Source: Cafeteria roenbergensis
Taxonomy: Eukaryota; Sar; Bigyra; Bicosoecida; Cafeteriaceae
Assembly (NCBI GenBank): GCA_008330645.1
Contig: VLTN01000003.1
Coordinates: 310,001-374,000, forward strand
Direction of reading: 5' to 3'
DNA length: 64,000 nt
In this document: piece by piece, positions 1 to 64,000 of the stretch
Position numbering within the stretch: position 1 is the stretch's first letter
How the letters are laid out: every line of letters starts with the position of its first letter
Notes under the pieces: generated by a model
The model's database searches: none
What the model was told of the DNA's origin: nothing
The model's input: the letters and a program-made list of their open reading frames with translations, nothing else
Translations under genes and position numbers: made by a program

Positions 1-1401
1 GCGAGTCGACCCTCGCACCGTGCAGCGGCACCGACGGCCGACCCTGCCGTGCGCAGCAGCGCCTGCACCCGCTCAAGCTCGCGGCGCAGGCCGCTGGCGG
101 ACACCGCAGGCAAGGCCTTCGCGCCGAGCTCCCGCGCCCGCGCGACTGCGACGGGAGCCGACCCGTCGGCGGTGGTGCCCGCCTCTGCACGCGCCGCCGC
201 GGCGACGGCGATCCTCGCGCCGCGCTCCCGGCGCGAGAGCACCGCCATTGGCCACTGCAGCGACAGGCACCGGTCCACGCTCGCGCTCAGCGAGCCGAGC
301 AGCCGGTCGAGCGAAGCAGCGTCGAACAGGTCGAGCCGCGACGCGGCGGCCACCGCGTCCGGCCCGTCCTCCGGAACCGGCTCCGCCCCATCGCCTGCTG
401 GCAGGACCAGCGACGCCACGGCACGACGGGCGCCCTCCTTCCGCGCCCACCAGACGCCGCCGTCGTAGCTGGGCGACTCGCCGGGCTGGGGCACCCACGC
501 CGCGCCCCACAGCAGAGGGCCGCCTGCAGCCGCCTTGGCGCAGGCCTTGGCAGCCTGCTCCACCGCCTCCCGCAGGCGCCCCTGCCGCGCCTCCTCCTGC
601 GCCCACAGCGCCATCAGGCCGTGGCTGAGCCCCGCCCCGGCCTCACCCAGCGACCTCCTGTGCGCGTCCACCCCAGGCAGCGCGCCGAGGTCGTCTGTGG
701 GCCACTGCCCCACCGCGGCTCGGACGGCGCCGACCGCCCTGCGAAGCGCGCCCAGGGCCATGCCCCGCGAAAGTGCCGTCCGGGCTCTGAACTGGGTTGC
801 CGACCCGTGCAGGATGGCAAGCCGAGCGGCGACAGAGGCCTCCACCGCCCGCGCCATCGTCTCTTCATCGTCCGCCTCCTCGACGAGCCCCCCGTCCTCC
901 TCCTCGCCATCCTCCTCGTCCTCCTCCTCGCCATCCTCATCGTCCTCCTCCTCGTCCTCCTCGTCGGCATCGTCCTGCCCAACGAGGCGATCGCTCGGCT
1001 CACCCGCGCCCGCCTCCTTGCTCTCGAGCGACGCCGCGCCGCTGGACGATGCGCCTGCCCGCCGCCGCCCGTGCCGGTGACGCCCCTGCTTTGCAGGCTG
1101 CGTGTCCCGGGACGACGCGGCAGGTGCCACAACTGGAACGGCCGCCGCAGCTGCAGCTGCAGCAGCAACGGCCTCCTCCTCAGCCGCCGCCCACGCCCCA
1201 GCAGCCGTGGACAGGGCCGCTGCGCTGGGAGCGCTGCCCACCCACCGGGCCCGGCCGGCCGCGCACCCTTCCAACGCAGCATCAGCCGCAGCCGCAGCAC
1301 GTGAGGCTGCGCCCCCGCTGCCCCCCGTCCCCTCACCTGGTGTAACGATCCGCACGGCCGTGTCGAGAGGCACCGCCCCCCTGCCCAAGGCCTCGCCCTC
1401 T

Positions 1402-1439
<38 letters not shown>

Positions 1440-3577
1440 TGCCGTGCCGGCTTCAGCAGGAGCCTCGTCGCCGCCGCCGCGGCCACCAGCTGCCCCATCG
1501 CTCGCAGCGCCCTCCCCTGGCTCGCCGGCAACCTCCAGAGGGCGCGTCGCAGCCCGGAAGCAGCTGCGCCCCATCGCGGCGTCGTCCTCGTCCCACGTGC
1601 CCGCCACGTCCCAGAACTCTGGGCCGTTCTCGCGCCCAGCGGGGCCCGCCGGCACCGCTTCGCCGGCGCCACCCTCGGCGTCTTTTGCGGCGGCTGCCGC
1701 GGCCGCCGCGGCCGCGGCTCCGGCCTCCAGCACCGCCCCTTGCTCTGGGCCGTCCTCTCCCATGAGCGCAGCCCCTCGCAACGCAGGCCGGCCAGGCCGC
1801 AACGCCGCCCCGCCCCCCTGCGCCCACATCACGCTGACGCGCGCCGCCATCTCAGCCAGAGCAGCCTCCATGCGGCGGCCGCGCTCCCGCTCCGCCTCCA
1901 GCGCCTCCCCCATCCGCCGCGCGCGCTCCTGCCACGCCTTGGCCGCCCCGGACGCCTCCGCCACCCCCTGCTCTGCCGCCTTGATCCGCGCCACGAGCTC
2001 CCGCTGGGCCTGGGCCGCCTGCTCGCGCGCTGCGGCGGCGTCGGGGTCCCGCAGCATGGAGAGCGCTTCCGTCGCTGCCGCCATGGCACCCGTGGCCTCC
2101 TCCTTGGCCGACGTCGCCTCCTTGAGGGCTCGCGCCGCGTCGCTGCTCGCGGCATCAACGCGCTCCAGCTTCGGCACCGCGTCGTCCAGCCCCATCTCGA
2201 GCTCCGCCACGCGCTCGATCAACGCGGCGCCGTGGGCAGCGCGCAGTCGCGCCCGCCGCCCGGCCGCGATGACGCGCCGGCGAATCTTCGCCATCGCCAT
2301 CAGACTGCCCGCGGCAGCCGCGCTGGCGTCTTTCGTGCCGACCTCTGGCAAAGCGGCTTCGCGACCGGCACCGCCCTCACCCTCGTCAACGTCAGCGCCA
2401 GCGCCAGCGCCAGCGCCATCGCTGCCGGCACCGTCCCCGTCTGCGTCAGCGTCAGCGTCATCGCCATCGTCGGCTTGAGCGTCAACGTTGCCGCCGCCGG
2501 GGCCACCACCCCCACCGGCAGCCTGGGCTGTCACAGTCGTGCCGAGCGAGCCGGGGCCGGCGGCGGAAGCGGAGCTGGATCCGCCGGCGGTCCCAGCACC
2601 GGCGGGGGTTCCTCCCGCAGGACGGGCTGCGTCGCCGGTGGCTGCTGTTGCCCCGCCCGCGGTGGTGGATGCAGCCCCGCCCGGCGAGTCCGTGGCTGCC
2701 GGAGCGGCGCTGAGGCCTCCAGCTGCTCCGGCAGATCCTGCAGCAAGAGCGCCTCGCGAGGCGTCTGCTGGGGATGCTGGGGACGACGCGGAAGACCGGG
2801 TCACGGGAGAGGCGCCAGCTTCGGGCGACTCGCGCCCGGGCGAGGGCACGGACGCCGGCGTCGACGACGATGCTTCCAGGCTCCCGCCAGCGGTGCTGCC
2901 CTCCGCTGGGGCGGCGCCTCCCGGCGCCGGGGCTGCACTTGTCCCAGCCGAGGTTGCTGCGGGGCCCTGGGCGGGCGCCTTGGCCTGCTGCGGGGGCTGC
3001 GCGCCTTGGCCTGCTCCTTGCCCGAGTGTGGTGATCTTTATGTCGGAACCCGCCTCCTGGGGCGCGCTCGCCGGTGCAGGGGCTGGAGCTAGCACGGGAA
3101 CCGGCGTTGCCAGCGGGCTGGCGCTGCCCGCCGCCACTCCGGCCGCAGCCGACTGAGGACTGCCGACCGCAGGAGCTGCTGCTGTGGGAGTCTTGCGCTT
3201 GGGCGAGCGCGCGGCCGCCCGCTGCTCAAGCTTGGCCTGCATTTCCAGGAGCTGCTTTTGAGAGAGCAGCATTGGCCCGAGGGAGTGCTCGATGCGGAAG
3301 ATGCGCGAGACGACGGTGCCAAGCACCTGGGACAGGACCGCACCGTGGCCGGCGAAGGACTCCGTCTGCGCCGCAAGGACAGCGAGCGCCGGCGGGCCGG
3401 CGTCAGGCGGGAAGGTTAATTCTGGCATGGTCTTGCACCGCCTGCCCCGAAGCGGCTTGCTGCGGCGCTGTGGGGTGGCGTGCGTGGCAGCCAGGTCATT
3501 CCGTTGCGCCCCATGTGAACTTTGCTCACCTGCTGCCGAAGCGCGTCCAGCTCGCGCTGCTCCTCGGCCTTGCTCAT
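1..3577 (-). CDS. Ala/Gly/Pro-rich coiled-coil protein, 3' end beyond window
   Basis: Product unknown. Proposed exon 1 is 3530-3577 (ATG at 3577; MSKAEEQRELDALRQQ). A 164-nt intron follows (GTGAGC donor, CGCAG acceptor), and exon 2 runs from 3365 to base 1 with no stop, so about 1,137 residues are visible and the C-terminus is missing. After splicing, a short conserved-looking helical stretch (TESFAGHGAVLSQVLG, then SRIFRIEHSLGP) leads into a long Ala/Pro/Gly/Ser-rich segment. A charged coiled coil lies at about residues 428-530, a poly-Ala run is coded at about 1402-1438, and an Asp/Glu block at about 880-975. The far C-terminal visible part is again helical and may be folded. Codon bias (G/C third position) supports coding throughout. 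Two other acceptors that keep the frame (before 3431 and about 3452) exist, but they break the CGCAG pattern seen at the other introns. No family was recognised. Confidence 0.65.
902..969 (-). repeat. Asp/Glu-coding trinucleotide-rich tract
   Basis: Imperfect CTC/GTC/GCC triplets on the + strand code for a run of acidic residues (Glu and Asp with a few Gly) in the minus-strand gene. The tract stays in frame, which supports that reading frame. Confidence 0.7.
1402..1438 (-). repeat. (GCC)n tract coding poly-Ala
   Basis: About twelve uninterrupted GCC/GGC triplets code for alanine in the minus-strand coiled-coil gene. The tract is a likely site of length polymorphism. Confidence 0.8.
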
Positions 3578-3853
3578 GGCTCCGTGTGCGCGATTGGACG
3601 GCCTGGAGGTCCGCCCGGGGGGCGCTCGCGCCGCTGTTCGCGGCCGGTGCTGCTGGTTGCGCCCCAGCGCTTCACGAGTGATGTGTCGGCGCTCGCCTTC
3701 CGATATGTGACAGCTCTGCACCAGAGTTGGGGAGCTGGGTGTGCAACCGCGCGAGCAGCAGCCTAGCAACACGCAGCCGCCGGAACTGCAGCGTTTTTGC
3801 GCGGCGCGCGGGGGGAGTGAGTTTGGGGGCACTGGCAGGCCGTTGCACGCACG

Positions 3854-6800
3854 CTATCCAAGAAGCTCCTCAAGCGTGACCGGGCGACGCACCGCGTCGG
3901 TGAAGCCCTCCTGGAACTTGAAATACACTGGGAATCGTGCTCGCGGCGCAACCCTGGATCCCTTCTGCTCCGCACGGCGCTCCCGCAGCTTGCCCAAGAA
4001 GCCCTGGGCTGCCGCCGCCTTGGCAACCGCTGCGGACACGACAGCCTTGACTGGCGAGGCCTTGTCGACCGGAGCGGCGCCAGAGGCTTCCGCGATTTGC
4101 TTCCGCACGTGCTCTGGCAAGTGCACGTCCTTCCCGCTGCCAAGCTGGGGCGCCTTGCGCCGCCGCCGCGGGCCCGACAGCGCCTCTTGGATCATCGTGG
4201 CAATGGCGAGCGGGCCGCCCTCGTCGTCGGTTGAGGCGCCGCTGTCCGAGTCGCTGCCCGAGTCCGAGTCTCCCGGTTGCCCTGCCCGCCGGCCTGAAAC
4301 CGCGCCCGCAGAGGCCCCTTCGCCGCCAGACTGCAGCAGGACGGCCATGGCGTTGCCGGATCCCCGCCCAGACGCCGCGTCGGCCGCGGCGGCCGGCGCC
4401 TCGCCCCTGGCAGCCGCCGCTTCGGAAGCGGCAGCCCTGGCCGCCGCAGCGGCTCGCCGCTCGTCCCGGCGCCGCTGCTTTCGCTCCTGTCGCTCCGCCC
4501 TGGCCGCCCGGAGCCGCACCCCCGCAAGCCGCACTTCCTGCGAGAGCAGCTCCTTCATCGTTTCAGGCATGTCCCGCCTGTGCCCGCGGTCGAACGGGTC
4601 GTATCCGTCGAACCGCACAAGCGAGTCGATTGGCGGCTTCAGCACAAGCCGCCTCGCATCCTCCTCGTCAGCGTCGGCGCCCCACCGGCCAGCGCCCTGC
4701 GCGCCCGTTGCATCTGCCCCGGCTGCCCCCGTCCCGCCGCCGCTCTTGCCCCCCATGGGCGGCCGCTCGCGACCGTAGACCAGACCGCTCGTCGCCATGA
4801 TCGCCACGGCGTCTGCCATGTCCCGCCGCTCGCGGCTGTCGAGGAGGCCAGTGTGCCGCTCTCGCAGCGGCGGCGCGACCAGCGTCAGGAGCGGCGACAG
4901 CACGTCGAGCACGAGTGTGCGCTCGCTCCTGGCGCCCAGCCCCGCTCCGGTGGCCATTCTTCCCCCCAGGAAGGTCGCGATGATCTCCTGCTGCGCCTGC
5001 GTGTCCATCTTCAGCCGGCGGCGCTGAGCGGGCCACCGCGGCCGCAGCTTATGTCCGGCGCGGTCGGACGCCGAGTTCCAGTGCACGCCGGCGCCGCACA
5101 CAGCGGCGTACCGGTTCAGGCTGAACTGCTGCTTGGACCGTGCAGCGTGCGTGAACATGTCCCCCACGCTGATCCAGTCCGCCGTCCGCGCCGTGTCCTG
5201 CAGCGTCGGGTCTGTGTGCGGGCTGCTGGGGAAGTTTTCGTGCAGGCCGTCGAGCAGCAGCTGCACGTCCACCCCTCTGGACGACAGGTCCTCCAGCAGG
5301 AAGCGGGTGAACGACTGCGGGCCCCGCCTCGGCCACGCCCCTTGCGCGTCCGCCGCGCCCGCCCCCGATGACGGCCTCGCAGCGAAGCCCGTCGCCGCCG
5401 CCGCCGAGGACGACGAGGCCCCTGCCAGGCCAGCACCGGCCCGCAGCGCCGCTGTGATGGAGGACATGTTGAGGGCCGTTGAGGGCAGCGCCAGGGCGTC
5501 GTCGGCAGGAGACTCTGCCACCGCGGCAGCAGCGGCAGCCACCGCGGCAGCGCCCCCCGCCTCGCGCGCGCGCACCTCGTCGGCCGCTGCCGCCACGGCG
5601 GCAAACGCGGACGCGGCCTCCGCCACGTCGCCCGTGCGGAAGCCGCCGCGCCGGGCTCTGGCCGCGGAGCGCTTGGCCTGGTGGCCGGAGAGTACGCTCG
5701 ACCACACGTCAAACGCCGACCTCGCGTCGTCCTTTGAGCCCACGGGCAGCCGCTGCACCAGCTCGGGCGTCAGCCGGAGCACGCCCGCGGCCGTGGCAGC
5801 CGGCGTGCGGTGGCGGAGGGGCACTGTCTGCAGCGTGTTGATGCAGGCACGGATGTCGTACCCGCATCGCTCCGACAGCGCCGCGATGCCTTCTTGCGTC
5901 GGGATCATGTCCTGCTCCCGGCAGATGGTGCGCAGGAGGCCAGAGAGGCGCTCCTGGGACGGCCGGCGCATCTCGATGATCTGGCAGTGCTCTCGGAGCT
6001 TGCGCAGCGCAGGGGCGTAGAGCTCGTTGCAGGTGCAGATGACGGGGCAGGTGAACGCGATGGAACCCTGCTTGCGCCGGCGGCGTCGCTCCCTGTCTGT
6101 CCCGCCCGCGCCGCCCGACCAGGGGTAGACTGTCGGGACGATGGGCGGCGTGGCCCGGATCATCTTCACGAGCAGGTCAACGGCGCCGCTGTCCAGACCG
6201 TCGACCTCGTCGAGGACGACCAGGCGGCGCTTCCCGCCGGACGACAGCGACCGCATCTGCATCGCGGCCTGCAGCCGGGGCTTGAGCCTCCCTGCGCTGC
6301 GGTCATCCGAGGCGTTCAGCTCGAGCACCTGCAGCCCGGCCTGGCGCGCTGCGATGTGCGCCAGCATGGTCTTCCCAACGCCAGCCGGTCCGACCAGGAG
6401 CAGCACCCGCGCGTCGATGTTCCACCCGAAGCCAAACGCGTCGCGCAGCTGCTGCCGCTTCTCGATCGTCTCCTCCTTGACGCCCCCCCTGCCGACGATG
6501 GCCCCCGCCGCGCTGACTGCGCCGTCGCCGGCCGAGTCCTTGCCCCTCCCCTTCCGGCTGGAGGATCCCAGGAGGGCGCTGCCCCCACCTCGCTTCGCCT
6601 TGCCCAGAGCCGAAGCGCCCAGCTGGCGGCGGGGCCCAGCCAGCTGCCGCTGCTCGGCCACCCGGTCGTGGTACGCGCCCCATAGCTTCACCCACCGCAG
6701 CACGTTTCGGTTAATCTGTTCCGCCGACAGCAGCTCCACGAACGTGCGAGGGGCGTACTGGTCAGTCCATTTCTCGGTCGGGACGTCGCCAGCTGGCCCC

Positions 6801-7516
6801 GCCCGGGGGCCCTCCCGCGCCTCCCTGTCGGCCCGCAGCGACGCCTCCCGCGCCTCGCGTCGCCGCGCGGCCTCTACGCAGTGCAGGAGGACCCCGATGG
6901 CCTCCCGGTCGTGCATGGCCGCCGTGGCGGTGGCGGCGGCGTTGGCCCGCTCGGCCTGCGTCTTGGGGCCAGCGGAGTCCGCCGACAGGGCCATGAACTT
7001 GTACTGGCCGCTGACCGGGAGCACCACGGGCAGCGTCAGCTGCGACGCCTCCGGCGCATCGAGCAAGAACCGGCTGCGACGCGGCGCTGGAGGGTCCCGG
7101 TCGGTCGCTGCCGGCGAGGACAGGCCGGCTTCCTCGTCGGAGCCGTCCTGCTCCGCAAGCCGGGCGCGCTTGCTCGTGCGCTCGGGCGACTGCGGCACCG
7201 AGCCCGATGAGCTGGTTAGCGACGGAAAGGTCAGAGACCGGGCCAGAGGTTGCGACGAGTCGGGAACAACCGCCAGCAGCCGCTTGGGGTTCCGAGGCCC
7301 TGCGAGCACAAGACGGGAACACGCTCGGGGATCCTCACGCGCAGGGTTGGCGGCGCCCTGCGCCAGGCGGTTTGCCGAGGCCGCACATCGACGGCAACAT
7401 TTCGCGCGCTCACGCCTGCCAAGGGCCTCCTCTTCCGCCTCTGCAGCGGCAATCTCCTGCGCTAGCATTGCCTCTTCCTCGGCGTAGCGGTCGGCATCCG
7501 AATCGTCGCCGTCCAT
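3854..7516 (-). CDS. CHTF18: CTF18-type alternative clamp loader subunit
   Basis: Large subunit of the Ctf18-RFC complex, which loads or unloads PCNA and acts in sister-chromatid cohesion and replication checkpoint signalling. ATG at 7516 (MDGDDSDADRYAEEE) opens an acidic helix. A 114-nt intron (7300-7413, GTGAGC to CGCAG) is inferred, giving about 1,182 residues. The RFC-box region (WTDQYAPRTFVELLS) precedes an AAA+ core with Walker A (GPAGVGKT) near residue 336 and Walker B (VVLDEVDGLDS) near 396; LNASDDRSAG between them is typical of Ctf18. Low-complexity inserts (Ala, acidic) lengthen it beyond the human protein (about 975). The C-terminus (FKFQEGFTDAVRRPVTLEEL) matches the family tail that binds Dcc1/Ctf8. 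It shares a 115-bp divergent promoter with the KDSR gene. Confidence 0.92.
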   Translation of the reverse strand: MDGDDSDADRYAEEEAMLAQEIAAAEAEEEALGRRERAKCCRRCAASANRLAQGAANPAREDPRACSRLVLAGPRNPKRLLAVVPDSSQPLARSLTFPSLTSSSGSVPQSPERTSKRARLAEQDGSDEEAGLSSPAATDRDPPAPRRSRFLLDAPEASQLTLPVVLPVSGQYKFMALSADSAGPKTQAERANAAATATAAMHDREAIGVLLHCVEAARRREAREASLRADREAREGPRAGPAGDVPTEKWTDQYAPRTFVELLSAEQINRNVLRWVKLWGAYHDRVAEQRQLAGPRRQLGASALGKAKRGGGSALLGSSSRKGRGKDSAGDGAVSAAGAIVGRGGVKEETIEKRQQLRDAFGFGWNIDARVLLLVGPAGVGKTMLAHIAARQAGLQVLELNASDDRSAGRLKPRLQAAMQMRSLSSGGKRRLVVLDEVDGLDSGAVDLLVKMIRATPPIVPTVYPWSGGAGGTDRERRRRRKQGSIAFTCPVICTCNELYAPALRKLREHCQIIEMRRPSQERLSGLLRTICREQDMIPTQEGIAALSERCGYDIRACINTLQTVPLRHRTPAATAAGVLRLTPELVQRLPVGSKDDARSAFDVWSSVLSGHQAKRSAARARRGGFRTGDVAEAASAFAAVAAAADEVRAREAGGAAAVAAAAAAVAESPADDALALPSTALNMSSITAALRAGAGLAGASSSSAAAATGFAARPSSGAGAADAQGAWPRRGPQSFTRFLLEDLSSRGVDVQLLLDGLHENFPSSPHTDPTLQDTARTADWISVGDMFTHAARSKQQFSLNRYAAVCGAGVHWNSASDRAGHKLRPRWPAQRRRLKMDTQAQQEIIATFLGGRMATGAGLGARSERTLVLDVLSPLLTLVAPPLRERHTGLLDSRERRDMADAVAIMATSGLVYGRERPPMGGKSGGGTGAAGADATGAQGAGRWGADADEEDARRLVLKPPIDSLVRFDGYDPFDRGHRRDMPETMKELLSQEVRLAGVRLRAARAERQERKQRRRDERRAAAAARAAASEAAAARGEAPAAAADAASGRGSGNAMAVLLQSGGEGASAGAVSGRRAGQPGDSDSGSDSDSGASTDDEGGPLAIATMIQEALSGPRRRRKAPQLGSGKDVHLPEHVRKQIAEASGAAPVDKASPVKAVVSAAVAKAAAAQGFLGKLRERRAEQKGSRVAPRARFPVYFKFQEGFTDAVRRPVTLEELLG

Positions 7517-7631
7517 GGCCCAGGCGGTGTGGCGCCTGGTTTTGAAATTTGGCCTGCTGGCAGAGCCGCCGGTTGCAGCTCGGCAAACCCCTCGCCACTC
7601 CCGGGCCCCCCGCGCACGGAGCCACGCCGGA
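7517..7631. promoter_or_regulatory. 115-bp divergent promoter interval, CTF18/KDSR
   Basis: The two start codons face away from each other with only 115 bp between them, so core promoters and 5' UTRs of both genes must lie here or overlap the coding regions. No TATA box was seen. The promoter role is inferred from position only. Confidence 0.5.
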
Positions 7632-9291
7632 ATGAACGCCCTGGAGACCAGCCTGACCGTGCTGGGCGCGCTTGCCTTTGTCGTGGCGGGCCTCTTCCTG
7701 CTGGGCGCTTTTATCAACCCGAAGGCGCTCGACCTGGATGGCCGCGTCGTTGTGGTGACGGGCGGCTCGAGCGGAATCGGCCTTGCCTGCGCCCAGGTGA
7801 GGCGGGCTTGCCTCCCACAGACACAGAGGGAGCGGGGGGGGGGTGGGATGGGGGCTAGCTGCCAAGCAGCCGCGTTATGGCATTCTGCATGATCGGAAGC
7901 TTCAGTTGACTCTTTCTTGCTTGTTCCGCGCAGGAGGCGGCCCGCAAGGGTGCCAACGTGGTCCTTCTCGCACGAAAGCCCGCAGGGCTCGCCGGTGAGG
8001 GCGGGCTGCAGGCGGCGCGGAGGCTGCAGCGCCACTGAAGCTGCGTTGGCCAAATTTCGGGGCGTCGCTGGCACTGCACAGCGCCCGCCTGCGCCACCCC
8101 CGTTCAGTCGCCCACGGAAAACACATCATGCGACCCCCCGTCCCGCCACATTTGCTCCGTGCGCGCCCCGACACCCTTGCCCCCGCAGAGGCGGTGGAGC
8201 TCGTGACCCCGCACTTGCGCCCTGCGCGAACAGTGACCACGGCAAGCGCGGACGTTGCGAGCGAAGCCTCCTGCGCGGCCGCCGCCGCCTCTGTGGCCAA
8301 GGAGCACGGGCGCGTTCACTTTCTCATCCTCAGCGCAGGGATCAGCGAGCCGGCCGAGTTCACCCGCACGTCGGAAGCCACCTGGGACCGCGTCTTCGCC
8401 GTGAACGTCCGGGGCTGCCGCAACGCCGTCCGCGCATTCCTCCCCCTCCTCGCCGCCGGCGCAGCGGACACCGGCAGCGGCGTGGGCACCCGCATCAGCT
8501 TCGTGTCGTCCGGGGCTGGTCTCACGGGCGTGTACGGTCTCAGTGCCTACTGCGCGTCCAAGTTCGCGCTCTTCGGCTTCGCCCAGGCGCTCTACCAAGA
8601 AGTCCTTCCCGTCGGCGTGCGCGTGGGACTCCACTTCCCCCCCGACACCGATACCCCGCTGCTGGCCGCTGAGAACCTGCGCAAGCCTGCCATCACCAAG
8701 ACTCTGTCCGAGACCATTGCCGTTGAGCAGCCAGAAGACATCGCGGCCACTCTCGTGCGGGATAGCTGCGCCGGCCGGTTCCTCTCAACCCACGACTGGA
8801 CTTCATGGATGCTGGCTGTGCAGACCGCGGGCATGTGCCCGGCCCCCACCGTGGGCGAGGCTGTCGCCCAGACGCTGCTCGCCGGCTTTCCTCTCAAGCT
8901 CGTGTCGCTGTCCGTCATCATTGACTGGATGGGCGTTATTCAGTCGAAGCGGGAGTCTGACGTCGACCCAGCCGTGTTCGGCACATCGGAGGCGCGGGAC
9001 CTGCTTGCAGTGGCGAGGGACGCGGGGCACCCGTTCCCGTCCGAGATCAGCCGTCGCATCGGCGCGGCGGCGGAGGCTGCAGCTGCAGCTGCAGCTGCAG
9101 CAGAGGCACAGGCAGAAGCGGAAGCGGAAGCCAGTGCCGCACCAGCGGGGGAGCGGGCCGCCACTGCGCGGGGGCGGGAGCATCAGACGGCGGGCGACGC
9201 GGCAGCAGACTCCGTTCCGGACGCGGACGACGACAGCGCCAGCGAGGCTCCCCGCACTCGTGCCTCCAGCTCCCGCCGCTCTCGGGCATAG
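7632..9291 (+). CDS. KDSR: 3-ketodihydrosphingosine reductase (SDR family)
   Basis: Reduces 3-ketodihydrosphingosine to dihydrosphingosine with NADPH at the ER membrane, the second step of sphingolipid synthesis (yeast TSC10). Three exons: 7632-7796, 7934-7994 and 8189-9291, joined in frame (phases 0 and 1); introns are 137 and 194 nt with GTGAGG donors and CGCAG acceptors; about 442 residues. An N-terminal membrane segment (residues about 8-28) precedes the cofactor motif TGGSSGIG (43-50). The catalytic region shows VSSGAGLTGVYG and YCASK. The family signature FPPDTDTP follows, and the segment after it also matches KDSR. The last 90 or so residues are an Ala/Glu/Arg-rich tail not usual in the family, so any C-terminal ER signal is unclear. 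Human KDSR is about 332 residues. Confidence 0.92.
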
Positions 9292-9668
9292 AGCCCTCGC
9301 CCCCCCCCCTCCCGCCATCCTTCCCGCGGTCACATTGCCGGGCACACCGGCGCAACGCGGCGCAGCGTCGACGGCAAGCAGCCCCTTCCCCCCGAACAGC
9401 GGACCGGCGCTGCCTTGCTGACGCGCCGCGTTGCGCGCTACCGCCGGTCAAGCGAAGCGCGCGGCAGAGGGTGTGTGGGTGTGGGTCGTGGTCGTGTGTT
9501 GCTTCGGCGCCTCAATTCCGATGCACAGTTGCATGCAAGCCCGGGTTCACTGCACATCGGAACCACGCTGCAGCGGGTGGCGTTGCCCACGCTAACCGAG
9601 CCACGGCGCACGAGCTGCTGCTGCGTCGCCCGAAGGCGCGGCCAGGCCGCGCCACCTCGCCCGAGGTC
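9292..9668. other. Convergent intergenic region, KDSR/Trm61
   Basis: This holds the two 3' UTRs. A short C-run lies just after the KDSR stop. No open frame with coding character, RNA gene or clear polyadenylation hexamer was seen. Confidence 0.6.
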
Positions 9669-11432
9669 TCAGGCGCTGCCAGCAGAGCCAGCAGGAGCAG
9701 GCTTCGCATCGCTGGCTGGCGCAGGAGCCTCCGGTTTAAGCGCCGGCAGGCCCCCCGGGGGGCAGGAGCGGAGCGCAAAGGTGAGGTATCCGTTGTGGCC
9801 GCCCTGCTTGGGGTGGGCGGCCATGAGCGCAGGCGGGGCGTCCACGGCTGACGGCGGCATGGGCCTGGGTCCCAGGAAGCCCCGCAACGCGCGTTGGACT
9901 GGGACGGACTGCTGGAGGATGGCCTCCTGCGACGCAGCGAAGGCGATGCTCGGGTGGGCTTCGGCGGCCAGGCGAGCGGCCTTGGGCGGGCGAGCGGCGC
10001 TGGCACTGTCCGCGGCTCCGTCTCTGGGAGCCCCGGCAGACGCGGCGCCGGCACCATCGCCAGCAGCAGCAGCAGCAGCATCAGCAGCACCGCTGGTCGA
10101 CGTCGAGGAGAGGCCCGCGGCGGAGGCAGGGGCGGCTCCCTGATCGAGCCCCTTCTCCGCTGCAGCGCGCTCAGTGGCCAGACGGAACGCCCAGTATGAC
10201 CCCGGGGGCGGTTTCACGCCCGACTTTTCAAGCGTTTCCACCGCAAAGCGAAGCAATGGACCGTCCTCCTTGACAGGCCGGCGGTCGAAGACGGTAGCCG
10301 AGGCCGCAGACTCGCTGGCTGGGCCGTGGCCGCCGCGCCCGCGGCCCCCGCGCCGCTTCCTTGCGCCGCCTCTGGACACGGAGTGTCCCATGAGCTGCTT
10401 GCGCCCCCCGAGCACCGCCACGCCACCGCGGCCCCGAACCACGCGGCCGCCTCGGCCGCGGCCACCGCGGCCGCCGCGCGACGCTGCTACGGAGGTCGGG
10501 GTTCCGGGATCGGCCGAGGTGTCGTCGTCTGCGTCGCCGTCGTCGCTGACGGCGGCGTCGCTCCGGCCAGCGTCGCCGCTTCCGCTGCCTGCGCCATCCT
10601 GGCCGGCGGGTCCGGCTGCATCACGGTCTTCCGCGTCGCGCGCGCGCTTTCCGGCGCGGAACATCCCCGCGCCAGCCTCCGGAAGCGCGCCCCTAGTGAC
10701 GTCGAACTCGCACATGAGGACTTCAATCGTCACGATCTCCGTGAGTCCCTGCCGCTCCATGGCCACCACGGCCTGCTTCACCTGCTCGATGCAGGGGGAG
10801 AAGCTGCAGAGCCGTCCGCAGTGCTTCAGCACCCGAACGGCGTTGCCAATGGCGTCCCAGGGGTTGGGCACGTCCAGAAAGACAGCGTCGGCGAGGGGGC
10901 GCGGCTCTGCCAGCTCTTTGCCAAAGCCGTGAGGGCCGCAGGCGTCGCCATGAGTGACGGTGATGAGGTGGTCCATTCCGTGGCTCGCAAACTCCGAGGC
11001 GGCCGCTGCCGCGCGGTCCTTGTGAAAGTCGAACGTGTAGACGTGGCCCGTGGGCGCAACGGCGCGAGCAAGCGCCGTGGTGAGCCCGCCGCTGCCCGTC
11101 CCGCTCTCCACAACCACGCTGCCGGGCCGAAGGTCCAGCCGGTCCAGGATCACAGCCACGTTGGGGTGGTAGATGATCTGGGTGCGGTGCGGCAAGTTCG
11201 TCAGCCAGAGCTCCGGGGTCGTCCGCAGCACAGTCGCAGCGCCGACGTTGTTCAGCGCGATGGTCGGGGCGCAGAACGGAACGCCCATCATCTCGGAGTG
11301 CGGGTAGCTCCCCACGGGCGTGCCCAGGGCGTCGCCGCGCTTCAGGTAGCGCACGAAGCGCTTGCCCTCGCTCTCGATGACCACAACATCGCCCTCGCTC
11401 GCAAGCCAGGGCACTCGCCCCTCGATGTTCAT
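9669..11432 (-). CDS. TRMT61A: tRNA (adenine-58-N1) methyltransferase catalytic subunit
   Basis: Catalytic subunit of the Trm6/Trm61 complex, which makes m1A58 in the T-loop of tRNAs, including initiator tRNA. ATG at 11432 (MNIEGRVPWLASEGDVVV) opens directly into the family N-terminal beta domain. The SAM-binding site is seen as VVVESGTGSGGLT, followed by YTFDFHKDRA, then the target-base motif VFLDVPNPWDAI and FSPCIEQVKQ. The final conserved strand is GGHNGYLTFA near the C-terminus. Between the last two lies an insertion of roughly 190 residues rich in Asp, Gly and Arg, including RGG-like repeats, which makes the protein 587 residues against about 290 in human. The gene is intronless as modelled. 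It shares a 387-bp divergent interval with ALY/REF. Confidence 0.93.
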   Translation of the reverse strand: MNIEGRVPWLASEGDVVVIESEGKRFVRYLKRGDALGTPVGSYPHSEMMGVPFCAPTIALNNVGAATVLRTTPELWLTNLPHRTQIIYHPNVAVILDRLDLRPGSVVVESGTGSGGLTTALARAVAPTGHVYTFDFHKDRAAAAASEFASHGMDHLITVTHGDACGPHGFGKELAEPRPLADAVFLDVPNPWDAIGNAVRVLKHCGRLCSFSPCIEQVKQAVVAMERQGLTEIVTIEVLMCEFDVTRGALPEAGAGMFRAGKRARDAEDRDAAGPAGQDGAGSGSGDAGRSDAAVSDDGDADDDTSADPGTPTSVAASRGGRGGRGRGGRVVRGRGGVAVLGGRKQLMGHSVSRGGARKRRGGRGRGGHGPASESAASATVFDRRPVKEDGPLLRFAVETLEKSGVKPPPGSYWAFRLATERAAAEKGLDQGAAPASAAGLSSTSTSGAADAAAAAAGDGAGAASAGAPRDGAADSASAARPPKAARLAAEAHPSIAFAASQEAILQQSVPVQRALRGFLGPRPMPPSAVDAPPALMAAHPKQGGHNGYLTFALRSCPPGGLPALKPEAPAPASDAKPAPAGSAGSA

Positions 11433-11819
11433 CGCGGCGCGATCGAGGGGGCTGCGAGTGGGCGTCTGGCCTTGGGAGCCGCTCCCAGCCGGACCTTGCG
11501 CGCTTGGCCCGTGCTCGGGGCGGGGGCTCTGCCAAACAGCGGGCAGGCCAGTTCTAGCAGCACGCCACCACGTGGCTGCCGCAGGGTTGGGGCCCAGACG
11601 CATCGGCCCATCGCACAGAATCCAGTCTGGAGCGCATGCTGTGCTGCCTTTGGGGGCGCGCTTTTCAGCGCCTGCGCGTGCGATTGGGGCCTCGAGGCGG
11701 CTGCGGAATTTGGCCGACCCCTGCTGGCAGAGCCCGCCCCCCAACACAGAGCCAGAAACAAACAATGCTCGCCGTCGGGCCGACGCGCGCTGCGGGCCAC
11801 AGCCGCTTCGCTGAGTGCC
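11433..11819. promoter_or_regulatory. Divergent promoter interval, Trm61/ALY
   Basis: A 387-bp interval between two outward-facing start codons. It contains several short less GC-rich stretches but no recognised element. The promoter role is by position. Confidence 0.45.
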
Positions 11820-13197
11820 ATGGCCGACATGATGGACAAATCCCTGGATGCCATCGTGGCCAGCAGGCGCACCGCGACCAAGCGCGACTCCGCGCCCGAG
11901 CGCAAGCCTCGCCGGGACTCTTCCTCCAGGGACGGCGGAGCGCCCCGCGGCGGCGGCGGGCGCGGGCGCGGCGGCCCCAGGCCCCGCGGCGGCGGCCGCG
12001 ACGAGGCGCGGCGGCCCCGCCCTCGGGTGCAGGTCAACGCTGTGAGCCAGCCCTCCCGCTGCGGTGCTGCCGCCTGCGATGCGGCGCGCGCAGGGCGCAG
12101 CGGTTGCCACGCGATCCCAACTGCTGCTCTGTCTCCCCCGCTGCCCCGCGCCCGGCCCGCAGGGTCCTCGTGCCCGCGACTTGGACACGCAGGCCTGGGA
12201 CCACGCCGGCTACGATGCCATGATGATGGCTGACAGAGTGCGCGTCACGCACACTCTGCCCGGCGCGGCTGTGACGGTGGCCGCCCCCGCTCCGGCCGCC
12301 CCTGTGGCCCGCGGCGGCGCGTCCCTGCCCCCGCTTCGCACCTCCACAGCCACGAAGATCACTCTTGTCAACCTTGACCCGGAAGTGGACGACGGCGCTC
12401 TGGAGAGCATTCTGTCCACCTTCGGCGAGGTCAAGTCCGTGCAGGTGGAGCGCAACCCCGACGGCACCAGCGTCGGCTGCGGCGAGGCCGTGTACAAGAC
12501 CTACGACGCGGCCGTGAGCGCCGTGTCCGCCCTGGACGGCCGCATCGTGGACAACCGTCGCCTGGTCGTCGCGCTGGACCCGGCGGCGCAGGCCGCCGCC
12601 GCCGCCGCCGCCGCCCCGGCCCCCGCAGCAGCAGCAGCTGGGGCCCCGCAGTACAGCGTTTCCACGTCCGACCCTGCCAACGCCACCATGCAAGCCCTCG
12701 CGACTGCCTCGGCCGCCTTCGCCGAAGTGGACCACTCCTCCAAGGCGCTGAACCGCTACCGCGAGCCGCGCGGCGGCGGCTACGACCGCGCCCCCCGCGA
12801 GGGCGGATACACCCGTGCTCCCCGCGAGGGCGGCTACGACCGCGCGCCCCGCGGAGCAGCGCCGGAGAGGTTTGACAGCCGCGGCCTTGACCGCGGAGCC
12901 AGAGGCCGTCCCGCCGGTCGGGGCCGCGGCCGTGGCCGTGACGAGGACCGCACCGCGGCCCGTGGCCGCGGCGGCCGGCGCGAGGAGGTGGACGTGGAGG
13001 CCAGCTTCGACGCGTACGTTGCCAAGGGCAAGGGCAAGGGCAAGGCCGGCGCTGCGCCCGCCTCGGCCGGCCCCGGGGCGAAGAAGGGCGGCAAGGGCGG
13101 CCGCAAGGGCGGCAAGAGCGGCGACGAGGTTGACGCCGACTTTGAGGCGTACGTGGCGGCCAAGGACGCCGCTGCGTCTGCCCCCGCGGAGGAGTGA
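11820..13197 (+). CDS. ALYREF: ALY/REF mRNA export adaptor
   Basis: TREX-complex adaptor that binds UAP56 and nascent mRNPs and hands mRNA to the export receptor. Exon 1 is 11820-12041 and exon 2 is 12163-13197, joined in phase 0 (GTGAGC donor, CGCAG acceptor, 121-nt intron); about 418 residues. The N-terminus MADMMDKSLDAIVASRRT is a clear UAP56-binding motif (animal proteins start MADKMDMSLDDII). An Arg/Gly-rich segment follows, then an RRM at about residues 139-215 (KITLVNLDPEVDDGALESI; GCGEAVYKTYDAA). Next come an Ala run, GGYDRAPREG-type repeats and RGRGRGRD. The C-terminus has two copies of a UAP56-binding-like motif (FDAYVAKGK and FEAYVAAKD) where most relatives have one. Nuclear location is inferred from the family. 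Confidence 0.93.
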
Positions 13198-13665
13198 GTG
13201 GCGAGCTGAGCGGCTCCCCGCGTGTGGGCGGAAGGCCGCCTTGGCATCGGAGAACCCCTGCGCCTCTGACCGCGCTGTGGGGCGACCGCGGGGGCGGCTG
13301 GGGGGCGATAGCGTGTGCCCAACTCGACTGCGTGTGGTCGCCTGCAGTGCGGCCGAGCCGGCCGCAGCTTCAGCGAGAACAGCAGCTTGCATCCGTGGTC
13401 CGCTCAGGCCGGCCGGTCCGTGCGCAACCGAGCTGCGCACGCGCTCGCAGCTGAGCTTCACATCGCACAACCCGTCGCACGCGCTTCCCGGCGCAGCAGC
13501 GGCTCTCGCCCAATGAATCCCGCCTTGCTCGCGCGCACGCACGCCTGGCTTGGCCTCCCGCCCCTGCTGCAGCCGGCACTCGCCGCCCTGGGGCCATGGC
13601 CCGGCAGGAAGCGAGCGGCTGCCCTGCAGCGGCCCCGCAAGCCTGCGCAGGCCGGGGGACGTCGC
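13198..13665. other. Convergent intergenic region, ALY/RTEL1
   Basis: 468 bp between two stop codons, presumably 3' UTRs. No gene, RNA or repeat was recognised. Confidence 0.55.
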
Positions 13666-16600
13666 CTAGGGCGGGAGCGCCATTCTGGGACGCTTTGCTG
13701 GGCCCGCGCCGTCGCCCCGCCCAGCGCCAGCTTGAGCAGCGCCCCCCCCTGCCTTGAGCTCCCGCACGATGGCCTTGCACTCTGCCTCGAAACCCTGTCG
13801 CTTCGACCCCGCGAACATGGTGGCCACGTCGGCGAGGGCCAGAACGCGCTCCCGCATGGGCGCGACGACGGCCGGCCACGCCCCGCTGGCCTCCTCCTGG
13901 GCGGGAAGCACGCCAACGATGCGCGCCCACCGCCTCGCAACCTCGCCCGCTGACTGGCGCTGCGCCTCCGCGTCGCCCTCGGACGCGGCCGCGCGCTGCT
14001 TCCACTGCTTGATGGCCCCCAGGAGTGCCCCCATTCGCTCCCCGCACCGCTTGTCCGCCGCCCTGGCTGCGTCTCGCCTCCCGTCCGGGCCCGCCAGAAT
14101 CACGGCCCGCGTGCGGTTGATGGTCGCGAGCATCCTGGCGCGGCGCTCTGCCACCTCGCTGTCCGGCGAGGCGGAAGGCGCCTTGCCCCCCTCGCGCCCT
14201 CGCCCTGCCGAGGCCGCCGGAGCTTCGCCCGGGGCCCCAGTCGCGCCCGCGACGGCCCGGGGCCGGGCAACAGAGCCGAGGCGGCGATCCCGGTGGGGTG
14301 CTGCGGGCGAAGGCTCGGACACCATTGAGGCCTCCGCAATGCGGTCGTCGGTGCAGTCGCCGACGAGGGGCGCAGCGGGGCTGGAAGGCCCGCCCTCGCC
14401 CTCCATGGCGGCGAGCGCAGCCTTGGCCTGCGCCGTCTTGACTGCGTTCAGGACCCTGTCGCGGCGGCGGCGCCTCTCCTCCAGGTCCCTCTGACGCTGA
14501 AGCCGCTCGGCCGCCGCCCTGGCCTCGGACTCCTCCCCGCGGCGTTGCAGCTGCTGCAGCATCGCGGTCCCTCGCCCCAGCGTCGCGCGGCCGGTGACAC
14601 CGGCAACAGCCCCCGGTGGCGCGCCGGACCGTCCAAGGCGAAACGCAGCCCCCCGGCGAGCCCGGACCTCCGCTCCGCTCGCGGCTGCCCCCTCGCCCCC
14701 AGCTGCGCCACTGCCAGCGGAGGCGTCTCCCCGGAGCACGGACAGGAGCGTCGGATTCGATGGAGCGGCTTCGCCGCTGCGCGCATCCTCGGCGGCCCCG
14801 CCCGCTGGGGCCGCCGGCTGGCCGGCTGCTCCCGGCTGAGCGGCCGTGCCCTCTGACGCACGCATGTTCTGTTGCCGGCGGTAGTAGCTTGGACCCTCGA
14901 ACGCCTGGGACAGGCGCTCGTGCACTGGAGCGTCGCTTCTCTGGTTTCGGCCGTCCAGAAGTCGCTCCAGAGCTGCTTCGTCGTCTTCGTCGTCGGCGTC
15001 GTCGTCTTCGTCCCCCACCTCGGCTGGCGCCCCTTTGGTTCTGGCGTGCCCCGCCGACGCGCCGAATCCGTCCTGGGACCCGTGGGCAGAGAGCCCAGAG
15101 GCCAGCAGCCCCCCCACCATGCCGTGCACGCCTGCGCGGCTCTTCGATTGCGTCGCTGCCTCCTTGGCACGTGCGGCCGCGAAAAAGCCGCGCACCTGCG
15201 CCGTGACTGCGCCCCAGTTTGGCATGACGCGGGAGTAGGGGCGGAGCCACGCAGACAGGTGCTGCTGCGCGCGCTCGAACCGCTCGTCCAGGAGCAGGAT
15301 GGCGCCCCAGTCGCGGCGGTGACGAATGACTCGTCCTATGGCCTGGTTCACGGCTCGCGACGCCTGCTGCTGGTACCATGCCTCCCCAGTCAGCACCGCT
15401 GCTGTGGCAGGGGAAGACGGGAGCCTGGCCGTCGCCGCCGAGGCTGCCGTGGGCCCCGAGGGCCCGGCTGCCCCGGACTGCGTGAGCGTTGCCCCGCCAG
15501 GCGGCCCCGCCGCCGCCCCCGCCCCTCCTGCGGCCTTGACTGCGTCGTCCAGGTACTGCTGCTTGAGCACCACCTTCGTGTCGTGCCGCGGCGGGTACGG
15601 CAGCCCAGTGATGAGCACGGCCCGGCCGTGCCTGTCGCTGAAGTCGAGGCCCTCGCTGACCTTGCCCCGGCACACGGCAAAGAAGATGCCTCCCTTGCCG
15701 GACTCGATGGCGTCGCTGAACTCCTTCATCTGGGCGGCGAGCATGCCGGGGCTGCGGCTCTCCACAACAGCGTGCTTCAGCCCCGCGATTGACATCCACG
15801 TGCTCCCGCCGTTGTCCGCCTTCCAGAAGGAAACGCACTCGTCCATCACGGCGTACGACGGAAAGAACACGAGCATGCCATCCGGCACGAGCTTGGCAAG
15901 GTTGCGCACGGCCCCTCCCAGCTCCTGCTTGTACCCGTCCGTGGAGCGGTTGCGGAAGCTCGAATTGAGGGCGCGCCGCATCGGGCCTCGAGGGACCACC
16001 CCGACAAGGAGCTGCGACGAGTCCACGACGTGAGGGTTCTCCAGCCGCACGGGGAAGGGCGCCTGCAGCTCGGCCGCGTACGAGCTCATCGGGCTGAGCG
16101 TGCCGCTCGTCAGCACGACGGAGCGGACGCCAAGGGCCCGCAGCTCGCCGAACGCCACGCCTGGTGAGAAGCACCAGTAGCTCAACACCTTGTCCTGTGA
16201 CCCGTCGCCGTCGGCCCCCGCGGCGCCGGCAACGCCGCGCCGCTCCCGCCACTTCGCCGCACGGCTGTCCTTGTGGACCACCATCCGGAAGAACTGCGCG
16301 CTGGCAGCCTGCGCGACCCTCCGAGCCTCCGCTTGCGCCACGCTCGACTCGTCGCCGTGTTCGTCCCCGAGAGGACTGCGTCGCGCCGGAACACGAAGCG
16401 CGGCAGCCATCATCTCCTTGAGCGTCGTCAGCGCCAGGCCTCTTCCGTCGCCGCCCGCGCCGGACCTCCCTCCCAGCGACTCCCTCTCCATCAGCCACTC
16501 CGTGATGCCGTCAAAGAGCTCGCGGGTCTGGTCCCACGTCGATTCGTTCACGCCGAACCGGTCGAACAGCGCCACAAGCGCGCTGCCAGGGTGCACCGCC

Positions 16601-18111
16601 CACCCGCGCGGCCCGAGCGGTGTGCAGGCAACATCAGCCTCGATGGCCTGGATCACGCTCTTGAGGCGAAGGGCGAGGTCGGGAGACACCTTGGCCCCCT
16701 TGGCCGTGGCTGCAGCCCGCATGGCAGCGGCCCCTGCCCCGGCCACATCCGCAGCCCCGGGCGGTGCCCCCGTGGCGCCTGCCAGCACGCCCTCCAGGTA
16801 CGTCTGCACCTCACGCTGCGCGTTTGCAAAGTCCCGCGGCCCAAAATCGAACGAGGCGGCCTCCGAGGCCACGCCCTCCAAGTTGTGCGCCTCGTCCACG
16901 ACCACGATGGCGTCCTCCCAGTCGATCGAGAGAGACCGCCTGACCTCCGGGTCCACCAGGTAGTTGTACGGCACAAGCACCAGCTCCGACTCCAGCTGGC
17001 CGGCCCCGTCCCTCCCCGCAAAGTACGGGCACACCCCCTTGGACCTGCCCATCTCCGCCAGCTCGTCCACGTCAAGCAGGGGCGGGATGGGCGCGTCCTC
17101 GATGTCCGCCACGCCCTGCCCAGCCGCGTCTCCCGCGGCGGCGGCCTCCCCGCCGGCGCCGGACGACGGCATGCGGAGGGTGTTCCCCGCCCCCTTCACC
17201 GCTAGCGGCAGCTCGTGCACCGACCTCTTCTGCGCCAGCCAGTCCTCCAGCGTGTTGCGGGCAGAGCACTTGCGCTCGCGACAACGGGCGCGGCACGCGA
17301 ACCCCTGCTGCTGGCCCCGCAGCTTGGACACCTGCGGGTGCACGCACAGCTGCTCCCTGGACGCCAGGATGACGACCTTGGGGTGGTAGGCGCTTCGCTT
17401 CAGCTCGCGCACCACCTGTGAGAGCTGCGAGTGAGTGCGGGACGCGTACACCAGCTTCGGCGGCCGCATGGACCGCATCGCAGCCTCAACGAGGGGGTGA
17501 GAGAGCGTCGCCCCACCGCCGCCCGACGCCGCTGACGCTGCCATGGCCGCTGCCATCGCGCCCTCGCCGCCGGCCACCGCCGGCTCGTCGGCGTACTGGT
17601 ACCTCCCCACTCCGGGCAGCGAGAACCCGCCCCCCCTCAGCCCAGCAGTCTCCCGTGGAATCTCGGGGGCAGTGGGCGGCCGCATTCGGCCGATGGCCTG
17701 CAGCCGCAGGTCCAGCTCCGCAAGCGCGTCCTCCCGGACGCTGGCCTCTGTGGGCTTGCCTACGTGCTTTGCCACGAGCATGTCCAGCGCCTTGGCCACT
17801 TGAAGCCCGGCCGCATACGCGCCCTGCCAGGCCAGCGCCGAGCACAGCAAGCTGATGGTTTTGCCCGTCCCTGTAGGGGACTCGAGAAGCGCGTTGGTGC
17901 CGTCCTGCAAGCACTCCAGCACCTTTTCCATGTACACGCACTGGGCGTCGTACGGGGTAAAGGGAAACTCCACATCCACCCCGCGAAGCTCCAAGACCTG
18001 CGATCGGGGCAGAAGAGCACCGCTGCCGGCAGATTGGCGTTGGGGGCGTGCCGCGCGGACGAGCGCCTGGCGGCCGCGCATTTGAAACGTGCGCGCCGCC
18101 CTCACTGGCAT
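13666..18111 (-). CDS. RTEL1: RTEL1-like Fe-S DNA helicase
   Basis: Superfamily 2 (XPD/FANCJ group) 5'-3' helicase that unwinds D-loops, T-loops and G-quadruplex DNA at telomeres and forks. The frame is open over the whole span, but a 108-nt stop-free intron (17998-18105, GTGAGG to CGCAG) after a six-base first exon (ATG CCA) is inferred. The spliced start MPVLELRGVDVEFPFTPY closely matches animal RTEL1 (MP followed by the VDFPF motif); about 1,445 residues. Motifs: Walker A ESPTGTGKT (about residue 41), VYASRTHSQLSQVVREL, Fe-S cysteines (LCVH, ACRARC, KCSA, VCPYF), DEAH box VVVDEAHNLEG, EGLDFSDRHGRAVLITGLPY, and QAIGRVIRH near 886. The C-terminal 450 residues are low complexity with helical stretches and no clear harmonin-like or PIP element. 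If the intron is retained, 36 residues are added without a stop. Confidence 0.9.
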   Translation of the reverse strand: MPVRAARTFQMRGRQALVRAARPQRQSAGSGALLPRSQVLELRGVDVEFPFTPYDAQCVYMEKVLECLQDGTNALLESPTGTGKTISLLCSALAWQGAYAAGLQVAKALDMLVAKHVGKPTEASVREDALAELDLRLQAIGRMRPPTAPEIPRETAGLRGGGFSLPGVGRYQYADEPAVAGGEGAMAAAMAASAASGGGGATLSHPLVEAAMRSMRPPKLVYASRTHSQLSQVVRELKRSAYHPKVVILASREQLCVHPQVSKLRGQQQGFACRARCRERKCSARNTLEDWLAQKRSVHELPLAVKGAGNTLRMPSSGAGGEAAAAGDAAGQGVADIEDAPIPPLLDVDELAEMGRSKGVCPYFAGRDGAGQLESELVLVPYNYLVDPEVRRSLSIDWEDAIVVVDEAHNLEGVASEAASFDFGPRDFANAQREVQTYLEGVLAGATGAPPGAADVAGAGAAAMRAAATAKGAKVSPDLALRLKSVIQAIEADVACTPLGPRGWAVHPGSALVALFDRFGVNESTWDQTRELFDGITEWLMERESLGGRSGAGGDGRGLALTTLKEMMAAALRVPARRSPLGDEHGDESSVAQAEARRVAQAASAQFFRMVVHKDSRAAKWRERRGVAGAAGADGDGSQDKVLSYWCFSPGVAFGELRALGVRSVVLTSGTLSPMSSYAAELQAPFPVRLENPHVVDSSQLLVGVVPRGPMRRALNSSFRNRSTDGYKQELGGAVRNLAKLVPDGMLVFFPSYAVMDECVSFWKADNGGSTWMSIAGLKHAVVESRSPGMLAAQMKEFSDAIESGKGGIFFAVCRGKVSEGLDFSDRHGRAVLITGLPYPPRHDTKVVLKQQYLDDAVKAAGGAGAAAGPPGGATLTQSGAAGPSGPTAASAATARLPSSPATAAVLTGEAWYQQQASRAVNQAIGRVIRHRRDWGAILLLDERFERAQQHLSAWLRPYSRVMPNWGAVTAQVRGFFAAARAKEAATQSKSRAGVHGMVGGLLASGLSAHGSQDGFGASAGHARTKGAPAEVGDEDDDADDEDDEAALERLLDGRNQRSDAPVHERLSQAFEGPSYYRRQQNMRASEGTAAQPGAAGQPAAPAGGAAEDARSGEAAPSNPTLLSVLRGDASAGSGAAGGEGAAASGAEVRARRGAAFRLGRSGAPPGAVAGVTGRATLGRGTAMLQQLQRRGEESEARAAAERLQRQRDLEERRRRRDRVLNAVKTAQAKAALAAMEGEGGPSSPAAPLVGDCTDDRIAEASMVSEPSPAAPHRDRRLGSVARPRAVAGATGAPGEAPAASAGRGREGGKAPSASPDSEVAERRARMLATINRTRAVILAGPDGRRDAARAADKRCGERMGALLGAIKQWKQRAAASEGDAEAQRQSAGEVARRWARIVGVLPAQEEASGAWPAVVAPMRERVLALADVATMFAGSKRQGFEAECKAIVRELKAGGGAAQAGAGRGDGAGPAKRPRMALPP

Positions 18112-18466
18112 GGCTCCAGCCTGCCTGTCCTCGCGGCCAAGCAGGACCGACGTGCCCCCAAAAACACACGGTTTGGCGCGTGCCGCAACAATGTGCAACA
18201 CCCCACCCCCTTTGTCTGGTTCTGAACGCGCGCGCTCGCCACACATCGCACGGCAGAGCACGGCCCAGCGCCACAACAGCACGAACAACAAACATCTTGA
18301 AACACTCCACCGTCGCCAGAGGCTGGCTCCCCGTCCAGCACATGCCGCGCCACGGACGCGGCAATCGTCGTGCGGGCGCGGGTGGCCCTGCTGTGAAGCC
18401 TTGCGAGCCCAGTCCCAGCGTAGGCGCGCGCGGCACGCGCGTGCAGCGCCGCGCCAGCCGGCCGGC
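18112..18466. promoter_or_regulatory. Tandem intergenic region upstream of RTEL1
   Basis: 355 bp that must contain the RTEL1 promoter and 5' UTR. The STT3-like gene starts to its right and transcribes into it, so it also holds that gene's 3' UTR. It is somewhat AT-richer than its surroundings. No specific element was recognised. Confidence 0.4.
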
Positions 18467-21400
18467 TCAGCTGGACGGCGCATCCACAAGCTTGTAGACC
18501 GCCCAGCGGCGGCTGTGCGCCTGGCCAGGCAATGGCCCATTGGGGCAAGCGCCATCAGCGCACCCGCATGCCGCAGCCGGCTCGTCAAGGCACGGGCTGC
18601 TGCATCCTGGTTCGCTGCCCGGGAGCGGTCGGCCGCGCAGCTGTCGGAAGGCGTAGGAGTAGCCCTTGCTGCCCTCGCGCGCCACCGCAAAGAACTCCAG
18701 CCCTTGCTCAAACGCACGCCTGCTGGCCAGAGCGACGTTTGCTCCGGCCGGGCCCTTGTTGTCGCGCTTGCCTTCGAACTGCGACGCTGAAGCCCAGCAT
18801 CCCAGGAACTGCAGGTTCTGCCTGCGAACCGACTCGCCGGGCAGGATCGCAGCGCTCGCGCCTGCGACGGGCTCCTCCTCGCCGGCCCGGCTGGGCTCAG
18901 GGCCAGTCTTGGGCGCCCTATAGCGCCGAGGCCGCTCGTGCGCCTGCCGGGGCCGCGCCGGCTCCGCCAGCCTTTCACGCGCTTGCGACTCGCTGACTGC
19001 GCGTGCGGCCGCGGCAACAGCCTCGTCGGCAAGCAGGCGCTGCTTCGCTTCCAATGCTGACGAGGGGGCCTCGGCCGTCGGCTGCCTGTTCGGCGGCTCG
19101 CGGGGCCGGTAGAGCCGGTAGAGCCCGAGCGGAGACGCGAACGCCAGCTCCAAGTGCTCCAGCGGCAGCTCTCGCAAGGCCCTGACGCGGGCGAGGGACT
19201 CCGTACCCGGGCGAGGCAAGCACGCCCGGGCGGACGGGTGGAGCTCGGAGTGCCCGTGGAGGCACATGCGGCAGAGGGCCGTGCCGAGCGCTGACTTGCC
19301 TCCAGGGCCCCAGGCGGACGCAGGGGCGGCGGTCAGGTTCGGCAGGAACCGTGCGGCTGCCGCGGCCATTGCCGGGAGCAGCTCGACGTCGCCGTTGGCC
19401 CCGCATCGCGCGAGGATCAGGTCCGCTCCAACGGCCCTTGCTGCAAGGCTCGCGTCGCGCTCGGATCCGATGAGCGCCACGGCCGCGAGGGACAGCGACG
19501 CATCGCCCGCCCGCGGCGCGCCTGTTGGGCCGCCAGACGCTGCTGCAGCGGTTGCTGTTGCAGGCGATGGCACGCCTGCAACTGCTGTTGCTGTTGCTGT
19601 TGCGGTTGCAGTTGATGTTGCTGTCGCTGTTGGGACTGTATGCATGCCGGTACCGCTTACAGCCACCGCGAGCTCCGCGTCACGACCCTGCCAGGACAGG
19701 ACCGCCGCCGAGGCGGGCGCATTGGCGCGTAGCCAAGCGCGAACTGCCGCCGCATCCGCCGCCTGCTCCGCGACGGAGCCTGAAGCAACGCCAGGCCTGG
19801 CCGGGGCCGCGGGACGCGCCACCAGCTGCGCGGCTGCGGCAGCAACCACCACAGCCACAGCCACAAGCGCGCGGCTGCGGTGCGGCGCAATCCCGCACCC
19901 CGTGCCCGCAGTGCTGCCCGTGCTGCAGCTGCTGCTGCTGCTGCCGGTGCTGCTGCTGACAGCTTCCATGGCGGACCGCCCGCGCGCTCGGCGCCTCCTC
20001 GGGGAGGCAGCAGGCACGTCAGACGAAGCCGCTGCGCCGCCCCCGCCGGCGCTGTGCCATCGAGCCGCCTCCCACAAAGCCGCATCCGCGCCTGCCGCTG
20101 CGACGATGCAGGCGAGACCCACCACCGTCCCACTGGCTCTGTCGCCTGTCGCACCCAGGGCCCCTGCTGCCCAGCCGAGGGCGGCAACGGGCACGAGTGC
20201 AGCGCCCGTGGCCTGTCTCGCAAGCCGTACTGCTCCTGCAGCGGCAAGCAGCAGCAGCGGTGCTGCCGCCAGCGCGTTCCGCCACCCGACCGCCCAAAGC
20301 ACGGGCGCGCTCCAGTCCCCGCCGCGCGCAGTGGCGGCCACTGCCCCCTCCAGCGTCTGCCACGCAGCCTGCGCGTCCGACCAGCTGTCACCGACCGACC
20401 CAGCCAGCGCGCCTCCCGCCAAAGAGCAAACCAACACGGCGACACCAGCGCGCGCTTTCGCCACAAGCGACGCTGCACGGCCCAAGGCCGCACGTGTGGT
20501 GGCGGCGGGCTGCCCGAGTGACGTATGCGAGCATTCTCCGCCTGGACGATGCAAAAGGGCCGCCAGATGGACGGCTGCAAACGAGGCGTGAAGCGCGAAC
20601 GCGGCCGGCCGAAGCAGGGCTTGGACTCCCGGGTCGGAACCGTCGACGGGAACGGCGACCATGAGAACCACGGTTGTTACGTGAAAAGCCGTCAGTGCGG
20701 CGACGAGCCGGCCCAGAGGCTGCTTGCCTTGGAGCGCAATCAGCGCGTGGAGCGGCGCTCCCCCTGTTGCCAGGCCCATGCCAGCGCTGGTTGAAGACAG
20801 TCCGGTCAGGGAGGCAGCGGAAAGCGCGGCCCAGGTAGCCGAGCCCGTGCGAACGCTCCGAGCCCAGGCCCAGAGACCAAACATGTGCGCAGCAGTCGAA
20901 GCGCCGTCTTGTGGTGAAGCCCAGTCCGCGCCGGCAGACGCTGGCGTCCACAAGGGCGCCACGGCGAACAGCAGGCCTGCCGCCAGGGCCAACGCTCGGT
21001 TGCCGGTGGCTTCAGCAGCGAGGGCGACGACGCCAAGCACTGCCAGGCAAGCGCAGGCTGCGACGAGCGCCGGGGGGCGCTCGAGGGCGGGCGCCTGCAG
21101 CGTCTCCCACAGGCCCCGAGTCACCCCTGGCGTCGGTGCAGCTCCACTTACGGCAAGCGGGGCTTTGTCGGCAACGTTCAGCAGGTGAATGTGATGCCCA
21201 GAGCGCAACGGCTGCCCATCGGCGGGAGTCTGCGGGAGGGGAGCGAGCGACGCCGCGCTGATTGTGCTGCCGCCGAGGTGCGCGACCGAGACCCAAGCGC
21301 TGGGCAGCGGTGTCCGCAAAGTGTCCCAGCTCAACTCACATCTCTAAATGTCGCCCCGCCCGTCAGTGAAGCAGGCTCGGGAAGCAGCCGCGCGGCCACC

Positions 21401-21498
21401 GCAACTGCGCAGCAGAGGGCAGCGACGAGCGCTCGCACCACGCCGAGCCTGCCCTCTGGGTGGGTCGCGCCGGTGGAGAGGGAAGGCCCGCCATCCAT
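18467..21498 (-). CDS. Degenerate STT3-like multipass membrane protein
   Basis: Looks like a divergent paralogue of STT3, the catalytic subunit of ER oligosaccharyltransferase. Exons 21340-21498 and 18467-21229 join in phase 0 (GTGAGT donor, CGCAG acceptor, 110-nt intron); about 973 residues. Exon 1 codes one membrane helix. Later segments align by eye with STT3: GNRALALAAGLLFAVAP then WARSVRTGSATWAALS (around 126-165), LRANAPASAAVLSW (about 551), VALIGSERDASLAARAV and LPLEHLELAFASPLGLYRL (about 743). The DXD of the first lumenal loop is absent, SVAGSYDNE is replaced by ASAGADWASPQD, and WWDYG by WQGRD, so glycosyl transfer is unlikely. A tail of about 200 residues after the STT3 end has a LGCW segment and a Cys-rich stretch near the C-terminus. 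A threonine/alanine-coding low-complexity insert lies near 19530-19640. Function unknown. Confidence 0.62.
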
Positions 21499-22020
21499 GG
21501 CCGCACAACTGCACGGGTGTACGGACGCGACGACCAAGTGCTGGCCTGTGGGGCGCCTGCGTTCGCTGCGCAGTCAGGGCGGCATGGGGTGCTCTGCCGA
21601 CACCAGAGGCCGTCTGACCCCCCCCCCAAAAAAAAGCCAGGTCGCGCCAGCAGTCCCGTGGCATGACTTTGAGCTAACTGTGGCTCTGGCCAGGCGCTCT
21701 TGGCTTGCGCGCGCCCCTGTGCGGTGAAGCGATACGGCCGTTTCCGCCAGCTGGAGCGCACTCAGGGACACCAGCATCAGCAGCGCTGCGCCTCGTGGCG
21801 CTTCGCCTCAGTTGTGCTCGGCGGCAGTTGGAAGATCCCGCTGTCGGTGGCGCCCTGCGCACACAATCGGGAGCCTCGACGGCCCAAGCGGCGAAGCGAT
21901 TGCGTGTTGCAAATTGGAGTCGTTTCGGCTCCGTGTTGGCAGCAGCTCTGCCGGCGCGCGCCCCGGAATCGCGCGGGCTGCACTCTCGAGGGCTCCCCAG
22001 GCCTTCCAAAGGGCATCGCA
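21499..22020. promoter_or_regulatory. Divergent promoter interval, STT3-like/C2 protein
   Basis: 522 bp between outward-facing start codons. A C-run followed by eight A residues lies at about 21620-21637. No further element was recognised. Short open frames here lack coding character. Confidence 0.4.
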
Positions 22021-24351
22021 ATGGCAGACTCTCGGGTCAAGCTCGATGTCCGTGTGACACTGATGGAGTGCTCGGGGCTCCGCAAGGTGAGGCCGGCGAG
22101 CGCGCGCCCTAGGGGCGCCGGAGAAGGATCCAGGCAAGGGCGGAACTTTTGCTCCCCGGCTCCTGCTTGCTGCCTGCCGCGCCAACGACGCCCCGCCGGC
22201 GTTGAGGGACCCCGGGGCGTTCGGCTGAGTGCAACCACATGGAGCTAGGCGCTTTGTCGTGGGTGATCGAGCTGCCCGCGAACGCTCGCACGCCTCTCGG
22301 ACCCCGATGCACCGATGACGCCAGCTTGCGCTTGATCTGTTGCGCAGGCCGAGAAGGGCATGTTCGCTGGCAAGAACGACCCATACGTCAAGGTGTCCCT
22401 GCTCATCAACGACAAGAAGGAGGGCACGCGCATCTCGCCGGTCATCAACAACGGCGGCCGCGATCCTCGCTGGAACCCGCCTCACGGCTGGAAGGCCGCG
22501 ATCGAGACGCTTCAGCGCACGGACCCCAGCGACCGCATTGAGCTGCTCTTCGATGTGTTTGACAAGAACACCATGACTGCGGACACTCGGATCGGGGCTG
22601 TGTACGTCAACCTTGCGACCCTCGCGGCAGGGCGCGAGCGGCGGCAGTTCGAGCTGGAGCACGAGAGCAAGTCAGCCGGCAAGGTGGACGCCATCATCGA
22701 GCTGAACGTCCCCGCTTTTGCTCCAGGCGCGGACCCGGGTGCCGCTGACGCCGAGGCGGCCGCCAAGGCGGAGGCCGATGCCGCTGCCGAGGCGGCTGCC
22801 AAGGCAGAGGCCGATGCCGCTGCCGAGGCGGCTGCCAAGGCAGAGGCCGATGCCGCTGCCGAGGCGGCTGCCAAGGCAGAGGCCGATGCCGCAGCCGCAG
22901 CTGCTGCCAGCGCTGCGGCTGCTGCCGCGCCTTCGCCGGCACCGGCACCCGCTGGCGAGATCACCTGGGCCGGCGCGTCTCCTCCCATCGGCGGCGGGGC
23001 ACAGCCCGCGCCGGCGCCCGCACCCTCCGCTGGATACCCCGGCCACCACACTCCTGGATCTGGAAGCGGCGGCTACCCCGGCGGCTCTGGCGGCTACCCC
23101 GGCGGCTCCGGCGGCTACCCCGGCGGCTCCGGCGGCTACCCCGGCGGCTCCGGCGGCTACCCCGGCGGCTCCGGCGGCTACCCCGGCGGCTACGGCGGCC
23201 AGACTGCGGGTCTGACCCGCGTGGGCCCTCCCTCGGGCGGAGGCTACCCCGGATCAGGGCCCGGCGGCTACCCTGGCGCCCCGGCCCCAGCTCCCAGTCC
23301 CTATGAGGGCCTGACCCGCGTTGGAGCGCCATCTGGAGGTGGCTACCCGGCAAGCCACGGCCACCACGGCCACCACAGCGGAATGCCGGGCCTTCCAGGC
23401 ATGGGCATGATGGCCGGTATTCCCGGGATGCCGGGCCTTCCCGGAATGGGCGGCATGCCTGGCGCGGGCGCCTACGGAGCCTCGACCTACGCCGCCGCGC
23501 AGGGCACCGACTACGCCCGCGACGCCATGAGCGGCTTTGTGTCTGCGGATTCGATGCGCCCCGAGGGCGTGGCCAACGGCACCTTCGTGGCCGGGCGCAC
23601 GGTGCGCTTCCACACGGACGGCGGCCGCTACCTCGCCATCGACGACTCCTTCCGCCTCACGGAGCTGGACGTCGACACTGGCGACACTGCCTTCTGCCCG
23701 GTCCCGGGGCGCTTCATCCGCCTCCAGTCCAGCGAGGGCCACGGCCGGACCGTGAACCTGGGCAAGCCCGGGGAGGACTTTTCTGAGTTCCGTCTGGACC
23801 GCCAGTCGGAGGGCAACTGGGCGCTCTACTGCGAGGCGGCTCGCGGCTACTTTGGCTTCGACGACGCGGGCTACTGCGTAATCAAGCCTGCGCCGCACCC
23901 CATCCGCTTCGGCCTGATGTCCCGCCGCGGCGGCATGCAGGACATCCCAGACCTGCGCCACGTGTGCGCCGACTCCACGGTGTTGGTCATCAACGCCCTG
24001 AACGGGCACACGCTGGGCATGAACCCGCACAACGGCGCGGTCGGGGCCATGACCCGCACGTTCGACCCCTCGTCGCAGTTCAACGTGCGCATCACCCGCG
24101 AGGTCATGCTCCGGGCCGTGGTGCGCGGAGGGCCGGAAGGCCCTGGCTTCGTGCGGATCGGCAACCCGGAGGACCCGGCGTCGGTGTCTCACGTCCTGGA
24201 TGCACAAGGCCGCGGCGGGGTGGAGAGCGCGCTTGTCATCATCAAGCGCGAAGGCGGGCGGATGTCCTTCCAGGGCGTGCGCCCGGACAAGGGCCGCGTC
24301 CCCGTCTTCGTGCGTTCAGGGTCGGGCGGGATCGAGTTCTCGTTCGCCTGA
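22021..24351 (+). CDS. C2-domain protein with GGYPGGS repeats and C-terminal beta-trefoil-like domain
   Basis: Exon 1 (22021-22086) and exon 2 (22348-24351) join in phase 0 across a 261-nt intron (GTGAGG, CGCAG); about 689 residues. The N-terminal 130 residues form a C2 domain (LDVRVTLMECSGLRKAEKG, NDPYVKVSLL, ELLFDVFDKNTM), with several of the acidic residues expected of a calcium-dependent lipid-binding site. Four 12-residue AEADAAAEAAAK repeats (about 158-205) follow, then a Pro/Ala segment and six GGYPGGS repeats (about 263-304), then GMPG-rich sequence. From about residue 434 the protein looks like fascin-type beta-trefoil repeats (VRFHTDGGRYLAIDD; WALYCEAARGYFGFDDAG). A role linking membranes and cytoskeleton is a guess. 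AATAAA at 24509 lies 158 bp past the stop. Confidence 0.75.
22753..22896 (+). repeat. Four tandem 36-bp units in the C2 gene
   Basis: Nearly identical 36-nt units (first base at 22753, 22789, 22825 and 22861) code AEADAAAEAAAK. They probably form a charged Ala-rich helix spacer. Confidence 0.9.
23068..23193 (+). repeat. Six tandem 21-bp units coding GGYPGGS
   Basis: Six 21-nt units, nearly identical at the DNA level, code GGYPGGS (the last ends in Y). The flexible Gly/Tyr/Pro spacer resembles annexin- or prion-like linkers. Confidence 0.9.
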
Positions 24352-24846
24352 GGCCAGCCCGCGAAGCGTGGCAGTTCGTCTTGAGGCGTTTGGCACTTGT
24401 GTGCGCTGCTCAGACGCGCGGCCTTGCCAGCCGACACTCAGCTTGGATAGCCGGCGTTGTCGTCGGGCCCTAAACGCCGCATTGGTTGCGGTGACAAAAC
24501 GTCGTTCCAATAAACCACTCAAGGCTATTGCAGCATCACGCACCAGTTGTGAAAGAAAGGGCAGCGAAGCAAGCCTTTGAAAACAAGAAGCGGCTCTCAA
24601 CCAGAGCGCAGACGGCCCGGCAAGCCTCAAGGGGAGGCGCCGCAGGCACCCCACAGCGTGGCCAGCGCAAAGCGCCACCGGGGCGTGCGCGCCCCTGCCT
24701 CGGCGGAAGGGCGTCGCGAGCGATCTGCGACGCCTCAACGAGCAGGGAGCGCACGCCCGGGGCGCGCGACAAGCGCACCAAAAGTCTTGCGCTAGGCAGA
24801 GGCAGCAATGCCAGCGCAGTGCTGAATCGGAGGGGCACAGGCGCCC
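24352..24846. other. Convergent intergenic region with poly(A) signal
   Basis: 495 bp between the stops of the C2 and GRK-like genes, less GC-rich than the genes. AATAAA at 24509-24514 on the + strand is a plausible polyadenylation signal for the C2 gene. Nothing else was recognised. Confidence 0.6.
24509..24514 (+). terminator. AATAAA polyadenylation signal candidate
   Basis: Canonical hexamer 158 bp after the C2-gene stop codon, in a less GC-rich patch. It is one of very few AATAAA strings in the window. Confidence 0.5.
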
Positions 24847-27800
24847 TCAAAGAACGCAGCAGCACGAGGCGAATCCGGCCTCGATGATCGGTTCGCCAAA
24901 GTGGTCTTTCCACAACAAGAATTCGGCCATCTCCAGCTGAAAGGCCTCGGGCATGGTGGCGTTCCAAGTATCGTAGATGCTCTGGTCGATGCTGGAGGCC
25001 GGGCCAAGCGCGGCGTCATCGAATTCGCCGATGACTGACTGCGGCGCAGCGTTGATCGTCGGCTCCGGCTTGAACGGCGGCTTGACTTGGCCAAACTGAA
25101 GCGCGCCCCAGTCCATCCCGCGGAACCAAGGGTGGCGCTTGACGACAGACGCGCCGCTGCTTCCCAGTCTGTGCACCGGGTCTCGGATGAGCAGGCCGGC
25201 GATGAGGTCCTGCGCTTCGGCCGAGGCGCGGCGCGGGTCGCAGCCGATCGTCATGTGCAGCGTGGCCAGGTCCATGCTCCGGTGGCGGTCCGAGGGGTCG
25301 AACTCGCGGGCCTGCTGCGAGCGGAACGGGCACACGCCGTGCAGCATCTCGTAGAGCACACAGCCGAGGCTCCACCAGTCAACGCTGTAGGCGTAGGGCT
25401 GCCGCGAGCCACCGGGCTTGTGAATCATCTCCGGCGCCCAGTAGCCTCGGGTCCCGCACCGGCCCTGAGTGAAGCCAGACCGAGGCAGGATGGTCGCGAG
25501 GCCGAGGTCTGCCAGGGCGACGTTGCCCTCCTCGTCCAGCATGATGTTGTCGGGCTTGAGATCGCGGTAGACGATGCGGTTCGAGTGCAGGTGGTCCAGG
25601 GCGAGCACGATCTGAGCAGCGTAAAACCGCGCTCGCTCCTCAGGAAGGCAGCGGTCGGGCGAGGCAGCAATGTGGAAGGCAAGGTCGCCCCCTGCCATGA
25701 GGTCCTGCACGAGCATGAGCTCTGTGGGCGTCTGGAAGGCGTACCTGAGGCCGACGACGAAGGGGGAGTGCGTCTTCGCCAGGATGGCGCGCTCGTTGAG
25801 CACAAGGCTCTCGGCGCGCTTGGACTGGATGCGACGCTTGTCCATCACCTTCATGGCGTAGAGGCGGCCCGTGTCGACCTTTTTGCAAGCGCTGACGGCA
25901 CCAAAGCCGCCCCTGCCTAGAATGCGCAGGGTCACGAATGACTCGGTGGTGGGCAGTTCCCTCTGCAGGGTGAGGAGCCGCTGAAGAAGCACGAAGTCCT
26001 GGGAGGCAGTGAAGCTAGTCCACCAGCGGCGCCGCAGGATGTCCATGGCAGCAGTGGCGAGGAAATCAAAGAGATCGGGCCGCAGGCCGCTGATGAAGGA
26101 GTCGGAGATCCAGCGGGACACGGCCGAGCGCGCGGGGCACTCGGGATTCATGCGGGCGACGGCGCGCCGCAGCATCCGGGCGTCGGACTGCAGCTTTTTC
26201 AAAATGCTGGCCGCGGATTCTTGCGGTTGCCCTGACGCCAGGCTCGCCGAGGCCAGCATTCCCGCCTCGGCCGCGGTCCCGAAGATGCTGTTGGTGCCCC
26301 CGTTGCTGCTGGTCTCAAGCCCGTACATGAGCCGGCGCTGAACCGAGGCGGGCGACGGCGCCGTGTGCGGGCTGGGGCTCTCGTCGAGGCGCCCGCTCGC
26401 GACTGGGGTCCGTCCGGTACTGGGGCCCGCGTTCATGCCGCGACCCTCCACCACGATTGCCAACGACTGCACCGCCTGCCGCGCCGCCACGTCGACAGCC
26501 GCCCGGGGAATTGTCCTCGTCGGTCTGGAGTCGTCGACGCTGCCATGGTCGTCGTCGTCGTCGTCGTCGCCATATTCGTCGTCATCAGCAGCAGCAGCAG
26601 CAGCGGCGGCAGAGGCGACTTCATCACCTCTGCTGCCGACGCCCCGGCGAGCGCGCCCCGAATGTCCATCGCCAGCGTCATCATCGTCGCCCTGGCTGGT
26701 TGCGTCAACGGCACCGTAGGCGCGGCTCCCACTTGGAGTTGTCCGGTCGGACACGTTGTCCGAGGCGGACACGCCCAGCCTGGCGCCCCTGGCACCTCGG
26801 CCCGCAGTTTTCGCGGTCCCAGCGTCCGCTGCGGTCGCAGAGGCAGCAGCAGCCCCTGCTGGGCCGCGCACATTCGCGGTTCTCGCTGCTGCCACTCGTG
26901 GCGACGCCGGACCCCGCAGCGACGACGTGGCCGAGCCGGCCTCACCGGCCATGGGTGTCGGTTTGAATGCGAGAGGGATGCCCTGGCCCGGAGTCGCGAC
27001 GTCTCCCTGCGCCAACGCGTCGATGAGCATGGGGCTGGGGGCGACCGTGGACTTGGAGGGTCGCACCTTGGGGCTCGACTGCAGCGAGGGGGGCAGCTCT
27101 GCCAGCGCGCCCGGCAGCAACCCCTGGAGGCGAGCCCCCTTGGACGACCCGGGAAGGTCGAGCGGCTCCCTGGAGCCGCCCACCTGCAGGCCGGACAGCT
27201 TGCTGGCGCTGTGCCGCGGGTGTCTCGCCCTGTCTCCGGTCTGTGACCCAGTGCGCCCGCTGCTGCCCCCTCCGCCCCCAGCAGTGGCTGGCTTGCTTCC
27301 GCCGTTGTATCTCGAGCTGGTTAGGCGGTCGGTGCCGTCCGACGGCGCGATGCTTGCACATCCTGGCGTTGGCAGCACGTGCGCTCGCGAGTCGCCGCTG
27401 TGCCGTCGCGCCGCCTGCTGCGAGCTCGGCGCCGTGACGTCCACCACATCCTCCGACTCCCCGCGGCGGAGGAACCCCGACTTTCTCGGCCGGTTGAGCA
27501 GCGATCCGCCCGGCACGCTCGGCATGGAGCCGCGGGCGACGGGGGGCGAGGCCGGCTGGCCAGCCCGTGAGGAGCCGGCAATGTGCTGCTGGGTCTGGCG
27601 CCAACCGTCCCCTGCGGGGCCTGCCATAGCCATACTGGCACTTGCGTTTCGCCCTCTGGCGGGAACGGAGTCCGACTGGCGAAGGATGCCGCGGCTCGGG
27701 CGCCTCCCGCCAGCCCCCCCAGCGGCGGGGCTCTCGACCGGCGACGTCACAGACATCAGGGCTCCCCCCGTCCCTCTTGAGCCTGTCGTTTCGGCGCTGG

Positions 27801-29547
27801 GGCGGGTGGCCCGGCTGCCAGTGGTCTGGTCGCGCGGTGCCGTCTCGGCGTAGAGCTGCTTCCAAAGGTCGCGACACGAGCGAGGCACCTCGAGAGTGAG
27901 AACGCTGAGGCGGCGCTGGTGCTTGGGCTGCGTGGCCGGGGGCAGGGACGACTCCACCGCGCTGGGGTGGGGCGTCACATACGCGGGCTGGGAGGCGACA
28001 GTGCCGATCCGGCTGATGGAGCCGGCAGCGTCCCCCATGATCGAGCACGACTCCTCTGCAATGGCGGCCTGCGCTCTGGAGGCGGGCCCTGACACGGCTG
28101 CCGCGGCCGCGTCGGTTGAGATGCCCCCGGACCCCCTCAGCTGAGAAGTCTGCGTCTGATGGCGGAGGATGCCCTGCGCGGGGGCAGCGGGGGGGCCCAA
28201 GGACACCGCGCCGTCCGCGCTGGTTCCAGCGGGAGCGTGCGATGCCGAGATGGACCGCCTCAGCGTCTCCACCTGTGAGGCAGCGTAGCGGCGCGTCACG
28301 GCGCGCGACGACGGGGCTGATTCCGCCGACGCAAGCGCCGCCATGTGCCGCTCCGCGCGCACGAGCGCGACAACGACGTCGCGGAGGGGGCCGCCGACCA
28401 GGGCTGGGGCTTCGGCCCTTGCGTACAGCGCGACGAGGGCGTCCGCGATGCTTGTTCCCCCGGGCGCCAGCCGGCTGCGAACAGCGATGCCCCCGTCCAC
28501 ACCGGGCCAGTACATCATGCGCAGGCGGGCAAGCTGGTGGGATACGTCCTCTACCAAGCGCGCTTCGTCCGCGCCCTTTTGGGCATGGATGGAGCTGGAG
28601 CCTCGCACCGCGAACGTGCCGCTGCGCCCGTCGGTGATGGCGCGCTCCGAGTCCACGTAGCCCCTGGTGGACAAGCTTGCACCCCGCATCCCCATTTGGT
28701 CGGTCCGTCCGGGGGTGCTGCTGCTCTTGCGGTGGGATCGGGCGGCGGCAGACGTTTGGCTGTTTTGCCGGCTGCGTGGGTGCGTTGGCCGGCTCGCTGC
28801 TCCCTCCACGACCCCCACGCCGCTGCGGCCCTTGGCCGCCCCCGTCGACGCGGCCGCGGCAAACGAGGCGGACGCCAGCCGCGCGGAGTCGGGAGCAGAG
28901 GCATCGGCCAGGGAGCCGCCCAGTTCGCGGCTGACGCTGGGCACCACGCGACGCTGCTTGGCGCCCCTCGACCGCGACGCCAGCACCTCCGACCCCGGCT
29001 CCACGCCGAAGTGCGACGCCATCGACCCAGCTGTCACGACTGTCCCGGACATTCCTCGGGAAAGCGCTCCGCGGGACCGCTGCAGGTACTTGCGGACGAG
29101 GGCTTCCGCTTGGCGGCGCCGAATGCTTTCCTTTGCCGACGCGCAGTATGCCTGGACGTCCTCGCCAAACGCGAACACCGCGGTCTCCGAATTGCGCATC
29201 ACAAAGCGCCGGAACTGCGAGTCGCGACAGCCCATGGCAGCGGAGGGGGCGCGCGGCTGGGGGGGCGGCAGCAGCGCGCGCTGGCCGTGTCGTGCTGCCA
29301 TCAGTTCCCGGCGACAAACCAGTTTCGCTCGGGCGCGTGCCCGCAGCCTCACCAGGAAGTAGCCCAGGGGGCTGCTCATCACATTCTCGAACGAGAGGAT
29401 GGACGAGTCCTTCTGGTGCAGCGCCTCAAAATACTCCGCGGCGATCACCGCGGAGGGAAGCGTGAGCGGCTTGGTGGGCCTTGGGTGAGGGTCGCTGACG
29501 GCCCGCGAGTAGCGCGAGTCCTCCAGGCAGTCCTGGAGGTCCTCCAT
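24847..29547 (-). CDS. GRK-like AGC kinase with split RGS-homology domain and CaaX end
   Basis: Resembles G-protein-coupled receptor kinases, which phosphorylate active receptors at the plasma membrane. ATG at 29547; a 138-nt stop-free intron (29215-29352, GTGAGG to CGCAG) is removed; about 1,520 residues. The first half of an RGS-homology domain (ILSFENVMSSPLGYFL joined to FRRFVMRNSETAVFAFGED) is at about 45-115. Its last helices (DLFDFLATAAMDILRR; LLTLQRELPTTESFVTLRIL) lie at about 1095-1155, directly before the kinase, as in GRKs. About 980 disordered, Ser/Ala/Gly-rich residues, with an Asp run, separate the halves. Kinase motifs: GRGGFGAV, YAMKVMDK, IVYRDLKPDN, LADLGLA (the GRK form of DFG), CGTRGYWAPE. 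The AGC tail (VKPPFKPEP) is present. The protein ends CCVL, a CaaX box predicted to be geranylgeranylated, as vertebrate rhodopsin-kinase-type GRKs are prenylated. Confidence 0.85.
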   Translation of the reverse strand: MEDLQDCLEDSRYSRAVSDPHPRPTKPLTLPSAVIAAEYFEALHQKDSSILSFENVMSSPLGYFLVRLRARARAKLVCRRELMAARHGQRALLPPPQPRAPSAAMGCRDSQFRRFVMRNSETAVFAFGEDVQAYCASAKESIRRRQAEALVRKYLQRSRGALSRGMSGTVVTAGSMASHFGVEPGSEVLASRSRGAKQRRVVPSVSRELGGSLADASAPDSARLASASFAAAASTGAAKGRSGVGVVEGAASRPTHPRSRQNSQTSAAARSHRKSSSTPGRTDQMGMRGASLSTRGYVDSERAITDGRSGTFAVRGSSSIHAQKGADEARLVEDVSHQLARLRMMYWPGVDGGIAVRSRLAPGGTSIADALVALYARAEAPALVGGPLRDVVVALVRAERHMAALASAESAPSSRAVTRRYAASQVETLRRSISASHAPAGTSADGAVSLGPPAAPAQGILRHQTQTSQLRGSGGISTDAAAAAVSGPASRAQAAIAEESCSIMGDAAGSISRIGTVASQPAYVTPHPSAVESSLPPATQPKHQRRLSVLTLEVPRSCRDLWKQLYAETAPRDQTTGSRATRPSAETTGSRGTGGALMSVTSPVESPAAGGAGGRRPSRGILRQSDSVPARGRNASASMAMAGPAGDGWRQTQQHIAGSSRAGQPASPPVARGSMPSVPGGSLLNRPRKSGFLRRGESEDVVDVTAPSSQQAARRHSGDSRAHVLPTPGCASIAPSDGTDRLTSSRYNGGSKPATAGGGGGSSGRTGSQTGDRARHPRHSASKLSGLQVGGSREPLDLPGSSKGARLQGLLPGALAELPPSLQSSPKVRPSKSTVAPSPMLIDALAQGDVATPGQGIPLAFKPTPMAGEAGSATSSLRGPASPRVAAARTANVRGPAGAAAASATAADAGTAKTAGRGARGARLGVSASDNVSDRTTPSGSRAYGAVDATSQGDDDDAGDGHSGRARRGVGSRGDEVASAAAAAAAADDDEYGDDDDDDDHGSVDDSRPTRTIPRAAVDVAARQAVQSLAIVVEGRGMNAGPSTGRTPVASGRLDESPSPHTAPSPASVQRRLMYGLETSSNGGTNSIFGTAAEAGMLASASLASGQPQESAASILKKLQSDARMLRRAVARMNPECPARSAVSRWISDSFISGLRPDLFDFLATAAMDILRRRWWTSFTASQDFVLLQRLLTLQRELPTTESFVTLRILGRGGFGAVSACKKVDTGRLYAMKVMDKRRIQSKRAESLVLNERAILAKTHSPFVVGLRYAFQTPTELMLVQDLMAGGDLAFHIAASPDRCLPEERARFYAAQIVLALDHLHSNRIVYRDLKPDNIMLDEEGNVALADLGLATILPRSGFTQGRCGTRGYWAPEMIHKPGGSRQPYAYSVDWWSLGCVLYEMLHGVCPFRSQQAREFDPSDRHRSMDLATLHMTIGCDPRRASAEAQDLIAGLLIRDPVHRLGSSGASVVKRHPWFRGMDWGALQFGQVKPPFKPEPTINAAPQSVIGEFDDAALGPASSIDQSIYDTWNATMPEAFQLEMAEFLLWKDHFGEPIIEAGFASCCCVL

Positions 29548-29875
29548 CCCGTCGCCCCAGCCGCAGGAACTGCGCGCTGGGACCGGGTACGGGCACGCTG
29601 GGGGGGGGGGGGGGCACCTTCTCGGCTGGCCCCCTAAGTGCGCTGGGCGGCAGCTGCGCGGCACCCCTGCGCCGGGCGAACTGACACCGACAGCAAGCCC
29701 AAGCAGAGCTGCTGAAGGCAGCGCTGCACCCGGAAACCGAGTGGCCTGGCCGCGACCCCGTCGCTGCGCGCGTCGACTCGTTGGACCGAGGGAGCCCGAA
29801 GGGGCGGCTTCCCTGCGAGCCTGGCCGCGGCCAGCCAGCGCGCACGCCAGGCGAGATTGCCCCGGCCCAGCAAGG
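29548..29875. promoter_or_regulatory. Divergent promoter interval, GRK-like/unknown gene
   Basis: 328 bp between outward-facing starts. It includes a run of 15 G at 29600-29614. No core promoter motif was recognised. Confidence 0.4.
29600..29614 (+). repeat. G-homopolymer, 15 bp
   Basis: Uninterrupted G run in the divergent promoter region. Length may be inexact because homopolymers are error-prone in assemblies. Confidence 0.85.
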
Positions 29876-32185
29876 ATGGCGTCGCGTCGCCTGCAAACTG
29901 CCACATGCCCTGCGACCGCGGCCGCCTGCGACGCCTATCGGTTCTCCTTCGGCGAGGGCTGGATCCTCAAGTTTATCAACCGGGCGGCTGCCACCTGCGG
30001 CGACTCCACGCCCGCTGGCCGCCGGTTCCGTCTGCTCTTGCTGACCAACGCGGAGGGGCGCAAGCTGTTCAACTACTGCTTGTGGTTTTGCATCGAAACG
30101 TTCGGCTGCGGGGGGCCGCAGCCTCTTGAACTGCGGACAGCCATGACGCTCAGCTGCTCGGCCATGCGGGACTCGCTGCCGCGGCACCTGCAGGATCGCT
30201 TCGTCGAGTGGGCGGCGGCCGTGCTGGCGCGCGTTGTCTCGTGGGCCGCGCTCTGGCTCTTTCCCCTGGACACGGCGCTCCTGGACGGCCGGTTCCGGGC
30301 CGCCTGCGCCGATGTGATCAGCCTCATTTTGCTGGGGGGGCTGGCTCCCGACTCTGTGGTGCCGGACCGGACCTGGTTTCGCGCAGTGCCGGCAATGGCC
30401 GCCGAACACCACCGGCTCGTTGAGAACGAGCGCATTCCCGGGAACTCGGCGACCCTCCTGCGCTCCGCAGACCTGGAGCAGGACGCGTGGCGGCTGATTC
30501 CGGGAGGAGAAAAGGCTCCGCCCGGGTGCGTGTGGGACACGCGCGTGCTGCGCAACCTCTCACTGCCGGTGCTCGACGAGCCTGTGCCGCCGGACTGGGT
30601 GCTCGATGACGCCGACGCCGCCCTGTTGTCGAGCGTGCGGCCCAAGCCCAAGGAGCACGACGACGGCTCTCCCGTCTCCAAGGCGTTCGACGAGACGGCG
30701 GCAGCTCTTGCGCGATTCGCCATTCGGCGCGAGGACAGCAGAGAGCAGACGCGGAGGATCCGAGGCGACGGCGAGCTGGAGGTGCCAGAGCCCGACTCGG
30801 AGCGACAGGCCAAGAGCACGCGGCTGCTTTCGGGCTTTGGCAGCCTGCTCGTGCCGTCCAACACCCTCAAAAGCGGGGGAGGCAAGCTGTCCACGCTCAA
30901 GGTGCGCTTGCCGCCCGAGCCTGGCCTGGGCCGGAGGGTCAAGCTAGGCCATTCGGCCGGCGGATGGAGCACGCTGCAGGCGTTGCGAGACGGCAAGCTG
31001 CCGCCGCTGCCTCCAGAGGAGCCTCCTCGCGACTCGGTCTCTGCTCGCGTCCCCTTCACGTCTGGGCCACCCACGTGGTCCCGTGCCGTGGGTGTTAGCG
31101 AGTCCGACCCCGACGAGAAAGCGAGCCCCCTGCCCCTCAAGGATCGCTCGCGAGCCCTTCGACTCCTTCGGGGCGAAAGGGCGCACGGCGCTCGAAGCCC
31201 CGGACACCCTGCGCTGTCCGACGTCCATGAACCCCTTCCGACTCGCCACAGCAGGCACCGCCCGCTGTCCTTGAACCTGTCCCCTGAGCGTGCACGGCGG
31301 CGGAGCGTTGCAGCAACGTTGGCGTCGCCAGCGCGAGTTGTGAACATTGACGCCGGCGGCGACTTTGACTTTGTGGATTTCCTCGGCACAAGCGCCCCAT
31401 CCTCTGCATCTGGGTCTCCGGTGCGAGGGGCCGATTGGCGGCAGCACCGCGGTGCACTGGGCCGTGCAGCCCGAGACCTTCTGAAGGCGGACGCCGGCAG
31501 CCCGGCGACACGGCGGCGACGGCCCCCTGGCAAAGACGGGTTGGAGAGCAGGCTCAAAGGCATTTCTGCGACCGTGGCAGGCAGCCTTGAAAAGGCTGCA
31601 ATGCACATGGCACCTGCCAGCCCGATGCGGGCCCGTCGAGGCGGGACGCTCCACCATGAGGCTGACAGCAACCAGCCTCGCCTGGTATCGGTGCTGAGCG
31701 TTTCGCGGCCAGCCGGCATCCGAAGCCTCCTGCCGTCGGTATCGCACGACGAGTTCGTTGTGCGAGCCCAAGCTGACCTGGCCGCTTGGAGGCTGAAACG
31801 AGAGACGGAACGTCAGCGTGTGAATGCCATGGGAGGCCACGACGAGTTTGCTGACATTGGGATCGAGGCGCAGCAGCTGCGCAGCAAGGAGAGCATCATC
31901 ACCGACGCTGCAATGAGCGACGCCCGCAGGCGGGTCGGCGTGTACCGCGCTGCTTTGGAGGCAGCTGAGAACGCTGAGCGAGTGGCAGCGAAGGCTCGCC
32001 TCAGGTACGCCGCCCAGAGCCGGAAGGCAGACAGAGAGTCAGCCGCAAGGACGGCGTCCATCATGCTGCGGCCCGCGGCAGTTGCGGAGCTCGCGTCCAC
32101 TTTCTTTGAAGAGGAGCGCCTGCGCCAGATGGATATGCAGGAGAGCCTCAGGCACTTTCGCAAGCTCTACCTCGCGGGGCACTGA
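29876..32185 (+). CDS. Uncharacterised protein, possibly FAM227-like
   Basis: ATG at 29876 gives 769 residues without a visible intron. The N-terminal 150 residues look folded and helical (FSFGEGWILKFINRAA; RKLFNYCLWFCIETFG; WLFPLDTALLDGRFRAACAD). Their arrangement, an aromatic-rich helix followed by a helix around a FP or LFP element and a D-rich turn, loosely resembles the FAM227 domain of cilia-associated proteins; this is a weak resemblance. Residues about 170-600 are low-complexity Ser/Pro/Arg-rich. The last 150 residues are a charged Ala/Arg/Glu coiled coil (ADLAAWRLKRETERQR; AALEAAENAERVAAKARLRY). An ATG-less frame continues upstream, so this start is the first convincing one. No catalytic motif or membrane segment is certain. 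Confidence 0.6.
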   Translation: MASRRLQTATCPATAAACDAYRFSFGEGWILKFINRAAATCGDSTPAGRRFRLLLLTNAEGRKLFNYCLWFCIETFGCGGPQPLELRTAMTLSCSAMRDSLPRHLQDRFVEWAAAVLARVVSWAALWLFPLDTALLDGRFRAACADVISLILLGGLAPDSVVPDRTWFRAVPAMAAEHHRLVENERIPGNSATLLRSADLEQDAWRLIPGGEKAPPGCVWDTRVLRNLSLPVLDEPVPPDWVLDDADAALLSSVRPKPKEHDDGSPVSKAFDETAAALARFAIRREDSREQTRRIRGDGELEVPEPDSERQAKSTRLLSGFGSLLVPSNTLKSGGGKLSTLKVRLPPEPGLGRRVKLGHSAGGWSTLQALRDGKLPPLPPEEPPRDSVSARVPFTSGPPTWSRAVGVSESDPDEKASPLPLKDRSRALRLLRGERAHGARSPGHPALSDVHEPLPTRHSRHRPLSLNLSPERARRRSVAATLASPARVVNIDAGGDFDFVDFLGTSAPSSASGSPVRGADWRQHRGALGRAARDLLKADAGSPATRRRRPPGKDGLESRLKGISATVAGSLEKAAMHMAPASPMRARRGGTLHHEADSNQPRLVSVLSVSRPAGIRSLLPSVSHDEFVVRAQADLAAWRLKRETERQRVNAMGGHDEFADIGIEAQQLRSKESIITDAAMSDARRRVGVYRAALEAAENAERVAAKARLRYAAQSRKADRESAARTASIMLRPAAVAELASTFFEEERLRQMDMQESLRHFRKLYLAGH

Positions 32186-32410
32186 AAAGAAGCCGACTCG
32201 GAGTGCCCGCTCAAGCCCCGTGAGAGTCCGCGTGTCGTGCTACCAGCGCAAGCTCGCCGCGCCTCGAACGCTGCACGTGCAGCGAACACCCAGCGCTTGG
32301 CAGAGCCGTCGGGTGTTCCGAGGGCGATTTCACAAGCGCCACGGATCTGCCCGGGTCGTGTGGCCTCCGCGCTGCCGCACGGATCACACCCACACCTCTC
32401 ACAAAGCCCA
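32186..32410 (+). promoter_or_regulatory. Tandem intergenic region upstream of MAAI gene
   Basis: 225 bp between the preceding stop and the MAAI start, holding that gene's 3' UTR and the MAAI promoter. No element was recognised. Confidence 0.4.
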
Positions 32411-33145
32411 ATGGCAGCAGCGGCGGTTGCTTCTCCAGCCAAGCGCGCGCGCGAGGACGAGGCCCCGGCCGCGGCGGCAGACGCCGCAAAGCCCGTCTTG
32501 TACTCGTACTGGCGGTCGACCTGCTCCTGGCGCGTTCGCATTGCGCTCGCACTCAAGGGCATCGACTACGAGTACAAGGCCGTGCACCTCCTCAAGGACG
32601 GGGGCGAGCAGCTCAAGGACGAGTTCGCGGCCCTGAACCCGATGCGCGAGGTGCCTGCGCTCGTGATCGACGGCAACACCCTCACCCAGAGCATGTCCAT
32701 CATCGAGTACCTCGAGGACACGCGCCCCACGGCCGGCGTCAAGCTGCTCCCAGGGAGCGCGGCAGAGCGCGCCAAGGTGCGCGCCATGGCGCAGATGATC
32801 GGCTGCGACATCCAGCCGGTCCAGAACCTGCGCGTGCTCAAGCGCTTCATGGCCGAGTTCAGCACCCAGGAGGAGAAGGACGCAAAGAAGCTCGAGTGGG
32901 GCAAGTGGGTCATCGAGACCGGCTTCCGCGGGCTCGAGGCGGCGCTGAGCACCACTGCGGGCAAGTACGCGTGCGGCGACGAGGTCACGCTGGTGGACGT
33001 CCTTCTCGTGCCCCAGGAGTACAATGCCGGCCGGTTCGGCGTGGACATGTCTGCCTTTCCCACCATCGCGCGCGTGTGTGCCGCCGCCAAGGAGCTCCCG
33101 GCCTTCAAGGCGGCCGACCCGTCCGAGATGCCGGACAAGTTCTGA
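32411..33145 (+). CDS. GSTZ1: Maleylacetoacetate isomerase (zeta-class GST)
   Basis: Isomerises maleylacetoacetate to fumarylacetoacetate with glutathione in tyrosine/phenylalanine catabolism. ATG at 32411, intronless, 244 residues. A leader of about 28 residues (ASPAKRAREDEAP) precedes the thioredoxin-fold domain. The catalytic and glutathione-binding loop is YWRSTCSWRVRIALALKGI, where the Ser-x-Cys element is characteristic of zeta GSTs. NPMREVPALVIDG, TQSMSIIEYLED and the C-terminal DVLLVPQEYNAGRFGVD are all family-typical. The basic leader with KRAR could be a nuclear signal or simply a short extension; animal enzymes (about 216 residues) lack it. Confidence 0.95.
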   Translation: MAAAAVASPAKRAREDEAPAAAADAAKPVLYSYWRSTCSWRVRIALALKGIDYEYKAVHLLKDGGEQLKDEFAALNPMREVPALVIDGNTLTQSMSIIEYLEDTRPTAGVKLLPGSAAERAKVRAMAQMIGCDIQPVQNLRVLKRFMAEFSTQEEKDAKKLEWGKWVIETGFRGLEAALSTTAGKYACGDEVTLVDVLLVPQEYNAGRFGVDMSAFPTIARVCAAAKELPAFKAADPSEMPDKF

Positions 33146-33806
33146 GGCACAGAACGGGGCGCCCGGGGGGAGGGGGGCGGCCGGGCCGGGGCAGCGGGCC
33201 CCACCCCTGCGCAGCCGCACGCGCAGGCGGGCAGACATGCAGGCGTGCGGACAGCCCTGGCCTAGCGCCCAGAGCCTGGCTCGGCTCGTCACTCCATGCG
33301 CGCAAGTGTGTGACGAGCGCGCGCGTATAGCAATTTGACGGTGATTCCAGCGCGCGCTCCGACCGCGGGCGCAGGCCGAGAGGCAATGGCGTCGGGGTTG
33401 GGTCGCGGGGCGCTTGCCTGCTTGAGGCCTGGCTTGCTGCAGGGCTCGCGCGAATCCACTGCCCGCCACTCGACGCGAGCGCGATGATGCCACATCATGC
33501 AGCCCGGAGCTCCCCTCTGGCTCCGCACGCCCCATGCCGCCCGTGGCCGAGCCTGCTGCGACGCAGCCGCCACCCGCAGCTGACGGCAATCCCCCACAGC
33601 GCGCACGCATGAGGAGGACGCAGGCGCGCACGCACACGCCGACACGCAAAGTCATACACACACGCATAGCAAGGATGGCGGCGTCGCGCCTATGGTCGCA
33701 CGGGGCACGGGCCCCTCCGGTGGGCAGCGGAGCGCCCCCACCTTCCCCGTGTCGGGAGGGCGCGCCGCTCACGCCCCACCTTCTCCGTGTCGGGAGGGCG
33801 CGCCGC
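33146..33806. other. Convergent intergenic region, MAAI/COMMD7
   Basis: 661 bp, the longest gene-free stretch. G/C-rich near the MAAI stop, then mixed sequence with GCGCACG/CACACG-type short motifs around 33590-33670, and a 38-39-bp tandem duplication at its right edge. No RNA gene or coding region was recognised. Confidence 0.55.
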
Positions 33807-33810
33807 TCAC
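33734..33810 (+). repeat. 38-39-bp tandem duplication over the COMMD7 stop
   Basis: Two adjacent, nearly identical copies (33734-33772 and 33773-33810; differences are one C in a C-run and one C/T). The right-hand copy contains the COMMD7 stop codon on the minus strand and the left-hand copy lies in its 3' UTR. Confidence 0.9.
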
Positions 33811-34817
33811 GCCCCGCTGGCCAGGAAGTCCATGATCGCCTTGGCGCGCTGGAGCTGGGCGAGCAGCTCGTAGAACTGCGGCAGAGTGAGCTCCATGTAC
33901 ACGTTGTCGCGCCCGCCCCCGCCCGTGGCCAACACCAGCCGGAGCTGGAGGAACGTTTCTCCGACAGGCGCAACTTCGTCCGTCGCAACGGAGACGCCGA
34001 AGGACCAGGACATGTCCACGAGGCGGCTCGTGGTCACGGCTGAGGTGGCGGTGCGGTGGGCGAGGTCTTGCCCGCGGCCCTCCCACTCCTCGGCAGCCAG
34101 GCGGGCCGCAACGTCTCCGGCGCCCAGCACTGCGAGGTCGGCCGCGACGTCCTCCGACGTGCAGCCGTGCTTGATAGCCCCGTTCAGGACCTCGAGCAGC
34201 AGCCGCAGTCCCCCCTGCGGCAGGCAGGCAGGCAGGCAGGCAGGCAGACGGGTGGGCGGCACGACAGACAGCGCGTGCAGCAGCCGGAGTGGCGCGCCCT
34301 GTCACCACCTTCCCCGCCCCGCGGTCTCGGACAAAGGCAAACTCAGTGCGTGGCTACGCACGCGTACCCACGGTGGCCCAGCGACGCTGCCTGCGACGGA
34401 TAGACTCACCTTGACAGCGCGGGCAGCAACGCCGGCCTTGCCAGCCAGGGTCGTGGCCTGCTCCACAACATCAACGTCCTGCGCGGCACCACAATAGGAC
34501 ACACCACGAAACGGCCGGCCGGCCACGGATTTCCACGGGGTGGGGTGCCGGGAAGGAGCGCTGGCGGAGCCAAGCTGCATGCTTGCGGTTCAACCTGGGC
34601 GAATCGCGCGAGGCATCACAGCGAACCGAGTGACCAGCACAAGCCGGGCCTGCCTCACCGCCGGGACCATCAGGAACCTCCCCGCGACACCCACAAGCTC
34701 CGCGGCCGTGTCTGCGGGCAAGCTGCCGAGAGCTTCGGCCTCGGCCTGGAGTCTGGCCAGCGCGTCGCCTGCAATGGCGGCGCGTCCCGCGGTTGCCAGG
34801 GTCGGCGGCTCAGCCAT
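33807..34817 (-). CDS. COMMD7: COMM-domain protein, COMMD7-like
   Basis: COMMD proteins form the Commander ring that works with CCC and retriever in endosomal cargo recycling; COMMD7 also affects NF-kB. Three exons: 34659-34817, 34410-34478 and 33807-34214, all phase 0, with GTGAGG/GTGAGT donors and CGCAG acceptors; 211 residues against 200 in human. The N-terminal helical HN domain is spread over all three exons (VDVVEQATTLAGKAGV, GLRLLLEVLNGAIKHG). The COMM domain in exon 3 shows LVDMSWSFGVSVAT, GETFLQLRLVLA and NVYMELTLPQFYELLAQL, close to COMMD7. Intron 2 ends in a CCTG tetranucleotide repeat that forms its polypyrimidine tract. The gene diverges from CTNNBL1. Confidence 0.87.
34217..34248 (+). 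repeat. (CAGG)n microsatellite in COMMD7 intron 2
   Basis: About six GCAG/GGCA units in tandem. On the transcribed-sense strand they read (CCTG)n and abut the CGCAG acceptor of COMMD7 exon 3. Confidence 0.85.
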
Positions 34818-35278
34818 CGCTGCCGCTCCTCTGCGGTGCCTGGTCGCGCGGCAGCCGCGCAGCAGCGTCCAGTGCGCCCGCGGGGCGCCCCATCGGCCCG
34901 CCTGGCAGATCGGCCGGCTCTGCCGCCGCGTCCAGCCCCGCGCCGAGACTTGGGTTGGCCGCCACCGCCGCCCGGACGCAAGGCGGTGGCGCGTCCCACC
35001 GATGCACACGAGTTGCCCGGCTGACCTGTCCAGAAGGCGCTCACGTCGCGGCCCTCGGCTCTCGCCATCACAAGTCCTGGGCCAGCCGACCCCGGGTACA
35101 TTTGGAGCCCTGACTAACGGCAATGTCCACCTCAGATTCGGAGCTGTGGCGCGGTCGCTGCCGCTGCCATTGCCACGCCCACACATTTTCCCGCCTCGCA
35201 GAAGGCCCGGGCACTCCGCCGTCGTTCGGCGGCTGCCTGCTGCACACGCTTGGGCCGGGGGCGCCCTTGGACGTTGCC
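34818..35278. promoter_or_regulatory. Divergent promoter interval, COMMD7/CTNNBL1
   Basis: 461 bp between outward-facing starts. The CTNNBL1 frame is open upstream to an ATG at 35123, so part could be coding, but the upstream stretch has no family similarity. No element was recognised. Confidence 0.4.
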
Positions 35279-37459
35279 ATGTCAAGCCGTCGTGATGCCA
35301 ATGACTTGGACATTGCTGACGACGACGAGTTTGCCCATCTGCTGGCCGACGACGCGCCGGAGCAGAATGCTCCCAAGCGCCTGGCCGTCGCGGCAGGCGG
35401 CGCATCTGGAGTCACGGACTGGGCCCCGCGCGGTGCAGGGAGCCTGCTGGCCGCCGATGACGCAATCGAGCGATCGCTTGTGCAAGGGCTCGCGGCCGCA
35501 GCGGGCGCCGGCTCGTTGGCCAACGGCGGGGCCGCGGCCGAGAGCGAAGCCCGTCCGCCTGCGCCGACTGGCCCTTCGCTGAGTATGGCGGAGCGCCGGG
35601 AGATCGAGGAGCGCCTGGAAGCAGCCGACCGCGTGCCTCGCCCCGCGAGCCTCGACGCCGCGCAGGCGCGCCGCCTCTCCGCTTCCGTGGCTCGCGCCCA
35701 CCAACAGAACCAGCTCGAGCGCTCCAAGCACCCCGACGATCCTTCCAAGTTCCTTGAGTCAGAAATGGCTCTGCACGCCGAAGTGCGCGCGCTGCAGGAC
35801 CTGGCAAGCGCGCCCGAGCTTCTGGGCGAAGTTGTCGCGGCAGGCGGCGCCGAGGCGGCGCTGGCGGTGGTGGGGCACCCCAACGGCGACGTGAGCATCG
35901 CGGCTTTGGAGTTCCTTGACGAGGCGCTGCAGGCGGAGGCGGATGCGGGAGCGGAGGCTGAGGCTGAGGCGGAGCTGGGGCAAGGACGGGGCGGCGACCG
36001 CGGACCGACGGCGACGCGGCCTCTTGCAGAGGCAACGGTGCGCCTGGGCGGCTGCGAGGCGGTCGTGGCTCGGCTCTGGGAGCTCGACCAGACCGGCGAC
36101 GAGGACGACGCGGAGGGCTGCCAGAGGGCGCTGAGCATCTGCGAGCAGATGGTGTCCGCGCCCCCGCCGGGCGTGGACGCCACGGCGCGGCTTGTGGCCA
36201 GCGGTCTGGCGGAGTTCGTGCTGCGCCGCCTCCAGCCCTCCAGGGCCTCCTCCTCCTCCTCCTCGTCCTCGTCCAGCTCCGCCGCGGCAGCCGCCACCGG
36301 CCCTGCTGGCAGCGCGAGCGACGTGGCCACCACGGCGGTCCGCCACCAAGCCGCCGAGGTCCTGGCCCTCCTGCTGCAGCAGTCGCCAGCCGTCCGCCTG
36401 TCGCTGCCCAGCCTGCGGCTCCGGACGAGCACTCCAGCCGACGCGCACTCGGCCGGGACGGGAGGCCGCTCCGAGCCGGCGCCCGTCTCGGGGCCCGACG
36501 ACGTGCGTGTTGACGGCGTGGAGCTGCTGGTGCGGGCCGCGGGGGTGTATCGCCTTGCCCAGCGAGACCCCGCCACGGCCGCTGAGAAGGAGTGCTGCGA
36601 GGCCGTGTTCCAGGCCCTGTCCAGGGCCGCGGCACCGGCCATCCCGCTCGCCGCTGACTCCGCACCCGGCGACGAGGAGCTGGCCATCCGGGCAGCCCTC
36701 ACGAGAGCGGAGGCGCCGGAGCTGCTGGTGCTGGTGGCCCAGCGAACGGGCCTCTTCGCGCGCCACTGCGCCGTTGGGGCGCTGGCCGCGCTGGCCGGCA
36801 GCTGGCCGGGCGCCGCACTCGTCGCCCTCCGCAACGGCGTCCTGGGAGCAGTGATGCCGGTCATCATGGGCAGAGCCGCCTCTGCCACGAGGCTGGCGGC
36901 GGGCAGAGACGCCGCGGCCGTGGAGCTTGCTGCGGCCCTGCAGATCACGCACGCGGTTGTCAAGGCGCTCGACAGCGGCTCGGTCACGGCGAGCGACGCA
37001 GCTGCTGGCGACAGCAACGAGCCGTCGCCACGGGACCGACTGCGCGTCGTGGCCAAGCTGCTCGAGCGGGACGGCGAAAAGATTGCCCGAATCGTGGACC
37101 TGCTTCGCGAGACCCGCGCCAAGGTCGCAGAGGCGGCGCGGCGGGTGCGGGCGGCCGGTCCGCAAGGGGTGGAGGCCGCGAGCCTGGGCGGGGATGTGGA
37201 GGCAGCTGTCGACCTTGCGCGCATGAACGCCGGGCTCGAGGACCAGCTTCGCTGCGAGGCACTCGTGGCGCGGCTTTGCGACTTGGATGCACGAGTCCGG
37301 GCCCGGCTGCTGGCGCGCATGGCGGCGCTGCGCATGCCCGGCGCGCAAGTTGCGACTGCCCTCGAGGAGGCAACTCTGGTCCTGGGCGAACACCCTGCGG
37401 CCATGTCCCGGCTTGCCGTACTGATGCGAGGGTTCGACAACGGCCCGAAAAGCGCGTAG
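35279..37459 (+). CDS. CTNNBL1: Beta-catenin-like protein 1 (spliceosome-associated)
   Basis: Armadillo-repeat protein of the Prp19/CDC5L complex that recognises nuclear localisation signals of splicing factors. ATG at 35279 (MSSRRDANDLDIADDDEF) is chosen over an in-frame ATG at 35123 because similarity begins here; 726 residues against 563 in human. The conserved core is seen as HPDDPSKFLESEMALHAEV, VVGHPNGDVSIAALEFLDE, LVASGLAEFVLRRL and RHQAAEVLALLLQ. The C-terminus (DLARMNAGLEDQLRCEALVA; VLGEHPAAMSRLAVLMRGF) parallels the family end. Low-complexity inserts include a Ser run coded near 36250-36285 and acidic Ala/Glu repeats near 35930. An N-terminal acidic leader is kept. No intron was detected. 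Confidence 0.88.
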   Translation: MSSRRDANDLDIADDDEFAHLLADDAPEQNAPKRLAVAAGGASGVTDWAPRGAGSLLAADDAIERSLVQGLAAAAGAGSLANGGAAAESEARPPAPTGPSLSMAERREIEERLEAADRVPRPASLDAAQARRLSASVARAHQQNQLERSKHPDDPSKFLESEMALHAEVRALQDLASAPELLGEVVAAGGAEAALAVVGHPNGDVSIAALEFLDEALQAEADAGAEAEAEAELGQGRGGDRGPTATRPLAEATVRLGGCEAVVARLWELDQTGDEDDAEGCQRALSICEQMVSAPPPGVDATARLVASGLAEFVLRRLQPSRASSSSSSSSSSSAAAAATGPAGSASDVATTAVRHQAAEVLALLLQQSPAVRLSLPSLRLRTSTPADAHSAGTGGRSEPAPVSGPDDVRVDGVELLVRAAGVYRLAQRDPATAAEKECCEAVFQALSRAAAPAIPLAADSAPGDEELAIRAALTRAEAPELLVLVAQRTGLFARHCAVGALAALAGSWPGAALVALRNGVLGAVMPVIMGRAASATRLAAGRDAAAVELAAALQITHAVVKALDSGSVTASDAAAGDSNEPSPRDRLRVVAKLLERDGEKIARIVDLLRETRAKVAEAARRVRAAGPQGVEAASLGGDVEAAVDLARMNAGLEDQLRCEALVARLCDLDARVRARLLARMAALRMPGAQVATALEEATLVLGEHPAAMSRLAVLMRGFDNGPKSA

Positions 37460-37617
37460 TCGCTGCTGCCTTGTTTTCTTGCACCGTCCGCTGTCGCGGG
37501 GAGCGATCGCGGCTGTGGGCAGTTGCAGCAGAGCAGTCAGAAATGCGGTCACAAAAAGCCTGCGCGCACACTGCGTCTTGCTGGGGCTCTGGCGCGCGGC
37601 TGCCCAACACGAGACGA
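37460..37617 (+). promoter_or_regulatory. Tandem interval between CTNNBL1 and DJ-1
   Basis: 158 bp must hold the CTNNBL1 3' end and the DJ-1 promoter. An in-frame ATG at 37543 could extend DJ-1 by 25 residues. Confidence 0.4.
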
Positions 37618-38238
37618 ATGGCAGGTACGGCCACAGCAGCTGTGGCAAGCGCCCGTCGGGCTCTGGTTCCAATCGCTGCTGGCAGCGAGGAGATCGAGGC
37701 TGTGTGCCTCATCGACACCCTGCGACGCGCGTCGTTTGACGTGGTGGTGGCGGGCGTGGGCGTGGCCAGCGCGAGCGATGCCATCGAAATGTCCCGCGGC
37801 GTGCGTCTGCTTGCCGATTGCACCATCGAGGCGGCCAGGGCGCGCGCGGAAGAGCTGCCGTTCGACATCATCCTTCTGCCCGGCGGCATGCCCGGCGCTG
37901 AGGCCCTCGGCGGATCGGCGCCGCTCATTGACATGCTCAAGGACCAGCAAAAAGCGGGGCGGTGGTACGGCGCGATCTGCGCGGCTCCAGCAGTCGCGCT
38001 ATTGCCGCATGGCTTGCTGCCCGAGGCCGCGCCGGCCACGTGCCACCCAGCGTTCCTCGACAAGCTTCCCGCCTCCTCGCGTTCCGAGGAGCGTGTCGTC
38101 GTTGACAGTGAGCACCGGGTCATCACCTCCCGGGGGCCAGGGACGGCGATCGAGATGGCGCTCGCGGCCATTGGCGCTCTCGACTCCGCGGCCGCCGCCG
38201 GCGCTGTTGCCGGGCCAATGCTCGTTGCCAGGGCGTAG
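37618..38238 (+). CDS. PARK7: DJ-1/PARK7 family protein
   Basis: Redox-sensitive DJ-1 superfamily protein (deglycase/chaperone activities proposed for relatives). ATG at 37618 gives 206 residues, near the family length of 189. The N-terminal strand RRALVPIAAGSEEIEAV contains the conserved Glu of the active site. LPFDIILLPGGMPGAE and the nucleophile elbow GAICAAPAVALLPHG hold the catalytic cysteine. The family end HRVITSRGPGTAIEMALA is intact. An in-frame ATG at 37543 would add a Cys/Arg-containing leader that could be a mitochondrial presequence; the sequence does not settle this. Confidence 0.93.
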   Translation: MAGTATAAVASARRALVPIAAGSEEIEAVCLIDTLRRASFDVVVAGVGVASASDAIEMSRGVRLLADCTIEAARARAEELPFDIILLPGGMPGAEALGGSAPLIDMLKDQQKAGRWYGAICAAPAVALLPHGLLPEAAPATCHPAFLDKLPASSRSEERVVVDSEHRVITSRGPGTAIEMALAAIGALDSAAAAGAVAGPMLVARA

Positions 38239-38538
38239 CTTGCGGAAGGCCGCGCTGGGGGCGCACCGTTTGAACTGGAGCGGTGGCCCGAAATCGTGTA
38301 TGTGTGTTTTGTGTGGTCTGCGGGGGGGGGGGGGGGGCGGGGACGCTGCGCGCGAGCCAAACACAGCCAGTCTGGGGCGCTGCGGAGTCGCTTGGCATGG
38401 TCGCTCGGCGCGGCTGGGTGGTCCAGCGCGTCCCCCCCTTCCCTCCCTTCACACCCCACGCAAATCCCATCTTCGCCCGAGAAGCACCCGCGGCGGGAGG
38501 TGACGCAAGCTGGGACTTGGCGCGGGTGGGTCCGCCGC
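38239..38538. other. Convergent intergenic region, DJ-1/SART3
   Basis: 300 bp holding both 3' UTRs. A run of 16 G lies at 38322-38337, preceded by a TGTGTGTTTTGTGTGG stretch. No gene was seen. Confidence 0.55.
38322..38337 (+). repeat. G-homopolymer, 16 bp
   Basis: Uninterrupted G run downstream of a GT-rich stretch in a convergent 3' region. The GT/G-rich context could serve as a downstream 3'-processing element for DJ-1. That role is inference. Confidence 0.85.
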
Positions 38539-39552
38539 CTACTTGCGAGACACCTGTACGGAGCGGGGCACCATCAGGCGCCGCCGCTGCCCGCCGCGCC
38601 CGGCGCCGCCCCCGCGACCACCACTCCCACGCCCGCGCCCCCCGCCGCCGGCTGTACCTCCCAGCGAGGCGCCGGCGCCCGGGGCGTGCCCCGCCTTGGC
38701 CCGCTCGCGCGAGGCCGCATTCTTGGCTCGCAGCGCCTCCAGGGCCCCTGCGTTCGCCTGCCTGACGTCGACGCGGTCCGACCCCGCAAACGCCTGCCCG
38801 ATGACGTGGCGGAGCAGCCGCGCGGCGTCATCGCTCACCATGCGGAGAATGGCGTGCCCCTTGCAGAGCCCAGTGCGCGGGTGCCGCGCCACCTCGCACT
38901 CGGACACGCGGCTCTCGCCCTCGTCGGCGGTGCCCCCTTCCTTGGCCTCCTCGGCGCGCACAAAGGCCTCGGCGGCCGCTGCCAGCGACTCCGCGGTGGC
39001 GCCTTCGGGCAAGTTCCGGAGGAAGACGCTGCGAGGATCGTTGCTGTGGGCGTCTGCGCTGGCCTCGGAGGCTGCTCTGCCGCGGCGCGCCCTGAAGAGC
39101 TCCACCACGATGTGCCTGCCATCGGCACGCGCGTGCGCCAGCTGCTTCACAGACATGCGAGCGTGGAAGCCCTTTTCAAAGATGGCCTTGCCAAACCCGC
39201 GGGTGCGACCCGACTCGTCGCGCTCAAGCTCGACGCGCGACGGCGCCTCTGCGCCGAGCTGGTCGGCGAACCACTTGAGCACGGCGTCCTCCTCCCAGCC
39301 GTAGGGAAAGTTCTTGAAGAAGACGGAGGGCTCGAGAGCCGCCGGCACGGCCGCGCCTCCGCGGGAGCCGGCCACGGACGAGGAGCCGTCCACTGAGTCG
39401 GCCTCCGCGTCCGCCTCCGCGTCGGCTGTGCCGTGGGCAGTCTCAGCCTCCGACGGTGCAGCGGAAGACGATGGCGCGGACGATGACGTCGGCGGCTGCG
39501 CGGCCGCGAGCGCAGACGAGGCACGCATACGGGCCAGCATGGCGGCCATGCT

Positions 39553-39593
<41 letters not shown>

Positions 39594-42243
39594 TGCTGCT
39601 GCTGCTGCTGCTTTCGTTGGCTGGCGGCGCGTCGGTTGAGGAGGATGCCTCCGTCGCGGTGCCAGCGGCGGCTGCAGCCGCTGCGGCGCCAGTGACTCGG
39701 CTGCGCTTGGAGGCGGGGTCGACGTCGGAGTCGGGGGCGGGCCGCTTGGAGGCACGCGGGGCCACCGGCGCAGCGGCAGCCGCGGGGGCAGCGGCAGCGG
39801 CAGCGGCAGCGGCAGCACTGCTCGATGCGGGCTGGGGAGGCGCTGTCTCGGCGGCTCTGCGCTTCGAGGCGAGTGCCACTCCGGGGCTCATGATGACCCC
39901 AGTGCGGCGGCCGTGGTGAGGGGCGCCCCCGAGAGCCGGAGGACCATCGTCCCGATCGGGCGCATCGCGGGCGGCCTGACCCCGCCTCGTATCGCTTGCC
40001 CGGCTAGAGGGTCGCTCAGGGGCTGCTGCGGCCGCGGCCTCGGCCTCGGCCTGCCGCATGGCGGCAATGCGGGCTCGGGCGCTTGCAATGTGCTGCTCGG
40101 CCGCCTCGGCCTGCTCCACGGACCCGTACCAGCGGGCGAGGCGCTCGTGCGCTGCAGCGACGGTCTCAAAGTCGTGGATCGTTGAAGTTCCGTTCGCGAT
40201 GGCACCGTCTGCTGCGTGGGTCCGTGCCGATCCGCCTCGCTTGCTGCTGGCGCCGGCGCTCCCGCCCTCCGTCCCTGCAATCGCGCTGAGAGAGGACCCT
40301 GTGATGGCCAGAGCTCGTCCCACAGCCCCTGCCGCCGCGATTGCGCTCGCTGCTGTGGCGGTGACGTGGCCGTCGCAGCCAGCCGAAGCCTGGGCCGCTC
40401 GGTCCCACGCGCGGACCACGCGGGCGCTCCGCGGGCGGCTGAGCATCTCCTCGGTGACGGCCACCTCGGCGAGGAGGCTGCCCAGGCCGCGGGGCGCCTC
40501 CTTGGCCGCGGCGCCGTGCCCGCCGCACGCCCGGTCCAGCAGCTCCACGCTCCACTTGACAGCCGCGCGGGCGATGGTTGACGCTGCGCCGGGCATGACC
40601 GCCGGAGGGGGGGGGAGAGTCGTCTTGGAGCCGTCTCGGCGGGAGTGCCGGCCCGCCCGACCACCAGTCACCTCGTCATCGTCGTCATCGTCATCATCAT
40701 CATCGTCGTCGTCTTCGTCGTCGTCATCCTCGTCACTGGAATCGTCGTCACTGTCGTCGTCGCCGTTGCCCGCCTGGGCGCCGGCGCCGTCCCCCTCGGC
40801 CTCGACATCAGAGAGCCCGCCCTCGTCGTGACGGCGCCGCAGCTCTCTCAGCACGCGGCTCCTGCTCCGGCCAAACCTCCGCAGATGGCTTGCCCTCGCG
40901 AAGCGCCGTCCGGACGCTGCCAGCTGCCTCCCGGCTCCCAGCGCGAGCGCGGCGTCGACGCGCACTGCCTTGAGCAGCCAGCACGCGCGCGCCAGCCTGG
41001 AGGCTAGCAAGCGCTCCTCACCGGCGAGGTCCGCAAGCAGCCGCTGCGCGGCCAAGGCGACGCGGGAGCTGGCTGCCGCGTCGCTGCCGTGGCTTGCAGC
41101 CCCGCCGCCGTCGGCAGCTGCGCGCTCCTCGGCAGTGGCCCACTCGGAGAGGGCTTCGAGCGCGCACCCCTTGTCAAACGCTGTCATCGGGTCCGCCAGG
41201 CGCAGGCAGTCAGCTGACAGAGGCCCCGCCCAGTGCGGGATGCCGTGGGCCCCTGGGCTCAGCTGGAGCCCCCCCTTGGAGTCCTGCGCGCTCACGGCAG
41301 CCGTCGCCATCTCCACGTGCCGCGTGTATCCCGTCCATGCCGGGAGCGAGCGGGGCCAGCGCCTGAGCCGGCGGCTCGCGATGCAGAGGGCGGCGAGCGG
41401 CTGGGCCAGGGGCCCGGCGGCCAGGGCCACGGCGTCGTCCCAGAGGGCCTCGTCCTCGGGGAAGGCTGCGAGCGCGGCCTCCGCCGTGGCTGCGGCGCAC
41501 CCGGGCCCGGCTGCTGCCTGGTCTGCGGAGATGAGCGCCCGCCAGGCGGCTCTCGCCGCCGGCACATTGGAAGCGCTTCGGCGGGCAAGGTCGGTGGCCT
41601 CCTGGGCGGCGCAGAACAGGCGCGCGCGCTCCGCCCCTCGCGTGCGGGCAGCGATGCCAACCTGGCTTGCTGCAGTGGCGCAGTCGGGCCCAGGCCCGGA
41701 GGCGAGCGCGTCGCCGCCGGGCGCGTCCAGTGGGGCGCGAGCCCACCGCTCAGCAGCGCGCGTCGCAAGCGCGCGGTCCTTGGCCGTCGTCGCGCCCTCT
41801 GCCTGCTTGGCCTCAAAGGCGCACAAGGCCGCCCAAGCCTCGTGGCCCGAAATCGGGTGCAAGCCTGCCACCGCCACCGCTCGCTCCAGAACCGACCGCT
41901 CGCTGGCCACCGGGTCCCGGTCCGCGGAGCAGGTCCTGGCAAGGCGTGCGTACAACAGCCACAACGCCGTCGCGGTCGGGTGGTTGGCCACGGCGCGCTC
42001 GAACAGCTCGGCGCTTGCGGCCGAAGGGGAGGCCAGCTCGTCCTCGAGCCAGGCCGCCCACGCCTCCGGCCCGATGGGAAGCAGCGAGGCCGCGCGCTCC
42101 CGCGCAGCCTGCAGCACCCGAGCATCCTCGACGCCGTCCTGCACAGCGCGGCGCATCATCTCGAGCTCGCCCGTTTGGATTTCCAGGTCGAACGCCGTGG
42201 CGTCCGACAACACGGACCCAGCGAGGCCGGGCTGTGAGGACAT
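38539..42243 (-). CDS. SART3: SART3/Prp24-type U4/U6 snRNP recycling factor
   Basis: Promotes re-annealing of U4 and U6 snRNAs after splicing. ATG at 42243 (MSSQPGLAGSVLSDATAF); 1,234 residues, no visible intron. Residues about 30-480 are HAT-type helical repeats (AWAAWLEDELASPSAASAEL; ATALWLLYARLAR; HEAWAALCAFEAK). An acidic run coded near 40660-40760 and a second helical block follow, then Ala, Ser and Gly runs. Two RRMs lie at about 971-1055 (SVFFKNFPYGWEEDAVLKWF) and 1068-1165 (SVFLRNLPEGATAESLAAAA). A Gly/Arg-rich segment precedes LMVPRSVQVSRK, similar to the LLPRALQ element near the end of human SART3. The terminal Lsm-binding peptide of the human protein is not seen. Confidence 0.87.
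39554..39612 (-). repeat. (GCC)n(GCT)n tract coding poly-Gly/poly-Ser in SART3
   Basis: About 13 GCC-type triplets followed by about 7 GCT triplets on the + strand. Read on the minus strand they code a Ser run followed by a Gly run in the linker before the RRMs. Confidence 0.85.
40660..40760 (-). repeat. GTC/ATC tract coding poly-Asp in SART3
   Basis: Mixed GTC/ATC triplets on the + strand code a long Asp run with a few Glu and Ser residues between two helical blocks of SART3. Confidence 0.85.
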
Positions 42244-42514
42244 GACACTGCCACACGCCGCGGGCCTTTTGGGGGGGTTCAGACGAACGGGCGGTGTGCG
42301 GCCTGCCACGAGCGCCAGCGAATGCGAGCGCCGGCCACGCGCAGCGAGGACATGTTGCTCTGCCCGGCCCAGCCCGGTCGTGCGGGCCCTGGGCCACTCC
42401 GCAAGCTCGCCGTTCACACGCCCACGGCGCGAGCGGGTCACGCGCGGGCGTGTACGGGGGCGGCGGCGGAGGCTCACGCTCAGCGGGGCCAGTGCTGCGT
42501 CCGGGCCCGGCAGC
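42244..42514. promoter_or_regulatory. Divergent promoter interval, SART3/Iwr1
   Basis: 271 bp between outward-facing starts. No element was recognised. Confidence 0.45.
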
Positions 42515-45292
42515 ATGGCAGCTTCATCGCCCAGACGCCGCTTCGCGCCGCGCGCAGCCCGGGCCGCACCTGCTCCTTTGACAGCAGCCGCGGCCAAAGC
42601 ACGGGCGGATGCCGCGCGCCTTGCTGCTGGCGCTCAGCCGGCGGCCCCTCGAGGGCCGCTGTTGCTGCGTATGCGTCGCAAGCGCGGCCTCGACCCGGAG
42701 GAAGAGGTCATCATCGAGACTGGGCCATCGGGCCAGGGAGGCGTGGCGGGTCTCGCCGACGCCATGGCAAGCGCGCAGTTGGGCGAAGGCGGTGGAGCCA
42801 AGCGCTCTCGCGTCGGGGGGGAGTCTGACGCCGCGATGGCCGGCCGCCGCCGCATCGTGTTTCGCCGCGTTGCCAGCACAGACTACCGCACGGCGTCGTC
42901 GAACGCCTTTGCGGCCCACCTTGCTGCGCGCGTCAAGGCCCTGCACGCAAGCGGCAGCGCAGCCGCGCCGGGCCACGCCGCGGCACCGCTGGACACCGTC
43001 GCCCGGCGCGGGGCGAGCATCGCGCAGGAAGGCCTGGCAGAGCTGCGCCAGGCGGTCATGCGCGAGTCAATGCGTCGAGGCAGCCGCCGAACCAACGCCA
43101 TTGCGTCCGTGTTCCGCACCGTGGACTTGGACGACGCTCCGACGGCGTCTACCGCCGCTGCCGCAGCTGCTGGTCCGGGCACCCTGCCCGCGGCGGCGCT
43201 TGGGTCGACGTCGGCCCCGTCGAACGAGCCGCCTCTGCGAAACTCGCCCGCGGCCCCCGGAAAGGCCGGTCGGCGAGGGGTGGCCATTGCGACGCCCGGG
43301 GCTGCCGCGGCGCGACGCGGCCCCGCAGCGCGCAGCACGCCCCCGCCCCGCTCTGGCACGCGCATCCGCTCGCCCGCGGCGGGCTTCAGCGGCGGCAGCC
43401 GCATCCTCACCCCGCTTCAGCGCGAGCAGGGAGCCGCTGTCGGCAGAGCAATGAGAGCCGGCCAGCTGGACAGCGGGTTCCGAGAGTGGTGCATTGAGCG
43501 GGCCAGCGCGCCAGCGCACGCCCGCTTCGCGAGAGAGGAGGACGGCGTCACAAGCCTCATGGCCGCAGCCTTCGCCGGCGACACGCGTGCTGTAGTGGCG
43601 CTGCTCGGGGCCGGCGCCGACCCGACGGCCAAGGACTCCCTCGGGCTCTCTGCTGCCAACCACGCGGCTCGCGGGGGCAGCCACGAGCTGGCGGTGACTC
43701 TGCGCGAGGAGGCCAGGGCCGCGCGCAGGCGCATGCGATCGCACGCGGCGGGGGCGGCTGGACGCGACGGCGGCGACGGCGAGGACGACGAGGACGACGA
43801 GGACGAGGACGGGGACCACGACGACGACGACGAGGTTTTGGACTTTCTCGTGCCGGTGAGGGTGGAGGAGGGCGGGGCCCGGGACGGCGCGCGGCTGGAA
43901 GAGACGGGGAGGGCCGGGGGCGGGGCGGCGGGCGGAGGCGCCGACGCCATGTCCGGGGCGGCGGCTGAGACAGCAGCAGCAGCAGCAGCAGCAGCAGCGG
44001 CGGCGGCGGCGGCCTCCCGGGGCGGTGCTGCCAGGGCGGTGGATGCGTCACGACTGGCCGGCGGCATCCTCGAGCAGCTGGCCGACGACGGCATGCTTGC
44101 GCTGGAGGACCTGCAGGGCGAGGCAGGGTGGGACGCGCTGCTGGCAGCGCAGGTCGGCGAGGCGGGCGACTCGTCAGACAGCGACAGCGAGGACAGCAAC
44201 AGATCGGGGGCGCAGGGCAATGACTACGGGGACACTGACGAGGAGGACAACGGCGACGGCGCCGGCTGCTGCGGGCGGGAGAGGGGCGGGCGGCAGCGGC
44301 GGCGGCGGCACCCCAAGGTCTCGGCTTGGACGCTGGGGGACCTGGACGGGAGCGACTCTGCGGGCAGCGAGGCTGGCTCGGCAGGGGAGCGGCGCGGCGG
44401 CGACAGCGACGGCCAGGGCTCGGGGTGGCCAGGACCGGGTCTGGAGGACGGCGACTTGGACGACGAGGCTGAGCTGTGGGGCGAAGGCCACGGCGGTGGC
44501 GGCAGCTTCCCGTCACGGGGCCCGGCGCGGTTCGGCGGCCCCGCCCGGTCGCCGGACACGTGGCTGGGCGGGGCGCACGTCGCGCCGGCTGACGCCGGAG
44601 ATGAGGGGGCCGATTGGCAGCGGGGGGACCCGCGGCTGGCGGAGGTGCGGTTTCGCAGCACCGCGGCGGCGCTCGGAGTGGTTCCGTCAGCAGCCGCAGC
44701 GGGCCGCGGGGCGTCCTCCTCCTCCTCCTCGTCGTCATCGTCTTGGGCTGTGGCGCCGGGCGGTGCGGCTGCCGGCGTCGCGGGCGGAGAGGCGGCGCAT
44801 GAGCCCATGGAGGGCAGACTTCAGGCGGCGGCGGCAGTGGCTTCACGCCTGCTTGCGCGCCGCGGGGCGGGAACGAGGGGAGCGCACCGCAGGCCCAGGA
44901 GCGCGCAGCGGGAGGACGGCTTCGCGCCGGGGCGCGGCGTTGCAGCGGCGGCTTCGGCGGTCCGGGGAGACTCGAGCGTCGACCGCGCCCTCGCTGAGAT
45001 TGGGGTCGCGCTCACGGCTGAGCAGGAGCACGCCGCTGGCCAGGCGTCCCTTGCCAGGGCGGCGGCGAGGGGCGAGCTCGGAGGGAGGCAGGGGGAGCCG
45101 GCGCGCGCTGGCGCCGTAGGGCCCTTGCCCGTGCGTCGCGGCCCGCTGCCCGGACCAGGCGCCGCGCTGGCAAGCGCCGAGGGGAGCCGTTGGGGGTACT
45201 CGAGCGCGCGGCCTGAGCACGGGGACTTTGATGTTGAGGCCGACGACGATGACGACATGGACGACGACGACGACGACGACGAGTGGTCGTGA
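42515..45292 (+). CDS. Iwr1/SLC7A6OS-type RNA polymerase II import factor with ankyrin repeats
   Basis: Iwr1 binds assembled RNA polymerase II and carries it into the nucleus. ATG at 42515; 925 residues. The family N-terminal signature is seen at about 51-65 (LLLRMRRKRGLDPEEEVII) and then FRRVASTDYRTASSNAF. An ankyrin-repeat pair follows at about 341-392 (GVTSLMAAAFAGDTRAVVAL; DPTAKDSLGLSAANHAARGG). The Iwr1 domain then reads DDDDEVLDFLVPV (about 438) and, after an Ala/Gly insert, DSDSEDSNRSGAQGNDYGDT, which matches the usual SEDSNAE..NDYPDE pattern. The end (WGYSSARPEHGDFDVEADDD, then a poly-Asp run and EWS) resembles the family tail. Animal and fungal relatives (about 300-350 residues) lack ankyrin repeats. 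Confidence 0.75.
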   Translation: MAASSPRRRFAPRAARAAPAPLTAAAAKARADAARLAAGAQPAAPRGPLLLRMRRKRGLDPEEEVIIETGPSGQGGVAGLADAMASAQLGEGGGAKRSRVGGESDAAMAGRRRIVFRRVASTDYRTASSNAFAAHLAARVKALHASGSAAAPGHAAAPLDTVARRGASIAQEGLAELRQAVMRESMRRGSRRTNAIASVFRTVDLDDAPTASTAAAAAAGPGTLPAAALGSTSAPSNEPPLRNSPAAPGKAGRRGVAIATPGAAAARRGPAARSTPPPRSGTRIRSPAAGFSGGSRILTPLQREQGAAVGRAMRAGQLDSGFREWCIERASAPAHARFAREEDGVTSLMAAAFAGDTRAVVALLGAGADPTAKDSLGLSAANHAARGGSHELAVTLREEARAARRRMRSHAAGAAGRDGGDGEDDEDDEDEDGDHDDDDEVLDFLVPVRVEEGGARDGARLEETGRAGGGAAGGGADAMSGAAAETAAAAAAAAAAAAAASRGGAARAVDASRLAGGILEQLADDGMLALEDLQGEAGWDALLAAQVGEAGDSSDSDSEDSNRSGAQGNDYGDTDEEDNGDGAGCCGRERGGRQRRRRHPKVSAWTLGDLDGSDSAGSEAGSAGERRGGDSDGQGSGWPGPGLEDGDLDDEAELWGEGHGGGGSFPSRGPARFGGPARSPDTWLGGAHVAPADAGDEGADWQRGDPRLAEVRFRSTAAALGVVPSAAAAGRGASSSSSSSSSSWAVAPGGAAAGVAGGEAAHEPMEGRLQAAAAVASRLLARRGAGTRGAHRRPRSAQREDGFAPGRGVAAAASAVRGDSSVDRALAEIGVALTAEQEHAAGQASLARAAARGELGGRQGEPARAGAVGPLPVRRGPLPGPGAALASAEGSRWGYSSARPEHGDFDVEADDDDDMDDDDDDDEWS
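43975..44013 (+). repeat. CAG/CGG triplet tract coding poly-Ala in Iwr1 gene
   Basis: GCA/GCG alanine codons in an uninterrupted run of about 13 within the Iwr1 domain insert. Confidence 0.8.
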
Positions 45293-45526
45293 GAGCAAGT
45301 CGCGCCCCGCGCCTGTGTTCGCTTGCTTGGCAGCCTCGCTGCGGCCATTTAGCTGACTCCAATTGGACGAAGATCGGATACGGGCAGCCACAGTCACCAC
45401 AAACGCAGCAGCGCTCACTGCGCAACGTGCCGCCAGCGTCAGTCGCTGTGGCGACCGCTCAGCCGGGTCACACCCCCTCGCGAACGCACCATTCGATGAA
45501 CCCAACGGCTAGCGGCAGCGCACCGC
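45293..45526. other. Convergent intergenic region, Iwr1/MDC1-like
   Basis: 234 bp holding two 3' UTRs. No element was recognised. Confidence 0.5.
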
Positions 45527-48500
45527 TCAGAAGCAGTGCTCCTGCCTGCATACCGAGCGCAGCAGCGCGTCGAGGGGGGAGACTCCCACGCCCAGCTCGA
45601 CCAACGCAGCCTGTTTGGCCTTTGCAATTTTGCCCTCGGTACCGACCGCCACGAGGCCCGCAGTGCGCTTTTTGGGCAGCGAGGCTAGCACCTTGCCCCC
45701 CGCAGACTCCACCACGGACTTGAATTCAGCGGGCGGCATGGGACCATTGGGGAGCTGGACGAAGCTCATGCCCGCGAAGAGCGGCTCTCCCGCCCTCGCC
45801 TCGCGCCTCCCCATGCTCTCCGGCACGTTGAACTTGTACTTCTTCTCGGAGGGCCCGTGGCGCACCCAGAAGTCGGCCGGAGAGGCCGGCGCGCCGGCCT
45901 TTGCTGATGCCGCGAGCCACTCCTGCGTCACGGGGTGGCCTTTGCTCATCGCGGCAAGGAACTTGGCAGTGCGCTTGATTGGCCCGGCCATGAGGACCAC
46001 GAAGGAGCCATCCTCTACCTCGTCGCCTACGGTCCCGCCGATGGCCTCCACCTGGGAGAGCAGCTTCCTGCTCGGCTCGATGCCGGTGAACACCACATGA
46101 GGACCTGCCGCAGGCCCTGGGGCCGCCGCATCGGCCGCCGCTGCTGCGGCGGCAGCGGCCGGGCTGCTGGTGACGGACGCACCCCTGGCGGCGCGCTTGC
46201 GTGGTGCAGCCTTGGGCTTGGAAGGCTGGGCTGCCGCACGAGGCCGCTTCCGCGCTCGGCCTGCGGCTTGCGATGGCGCCGCCTCGGGGTTCGTATCGAC
46301 ATCGCTATCGGAAGCGTCAGCATCGCCTGTGGCGCTGGACGCAACGGGGCCGCTCGCCTCCTCCTCGTCCTGCTCCTGCGAGGCAGCTGAAGATGCAGAC
46401 CTGCTCGCCCGAGTCGACCGCGCCGAGCGGGTCCGCGTGGCAGGGGCGGTCGTCGCAGGCACAGCTGCGGAGCGCCCCTTGCGCGCGCGCGAAGCTTGGC
46501 GGCGGGGGCGCGCGGCGCGGCCGCTCTCCTCGTCGTCGGAGGGTTCCTCGCCTGGGCCGCTGCCGGACGTGCTTTGGGACCCGGACGCAGTCCGCTGCCG
46601 AGTTGGTCTTCCGCCCGACTTGGCCGTCGCAGCGAGAGAGGCAGGGGCGGCGGCGGCGGCGGAAGCGGCGGCGGGCGCACCGCGCCGAGGCCGCTTTGCC
46701 GGCTTGGGCGACTGTGGCTCGTCGGCCGAGGCAGACCCATGGCCCTCAGACCCCCCCTCGCTCTCTTCCGCCTCGCCGCAGTCCCCGCCAGCTCCTCCGG
46801 AAGCTCTCTTAGCGCCCCCGGCGTCGCCCTCTTTGGCTGCCTGCGGCCGGCCGCGCTTGGCTGCTCTGGAGCGCGGCTCCTCCTGCTGCCCGGACGACGC
46901 CTTGGCCGACCGCCTTGCTCTGAGTGCGCGGCTAGCAGGTTGGGGAGACGGTTCCGCCTCGGCAGCCTCTGCTCCTGGCTCTGCTTCGGCCCCACTGGCC
47001 GTCTCAACGTCGCTGTCGTGCTCTGCCGCCGCAACCGCCCTGGCTGGCTCGGAGGCCTCCCCCGCCTTCGCGGCAGCAGGCTCGTCTGCTCGAGCAGCCT
47101 GGGCAGACGCCAGGTCCCCGCGCGCCTTCCCCCTGGCAGCCCCTTCGTCGCGGTCGTCATCGCCACCGGTTTCATCGTCGGCGTCGTCGGCGTCGTCATT
47201 GCTGCCTTCGGACTCCGTCTCGTACGCTAGCGTGACTCCTCCAGCGGCCCCTGGATCGCTGCTCATATCATCGTCGTCGTCTTCTTCCGCAGCGCCTGCT
47301 GGCGCCGGGGCCGCTGCCCCATCGGCCTGGGCCTCCTGCACACCTGCCGCCCTGGCGAGCGCGTGCCTGGCTGTCGACTCCGCCACATCTGTCGCAAACG
47401 ACGTCGCCGAGGTGTCAAGAGAAGCCTGGACGCCCGGTTTGTCGGCGACGACGATGCTCACGTCAAGGCCGGCGCCACCCGTGGCCTCTGCCGGGGCAAC
47501 GATGTCTTCCTCCAGCTCGTCCAGCTCGTCCAGCTCGTCCCCACCGCCGCCTGGGGAGCCTGGCCGCGCGGCAGGCGCGGCCGCCGCATCGCCAGCGTCC
47601 GGGCTCTGAGCCGCCTCGTCCGCAAGGTCGGCGTCCTCCATTGGAATGGTTGCCATGGCGTACGGGTCGATCGTCGCAACGTCGGCTCCCGGCACCAGCG
47701 TGTCGCCGCCTGCTTGGGGGTGCAGCGTGAGCGTTGGCTTGGGCTCGCCGGCGTCCACAGGGGCGGAGGACCCGGCCTCGGAGGGCGCAAACGACACGCG
47801 GCCTCCGCGCTGGCGCGCCGTGCCGGTTCCGCCGCCGCCAGCGCTAGGCCCGTCGTCGTCGCGGGCAGCATCCTCGGGGCTGCCCGCGCCAAGGGTGGCC
47901 ATGTCCGCCTCGGCAGAAGGGGGCCCGTAGTCCAGAGTCTCGAACGCAGGCGCCTTGGCGTGCAGCTGGGACCAGGGAACGCCGGCGGGGCTCTCCGCCC
48001 CGCTGGCCTTTGAGAGTGCGCCCGTGAGGACCTCGTCCCGGGGCCGCGTTGCCGGGTCCTCGGCCTCTGGCGCTTCTTCCGGTGCAACGGTGGCCTGGGT
48101 GGCGTTGTAGGCGTCGCCCTCGGCAGCAGAGCCGGCGGCCATCCCGGAGAGCGGGTCTCCGTCCCGCGGCTCGAAGTGCGCCTGCATGGTAGCCAGCGTC
48201 GCACCGTCGTCATCTCCACCACCATCGCGTGCATCACCGGCCTGCGGCCCGTCCAGTGGAATGGTCGCCATGGTGGCTGCGCCGCCAGCATCGCCTCTCG
48301 AGGCGCGCCTGCTGGAGGCGCCGCTGTCGCCCCCTCGGGCCGCACTGTCCGCGCCCCCGTCGCCCTCGTCGTCACTAGACATGTCGTCCGCGGCCATCGT
48401 CGGGGGCTCCGTCCCGGCGCGGTCGAGCTCGCCGGTGCTGGCGCTGGCGCGGCTGACGTCCAGCGGCTCAGAGTCCACGTTGACAGACCCGGCCTCGTCT

Positions 48501-49190
48501 TCACCAGACGGCCTGGGCATCGCCATCGGGGCCACGGGCGAGGCATCGCGGGACGACGCCGCCAGGGGACGACGCCTGCCGCTGCTCGGGGACGCGCCAA
48601 CGCGCCCGCCCGTCCGAGTCCCTGCGCCCGCCCCGACGAGCGGGGGCGGGTCGTGCCCCAGCCACACAAACCGCATCGGCGTCCTCCCAAAGTGGACCAC
48701 GTCCCCGTGGCCAAGCGAGCGCTTGGCATTGCGGAACACCTCGGTTTTCTTGTTGGTGTCGTGGCGGTGGATCACTGTCCCGGATGTGCTGCCGAGGTCT
48801 TGCAGCGTCGCGAAGCCCGAATCTTCGGCCAGAGACACAACGGCGTGCCGCGACGACACATGCGGCCGCGGGATCACAACTGCACAGGCGTCATCGCGTC
48901 CGATCACGTGCTCCCCGTCTCCCAACTCGAACCGGGGCTGAAAGGGCACCTCATGCGGCATCTTGGCCCGGCCCTTCCCGTCGCAAGCAAACAGGCAAGC
49001 CACCTGCGGTCACCACGGCGCCCTCAAAGCCCGTGGCATTTCAGTGCGGCATGCAGCGCGCAGTGGCCCCGGACTAGCAATGTGCAAACGCCGTTGCCGA
49101 GGGGCAGCAGCTGGGGGCGCATCTCCTCACGGGCTCCTCAGACGGCGCCGCGTCTGCGTCGACTTCGGGCTCGGCCGCGAGCGTCGCCAT
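45527..49190 (-). CDS. MDC1-like FHA plus tandem-BRCT DNA damage mediator
   Basis: Architecture of MDC1-type mediators: FHA at the N-terminus, long disordered linker, two BRCT domains at the C-terminus that bind phospho-histone tails. Exon 1 (49131-49190, MATLAAEPEVDADAAPSEEP) and exon 2 (45527-49003) join in phase 0 (GTGAGG donor, CGCAG acceptor, 127-nt intron); about 1,178 residues. The upstream exon is needed because the first FHA strand (VACLFACDG) precedes the next ATG at 48961. FHA motifs: HVIGRDDACAVVIPRPHVSS, SSRHAVV, LGSTSGT. The linker is rich in Ser/Glu/Asp/Ala and repeats MAT-hydrophobic motifs. The BRCT pair starts near 984 (GPHVVFTGIEPSRKLLSQVE), with HPVTQEWLAASAK, GMSFVQLPNGPMPPAEF and VVESAGGKVLASLPKK. 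The gene diverges from RPS11. Confidence 0.8.
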
Positions 49191-49398
49191 GGGCAGACAC
49201 CTGCGGGAATGCGCGCCGCCGCCGTCGCAGGATATCGTCTGAACCCTCGAGCGTTGTCGAGTTCACGCCGGACAGAGCCGCCGCCGGCAGAGCACGAGCC
49301 AGGCAAAAAGCCGTGACGACGTCGCCGTGATTACGGCTTGCTGCGTCCGCCCCGCGCCACCCAGCAGCGGCCAAGCAGCGGTCGTCTCCCAAAGCAAC
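49191..49398. promoter_or_regulatory. Divergent promoter interval, MDC1-like/RPS11
   Basis: 208 bp between the proposed MDC1-like start (49190) and the RPS11 start. No TATA box or pyrimidine tract was certain. Confidence 0.45.
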
Positions 49399-50430
49399 AT
49401 GGCTGAGTCCTCGGTCCTTGACCAGGTGCGTTGTGGCTAAGCGCGCCCGCGGCGCCAGGCTCGAGCGTTGCGGTCTTCGCCGGCAGGCGCCAGAGCTTGC
49501 GCTTGCAGCGGCAAGGCTCCCGCGCCTTCCGGCCAGGGCTTGCTGCGGCGGCTGGGCCGCCCGCCTTGTGGGGACTGGTTGTTATGCGCTGGGGCCGGTC
49601 GCCGCTCCTGCGGGGTGCTCCTGGCCGGCCCGCTGCGGGCGCCGAAGGCAGGCCTTGGCCGAGCAGGGCAAGCCCGCGGCAGCCTCGCCGCAAGCTGGAG
49701 GTGCTCCGGCCCGAGGGGAGCCCGCTCGGAGTGGACGGGGAGAGCATGGCCGTCGGGTGGAGGGGGGCGGGGCACTTGCCCCTGCGCTGGGCCGGCCTGG
49801 TTGCTCCACGCCGGGCTGGCGCGGGCAAGCGCCGGGCCCGGTTTGCGCTGGCCTCCAAGCAGCCCCTCGCCGGCCTCCGGGCGCCGCCTCGACGGCTGCC
49901 GGCCTGCTCTCGTGCCACTGCCTGCCATCTTCTGCTTGGTTTTGCTCGTTGCCGCTCCGCTGCCGCAGTCTGAGAAGGCCTTCCAGAAGCAGGACAATGT
50001 CTTCATTGCGCGCACCAAGCCCGTGACCAAGGGCCGCGGCCAGCGCTGGGTGAAGAGCATCGGGCTCGCCGTGAAGACGCCCAAGGCTGCCATCGAGGGC
50101 AACTACATCGACAAGAAGTGCCCGTTCACCGGCAACGTGTCCATCCGCGGCCGCATCCTCAAGGGTGTCGTCATCTCCACCAAGATGAACCGCACCATCG
50201 TCATCCGCCGTGACTACCTCCACTACATCTCCAAGTACCGCCGTTTCGAGAAGCGCCACAAGAACGTGACCGCCCACGTGTCCCCGTGCTTCCGCGTGAA
50301 GGAGGGTGACATCGTCACCGTCGGCCAGTGCCGCCCCCTCGCCAAGACCGTGCGCTTCAACGTGATCAAGGTGGAGGCCGTCACCGACGCCAACGCCACC
50401 GCCTCCAAGAAGGCGTTCCGCGTCTTCTGA
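49399..50430 (+). CDS. RPS11: 40S ribosomal protein S11 (uS17)
   Basis: Small-subunit ribosomal protein that contacts the body of 18S rRNA. Exon 1 (49399-49425, MAESSVLDQ) and exon 2 (49969-50430) join in phase 0; 162 residues against 158 in human. The donor is GTGCGT, the acceptor CGCAG, and the 543-nt intron is the longest found in the window. Sequence is nearly invariant with animal and fungal S11 ([71 protein letters not shown]). Codon choice is strongly biased to C-ending codons (AAG, ATC, GTC), as expected for a highly expressed gene. The intron was scanned by eye for C/D-box snoRNA motifs and none was found. Confidence 0.97.
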
Positions 50431-50874
50431 GCTCCCGGGGTGTGCCTGGCCGCTCCACGGCGAGGCTAAGGCTGTCCGCGCGTCTTGGGCAGGGCTGTGC
50501 CTCTGTCGCATCCCCGGTCCGTTCCCGGCAGCCGGCCCCTCGCTGTGGCGCTGTGAGCTGTGCTGTGCTTCCGCTCGCTGCGCTGGTTGGTTGCGTGCTC
50601 GGCGGAGGCAGGGGTCCTTGGTGGAGGCTGTTCCAACACCGTCGCCGCTGCTACAGCTCTCGCTGCGCTTTGCAATCGCACTTCGGCACAAGTTTTGCGC
50701 ACGCACTCGAAGAGCCGGAAGCTATGCACAGCGGGAACCTCGGGGTCTTGGGGAGAGCCAGCGGGCGCGCACCTTGAAGCGGCCCCGGTTGAACAGCAAT
50801 TGCGCTTGGGCCAAAACTCAACAACGAGCCGCTCTCGACACACGAGCAGCTCCCCGACCGCACTCGTGCGGCCC
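50431..50874. promoter_or_regulatory. Tandem intergenic region, RPS11 to RCC1-TBC
   Basis: 444 bp holding the RPS11 3' UTR and the promoter of the next gene. T-rich patches follow the RPS11 stop. No AATAAA was seen. Confidence 0.4.
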
Positions 50875-53393
50875 ATGAGCAGCCCGCCCTCAGCCGAGTG
50901 AGCCCATCGACCCCAATGCTAGGGGCCAAGGTCGCTACCGCCTGCCTCCCGCTTGGCCACGAGCGGGGCGGTTGTGGAGGAGTGTGTGCCGGATGCCTTT
51001 TGCTCACGGTCGCTCGCCCGAATGCCCTCCCGCGCGCGCGCAGGGGCGGCCTTGCCGACGATGACGAAGAACAGGTGGTGATGACAATGCAGCAGTTCGA
51101 GGAGTGAGTGGCCAGCTGTTGCGGCGCGCTGCTTGGGCTTGAAATCGCTGGCGAGGAGTCCCAACTGCGTGGTTTCTGCACCCGGCCAAGTTTGACTTGC
51201 AGCTGCGGGCACGGCGCCTCAAACGCGCCGGGATGTGCCCCGCCCGCCCGCCAGGCAAGCCTTTGCAATGCCCGGCGGCCTGCGCGTGCCCCTCTGCCCT
51301 CGCAGGATCCGGCGGAAGCTCTCGAAGCAGCAGCAGGTGATTCGCTCCCAGCGGGCAAAGCTCATGGAGCTGGCCGGCCAGCCAGCCAAGCAGCAGGCGC
51401 GCTTGAGGCGGGAGCAGCGCTACGAGGCCCTGCGCGCCAAGGTCAAGGCGATCGAGGCCGAGCGCGCGCTGCTCCTGGAGGAGGCGCTGCGAGGCGTGGG
51501 TTCGGGGACGGGCGCGGCAGGAAGCGCCGCGGCGCCGGCTGATTCGGCGCAGCTCGGCCTGCCGCCGCTCGCTGAAGACGACCTTGACGACAGCGAAGTG
51601 CTTGAGGAGGGTAGCATGAGCGCCCACGACGCTCAGTCGTTTGCAGGCGCGGCGGAGGCGGTCGAGCTGGGCGCGAGCGGTCGGGCCGCGGGGGCTGCCC
51701 GTGCTCGGGCTGCAGCGCAAGCGCCCGCCGGCGGACGAGACGAGGAGGAGCGCGCACACAAGGTGGGCGCGCTTGCGGTTGGGGGCGCACTGACGGCGGC
51801 TCGGGACGATCCCGCCCGCGCGCCCGCCAGGGGTTCCCGCGGCCCCGACGATGAGGCCGGAGCCGCGGCCCCAGCGCGCGACGAGGAGGGGAAACAGCCC
51901 TCAGGCACTGGCACGCACGAGGGCGCGGCGGGCGCGGTCGCGGGTTCCCCGGTCGCCTCGTCGGGTGTGGCTTCCGACTCTGGCGGTCACGAGGCGTCCG
52001 TGTCGTCGGCGGCTCCGGCTCCGGCGTCTCAAGCCGACGGTCTGCCTGCGGTCGCGAGCAAGGCGGCGGACAGCCTGTCGGGTGCCCCGTCCTCAGCCGC
52101 CGCCTCCGTCACCGGCTCCCCTGGCAGGCGCAGCTTGCTGGCGCTGCTTGCGCCGCGCCGCGCCCCCGCCCCCCCGCCGAGCCCCGGCCGCGCCCAGTCG
52201 GCCGCCGGCAACGCCCTGGCGTCCCGCGTGGGGGACCCGTCGCACTGGCGCCCGGTTTCCTCGTCCAAGCTGTGGGCGTGGGGCGGTGGGGCCGTGGCTC
52301 CGGGAAGGCCGTTCCCAGCGCCCGTGCCGCTGGGCCAGCTCGGCTGCCGGCGCATCGCAAGCGTCAGCGCTGCCTTCAGCCGGGCGGCTATCATCACCGA
52401 GACGGGGGACGTCTACATGTGGGAAAACCCGCTGTCAAGGCCGAGCGCAGCGTCGGTGGACGACGAGGCAAGGCGCATCCAGCAGTCGCGCCCCGACATC
52501 GTGGTGCTGCCGTCTGCAGCCTTGGCGCAGCCTCCTGCGATCGCAGACTCGAGCGCCGCTCGGGCCGCCAAGCCCGCTGCGCTCACCTCGGCCGATGCGG
52601 TTCGCATTGCCACCACCACGTCCAGATGGGTCCTGGACCACCTGCCGCCGCCAGACCCGCTTGTGGAGCTGTTTTTGTCACCAGCAACCCCAGCGCCCAA
52701 GCTGGCACACTCCCCAGGGCTGTACCGAGGCGGGGGCGGCACGCTCTCCCCCGGGGCAGGCGGGGTCTCGCGCTCCCACACTCGGGCGTCGGCATCTGCC
52801 GGCCGCAATGCGCTCCTGGGCTCTGCAAGCTCCGCCGGGTCGCCGTCCCCAGGGCACGGCGTCCGCCAGTGGTCCTCCTTCCGCTCGGTGTCGCCCTCCC
52901 GGTCGCCGGCCAAGGCCACCTACGCTGGCGAGGACGGTCCCCAGCCCGTCACTGAGGACTCACGGCTGCATTCCCGGGCGGCGGAGACCCACTCACGCCG
53001 AATGCGGTCCTGCCTCCACGCTGCGTCGGACCTGGTCCGAGTGGTGATGCGGGCTTCGTCGGCGCGGCACCCTCCGCCGTACCTCGAGCATCTCTCCATG
53101 GCCACGCTCAGCGCCGCCACGGAGAGCCTGCGAGCCTCCCTCTACTCGGCCCGCGCTGCCGTGCGCTCCATCCAGTCCGCGGGGGCGCGCCTCGAGGCGG
53201 GGCTTCGGAACGCTCCATCCAGAGGGGACGTCGCGCGAGGCGCCCCCCTCGCGTCGCCCTCGCCATCAACGCCCTCGCTGTCTCCCGCATCGCCGGCAGA
53301 GGAGCGCCGTCGCGCGTCAGCCGGCTCGCCAGGCCAGACTGGCACTGCTCCAGCCGAGCCGGCACGCCAGCCGACGCAGTCCCAGACCCTATC

Positions 53394-53432
<39 letters not shown>

Positions 53433-56400
53433 GCTGCCGCCCCCGTCTCAGGCGGAAGTTGCCCACCGGTGTGCGCTGGCCCGCGTGACTGCGCGAGCGG
53501 CAGTGGCGGCAGTGCTGTCCACCCAGCAGCTGCTCGAGGACTGCGGCATCGAAATGGGCTGCACTGGGCCGGGAAGCCCGCTCACGCCTTCCCGCTTCGC
53601 GACCCCGCCCCGCTCGCCAGGCCTCTCTGCGGCCGCAGTCGCAGCGCTCTCGCCGCTCTCGCCGCCTCGCAGGGCCGACGCCCCAGTCCGTCAGCGGTCC
53701 CTCCTCAGCGCGTCGGTGGCGCCAAGGGACTCAACGCTCCCTGCAGCATCGGCCGCGGCGTCAGGCGCTGTTGCTGGCGGCCGCCCCGCGGCCGGGCAGG
53801 GCGCCGTGGCGGCCGCGGCTGAGGCAGCGGCTGTGAGCTCGCGCACCCCTGCCGCCGATTCTGTCAGTGCTGCGCCCCCAGAGGCGGCTCGGGATGTGCT
53901 CGAGGGTGCTGGCGCTGCTGCTGCTGCTGCCGGCTCTGGCAGCAGCAGCCACCGCGGCGGCCCGAGCGCGGATGGCGGCGAAGGCTGGAGCAGCGGCGGC
54001 CGGCGAACGCCCAAGCCCGGACGGAGCGGTCCCGGGGGGCGGGTGGCAGAGCCATCCCCGCTCGGATCGCCAACGGGGGGCGGCACTGCGCGAGGAGGGC
54101 TGGCGAGCCCCGCGGCTGCAGGCAGGCGGCGGAGCGGTCCCGGCCGTGCTGGCGCTGCCGCTGGACCCACGCACGAGGAGGAGGAGGCGGCAGCGTGGGT
54201 TGTGCAGCGAGCTTCTGACGAGGCGTGGCGCCCCGGCGGTGCCGCCGTCCAGGCGCTGGCGAAGCTGCAGTCCGCAGCTGCCGAGGCGGAGGCCGCCGCT
54301 GCGTCGCTCTGCCGCGCCGTGTGGGCGATGCGGCAGACGGTGCGGAGAGCGCGCCGAGGCCCTGCGCTGCACCTTGTCCGGGGGCTGCTGCTGCATAGGG
54401 CCTTGCGGGGCCCCGCCGGCCGTGTGGTCCAGGTGGCCTGCGGCGAGCAGCACTGCCTTGCCCGCACAGCGGCTGGTGAGGTGTTCTCCTGGGGGTCGGG
54501 TCTGCATGGCCGGCTGGGGCACGGCCTGACCAGCGACGAGCCGTCCCCCCGGCTGGTGACCCGGCTGATACGGAACGGAGCGCGGGCGTCGTGGGTGGCC
54601 TGCGGGCAGCGGCACTCGGCCGCGGTGACTCTGGACGGCGGCCTGTACATGTGGGGGAGCGGCAAGCTGGGCAGGCTGGCGACCGACAAGCCGGGCGACC
54701 GCCGGTCGCCCACGCACGTTGCCGGGACGGGCGGAGGGGAGTACGACCCCTGGATGCCCGGATACCTCACGCCGCCCCCCCGCAAAGACGAAGTGTCCGC
54801 GACGGCCGGGGGCGGGGCGGGCGCTGCCGGCAGGACAGCGTCGGCCTCCAGCGCCTCGGGGACCGCTTCCGGCCCGGCCAAGGGGGGCAAGTCGACGTCC
54901 GGAGGGTGGATTGCTGGCCTGCCGTCGTGGATGGGCGGGTCGTCCAAGAGCAAGCGGCAGGATGACGGGTCCGCTGCGGCCAGCGACGCTGCTGAGGCAG
55001 CGGCGGCGGCGGCAGTGGCGGCTGCGGAGAAGGAGTGGTCGAAGGGGGTGCTGGTGTGGCGAGTGGCGTGCGGGAACATGCACACGGTGGCGGTTTCGCG
55101 AGACGGCAAGGTCTTCGCCTGGGGAGCGGCCGACGACGGTCAGACTGGCACGGGCTCCGACTCCCGGAGGACCGTCTACGTGCCTCGCCTCGTTCGCCTC
55201 CCCGATACGGGCTCGAGCCAGTCTCGCAGCAGGAGCGGCACCGACGCCAGCGCCACCGGGTCCCGCGTCTCCGCGCCCTTGTCCCCAGCCGGCCGGGCGG
55301 CGCTGGCCGACGGCCCTGCGATGGTCCTCGCGAAGGCAGCGCGCGCAAGCACCTCCGCGGCGATCCGCTGGTCCGAGTGGCGCCCGAAGAGGGGCGTCAC
55401 TGACGTCGCGTGCGGTGCCACGCACACCGTGGTGTCGCTGGTGGACGGCCGGTGCTTTGCCTGGGGCTCCGACGAGTACGGACAGGTGTCGGCCTCGCCC
55501 CTCCCGGCGCGCCAGGCTGGGCCTTCAGAGGCCGGCGGGCAGGCGCTGCCTCCGAACGGACACCGGCGGGTCATGTCACCGCTGGAGGTGCCCGTGTGCG
55601 CGCTGGAACAGGCAGCTGCGGGGCGCATGCAGGGCGCAACAGCTGGCGCCGTCAGCGTCGCGGCCGGAGACCACCACACGCTCGCGGTCATGGCGTCGGG
55701 AGCGGTGGTGGCGTGGGGCAGGGGCGACCGCGGACAGCTCGGCGGCGGGGCGTGTCCCCCAGCGTCAAGCCTTCTCGCTGGCCAGCCTGCTTCCACCGCT
55801 TCCCCGGCTCTGGCTGCGTCGCTCGCAAGCATGGCTCCTCTTCCCTGCTCCGTGATCCTTCCCGGAGGCGCGGCCGGAGCCGGCGCAGGAGCCGGAGCAG
55901 GGGCTGGGGCCGGGGCCGGAGCTGGGCCAACGGGCGGGTGGACCACCCCGGCGGGCGCGCACTCCAACGCCCACGCTGCTGCCTGGAGGTCAGCCACGGC
56001 CTTCCTCGCAAAGCTTCCGGCCGAGAACGCTGCCGCCGACCGCTCCCGCGCGCTCTCCGTCCACAGCGGGGGCGGCGCAGCGCCCACGACCTCCGCAAGC
56101 CCAGGGGCGGGACTCAACGGCGGCGCCCCCCAGCCGCCCGCTCGCGGCCCGCCCGGCATGCGTGGGGCTCCCCGCGGCCGCCGCGCCTCCTTGCTTGACA
56201 GCTCCAAACACGGCGACAGCGTGCGAGCCGCCGCGCTGAGCATGGGGGCCCAGCGCATCTGCGGCGCGCGCAGCCTCATGGCTGCCTGCTGCAACGGCGT
56301 GAGTCTCCTGCTGGAAGGCGCCGTGCCCGCCACCGGGTACCGCAGCGAGGCAAAGTCCACGTCCGTGATGCGCCACCAGCGACCGGGCACGCGCTCCCTG

Positions 56401-59400
56401 CTGCAGGGGGACAGCCACAAGCTCGACGCGGAGGATGCGGCCAAGGGCGACGCCCCAGCGGCCTGGAGCAAGTGCTCCGACGCGTCTCTCATCGCCGTCG
56501 AAGACGGCAGGATCGCGGGGAAGCTGGTGCTGTACGCCACGCCCTCCCGCATCCGCGAGGCCCTCGCGCCGGCCTTCGGAATCAGGCCCGAGGGCGTCAT
56601 CCGGCGGTCGCTCTCCGAGCTCGGAGGGTTTCCGCCGTCTGCCCGTCGCGTGCTGTGGCCGGCATTGGCGGGAAACCGCGCCCACGTCACGCCTGAGCTC
56701 TACCGCGAGGCGCTGCGGAGCGGAAGGGCCCTGGTGTCCGCGCTGCTGCGCTCGCAAGTGAGCGAGCACATCGGCAGGCTCCGCGGCCGGGCGGAGCGCA
56801 TCGTGTCGCGCGCCCGTGATGGGCAGTCGGTGAGCCAAATGTCTCTCTTTTCGCACAAGGACGAGCCGGCGGGGTCGGCCATATCCCAGGTGTCTGGAGC
56901 CCGGTGGGGGGGCGAAGGCCGCGTTGCGAGCTCGGCGCCAGGCGTGTCCTCCGAGCCCCTGGCTGCTGCAGCTGCTGCGGCCGAGGCGTCGGGCAGCCCG
57001 CGTGCTCGGCGGAGCGATGCTGGCACGCGGTCTCGGGGCGGCAGCCGTGGAGCGGGCGACACTCGCCCTCGAGGCGTCGCTGGCTGCAGCACGGCTTCGC
57101 TCATCGGGTCGTCGTTCGCGATCAGCGACATCGACACTGCGCTTGCTGCGGGCAGCGCGAGCGCCATAGCCGAGGCCGACGAAGGCGCGCAGTCGGCGCT
57201 CGGCTCGGGGCAGTCAAGCGCCTCCCAGTCGGGAACGAGCCGCGCCGGGGGCGCTGCGCCGGCAAGCCCGCCGTCTCACGGCGCAACCGCAGCAGGAGGC
57301 CCCCCGATGGCCACGGGCCGGCTGGAGGACGAGGGGGAGCAAGGCGGCAGCGGCGGGCGCGCGGCATCGGCGGCCGACCCGGCGGCGCCTGCGTCGGTGG
57401 CGTCTGCGGACGCGGCGATGACCGCGGCGGCGTCGATGCAATGGGCGCCGGGGGCCCGGCCCATCCCAGCTCACAGCTCTGCCGGGGACATCGGAGAGCC
57501 CACGCGGCCCATGGCTGTCCCGCGCCCGCGGGCGGCAGACGGCGCCCCCCCCGAGGGCAGCGACGCAAGCGGTGCCAGCGGCGCTGCTGGCGGGCTGGCT
57601 GCTGTTGGCCCAGCGGCCGTGCCGTCCGTCGCGGGGGCGACTGACGGCCGCGCGTCAGGTGCGAGGCCAGCTGCGCCCGCCGCCGCGCTGCCTTCGCCCT
57701 CCTCCCAGGCCGCAGCCCGCGCTCCTCCGGGCGTGGCGCCGATCCCAAGCTTGGCCGTGCGGGCCGGCATCAGCGTGCGCGCCCACACGGTGGAGGGGTC
57801 CCCGCTCCTCCGCTCTGCCGCGTCTCTCGGCGCCATCCCCGTCGCGCAAGGGAGCGGGCAGTCGCCGCACAGGCGGGCGGGGTCTGCGCCCCTCGCCGAC
57901 GGCGGCCAGCTCGCCGGCCCCGCCATAATCCAGGCGTCCCACTCCGGCCCGGCGGTGGCTGGGGACGCGGGAGCGTCGAGACCGAGGCTGGAGGCGCCGC
58001 TCGGCGCGTGGGCGGAGGCCTTCCTGCTGGGCGGGGACGACCCCACCTCGGCGGAGGCGGACGCCGCTGCCGCGATGGAGGCCTACTTTGAGGCGGACCC
58101 CAACACGGAGGGGTCGGGGGGCGACGGAGGAGGGAACCTTGCATTCCTCTTCGGGGACGACTCGTGGGACGAGCGGCCGCCAGCGGGCGGGGAGGGCGGG
58201 TCCTGCGCAGGGAGCGGCAGCGGCGGCGGAAGCAACGGCAGCCTTGGCGCCGACGCGCCGGACGGGTGGGCCGGGCTGCTGGGCGTGGCGCAGGCCACCC
58301 CGCTGGGGTACTCAGCCCGAATGGACCCTGCCGAGGCAGCGGGGGCACTGGCGACGATCAGCGGGGCCCTGGCCGGCCCGGCTGCGACCGCGGCTGCCGG
58401 TCCCAGCCTCGACCAGCGACGCCGCATCAAGGACGTTGCCACGCTGCTGCGAGACCTCAAGCGGACGCACTCTCGCATGCGTCTTCTGGACAGCGGCGGG
58501 CCGCTGCGGCGAGACCTCGTCGAGGTGTTCGTCGCCCTCATCGGCGTCCTGACCGACCTCGGGTACTCCCAGGCCATGGGCCTGCAGGTGACGCCCATCC
58601 TGCTCCACACGGGCAGCCCCTATCTCACCTTTCAGGTGTACCTCAACCTGCTGCTGCGCCCCGAAATGCGGCTCATCTTCAGGGGCGAGGGCTCCACGAG
58701 CAGCCCCGAGTCGCGTGCCCATCAGCTGTACATCAACCGCCGGCTGGGGAAGATCTGCCTCAGGGGCGTGCAGAGCCAGGGCCTCTCGTGCTCGGACAGC
58801 GACGGCGGGCTGTACGTCACGTCCTGGTTCTCAGGCTTCTTCACGAAGCAGCTTCCCCTCGACCAGGCGTGCGACGTGATGGACTTCTACCTGGTGCACG
58901 GCGCGCAGGCGGTGGTGGGCGTGGTTGTGGCGTGTCACAAGCTGCTGCAGCCTGTGCTGTGCGAGATCTCGGCGCAGCGGGTCGCGGAGGGCGGCGCGAC
59001 GCTTGCCGAGGCGCGGGACGTGGCCGAGGGCGGGGTGCTCCCTGAGGTGCTGAACGAGACGTTTTTCGCGTCAGACGGCGCTCCTGCGGTTTGGGCCAAG
59101 GCGCTTGCCGGGAAGCGAATCGTCAAGGAGGCTGCCAAGGTCATGGAGGACCTCCCGGATGACGTCATCGGGGACCTGGACAAGCTGCTCAACGACCCGT
59201 TCCTCCTGAACCCGGGGGTCCGCCCGGAGGGGCTGGGCCCGCTGGAGTCGGCGCCCTTCGTTGGGACCAAGACAAGCGACGGCGGCATCACAGGGCCCCG
59301 TGGCCGCATGTCCGACCTCGGCCTGCAGCTGCGCGACCAGGCCTTGGGAGGCGGGGGGGGCATGTGGCGTGGCGGCAGCACGGGGCGCCGGTCGGCCCCG

Positions 59401-59646
59401 CCCCCGGGGGCCGCTGCCTCCGTGGCGAGCAACTCCGCGTCTGCTGAGGTGTACGCCAGCGGGCACCTCCACGACGATGACGATGACGGCGAAGGCGACG
59501 ACGCGGGCTCTGCCGGAGCGAGCGAAGGCGGAATCGACGCGCTCCTGCCGCCTGCGAATGCACCAGGCAAGTCTTCGTCGGCTGTGCCCGCAAGCGCGGC
59601 CCAGCGGCGAACGCAAAGCCGTGCTGATATGTTTCAAGATTTTTGA
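50875..59646 (+). CDS. RCC1-repeat / TBC (Rab-GAP) fusion protein
   Basis: Three exons: 50875-50897 (MSSPPSA plus two bases), 51044-51103 and 51306-59646, joined with matching phase 2; donors GTGAGC/GTGAGT, acceptors CGCAG; about 2,807 residues. The spliced start reads MSSPPSAEGGLADDDEEQVV and runs into a coiled coil (about 28-90). RCC1/ATS1-type blades are at about 345-400 (SSKLWAWGGG; DVYMW) and 1065-1513 (VACGEQHCLARTAAGEVFSW; VACGNMHTVAVSRDGKVFAW; VAAGDHHTLAVMASGAVVAW). A 12-residue poly-Gln is near 724. The TBC domain begins at about 1792 (LSELGGFPPSARRVLWPALA), is interrupted by about 570 disordered residues, and resumes at about 2399-2580. Both catalytic fingers look intact: arginine finger in LLRDLKRTH and glutamine finger GYSQAMG. 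It should act as a Rab GAP; the propeller partner is unknown. Confidence 0.82.
53395..53430 (+). repeat. (CAG)12 tract coding poly-Gln
   Basis: Twelve perfect CAG codons in the linker between RCC1 blades of the RCC1-TBC gene. Perfect codon purity suggests recent slippage. Confidence 0.95.
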
Positions 59647-60056
59647 GCTTCCCTCGTCGGGGTCTGTCCGCGATGCTGCAACCCTGGCCTGGATTCAGGC
59701 CAGCTGCTGCGCTGCTTGTGTGTGTCGGCGTGCCGCCGGCCAGCGGATTTGGCACGGGTCTGTATTGCGCTGTGACTGCGCGGCAATCGGCGCTTGGCGC
59801 GCAAGCGGGCAGCACGCGCCCTGCCACATCTGGAGAGACCTTTTGCAACGTGGCTGGCTCGGGCAAAAAAAATGCAGTCGCAAGCGCACCGGAGCGACCC
59901 GCGCAACATCACGCAAGACTCTGTCGCACGCTCGAACGCAATCGCAAACGCAACGGGGCTTTCCAATCGGGGCAAGAACAACCGGCTCGGCATCGGCCTG
60001 CTTGAGGGGCTTGTGGGATAGCCTGGCGCGGCGGGTCCCGGGGCACACGAGAGGCC
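59647..60056. other. Convergent intergenic region, RCC1-TBC/membrane protein
   Basis: 410 bp between stops, less GC-rich than the genes, with an A8 run at about 59865-59872. Holds both 3' UTRs; nothing else was recognised. Confidence 0.55.
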
Positions 60057-63000
60057 TCACCGCCGGCCGCGCCTCGCTGGCTCCGGGAGGTCCTTGTGGC
60101 GCAGCTGCAGAGTCCTTCCGCATCGCTCCCATGCTTCGTACCAGGCGACCCGGCCGCGCCGCCGGGTCGCAGCCGCCTCCTTCGCCGCAGGGTCGCGGGC
60201 CTCGGCTGCATCGATGTGCTGGGCCCAGCGCTCGCGGCACGCAGCAATGACGGCGTGCAGCGCGAGGACGTCCTGCTGCGCCACACCGGTGGCCCACTGC
60301 CCCACGGCGGCGGCGGTCACGTGGAGCAGCCTGGAGGGATCCATGGCTCTGACGTCGTCCGGGTGCAGAGCCGCAGGCACGATGGCGCGAACCTCCGGGT
60401 CCGAGGCAAAGGCTGCGAACGGCCGGCCACGGCCCCCGGGCACAGAGCCGGTGGGGGGAGCCTCGCCCGCGCCCTGCAAGAGAGCCGCGGCCGCTGCAAG
60501 CGGCAGGCGGAACCTGGCGGCATCGTCCGCCGGCGCCGGCCTGTGCTTGATACGCTTGAGCCTGCGCCGCCCCACGAAGGCGCTGAAGGCCAAGAGCTTG
60601 AGCAGGATGACCCGGGTGCGGCGGGAGGCAAGGCTGAGGTCCAGGGGGCGGCCGACGATCCTCCCGCGAGCCGCCTCCAGGTCTCTCTCTCCTTGCGGCC
60701 AGGGGATCATAGAGCCGGCGGCGGCAGCCTCAGCCAGCGCCGCGCACTCCTCCACCGCCTCCGCAAGCGAGAGAGCGAGCACGTGGCGCGCAGAGGAGGC
60801 CACGGCCAGCTGCTGGTGGGCGGCCTGCGCGGCGGCGCGCAGCGCGGACACGTCCACGAGAACCGGCGGCGCGTAGCGCGCCCTCGTGCAAGCCCTCCTG
60901 CAGGCCCGCAGCACCGCAATCCAGCGCCGCTCCTCAGCCGCCAGCCCCGCCAGGGACACCGCCTCGCCGGGCTTGACCACGGGCCTCTTGAACGGAGCCG
61001 CATCGTCCACCAGCGCGCTGCCCATTGCGGCCGACATGCGCCGCGAGCCCAGTGCCAGCCGCGCAGTGTCCGGCGCCGTCGCGCTAGCGAGCGCCAGGCT
61101 GCGGTCCGCGCGGCGCCCAGCCGCGGCCAGAAGCCAGTCCAGCTCCCTGTCGCCCTGCCCGGCTCCTCCGCTGGGCCCGCCAGCGCCAGCGGCTCCCGCG
61201 GCGCCCCCCAGTGGCAGAGCGAAGCCGGGGCCGCGGGCCCGCGGGCCCTCCGCCCCCCTCGCCGCCGCCGCCCCCGCAGCGGAAGCATCGTGTTTGTCAG
61301 TCACGTCGGGGAAGGTGTCGGACCCTGCGTCGTCGGAGTCACTCTCGGCGTCCTCCCCGTCGCTCCCGTCGTCCTCCACCTGCTCCAGGCCCGCCTCAAA
61401 GTCCTCGTCGTCGCTCTCTGCTCCGAGCTCCCCGCCGGCGCCACTGCTGGCCGTCGGACCCCTCCCCGCACCGCCAGCGCCGCCCGCGGCCCGCGGCGCA
61501 ACGGACATCTTGGAATCGGCACCCACCCCTGAAGGGCGGCTGCTGCCAGCGATGGCAGAGCGGCCGCGGCGGTTTGGCTTGCGATGCCGGGTGCTGCCAG
61601 CGCTCGAGTCGGTTCCCAGCACCACCGACCCACCGAACATCACCGCGCTCTCGCCCGCCAGTCTGCCGCCCATCATCGCAGAGAAGTCCCCAGCAGGGTC
61701 CTGCGCCCCGGCCATCGCGGCCGAGGCCGCACCGTGCTCGCCGGCAGAGCCATGGGCCTGCAGGTCCGCCGACCGCGACGGGCCCGAGGCGAACCACAGG
61801 CCGGCGCTCTGAGCCGCCCCGACCATGGCGAGGCCCTCCGTGCTGTCGGGCAAGAGGTGGGTGGTGCCGATGGCAGCGGCCGCCTCGTCGTCCTCCTCGT
61901 CCGCCGCCGCCGCGTCGGGAGGGGCGACGGTGCCCCGGGGCCAGGCCTCGGCGCTGCCGATCGGGACTGCGGCAAGCGCCCACCGCCTGAGCGGCTCCGG
62001 CGCCTCCCGGCGCCTGCAGCAGGCCGCGACCAGGCCCTGTCCGCGGCGGCACTGCGCCACCGCCGCGTGCCCCAACACGGCCGCAGCCAGCACCGCCATC
62101 ACGCACGCCGACCAGGCCATGGCGAGCGCGAAGAAGGAGTCCACCGTGAACTGGGCCTGGAACCCGGCGGCGCGGAACAGGCTCAGGAAGGCGAACCACG
62201 TCAGCCCCCAGAGAGCCAGCAGCCACAGCCTGTTGGAGCTGGCCACGCGGAAGGCCGGCCGGAAGCTCTGCCGCAGGGCCCAGAGGAGCATCACGACGAG
62301 GAGGACGATGGACTGGGCAAGCGGGGAAGGCCTAGCGAGGGCGTAGACTAGCGCCAGGAGAGTGGTGGTCGCCGCCCACTGCGCGCGCATGAAGGCTGGC
62401 GACAGAGCGGTCACCCTGCAGCAGCACACGCCCCCGCAGGTGAGCGCTCCAGCGAGACCGCCGCCCCGCCCAACCGCGTCGGGCCCCCCGTCGATGTCGC
62501 CGCAGATGACCCCCGCCGCGCCACCGGGCCCGACGAAGGAGCTCATGGTCCACAGGCCGTCCCTTCGCCAAGCGTACCCGATTGCGTGCTCGTAGGCAGC
62601 CTCGCGCCATCGGAGGAAGCGCTCGTGCGCGGCAGAGCCGGCCAGCGGGGGCACGGCCCGGCGCGCAGACCACGCCAGCGCGGCAGTCGGCCCCAGCAGA
62701 GCGATGAGGAGAGCGGGCGCGCACAGGGCTGCGAGCAGCGTGTGTCGCAGGTCCTCCGCGTCGAAGCACGGCCACGACGGGTCGGGACCCCAGCGCAGGG
62801 CGCCTCCGAAGTCGGGGTTGCTCTCGCAGGCTGCGGAACGCTCGGCCAAGGCGTGGGTGGCGGGCGCGAGAACGGAAGCAGCGTGGTCGGGGCGGCGTGG
62901 TCGAGGCGGCGTGGTCGGGGCGGCGTGGTCGAGGCGGCGTAGTCGGGGCGGCGGGCGGCGGGCGGCGGGCGGCGGGCGGCGGGCGGCGGGCGGCGGGCGG

Positions 63001-63845
63001 CGGGCGGCGCTGCAGACGCCTGAGGCGGCACACGCCTGAGGCGGCGGGTGAGGGGTGCAGCTCACTGTACACTCGCAGCAGCGCCAGCTGCGCTGGCAGC
63101 GACAGGAGGATGGAGGCCGCAAGGCCGGCGTCCAGAAGCCACGCGCGGCCGCAGCGCACGTCCCGTGGACAGCAGAAACGCGCAACTGTGCGACGCAGCG
63201 CAACAACCGCCGCGAGCGCGGGCACCAGCGCGGCCCAGGCAATGGGGTGCGCCCAAGCGCCGGTCGGCTCGCCCCAGAGGCTGATGTAGCGCTGGGCGGA
63301 GCCAACAGAGAGCCCCACGCCCGCCTCGCGCTCGGCGAGGTACTGCAGCATGAAGCTGTCGGCGTTGAACACCAGGGTGAAGCTGCGCAGCGGGGGGCGA
63401 GAGGGGAGAAGCCCGGAGCGATCGCTTGTCGTTGGCAGCGGCCATCGCCGCTTCTTGGCAAGTGCCCGGAACGGAGCCTCCCCCGCCGAGTCCCTGCTGC
63501 GCGCATTGCACGGTGCACTGCGAGCGGGGGCCCATCCGCGGCGCTTGAGCGGGGCTGCCGGGTCGCTGCGCGCGGGCAATTGCAGCGGCTGTCCCCGACT
63601 GACCTTGACCACACCTGCCAACGAGACGGCCAGGGCCAGGCCACCGACATGGCCCACATGAGGGCCAGAACCTGGAAAAACGCCACGACGGTGAGGGCCT
63701 TTTCCCACCAGAAGAGCGACGGGTCGCGCACGCGCGGGCAGCAACGCACGCAGCAGGCCGAGGCCTTGCAGCCCCGGAGCGGTTGCCGCTTGCGCGGCAA
63801 TTCCGCCTCGAAGGGCCTGGCCGAAGCCGCGCTTGCCTCGCCCAT
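60057..63845 (-). CDS. Multipass membrane protein of unknown family
   Basis: Three exons: 63604-63845, 63066-63382 and 60057-62830, joined with matching phases 2 and 1 (donors GTCAGT and GTGAGC, acceptors CGCAG); about 1,110 residues. ATG at 63845 (MGEASAASARPFEAELPRKR). A Cys-rich basic segment precedes the first membrane helix (FWWEKALTVVAFFQVLALMW). Exon 2 adds helices (AWAALVPALAAVVALRRTVA; ASILLSLPAQLALL), and exon 3 adds several more up to about residue 420 (LLAALCAPALLIALLGPTAA; LWLLALWGLTWFAFLSLFRA). A large cytosolic-looking C-terminal region follows, with an acidic linker (ESDDEDFEAGLEQVEDDGSD) and a helical Ala/Arg-rich end. No transporter or channel signature was recognised. The second intron consists largely of a G/C minisatellite. 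Confidence 0.62.
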   Translation of the reverse strand: MGEASAASARPFEAELPRKRQPLRGCKASACCVRCCPRVRDPSLFWWEKALTVVAFFQVLALMWAMSVAWPWPSRWQVWSRSVGDSRCNCPRAATRQPRSSAADGPPLAVHRAMRAAGTRRGRLRSGHLPRSGDGRCQRQAIAPGFSPLAPRCAASPWCSTPTASCCSTSPSARRAWGSLLAPPSATSASGASRPALGRTPLPGPRWCPRSRRLLRCVAQLRVSAVHGTCAAAARGFWTPALRPPSSCRCQRSWRCCECTVSCTPHPPPQACAASGVCSAARRPPPAARRPPPAARRPPPRLRRLDHAAPTTPPRPRRPDHAASVLAPATHALAERSAACESNPDFGGALRWGPDPSWPCFDAEDLRHTLLAALCAPALLIALLGPTAALAWSARRAVPPLAGSAAHERFLRWREAAYEHAIGYAWRRDGLWTMSSFVGPGGAAGVICGDIDGGPDAVGRGGGLAGALTCGGVCCCRVTALSPAFMRAQWAATTTLLALVYALARPSPLAQSIVLLVVMLLWALRQSFRPAFRVASSNRLWLLALWGLTWFAFLSLFRAAGFQAQFTVDSFFALAMAWSACVMAVLAAAVLGHAAVAQCRRGQGLVAACCRRREAPEPLRRWALAAVPIGSAEAWPRGTVAPPDAAAADEEDDEAAAAIGTTHLLPDSTEGLAMVGAAQSAGLWFASGPSRSADLQAHGSAGEHGAASAAMAGAQDPAGDFSAMMGGRLAGESAVMFGGSVVLGTDSSAGSTRHRKPNRRGRSAIAGSSRPSGVGADSKMSVAPRAAGGAGGAGRGPTASSGAGGELGAESDDEDFEAGLEQVEDDGSDGEDAESDSDDAGSDTFPDVTDKHDASAAGAAAARGAEGPRARGPGFALPLGGAAGAAGAGGPSGGAGQGDRELDWLLAAAGRRADRSLALASATAPDTARLALGSRRMSAAMGSALVDDAAPFKRPVVKPGEAVSLAGLAAEERRWIAVLRACRRACTRARYAPPVLVDVSALRAAAQAAHQQLAVASSARHVLALSLAEAVEECAALAEAAAAGSMIPWPQGERDLEAARGRIVGRPLDLSLASRRTRVILLKLLAFSAFVGRRRLKRIKHRPAPADDAARFRLPLAAAAALLQGAGEAPPTGSVPGGRGRPFAAFASDPEVRAIVPAALHPDDVRAMDPSRLLHVTAAAVGQWATGVAQQDVLALHAVIAACRERWAQHIDAAEARDPAAKEAAATRRRGRVAWYEAWERCGRTLQLRHKDLPEPARRGRR
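62883..63008. repeat. GC-rich minisatellite in an intron (14-bp then 7-bp units)
   Basis: Five 14-bp units related to GTGGTCGGGGCGGC (62883-62952) run directly into eight 7-bp units GGGCGGC (62953-63008). The + strand carries regularly spaced G runs able to form G-quadruplexes. The array fills most of intron 2 (62831-63065) of the minus-strand membrane protein gene. Confidence 0.9.
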
Positions 63846-64000
63846 GGCCAGCGTGCTGCTCGCGGGCAGTAGCTTGGCGTCGCCAGTCGCCTGCCAAGCC
63901 CGCCTTGTGGCTTCAGGCGCTCGCGGAAGCACTCCGACCAGCGAGGCGGTCTGGCAAGCAGAGCCGGATGGGCCGCGGTCTGCAGTCGCGCGTCGGAGCG
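63846..64000. promoter_or_regulatory. 5' flank of the membrane protein gene at window edge
   Basis: The last 155 bp lie upstream of the proposed start codon. No element was recognised, and an upstream exon outside the window cannot be excluded. Confidence 0.3.

Follow-up and report, generated by a model that had tools for sequence, protein, structure and literature searches.

A remote STT3 homolog in Cafeteria roenbergensis that lacks key oligosaccharyltransferase motifs

A gene on the minus strand of a 64,000-nucleotide stretch of the Cafeteria roenbergensis genome (hereafter the window) encodes what is almost certainly a remote homolog of STT3, the catalytic heart of N-glycosylation. Judged by alignment, the protein appears to keep the layout of STT3 but not the fixed residues of the enzyme, and it is very probably unable to act as a canonical N-glycosylation oligosaccharyltransferase (OST). 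The reading that we favor, with some reserve, is that of a non-catalytic STT3 paralog, presumably located in the endoplasmic reticulum membrane and kept under weak constraint.

Gene structure and reading frame

The gene consists of two exons, and the features discussed below are as follows (all on the minus strand).

21498-18467, minus strand: whole gene; the spliced product has 973 amino acids
21340..21498, minus strand: exon 1 (aa 1-53), with the N-terminus, TM1 and the conserved arginine R37, ending on residue D53; defined by translation and the GTGAGT donor
21230..21339, minus strand: 110-nt GT-AG intron (GTGAGT...CCCGCAG); the spliced model outperforms read-through
18467..21229, minus strand: exon 2 (aa 54-973 plus stop), an open frame with no internal stop
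20561..21034, minus strand: best-supported STT3 homology, aa 119-276, approximately TM3-TM7; from hhalign, and from phmmer to STT3B aa 123-270
19679..19693, minus strand: WQGRD in place of WWDYG, aa 566-570; WLRANAPASAAVLSWQGRD aligns ungapped with WLRDNTPEDSRVMAWWDYG of the genome's own STT3
19502..19639, minus strand: Thr/Ala low-complexity stretch, aa 584-629, at about the place of the STT3 TTIADGNTWN loop; from translation and alignment
19085..19162, minus strand: end of the STT3-like part, aa 743-768 (LEHLELAF...YRPREPPNR); weak but colinear phmmer match to STT3B aa 748-797 (6.6 bits)
18470..18847, minus strand: Cys-containing tail, aa 848-973; nothing of note matched in Pfam, NCBIfam or the PDB

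The start codon lies at 21498 in the context GCGGCCATGG. A sequence-only reading of this DNA had proposed the same gene coordinates and a 110-nt intron, and both are correct; the intron lies at 21339-21230. Between 18467 and 21343 the gene frame contains no stop other than the terminal one, while the other five frames contain 7, 9, 10, 11 and 11. When neutral point changes were simulated in exon 2, five of 60 copies were free of stops at 90% identity; of the 60 copies made at every lower level (80, 70, 60, 50, 40 and 30% identity), none was. We conclude that the gene did not die long ago.

Homology to STT3

A phmmer search of 177,635 distinct PDB sequences gave four matches at E≤1, all of them STT3A or STT3B; the best is an STT3B (E 2.6e-7), followed by three STT3A sequences (0.00045-0.00096). 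With hhalign, aa 119-276 match an STT3/AglB profile with a score of 67.6 (Prob 93.7). This profile was built from nine sequences: the genome's own intact STT3, yeast pieces, six archaeal AglB proteins and one OST from a viral contig. Eight shuffles of the protein stayed at 12.2-16.8, and reversing it gave 16.1. Among 167 open reading frames of the window (at least 200 aa, cut at 1500 aa) the protein ranks first at 67.8, with the runner-up at 23.1. Likewise, 110 frames from prokaryotic and viral loci separate into 15 of OST type that score 168-1535 (six bacterial ones, 168-246) and 95 others that reach at most 24.6. The multi-TM control within this set is small, as three of the 95 have at least four TM segments (scores 20.2, 17.7 and 14.9).

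Pairwise comparisons place the matching segments in the same order. BLASTP, with E-values that refer to the nine-sequence set, aligns yeast pieces with aa 59-264 (E 0.006) and aa 545-573 (E 9.6), and the genome's own STT3 with aa 160-277 (E 0.12) and aa 523-574 (E 0.20); both pairs are colinear. A phmmer comparison with the nine OST sequences, at the same database size, lists the yeast pieces alone (E 4.3). Block spacing is nearly equal as well: VRSLRT at 178 in the own STT3 corresponds to ARSVRT at 176, and LQVPVVG at 247 to VAVPVDG at 244.

The blocks on which the initial assignment had been based, namely ATGNRALALAAGLL, LWAWARSVRTGS, VRAWLRANAPASAAVLSWQGRD, AAVALIGSERD and LEHLELAFASPLGLYRLY, are all present. 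The further claim that STT3 can be aligned along the whole protein holds in part. Besides aa 119-276, profile support extends to aa 540-680, which alone score 25.6 against 16.3 or less for 20 shuffles. However, aa 1-118 (18.3; shuffles ≤18.8) and aa 690-800 (12.1; shuffles ≤18.6) are placed by colinearity. So are aa 277-538, which have no support of their own because the match obtained with aa 277-560 (29.9) falls at aa 539-559. The middle segment and both ends of the protein thus appear to be located by position and colinearity.

In the Pfam comparison that had been proposed as a check, the STT3 profile does not detect the protein: PF02516 was found neither with the whole sequence nor with three pieces of it at E≤10, a setting at which the HMMER filters drop most matches above ~0.1. 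The gene is absent from the PF02516 matches in its own genome, and it was not returned when that genome was searched with the intact STT3. No other membrane family was hit in its stead. Identity to STT3 is ~20%, and ten of the 33 columns that are invariant among the nine OSTs are kept, while six shuffles keep 7-13.

Loss of catalytic motifs

Catalysis by OSTs involves the DXD, DNE, SVxEH, WWDYG and DXXK motifs, of which WWDYG binds the acceptor. The roles of WWDYG and DXXK are stated in PMC10141488. The genome's intact STT3 carries EFDPYF, YDNE, SVAEHQ, AWWDYG and DLAK, and the corresponding places of the divergent protein read FRDTPADG, SPQDGAS, AVAATARGG, SWQGRD and DVEL. An alignment-independent scan found no WW, DNE, D.D or D..K anywhere in the 973 residues; it found one ExD (aa 643), one SVxE (aa 538) and an EH at aa 744.

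Two of the three motif losses proposed from the letters alone are borne out. WWDYG is altered to WQGRD in a protein that has no WW, and at the place of SVAG.YDNE the acidic residues are changed (ASAGADWASPQDGAS), and the protein contains neither DNE nor D.D. The DXXK motif is gone as well, DVEL standing opposite DLAK. At the position of the EL5 SVxEHQ motif, located by spacing, the protein has AVAATARGG, and the SVxE and EH that it does contain lie nowhere near. The third proposed loss, that of the first-loop DXD, was put too strongly. Although no D.D exists and MAFFT places a gap at the first-loop acid, calling the motif missing is unsafe because D53 stands near the expected place: this residue, at the splice site, lies 16 positions after R37, and the first-loop aspartate of the own STT3, D42, lies 15 after R27.

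Membrane topology and predicted fold

A catalytic OST subunit has a GT-C core of 13 TM helices and a mixed luminal domain. A crude hydropathy scan gives ten peaks for the divergent protein and 11 for the own STT3, and in both a polar, Ser-rich linker precedes the last TM peak. AlphaFold2 models have a mean pLDDT of 39.5 with an OST alignment and 39.1 from the single sequence. For the alignment-guided model (pLDDT 39.5), whose alignment consisted of OST rows, the 12 best Foldseek matches are STT3 or AglB, a result that we do not count because the alignment itself supplied it; the single-sequence model returns no STT3 or AglB and one irrelevant match.

The C-terminal tail

Beyond aa ~770 the protein continues with a charged stretch and then the last block, aa 848-973. 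This is the extra Cys-containing tail that had been pointed out, and it holds six cysteines, at aa 864, 929, 933, 941, 943 and 948. A comparison with Pfam gave one match at chance level (E 0.24), and comparisons with NCBIfam and the PDB gave none, so that no lectin or other domain was recognized there. No relatives of the tail or of exon 2 were found in viral contigs. Similar “LGC...RRWAVY” tails may occur in STT3 proteins of other stramenopiles.

Searching the tail against its own genome returned four loci besides itself (E 1.5e-4, 0.007, 0.39 and 0.64). We considered these as possible relatives and read them instead as compositional, because BLASTP finds short matches in which the cysteine pattern is not kept. 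The best of the four lies on contig C11, near 166086, in a frame that runs for 13,674 codons without a stop; the part of this frame that was examined matches VPS13_M below threshold (29.6 bits, where the cut-off is 50; E 2.7e-7).

Genome context

Searches of the genome covered 36,303,456 bases in 167 contigs. One intact STT3, the second copy that had been suggested as something to look for, was found; it lies on contig C88 and encodes 802 aa; together with homology above chance, it supports the description of the divergent gene as an STT3 paralog. An OST48-type gene lies on contig C7 (E 6.8e-18). Given the intact STT3 and this gene, a multi-subunit OST is likely in this genome. Two adjacent matches to the OST3/OST6 profile (C53:185357-186233) were set aside as evidence for OST, as the adjoining stretches may belong to a single two-domain protein of the thioredoxin/PDI kind. 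Searches for a second copy of the divergent gene with aa 1-450 and with the luminal part, in which the best candidates were scored, returned the gene itself alone.

The flanking genes apparently are unrelated to the STT3-like gene. They encode an RTEL1-type helicase (13669-17991, minus strand; Helicase_C_2, DEAD_2 and ARCH_RTEL1) and a C2-domain protein whose repeat stretches are rich in Ala/Glu and in Gly/Tyr/Pro (22336-24348, plus strand). Elsewhere in the window, an open frame of 2,815 codons (51196-59640, plus strand) combines RCC1 repeats with a Rab-GAP TBC domain. The organism is a heterotrophic stramenopile, and a genome search for chlorophyll-binding proteins found none.

Alternative explanations

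The divergent gene could be a second STT3 isoform that evolves fast because selection on it is relaxed, heading for loss and having little or no function, an explanation that we consider rather unlikely. Its base composition also fits this explanation. The G+C content at codon positions 1, 2 and 3 is 0.745, 0.662 and 0.737 in exon 2, compared to 0.599, 0.484 and 0.949 in exon 2 of the intact STT3 and 0.734, 0.553 and 0.85 in the adjacent helicase frame. Thus, third positions of the gene are near local non-coding DNA (0.68-0.70) and far from those of the other two genes, in a window whose G+C content is 68-75% per 4-kb block. Moreover, alanine makes up 24.5% of the protein, the luminal part contains the Thr/Ala-repeat stretch, and two STT3 isoforms are reported for most oomycetes, which are stramenopiles too (PMC13117519 and PMC10141488). 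However, the gene retains 973 codons with no stop, whereas exon 2 gains about four stops when its drift to 80% identity is simulated. The likeness to STT3 is also so low that selection must long have kept the frame open.

We regard as unlikely an active GT-C enzyme that uses another donor or acceptor and whose catalytic acids have moved, for example to D53, D57 or D161. GT-C enzymes tolerate varied first-loop acids, the position of D53 relative to R37 resembles that of D42 in the own STT3, and R417 aligns with a TM arginine that is invariant in OSTs. Against this stand the absence of DXD, DNE, WW and D..K from the entire protein, with a sole ExD at aa 643, and the fact that single-residue matches of this kind are within the range of the shuffles.

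It is quite improbable that the gene model or the assembly conceals catalytic residues behind a missed exon or a frameshift. The first loop falls exactly at the intron, so the D53 region depends on the splice model, and the intron read in the frame of exon 2 is faintly reminiscent of a first loop (CELSWDTLRT...AWVSVAHLGGSTI). Nevertheless, the spliced model aligns better both with the own STT3 (score 11.5, z 4.1, versus -3.5, z 3.5, for read-through) and with yeast STT3 (z 3.1 versus 1.5), and we rejected the intron as coding sequence because of these scores. The WQGRD block, moreover, lies within one exon behind an ungapped, conserved lead-in. The first loop of the intact STT3 is likewise interrupted by an intron, of 278 nt. 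That intron (1228-1505 of its locus) is made up of near-repeats, CCCACCACG...CCCAGCGCGCCCC, and a stop-free frame passes through it.

Finally, the extreme, Ala-rich and hydrophobic composition and the missing Pfam match might point to a chance resemblance to STT3, but this is hardly credible given that the shuffles, the reversed protein, the 166 other window frames and the 95 non-OST frames (three with at least four TM segments) all score 24.6 or less against 67.6.

A possible non-catalytic role

We return to the non-catalytic paralog that we favor. Its starting point is an STT3 homolog with an open reading frame, in which block order and near-equal spacing are kept, WWDYG is lost, and DNE, DXD and DXXK are absent, in a genome that also has one intact STT3 and an OST48-type gene. 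In such a protein a helix bundle of the GT-C type would still fold, as would the luminal domain, and it may serve as a non-catalytic partner (a scaffold, decoy or regulator) of OST, of the translocon or of the dolichol-linked glycan. The disulfide-capable tail could then provide an added luminal contact surface. The low GC3 and the GC-drifted composition of the gene suggest low expression or weak constraint. That the gene is retained for a non-catalytic role of this kind seems to us somewhat better than an even proposition. More tentatively, a dead STT3 beside a working one might be a dedicated non-enzymatic subunit whose new disulfide-capable luminal domain recognizes glycan carriers or acceptors, or positions them; the “lectin-like” reader of glycan carriers once suggested for this gene is a guess.

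Within the open-access full-text literature, where most subscription journals are missing, our searches found no report of a catalytically dead STT3 paralog. If true, a retained STT3 that does not catalyze would separate the enzymatic role of STT3 from a structural role at the translocon, and OST would join the enzyme families that have pseudoenzyme paralogs. The proposal is testable in this organism, for which PMC6972860 describes four sequenced strains (BVI, E4-10P, Cflag and RCC970-E3).

Comparison with known systems

Like eukaryotic STT3A and STT3B (PF02516), the protein has the same block order and spacing from TM1 to the luminal part, with homology at aa 119-276. Unlike them, it has no WWDYG, DXXK, DNE or DXD and no SVxEH at the EL5 place, carries a low-complexity stretch at approximately the position of TTIADGNTWN and ~200 extra residues that end in the Cys tail, and escapes detection by Pfam. 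Archaeal AglB proteins (L010-L015) and the OST of a viral contig (L024) share 15-20% identity with exon 2 when aligned with it, although AWWDYG is present in all seven and absent from the C. roenbergensis protein.

STT3 paralogs occur in other eukaryotes, according to PMC4973528 and PMC7050244. A comparable arrangement is the STT3A/STT3B pair of oomycetes (Phytophthora), which likewise represents two STT3 genes in a stramenopile. In contrast to the divergent protein, oomycete STT3B has both WWDYG and DXXK in 733-735 aa, and its deletion alters glycoprotein content or profile, as described in PMC13117519 and PMC10141488.
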